A DNA stretch of 8,719 nt, from NCBI GenBank assembly GCA_024278345.1, contig JAJRTK010000188.1, positions 1 through 8,719 of the forward strand, read 5' to 3'. Made by a program: the position numbers and the translations under genes. This DNA comes from a bacterium. Lineage in GTDB: Bacteria > CSSED10-310 > JAJRTK01. This document shows positions 1-8,719 of the stretch, in pieces (the stretch's first letter is position 1; every line of letters begins with the position of its first letter). The notes below the pieces were generated by a model that was given only the letters and a program-made list of their open reading frames with translations, was not told where the DNA came from and searched no databases.

Positions 1-202
1 CATCAAGTCCACAAGATCCAGGCCGACAAGCCGACTCCCAATACAAGGCCACCGGTGAGAGTGCCGCCTCGGCCTGGATCTTGTGGACTTGATGCCCGGG
101 CTCGCCCAGGCTTCCCGGGTCATTGATGGGCCTGGGCGGCACTCTCACCGGTGGCCTTGTATTGGGAGTCGGCTTGTCGGCCTGGATCTTGTGGACTTGA
201 TG
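1..202. repeat. 68-bp perfect inverted repeat at the window edge
   Basis: Bases 1-68 are the exact reverse complement of bases 135-202, separated by a 66-bp spacer (69-134). Symmetry stops at the 69/134 pair. The outer end cannot be judged because the left arm begins at base 1 and may continue outside the window. Both arms lie inside the repeat-protein frame, so the left arm is read as antisense of the repeat. It may be a real inversion-duplication or an assembly fold-back at a contig end. Confidence 0.95.
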
Positions 203-775
203 CCCGGGCTCGCCCAGGCTTCCCGGGTCATTGATGGGCCGAGGCTGGACTTTCACCGGCGGCAGCCTGTTGGGGGGAAGTGCATCTTTTCTTCCGTTCA
301 ACATCTGATGGCGTGTGACCTGCGCCTCCGCGGGCTCAAACTGCTTCAGCATTTTCATCAGATCGTCCACGAGGCTCATCATGGAATTCCGAAAGTCCTT
401 ACCGATTCCTCCGGACTGGAACACATTTTCGAGGCTCTTCCGCAGCCCCCCGAGCCGGCTTTGCCAGCCCCCTTTTTGGGGTCCTCTTGGACCGGCTATG
501 GTGGCTAAATGTCCCATGGATTGGAGGCCCTGGTTCCCTTCCATGGCCACGACATGTCCTCGACCGGCGTGGACTCTTGAAGCCGCGAAGGCGCCCCCCG
601 GTTTTGCCGTCCGGTAATCGGTTCGACCGATTTCGGGACGCTTTTCAGATCCTTTTTTTATCGACCGAGGCGGGCGTTGCTGAGCGATTGCTGGTTTTGC
701 CATGGCTCCTGAAGCGGGGCATCCGCCTCGGAACGCACCGAGTTTGGTTGGATTCGGGTTGGCGAGCATTCGCAT
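1..775 (-). CDS. Partial Pro/Gly-rich protein with 36-residue tandem repeats, runs off the left edge
   Basis: The minus-strand frame from ATG at 775 stays open for 258 codons to the window edge, so the C-terminus is missing. I translated it by hand. The start is chosen because AAGGAG lies 7 nt upstream and the ATG overlaps the stop of a preceding small ORF (TGATG). Residues 1-110 are basic and rich in Gly, Pro, Arg and Ala, with no signal peptide. Residues 111-150 look helical (SLVDDLMKMLKQF). From residue 172 a 36-residue unit repeats: PPV[KR]V[QP]P, then RP, then INDPGSLGEPGHQVHKIQA (181-199 and 217-235). The two units differ at DNA level in their first part mostly by synonymous or conservative changes (K/R), which argues for a real protein. 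After residue 236 the frame enters an inverted copy of its own DNA, so residues 237-258 are probably not native. I do not recognise a family. It lies 104 bp downstream of the oxygenase-like gene and is probably in its operon. Confidence 0.7.
   Translation of the reverse strand, partial: MRMLANPNPTKLGAFRGGCPASGAMAKPAIAQQRPPRSIKKGSEKRPEIGRTDYRTAKPGGAFAASRVHAGRGHVVAMEGNQGLQSMGHLATIAGPRGPQKGGWQSRLGGLRKSLENVFQSGGIGKDFRNSMMSLVDDLMKMLKQFEPAEAQVTRHQMLNGRKDALPPNRLPPVKVQPRPINDPGSLGEPGHQVHKIQADKPTPNTRPPVRVPPRPINDPGSLGEPGHQVHKIQAEAALSPVALYWESACRPGSCGLD
69..240. repeat. 64-bp perfect direct repeat with 108-bp period
   Basis: Bases 69-132 and 177-240 are identical and start 108 bp apart, a multiple of three. 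On the minus strand they encode the shared core INDPGSLGEPGHQVHKIQ of the 36-residue repeat. The flanking 20 or so bases of each unit (133-153 and 241-261) are diverged. The core has therefore been homogenised or recently duplicated, while the linker has drifted. Confidence 0.95.
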
Positions 776-852
776 CAGTTTTCTCCTTGGGGGTAGCTGT
801 TTTCGTTCTCTAAGGGGGCGTTGCTATTCGCGACAAGCTCCATCTGCTTCAT
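775..852 (-). CDS. Possible 25-codon ORF coupled to the downstream repeat protein
   Basis: ATG at 852-850 opens a 25-codon frame starting MKQMELVANS and ending SYPQGEN. Its TGA (777-775) shares the A with the ATG of the next gene, giving TGATG. A possible Shine-Dalgarno AGGAAG ends about 9 nt upstream. It begins 27 nt after the stop of the oxygenase-like gene. The peptide is polar, rich in Asn and Glu, and has no membrane segment. It could be a small peptide substrate, a translational-coupling leader, or chance, since the AAGGAG of the next gene lies inside it. Codon statistics are useless at this length. Confidence 0.35.
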   Translation of the reverse strand: MKQMELVANSNAPLENENSYPQGEN

Positions 853-879
853 TATCGGCAACTTCCTAGGATTTGGTGC

Positions 880-1689
880 CTACCGATGATAAGAAACGGT
901 GATGACGCGGAAGCGTTCGGCTTTGTGCATCCCGATGAATGGGTTGACGCCAAGGAATACTCCACCAGGATAATAGAGAAACATTCCATTGAAGTCTGGG
1001 TGAACAGAAACCGTGGGGCCACAGGTCCGGGAGTTGCCGAAATAGAGGCCGCCGCCTAGCTCCGGATGCCAGACCCGCGTCAAGAAATAGAAGACGACCA
1101 GTCTCGCCGTGGCCCCATGGCATTCTTCGAAGGGCAGTTCCCCCGGCGGTACGCTCCGGACCAGAATCTGGGGGTGACAGATGCCGTGATATTGGAGCCC
1201 AACGAGCCAGAAGTGAAACTGGGCCGCACCATCGCTGGCAAGCCATCCAAGGAAACCCTCCAATGCTCTGGCTGAGTAGTTTATCCCTCTCGCCCCTGCC
1301 ATTGCCTCGCCTTGGCTAGAAAGGGGCTCCATGTCCAGTTCTTCCAGGGCTCGCTCGATGCTATCGGCTACTTCAGAGTGGAGGGGCTTGTCAATATAGG
1401 CGTGAGGGAAGGGTGAAGCCTGTGCGTAAGCCTCTCGGGCTATGGTGCATAGCTTGAGCTCCAGCAGGCTGGGAATCAGGAAGGGCGATGCGCAGGAATA
1501 CGCATCCGGCGGCAACGGGGAGATCGCCTCGGGCCACAGGGAGGAAGGCTGCGACTCAGCGTTTTCGCCTCCGGAGCCGTACCATTCGTTTCCCAAGTAG
1601 CTCCGACCCAAGTCAGGGATGAAAAAACCCGACGCTCTTTCAGGCTCGTGAGACAAGGAAATCGGCAAGTCTTCGGAGTACAACTCCAT
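880..1689 (-). CDS. 2OG-Fe(II) oxygenase-fold protein with apparently lost iron ligands
   Basis: 269 residues from the ATG at 1689, chosen because GAGGA lies about 8 nt upstream; an earlier ATG at 1746 lacks a ribosome site. Residues about 93-269 resemble the prolyl-hydroxylase-like double-stranded beta-helix. SPFPHAYIDKPL is the usual entry motif (PFPHxxID). ARLVVFYFLTRVWHPELGGGLYF (about 195-217) matches the R-l-v-f-Y-L-t-x-W-x-p-x-x-G-G-x-L strand pair. The C-terminal ERFRVITVSYHR matches the strand carrying the 2OG-binding Arg. Where the HxD motif is expected the sequence reads ECH (189-191), and where the distal His is expected it reads FLGVNP (Leu246). So none of the three iron ligands is evident, and it may be a pseudoenzyme or binding protein. 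The first 90 residues match nothing I know. It overlaps the upstream ATP-grasp gene by 50 bp, implying coupled translation. Fold assignment is by motif reading only. Confidence 0.85.
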   Translation of the reverse strand: MELYSEDLPISLSHEPERASGFFIPDLGRSYLGNEWYGSGGENAESQPSSLWPEAISPLPPDAYSCASPFLIPSLLELKLCTIAREAYAQASPFPHAYIDKPLHSEVADSIERALEELDMEPLSSQGEAMAGARGINYSARALEGFLGWLASDGAAQFHFWLVGLQYHGICHPQILVRSVPPGELPFEECHGATARLVVFYFLTRVWHPELGGGLYFGNSRTCGPTVSVHPDFNGMFLYYPGGVFLGVNPFIGMHKAERFRVITVSYHR

Positions 1690-2578
1690 CGGTTGGGTCC
1701 TCAAAAAATGCAATGGCCGGGGTTGGATTGAATTCCAGCGTGACATAGAGGCCGTTCTGTGTTCGCCTCAGATCCACGGCAGTGAAGACAAGGTCAAGCA
1801 GCTCTGCCCCGCGAATACAAGTTTCCCATATTTCGGCCGGCAATTCTGCTGGTGAGCACTGGTCTAGCGCCGCCCGAGCATCGACGACGCCGGTCGTGGG
1901 GATCTGAAATGCGGCAACGGGTTCGCCGTTCAGTACGTAAGCCCGGAACTCGTCGCCCTGGATCTGTTCTTGAAACAGGATGGGACAGTTCGCCAGCAAC
2001 TGGAGGCGCTCCGCTGTCAAATCTCCCTCGTTCAGTAGGCTGACGGCGGCACCGCCTGCCAAAGGTTTGTAGATGATGGCGCCATGCTTGCCGGCGAACG
2101 CTCGGACCTGGGCCGGGTCGTTCGTCGCCAGTGTGTCGGGAACCGGAATCCCGTGTCGGCGCAGTAGTGAGAGTTGGAAGAGCTTCAAATAGTGGAGGTC
2201 CAGCGTCTGCACCGGATTGACGAACGTACGGCCCTGCCGGTGGAGATCTCTGAGGATCGAATAGAGAAAGGACTGGCGCTGTTGCTCCGCAACATACTGA
2301 TCCTGCCAAAGCTCGAAATTCCGGGCGTTCAGACGGTCGGGCTGGACGATGGGAAGGCCGAGATAGATCGCCTTGATGTAGAACACGCGAAGGCTGTCCA
2401 ACCGCATTCCATCAAAAGCAATCGCCTCGGGACGCCAGCTCATGGTGAGCGATTCGGGAACGCGCTCGGTCTCCACCAGGAGGGCTTGGCCGCCGGCCTT
2501 TTGGACGGCCTTGGCAACGAGTTCCGCGGCCTTGTCCACTCGAGACGCCACCACGGCAACCTTTTTTGACGCGACCAT
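1640..2578 (-). CDS. RimK/MvdD-type ATP-grasp ligase
   Basis: 312 residues from ATG at 2578, preceded by GAGAGGGG; an in-frame TTG at 2632 is less likely. ATP-grasp ligases join a carboxylate, activated as acylphosphate, to an amine or hydroxyl. Visible order: N-terminal pre-ATP-grasp Rossmann-like part (KKVAVVASRVDKAAELV); helix with Lys132 (YLKLFQLSLLRRHGIPVPDT), the usual start of the ATP-grasp fold; Lys171 in IIYKPLAGGAAVS (phosphate lysine and small-residue loop); FQEQIQGDEFRAYVLNGE (202-219), the hinge and E-x-R strand; AVDLRR (267-272); and the metal-binding LEFNP with Glu282 and Asn284. Layout and length fit RimK glutamate ligases and the microviridin-type (graspetide) ligases MvdC/MvdD. 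The substrate cannot be read from the sequence. A ribosomal S6 role is unlikely given the neighbours. It is followed by an overlapping oxygenase-like gene and a repeat-protein gene, so one of those products could be its substrate (inference). Confidence 0.93.
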   Translation of the reverse strand: MVASKKVAVVASRVDKAAELVAKAVQKAGGQALLVETERVPESLTMSWRPEAIAFDGMRLDSLRVFYIKAIYLGLPIVQPDRLNARNFELWQDQYVAEQQRQSFLYSILRDLHRQGRTFVNPVQTLDLHYLKLFQLSLLRRHGIPVPDTLATNDPAQVRAFAGKHGAIIYKPLAGGAAVSLLNEGDLTAERLQLLANCPILFQEQIQGDEFRAYVLNGEPVAAFQIPTTGVVDARAALDQCSPAELPAEIWETCIRGAELLDLVFTAVDLRRTQNGLYVTLEFNPTPAIAFFEDPTDGVVLRRLADFLVSRA

Positions 2579-2681
2579 GGGCCCCTCTCTGAAGGTTGGA
2601 CCTCCACCGAACCTTGCGCAGCGAGCCGTCAACCCGTAAATGCCGCTAACCTCGATGGCTGCGTGGCGACTGGCCTACTTG

Positions 2682-2710
2682 TTGTTATCCATCCAGGGGG
2701 TCAATGTCAA
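2682..2710 (-). promoter_or_regulatory. Candidate sigma-70 promoter for the ATP-grasp cassette
   Basis: In the 161-bp gap between nfo and the ligase gene the minus strand has a perfect TTGACA (2710-2705), a 17-bp spacer and TAACAA (2687-2682). The -10 box matches only three of six consensus bases. It would give an untranslated leader of roughly 100 nt before the ATG at 2578. Confidence 0.35.
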
Positions 2711-2739
2711 ACTGCATCCCAAGGCCGCGGAGCTACAGG

Positions 2740-3660
2740 CTAAACAGAGGGCGCCCTTGTCAGCTCTTGGGCAGCGAGTCGGAGGGCTCGGCTGCCCACC
2801 CGCTTTTTGCCGGCCAGATTGCGTAGAATGGCCAGATTGATGGCGTCGGCGTATTCTGTCGTTTTGGGGGTTTCGAGGACCATTGGGAGGCCGGCCAGGC
2901 AGGGCTCGTTCACAACGCGTCGGAGGGCGCTCAGCCCCAGGAAACCCCGCCCCAAGTGCTCGTGGCGATCCACCCGGCTGCCCAGTGCCTTCTTGCTGTC
3001 GTTGACGTGAACTGCCTGGATGCGATCCAATCCAAGGGTTTGGTCGATCTCGTCCAGGGCGCCCTGCCAACCCTCTCGGGTGGTGATCTCCATTCCGGCG
3101 GCCAACATGTGGCAGGTATCGAGGCAAAGTCCGAGTCGCTCCGGGTGCCGGACCTTGGCGCAGATATCCCGGAGATGCTGGAAGCGGTGGCCGATACAGG
3201 ATCCCTGGCCGGCGGTGTTCTCCAGCAGTACTCGGGTGGAGAGGTCTGAAGCTTCGTCAAAGAGTCGGTCAAGGGCTTGGGCGATCCGAGCGATGGCCTC
3301 GGACTCGGGTTCCCCAAGGCTGGAACCTGGATGGAGCACCAAAGCGGGGATCTTGAGCAGGTGACACCGCCGGAGCTCCCCTGCCAGTGCGGTGTAGGAT
3401 TTGTCCCAAGTCTCTTTGGAGGGTGAAGCGATATTGATGAGGTACGAGGCATGAGCCATGGCCGGTTCCACCGGGAGGCTGGCACGGGCGGAGTGCCACT
3501 TCTCCACTTCCGCGGGACCGATCTTCCTTGATCGCCACTGGCGGCTGGATCCGGTAAAGATCTGGATGACCTGGCATCCGGCTTCGTTCCCCCTGATAAG
3601 AGCTTTTTGGACGCCTCCTTGGATCGACACGTGGGCTCCGAAGCGGAGAATTGCATTCAT
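2740..3660 (-). CDS. nfo: Endonuclease IV (AP endonuclease)
   Basis: 306 residues. Endonuclease IV cleaves the DNA backbone 5' of abasic sites and removes blocked 3' ends in base excision repair, using three metals in a TIM barrel. The start is ATG at 3660 with AAGGAG 8 nt upstream; the frame stays open a further 61 codons but that part has no family similarity. The protein opens with LRFGAHVSIQGGVQKA, the family start. All nine expected metal ligands can be placed: His70, His110 (LVLHPGS), Glu147 (LLENTAGQG), Asp181 and His184 (LCLDTCH), His218 (HVNDSK), Asp231 and His233 (DRHEHLGRG), Glu263 (LETP). Length is slightly above the roughly 280 residues usual, owing to a basic C-terminal tail after about residue 283. 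It is the first gene on this strand before the ATP-grasp cassette, 161 bp upstream of it; a shared transcript is possible but not shown. Confidence 0.97.
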   Translation of the reverse strand: MNAILRFGAHVSIQGGVQKALIRGNEAGCQVIQIFTGSSRQWRSRKIGPAEVEKWHSARASLPVEPAMAHASYLINIASPSKETWDKSYTALAGELRRCHLLKIPALVLHPGSSLGEPESEAIARIAQALDRLFDEASDLSTRVLLENTAGQGSCIGHRFQHLRDICAKVRHPERLGLCLDTCHMLAAGMEITTREGWQGALDEIDQTLGLDRIQAVHVNDSKKALGSRVDRHEHLGRGFLGLSALRRVVNEPCLAGLPMVLETPKTTEYADAINLAILRNLAGKKRVGSRALRLAAQELTRAPSV

Positions 3661-3929
3661 TGGGGAATCTCCTTGATGCACAGGTGCGCTTTGGGTATCG
3701 GGGTTGACCGGGGATCGACGCAGTGCATGGGATTGCGGCGATGAGGGGCGAGCGGCGGCGGACGGACTGCCGACGACGGGAGCGGAACGCAACACAAAGT
3801 CACCAGCCCATGAACCGTTGCGGGAAAAAGGTTCGGCTGGCATCCGTTACCAACAGTTGTCACTGCCTGGCAAGAATGCAGGGAACCGTTTGGTCGCACA
3901 AGCGTGAGAATCCTTGTCGGGGACTCATC

Positions 3930-5549
3930 ATGGATCAAGACGGAACTGTATCATCCGGGGAGAGCGACGCATTGGACAACAGAAAGCTCCTTTCCCTTGT
4001 GAAGAAACTTGTGCGCGGCGGAACGCTGAAGGAAAGAACCGAGGCGGCGGCTGCATTGGGCGGCCTTGGGTGGACTCCGCTGACCCCGCGTGAGGAAGCC
4101 GCCTATCTGGTGGCAATGGGAGAGTGGCAAAAGGCCATCCGCCTTGGCTGGTACGCGGCTCAGGAGCTCCGCAAGCTTCTGGGCGAGCAATCCTCGGAGC
4201 TGCGTAGGAAAGCAGTCAAGACACTGGGCAAGATAGGAGACCGTACGGCCACCAGATCTCTGGCCGGAGCCCTGAAGGACCCCAATCGGGCGATCCGCAT
4301 TATGGCTGCGGAGATTCTGGGAAAGCGCGGTCACCTAGAGGCGGTGCAACCTCTGGCCGAAGCCATGAGCACGGAGACGGGCCGGCTGTACAGCGATCTG
4401 CGGCGCCAGATGAGCAAAATCCTGGAGAGCATCGAGGTTCCGCGGGAAGTCCTCGAAGAGGTTCGCTCCATGGCCCCGGCCTTCATCTCGGATCAGATGG
4501 CGGATCAGGGACGGTGGAATACGGGGCTTCACCATTCGGCGAGCGTTGCTCTGATGCGCCTATGTCCAGAGCTCCGCGGTCTTGCGGCGCCCCAGCTTTC
4601 GGCGCTATTTGCGCTGCGCCCGGAGTGGGCTCATGGTCTGCCCGCCAAGGAAAAGCTCCAAGAGCTGGCGGAGAGTGTGCGCTGGCTGCCGCCCATCGGT
4701 GGCAAGATTCCTCTTGTGATTGAGGGGTTGCCGCTCTTCGAGCTTCCGCCATCCTGGACGGCGGAAGAGCAGACGCTTCTCCTTGTTGAGCTTCGCCGAG
4801 AGGGATTCTTGGGAACGATTGGGTATGTACATCAGCTCACAATCCAAGGACGCCTCCCGGATCCGTTCAAAGCGGTGGCTCTTGCGCTTATTCTTGCTAG
4901 CCCCTACGACCACGACTGGCAAGAGCCCTTCTTCGAGGCTCCGTGGGGCAAGATCGCGCCCCTCATTCACGACGGAGGCTCACCGAATGTCTCCATCAAC
5001 CCGGCATGGCATTCCATGAAAGGTCGCACCGACTTTTTGCAGCGGCTGGCTCAGGTGCATCAGTGCAACCTGGAAACCCTGGAATCCATGAAGGATGAGG
5101 AGCAGCTAGCGGTTTTTTCCCACGACGTAGAGCTCTTGGAGCGTTATGATCGGGAAAAAGCGGAGCGTTCCCGGCTCCTTCTGGAAACGCGGGCTTATCA
5201 GCGGCTTGCTCTGGCCCTCCACTCGGACCTTGGCACGATGCCCGCGGACATGCCGCCACCGCTGAGATGGAGGCTCGTCGCCAGATGGAAGCTCTTCACG
5301 GAGCATTTCACCAGGCTTCTTGCCAGCATCGGTGCCGCCAGTGCATTACGCACGCCTTGGTTCACCAACAGTCCGCGGCAAATCGAGTGGCTCGAAGAGC
5401 GGCATGAAGCTCCGTGGCCTGCCATCTGCCGCGATCTCATCAAGCTGGAAGAGCTCCGAACGCGGCACCCAGAAATTCGAATCGCCGCAATTCACCTTCT
5501 GGCCCAAGCGACGGAATGGGTTGATCAAGAGTTGGGCCTGGCCCGTTGA
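3930..5549 (+). CDS. HEAT-repeat protein of unknown function
   Basis: 539 residues from ATG at 3930, with CGGGGA about 8 nt upstream. The frame is open 69 codons further back, but that stretch is Arg/Cys-rich and unlike the rest. Residues about 50-155 hold HEAT/PBS-lyase-like helical repeats: WTPLTPREEAAYLVAMGEWQ, then helices ending LRKLL, then ELRRKAVKTLGKIGDRTATR and LAGALKDPNRAIRIMAAEIL. Such repeats form curved scaffolds for protein binding. The remaining 380 residues are mostly charged helices with no domain I recognise, no signal peptide and no membrane segment, so it is probably cytoplasmic. It is divergent from nfo across 269 bp (3661-3929), in which I found no convincing promoter. 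Its last 25 bp overlap the end of convergent lpxB. No function can be inferred beyond a scaffold-like fold. Confidence 0.9.
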   Translation: MDQDGTVSSGESDALDNRKLLSLVKKLVRGGTLKERTEAAAALGGLGWTPLTPREEAAYLVAMGEWQKAIRLGWYAAQELRKLLGEQSSELRRKAVKTLGKIGDRTATRSLAGALKDPNRAIRIMAAEILGKRGHLEAVQPLAEAMSTETGRLYSDLRRQMSKILESIEVPREVLEEVRSMAPAFISDQMADQGRWNTGLHHSASVALMRLCPELRGLAAPQLSALFALRPEWAHGLPAKEKLQELAESVRWLPPIGGKIPLVIEGLPLFELPPSWTAEEQTLLLVELRREGFLGTIGYVHQLTIQGRLPDPFKAVALALILASPYDHDWQEPFFEAPWGKIAPLIHDGGSPNVSINPAWHSMKGRTDFLQRLAQVHQCNLETLESMKDEEQLAVFSHDVELLERYDREKAERSRLLLETRAYQRLALALHSDLGTMPADMPPPLRWRLVARWKLFTEHFTRLLASIGAASALRTPWFTNSPRQIEWLEERHEAPWPAICRDLIKLEELRTRHPEIRIAAIHLLAQATEWVDQELGLAR

Positions 5550-6712
5550 TAAAAAGGGGTGCTCAAGAGAACCTCTGCGATCTCCTCCGCGGCTCTTCTG
5601 GCCGTCCCCGCGCCGCCAAGCCTTTGGCGAATGGTGAGGAACGACTCCCTGGAAACCGGAGACTCAAGCATCCTGAGCAGATTCATGCCCAGTTTTTCCG
5701 ACGTCACCTCTTTCTGGAGGAGCTCTGGAAAGAGGCGCTTCCCGGCCACGATGTTTGCCATCCCGATGTGGGGAACTCGCACCAAGCGCTTGGCGAGCCA
5801 GTAACTGGATGCGGCCATGCGATAGGCGATGACCATGGATGTCCCGCTGAGAGCTGCTTCCAGTGTAGAGGTGCCAGATTTCGTCAGAGCGACATCCGCC
5901 GCAGCCAGCACCTGCCTTGAGGCTCCCCCTACGACGCGGAGATCCAGGTCGTCGCCGCCATGGCTCCGGACGAGATCAGTTAGCCAGGCGCGCCAGCCTT
6001 CCTGGGCCGCTGGTAAGACGAACTGGGTCTCCGGGCGGCGGTCCGCCAGCCAGCGGCAGGCCCCCACAAAGGGCTTCAGGTGATGCTCGATCTCCGTTTT
6101 ACGGCTTCCGGGAAGCACGGCCACCACGGGACGTTCCAGATGGAGGGCCAAGGTCGAGCGCGCACGGGCGCCGTCGGGAAAACCATCCCTGAACCAAGGA
6201 TCATCCAGCAGGGGATGTCCGACGAACTTCGTTGGCACTCCTCTGGATCGCAAAAACTCCTCTTCGAACTGAAAGATGCAAAGACAAAGAGCCGTATCCC
6301 TGGCCAGGAGCTTCGCCCTTCCGGCACGCCAAGCCCAAACCTGTGGAACGACGTAGTAGACAACCGGCACGCCCATTTTCCGTGCGTGACAGGCTAGGCG
6401 CATGTTCATGCCGGGGTAATCCACCAGGAGAAGCAAATGAGGTTTCCGCTCCCGCAGTGCCCTCAAGAGGCTCCGGTAAGCCCTAAGAAGCCGGGGAAGC
6501 ATCCTGAAAACCTCGCCCACGCCAGTCACGGAAACGTCCCGTTGGTGGCAGAGCAGTTCCAGGCCAGCCTTCACGAGCCCGTCCCCCCCCAGGCCAAACG
6601 CTTCCAGATCGTGACCAAGGTTCCGCAGATTCCCTAGCAAGGCCGCGGCATGAGAGTCGCCCGACAACTCCCCAGCCGATACCATCACTCGAATCGCTCT
6701 CGTCACCGGCAC
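5525..6712 (-). CDS. lpxB: Lipid-A-disaccharide synthase
   Basis: 395 residues. LpxB (glycosyltransferase family 19) joins lipid X to UDP-2,3-diacylglucosamine to form the lipid A disaccharide at the inner membrane face. Family motifs in order: VSAGELSGDSHAAALL (11-26); LLLLVDYPGMNMRLA (93-107) with Asp98 at the position of the essential Asp; VVPQVWAWRAGR (121-132); FVGHPLLDD (163-171); AVLPGSRKTEIEHH (198-211); TKSGTSTLEAAL (277-288); and PHIGMANIVAGKRLFPELLQ (314-333). The chosen start is GTG at 6712, since an ATG at 6685 would cut the first beta strand; GGAG sits only 2 nt before the GTG, so the start is not certain. It begins 58 bp after the lipoprotein gene, probably in the same transcript. 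Its last 25 bp overlap the end of the HEAT-repeat gene on the other strand. Confidence 0.97.
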   Translation of the reverse strand: MPVTRAIRVMVSAGELSGDSHAAALLGNLRNLGHDLEAFGLGGDGLVKAGLELLCHQRDVSVTGVGEVFRMLPRLLRAYRSLLRALRERKPHLLLLVDYPGMNMRLACHARKMGVPVVYYVVPQVWAWRAGRAKLLARDTALCLCIFQFEEEFLRSRGVPTKFVGHPLLDDPWFRDGFPDGARARSTLALHLERPVVAVLPGSRKTEIEHHLKPFVGACRWLADRRPETQFVLPAAQEGWRAWLTDLVRSHGGDDLDLRVVGGASRQVLAAADVALTKSGTSTLEAALSGTSMVIAYRMAASSYWLAKRLVRVPHIGMANIVAGKRLFPELLQKEVTSEKLGMNLLRMLESPVSRESFLTIRQRLGGAGTARRAAEEIAEVLLSTPFYQRARPNS

Positions 6713-6770
6713 CGCTCCAACTCGCCGCCTTTTCCATCAAGACCGCCGGGGCCGGCAGCCGTGTCCCGGA

Positions 6771-7229
6771 CTATTCCTTGACCCGCTTCACCAAGAGCGT
6801 GGCGCGGTAGTCCGCTGGATTGAGCGGTCGCGCCAAGAGCGCTGGATGCGGCTCCAAATCCACGAGTTCCACGGTGTAATCGCCTATCCTCCGCGGCTTT
6901 TTGTCTTGCGTTGACAACTCCAACGCTCGCGCCAAACTTGTAACATCCGACACCTGAAGCTGGATCGTCGCTTCTCCAGGCCAAACACAGGCGGCCCCTT
7001 CCGGGCACCTGGACTCCGAAAGCAGCTTGACGAATTCGATGGCCAATCCGTCAGGCTTGACTGAGGCCTGCTGGCCAAACCCCAAGATAAATGGCTGTTC
7101 CAATGTTACCGACACGGCTGCTCCCTGTCCCTCGGTAGGTTTTGGATCCGCCAGCCCTGAACAACTCGCCGCCAATGCCGAGCAAGACAAGAGCAACGCG
7201 ACCCCTACTCGTTCCATGATGCTTTTCAT
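6771..7229 (-). CDS. Small lipoprotein with RCP-x4-C-x-W-x-G motif
   Basis: 152 residues. The start is ATG at 7229, chosen because GGAGGAG lies about 6 nt upstream and it gives a clean lipoprotein signal: MKSIMERVG, hydrophobic VALLLSCSALA, then lipobox AASC with Cys23 as the lipidated residue. The mature part is about 130 residues and probably beta-rich. It contains SRCPEGAACVWPGEATIQLQV (72-92), a pattern known to me from small exported bacterial proteins of unknown function; Cys75 and Cys81 may form a disulfide. It is expected to sit in the outer or inner membrane facing the periplasm. It is followed after 58 bp by lpxB on the same strand. The frame is open 117 codons upstream of this start, but that extension would bury the signal peptide. 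Confidence 0.88.
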   Translation of the reverse strand: MKSIMERVGVALLLSCSALAASCSGLADPKPTEGQGAAVSVTLEQPFILGFGQQASVKPDGLAIEFVKLLSESRCPEGAACVWPGEATIQLQVSDVTSLARALELSTQDKKPRRIGDYTVELVDLEPHPALLARPLNPADYRATLLVKRVKE

Positions 7230-7649
7230 ACCTCTCCTCCGGCTGCAATCCCGTTGACGAAAGCAACCCCCTCCGCCCCGCTCCATGGATGCTCTCAGAA
7301 GCTCCGCCCAACGGGGGTTCCTTGAAACTCCGCCAAAACTGACGACCCCGGGAACCCCGCCTCTTCCCACTCTCCCAGTAGCCATCAAGACTCCCATCCC
7401 TAGCTCACACACCTCCAGACGCATTCTGTTCCCCACGCCGCCTCCGGCGGGTGGGAACGACTCTCGCGAAGGTATCATGCAGACTGATCGGTGGTGGTCG
7501 GCTTCACCGGAGCAAAATCTGGGCATCCAGTCAAAGCGGGACAGAACAAGAATAGGAAAGGGATTGGTTCCCCGCGGCAACCGCTGCTCGCCATTGTCGC
7601 CGCTTTCGATCCACTGCCCTAAGGCCGGAACGCCGGTGGAAACAATGGA
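7230..7649. other. Gene-poor stretch upstream of the lipoprotein gene
   Basis: I see no supportable gene here. The minus strand contains the lipoprotein's ribosome site (7234-7241) and an open in-frame extension back to 7580. I found no convincing -35/-10 pair. The stretch contains the hairpin at 7432-7455, and its right end carries the left copies of the short repeats at 7616-7655. Confidence 0.6.
7432..7455. repeat. Bulged 10-bp-stem hairpin
   Basis: CCCAC, a bulged G, CCGCC, loop TCC, then GGCGG and GTGGG form a 10-bp stem with one bulge and a 3-nt loop. There is no T-run on either strand, so a standard intrinsic terminator is not supported. The triloop TCC recurs in two hairpins at 8450-8492. 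Confidence 0.6.
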
Positions 7650-8045
7650 TCAGCCTCCGGGGTATGGCATCAGGAGCGGGTAAGTCGGCCCGCAGCGACG
7701 AAACCCTACTGTTGGTGCTGAGCACGGGGCGCCATTTCCAAAGGTCGGCCCGCAGCGACGAAACCCTACTGTTGGTGTTGAGCACGGGGCGCCATTTCCA
7801 AAGATCTCCTGAATCTCGTGCGCTTCCAGAACCGGCCGCACCCACTCCTTCACTTCCTCGCTCCCGCCCTTCCGAACGACCGACGCCACACTACGGGGAA
7901 CTTCTCCGAACTTCGCCTCCAGCAACTCCAAGAGCAACTCTCGTTGCCCCGTCAGAACTCCTTTTTTCAGGGCCTCCTCCCGCCCCTTCTCCAGGCCCTC
8001 CTCCACCCACTCCCGAGTCCATTCTCGGACTCGTTCCGCCAGCAT
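7650..8045 (-). pseudogene. Truncated C-terminal end of an Rpn-type nuclease / putative transposase gene
   Basis: The frame reads MLAERVREWTREWVEEGLEK, then a Lys/Glu-rich helix (GREEALKKGVLTGQRE), then LLLELLEAKFGEVPRSV and EVKEWVRPVLEAHEIQEIF. This is the charged-helix tail and terminal domain seen at the C-terminus of Rpn-family (recombination-promoting nuclease, PD-(D/E)XK) proteins, which are normally about 250-300 residues. The nuclease domain is missing. The coding sense extends only slightly upstream (GLEEVKT) before an in-frame TAG at 8093-8091, and no Rpn N-terminus is seen further right. At the 3' end, from about residue 82, the frame runs through two 60-bp repeat units that add 40 foreign residues, then stops at 7650. 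It is probably a non-functional remnant. Confidence 0.7.
7684..7803. repeat. 60-bp tandem repeat, two copies
   Basis: 7684-7743 and 7744-7803 are identical except at one base (C at 7718, T at 7778). On the minus strand each codes in frame for FGNGAPCS[TA]PTVGFRRCGPT, adding two 20-residue units to the Rpn remnant. The first residue of the unit (Phe) merges with the family's usual C-terminal IF, so the repeat seems to have landed near the end of the gene. Confidence 0.95.
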
Positions 8046-8126
8046 CGTTTTTACTTCCTCCAGCCCAAGGCCGGAACTCCCATCACGTCTCTACCGCGGC
8101 AGCCGATCCATCGTTTCCACCGGCGT

Positions 8127-8408
8127 CCTCGTCGGCCGGCTCCTCGACGTAGCACACGGGTGGGTTGAAAACCCCACCTCTACGCCTCCGGTGGCCGGCC
8201 TTTCTCCTCCTTGGTGGAAACGCGCCTCAGACTGCCTCGCGACGATCTTTGATGAGAGTTCCGGCCATCCAGTTTCTTGGCCCCTTCCACAGCCTGCAGG
8301 CCAACGCTTACCCAGCCGACATAGCGTCTTCCCATTCACCTGCGGAGCGTAGCGATGGCTGGTGCAATGGGTTGTTCTACGTCCTGCTCGTCGTTTCTAC
8401 TCGGCCTC
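8127..8408. other. Gene-less stretch
   Basis: No supportable gene. There is one 6-bp hairpin (GGTGGG 8159-8164 with CCCACC 8173-8178, 8-nt loop). The open frames here have low-complexity or Arg/Pro-rich translations and no ribosome site, as expected for non-coding GC-rich DNA. Confidence 0.5.
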
Positions 8409-8598
8409 GGTCATCGTTTCGGCCGCCCTGCAGAATCTCAGGCGCCGCCCCAGGGCCTCCGGCCCTGGAACCCGGCGGAGGCTCCGCCTCCGGACCTCCG
8501 CTGGAAGCGCTGCTTCCAGACCCTCGCCAGGGAGCGCACTCCCTGGACCCACATTTTTGTGCGCTGCGCGCTTTTATAGGGTGGCCGAAACGATGACC
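8409..8598. mobile_element. Candidate 190-bp MITE-like element with 21-bp terminal inverted repeats
   Basis: Bases 8409-8429 and the reverse complement of 8578-8598 match at 20 of 21 positions (GGTCATCGTTTCGGCC then [GA]CCCT). The interior holds four adjacent perfect hairpins: 8450-8468 (CCAGGGCC, loop TCC), 8476-8492 (CGGAGGC, loop TCC), 8501-8519 (CTGGAAGC, loop GCT) and 8527-8546 (CCAGGGAG, loop CGCA). No protein fits. I see no target-site duplication beside the ends. It may be a non-autonomous palindromic repeat or a structured-RNA-like intergenic element. Confidence 0.5.
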
Positions 8599-8719
8599 AC
8601 CCCCTTTCTACTCCATAGGAACCCCTTGATTGGGCAGAGGAAAACAGGGTATCCACGCAAGGCGGGACAATGGCTCGGGAAAAAACTTGGCTTCGGACAA
8701 CGCCGCGCTCCGCTCGGCG
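8599..8719. other. Right edge, no feature identified
   Basis: Open frames touch the edge on both strands (for example 16 codons from ATG at 8671 on the plus strand), but none has a clear ribosome site or recognisable product. The last 19 bases begin CGCCG and end CGGCG, a weak potential stem. Confidence 0.4.

Follow-up and report, generated by a model that had tools for sequence, protein, structure and literature searches.

A probable corallotide-type graspetide cassette with a CorC homologue that appears to have lost its iron site

Do an ATP-grasp ligase, an oxygenase-like protein, a tiny ORF and a repeat protein that are encoded side by side form a peptide-modifying cassette and, if so, of what kind? 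The window, i.e. the whole stretch of 8,719 nucleotides that was analysed, is a complete contig (C110 of genome G000) from a genome of 6.1 Mb that is 88% complete and belongs to a sparsely sampled phylum, of which we compared 7 other genomes. The genes of the cassette all lie on the minus strand, in the order ligase, oxygenase-like ORF, 25-codon ORF and repeat protein (Table 1). The anatomy described in the original prediction, namely a 50 bp overlap between the first two genes, 27 nt between the stop of the oxygenase-like ORF and the 25-codon ORF, and a TGATG junction from the latter into the repeat-protein ORF, is all present in the sequence on this strand. The oxygenase-like ORF, which has its stop at 880, can start either at ATG 1746 or at ATG 1689, and it is the second start that gives the overlap of 50 bp, the first one giving 107 bp. 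The ATG of the repeat-protein ORF is preceded, seven bases upstream, by an AAGGAG ribosome site. Elsewhere in the window, a 608-aa HEAT-repeat protein is encoded on the plus strand between nfo and lpxB (3723-5549), for which no link to the cassette was seen, and a short ORF that weakly resembles DUF4351/Rpn-type proteins carries at its 3' end, at positions 7683-7802, a pair of almost identical direct repeats of 60 bp.

Table 1. Positions in the window of the cassette genes and of the sites discussed in the text
Feature	Positions	Strand	Basis
Putative graspetide synthetase (CorB orthologue), ATP-grasp, 312 aa, ATG 2579 to stop 1640	1640..2579	-	family match, identity, motifs
Putative CorC homologue without iron ligands (pseudo-2OG-oxygenase)	880..1746	-	profile and blastp
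E208-C-H210, where the homologues have the HxD motif	1117..1125	-	alignment with 16 homologues, all HxD
Leu265, where the homologues have the distal iron-binding His	952..954	-	alignment with homologues
Arg278, position of the 2-oxoglutarate-binding arginine, kept	913..915	-	alignment with homologues
25-codon ORF MKQMELVANSNAPLENENSYPQGEN, ATG 852, stop 775-777	775..852	-	ORF list
Likely precursor (CorA-like) gene, ATG 775, runs off the contig	1..775	-	ORF, repeats, continuation on C104
First K-x-x-x-D core motif, KIQAD followed by KP	176..190	-	comparison with homologous precursors
Second core motif, KIQA, then interrupted at the inverted-repeat junction	68..82	-	translation

The arrangement, which the original prediction did not recognise, is a known one: it corresponds to that of the corallotide pathway, whose synthetase is closely related to the ligase of the window. 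This pathway was described in March 2026 from Corallococcus exercitus as graspetide group 15, and it comprises CorA, a long precursor with repeated KxxxD motifs; CorB, a TIGR04187 synthetase; CorC, a divergent 2OG-Fe(II) oxygenase; and CorD, a beta-lactamase-fold protein (PMC13097080). CorB links the Lys to the Asp of each motif as an isopeptide and CorC hydroxylates the Lys (5-hydroxylation); in addition, CorC binds, activates and copurifies with CorB, although it is not strictly essential, the C. exercitus CorB being weakly active without it (PMC13097080). Group 15 is given as restricted to Corallococcus, with the conserved order A-B-C-D (PMC13097080). Searching with a DNA pattern derived from the CorA peptide as published, we reached the C. 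exercitus locus and obtained three other matches (L012, L014 and L015).

The best NCBIfam match of the ligase is TIGR04187, with 99.9 bits, which is under the curated cut-off of 350 for this family, and the protein also matches Pfam RimK. Its best match in the PDB (E 1e-41) is 7drm, a graspetide macrocyclase entry that we take to be the plesiocin synthetase PsnB, and its ATP-grasp and DFR-type motifs (YKPLAGG, GDEFRAYVL and EFNPTPA) are intact. Over its full length the ligase is 57-61% identical to the synthetases of Corallococcus and near relatives, and it shares 28-38% identity with most other graspetide-like synthetases of the bacterial family of Corallococcus. With a Corallococcus synthetase it scores 402 bits, which, converted by our own arithmetic to an EFI-style alignment score, is about 116, and because this exceeds 70, the cut-off that defines graspetide groups (PMC13097080), the ligase falls within group 15 by similarity. 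The graspetide-type activity originally predicted for the ligase thus agrees with its best family, its closest structure and its identity to CorB, of which it appears to be an orthologue. A second copy of the cassette was not found in the 7 other genomes of the phylum, where the only ATP-grasp match had 27% identity over part of the protein.

As regards the oxygenase-like protein, a profile constructed from 16 CorC homologues, the window protein being excluded, matches it with 87 bits (E 8e-25, Z=10,000), and no shuffled copy was reported in the same search. By blastp it is 25-28% identical to CorC homologues (E 1e-9 to 4e-19). It has no Pfam or NCBIfam match, PF13640 included, whereas a Corallococcus CorC does match PF13640; a single-query scan with the window protein gave no match among genome contigs and none on plasmids, and no other CorC-like gene was found in this 88% complete genome. 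We therefore regard the "oxygenase-fold" protein as a divergent homologue of CorC, and this homology would imply a double-stranded beta-helix fold; the AlphaFold model, computed from the single sequence without an alignment, has a pLDDT of 32. Candidate starts of CorC genes located 50-62 bp before the synthetase stop are also present in Corallococcus and in other myxobacterial homologues, and since similar overlaps recur there, the overlap between the synthetase and CorC genes is more than chance.

The iron triad HxD...H is present in 16 of the 16 other CorC homologues, and at the aligned positions the window protein has ExH...L. All three iron ligands are thus lost, which bears out the view that this relative of 2OG oxygenases is apparently inactive. 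The HHH..Y segment, found in almost all homologues, is gone as well, and Arg278 aligns with an invariant Arg of the CorC homologues, at a position that presumably binds the carboxylate of 2-oxoglutarate in the oxygenase fold. The divergence is unevenly distributed along the protein. For the N-terminal motif together with the helical region its mean identity to the homologues is 41%, the other homologues having 31-52%, versus 24% in the catalytic barrel, where the other homologues have 43-57%; the resulting ratio of 0.58 (bootstrap 0.39-0.87) compares with ratios of 1.09-1.36 for the other homologues. Likewise, homologue pairs whose synthetases are 51-56% identical have CorC proteins that are 35-42% identical, while the window and its nearest relatives share 57-60% identity in the synthetase and only 27-30% in the CorC-like protein, and the branch leading to the window is 4.4 long in the C tree versus 0.5 in the synthetase tree. 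The barrel has therefore diverged about twice as much as expected, and the non-catalytic segments are normally conserved. These data argue strongly that the decay of the CorC-like protein has been selective for its catalytic barrel, an argument that is not conclusive because the conserved and catalytic segments were picked after the alignment had been viewed and a single genome stands behind the comparison. Our literature search found no graspetide pseudoenzyme.

The repeat protein starts with a long leader, its first core motif being located at residue 196 and followed by repeats. Contig C104 (locus L010, positions 1-261) starts within the same repeats and contains three units before the stop, and the repeats are on no third contig of the genome; on the strength of these shared repeats we infer that C110 and C104 together make one precursor gene. 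Its motifs are KIQADKP in the window, three copies of KIQADQP on C104 and one that is interrupted at the contig end, a set that corresponds to the large precursor with multiple KxxxD motifs of group 15. About 200 bp at this end (positions 1-202) form an imperfect inverted repeat (83%) that is built of coding repeats and is probably an assembly end, and because of it the reading frame and the number of repeats near or below position ~70 are unreliable. The motifs of homologous precursors are KIVADDP, KVMMDDP, KIRSDDP, KVKMDEP, KIRADDP, KIRADEP, KFRADVP and alike, so that K-x-x-x-D-x-P is the core that they share with the window repeats, and such KxxxDxP repeats, mostly in four to nine copies, are found in the precursors of all complete homologous loci examined. 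No similarity to CorA leaders could be detected in the window leader, and a CorA-leader profile misses this leader, the 25-codon ORF and P0003. Because its KxxxDxP repeats match the core that is cross-linked by CorB, the repeat protein, already proposed as a partner of the ligase, is the likely substrate and precursor of the synthetase. About 470 bp past the end of the repeat gene, C104 encodes a lipoprotein-like PF00144 serine hydrolase (L010, 730-1893); it has 23% identity to CorD over 169 aa and appears to be a distant relative of CorD, not its orthologue.

The original prediction had also proposed, as a check, that the ligase and oxygenase-like pair be sought elsewhere together with a repeat protein; in the myxobacterial loci that we examined, as in a third phylum, the synthetase, the CorC homologue and KxxxDxP repeats are indeed found together. 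The pair of synthetase and CorC homologue is present in other genera of the family of Corallococcus (L034-L039), elsewhere in its phylum (L051 and L052) and in a third phylum, represented by two genomes (L053 and L054). A KxxxDxP precursor accompanies the pair in all of L034-L039, L051, L052 and L054, and the contig of L053 starts just before the synthetase. In these other loci the precursor precedes the synthetase, whereas in the window it comes after the CorC homologue. Corallococcus loci were the only ones in which CorD was detected; none of L034-L039 showed it. On the minus strand of L052 (G245), the synthetase and the CorC-like oxygenase are joined in one ORF of 636 aa, and this natural fusion, together with the overlap of the synthetase and CorC genes in most loci, supports a physical partnership of the two proteins. 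Thus, the corallotide-type pathway appears to be present in at least three phylum-level lineages, not in Corallococcus alone, and the tightly coupled peptide-modifying cassette that had been predicted gains credence from this recurrence. Several particulars of these loci may be added: an ORF bearing KIRADDP lies just upstream of the fusion ORF in L052; in L051 (G242) a single CorC homologue has two distinct ORFs for CorB-like synthetases in its vicinity, and a precursor-like ORF rich in EEDGG repeats bears two KVRADDP motifs; and in L037 (G077) a second 2OG-oxygenase-like protein, weakly similar to the window protein, is encoded on the minus strand, by an ORF located around 6942-7791 in reverse-complement numbering.

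Based on this, we consider it probable that the window encodes a corallotide-type graspetide pathway in which a CorC-like pseudo-oxygenase activates the synthetase and the ring Lys is left unhydroxylated. In each K-I-Q-A-D motif of the repeat protein, the synthetase would phosphorylate the Asp and link it to the Lys located four residues before it, so that every repeat acquires a single small lactam (isopeptide) ring. The CorC-like protein would bind and activate the synthetase, in the way that CorC acts on CorB, and because it has lost its iron site, the Lys in the ring would not be hydroxylated. The ring chemistry and the activation of CorB by CorC were demonstrated in the corallotide system (PMC13097080), and the ring chemistry most likely carries over by close orthology; that the activating role has been kept and the product is unhydroxylated is the best reading of the alignment. 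The simplest guess for the cross-linked repeat protein is that it is rigid, protease-resistant and possibly self-associating.

Different roles may be envisaged for the CorC-like protein. It is rather unlikely that it is a decaying relic without function, the synthetase acting alone: the loss of the iron ligands and of the HHH..Y segment, the very long branch in the C tree and the weak activity of CorB without CorC (PMC13097080) all fit such a relic, but its frame has stayed open for 288 codons without a stop, its N-terminal motif and helical region are conserved as in active homologues, and the overlap with the synthetase gene has been kept. It is very unlikely that the protein has remained enzymatically active, through a changed metal site (E-C-H) or by acting on the ring in a new way. 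E208 and H210 could bind a metal and the Arg position for 2-oxoglutarate is retained; however, the distal His is replaced by Leu, and conservation is broadly lost throughout the barrel, the HHH..Y segment included.

Other explanations concern the substrate. If the ligase were of the RimK type and extended a protein tail by amino acids, the repeat protein being a structural bystander, the Pfam RimK match would be accounted for; this is highly improbable in view of the best family (TIGR04187), the graspetide macrocyclase entry as best structure and the 57-61% identity to CorB-type enzymes. That the real peptide substrate is encoded by the 25-codon ORF is hardly credible. This ORF sits between the oxygenase and repeat genes and has a plausible ribosome site, which is the only evidence for the part in the cassette that the original prediction gave it, but it contains no KxxxD motif, its last codons include AAGGAG, which is the ribosome site for the repeat gene, and the conserved partner in homologous loci is the repeat precursor. 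The 25-codon ORF is probably a spacer bearing the ribosome site of the next gene.

With a pseudo-oxygenase that activates the synthetase as the preferred reading, a cassette that has lost the hydroxylase site but conserved the rest would naturally separate the activating and hydroxylating roles of CorC. With some reserve, we lean towards regarding it as such a separation of function, in which a RiPP tailoring oxygenase no longer catalyses its reaction and has been retained as the subunit that activates a peptide macrocyclase, leaving the repeat protein unhydroxylated. The conserved segments, i.e. the N-terminal SGFFIPDL...G motif and the helical region, would then point to the surface that docks onto the synthetase. 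Moreover, repeat proteins stapled between Lys and Asp may be commoner than reported, because three or more phylum-level lineages have the pathway, in one case with synthetase and oxygenase fused in a single ORF.

Among known systems, plesiocin resembles the window cassette in that its synthetase PsnB (7drm) is the closest solved structure to the ligase and in the use of repeats as core units; on the other hand, it has no known CorC partner. The plesiocin core consists of hairpins of the TTxxxxEE type. Rosaritide (mir, group 21) also has a TIGR04187 synthetase that needs a partner making no known modification, but this partner, MirC, is a relative of SurA-like chaperones and not of oxygenases, and the core is short, with three macrolactones (PMC13097080). 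The likeness to corallotide comprises the orthologous synthetase, the overlapping CorC homologue and the long KxxxDxP precursor, as well as a PF00144 protein encoded downstream, on C104. The window differs from corallotide in belonging to a different phylum, in its gene order B-C-A instead of A-B-C, in its CorC homologue without iron ligands, in a leader unrelated by sequence, in its core KIQADKP/KIQADQP and in apparently having no CorD orthologue. The cassette probably works like corallotide biosynthesis and is not a new kind of system; what appears to be new with respect to corallotide is a CorC homologue with no iron site, the order of the genes and the lineage of the host.
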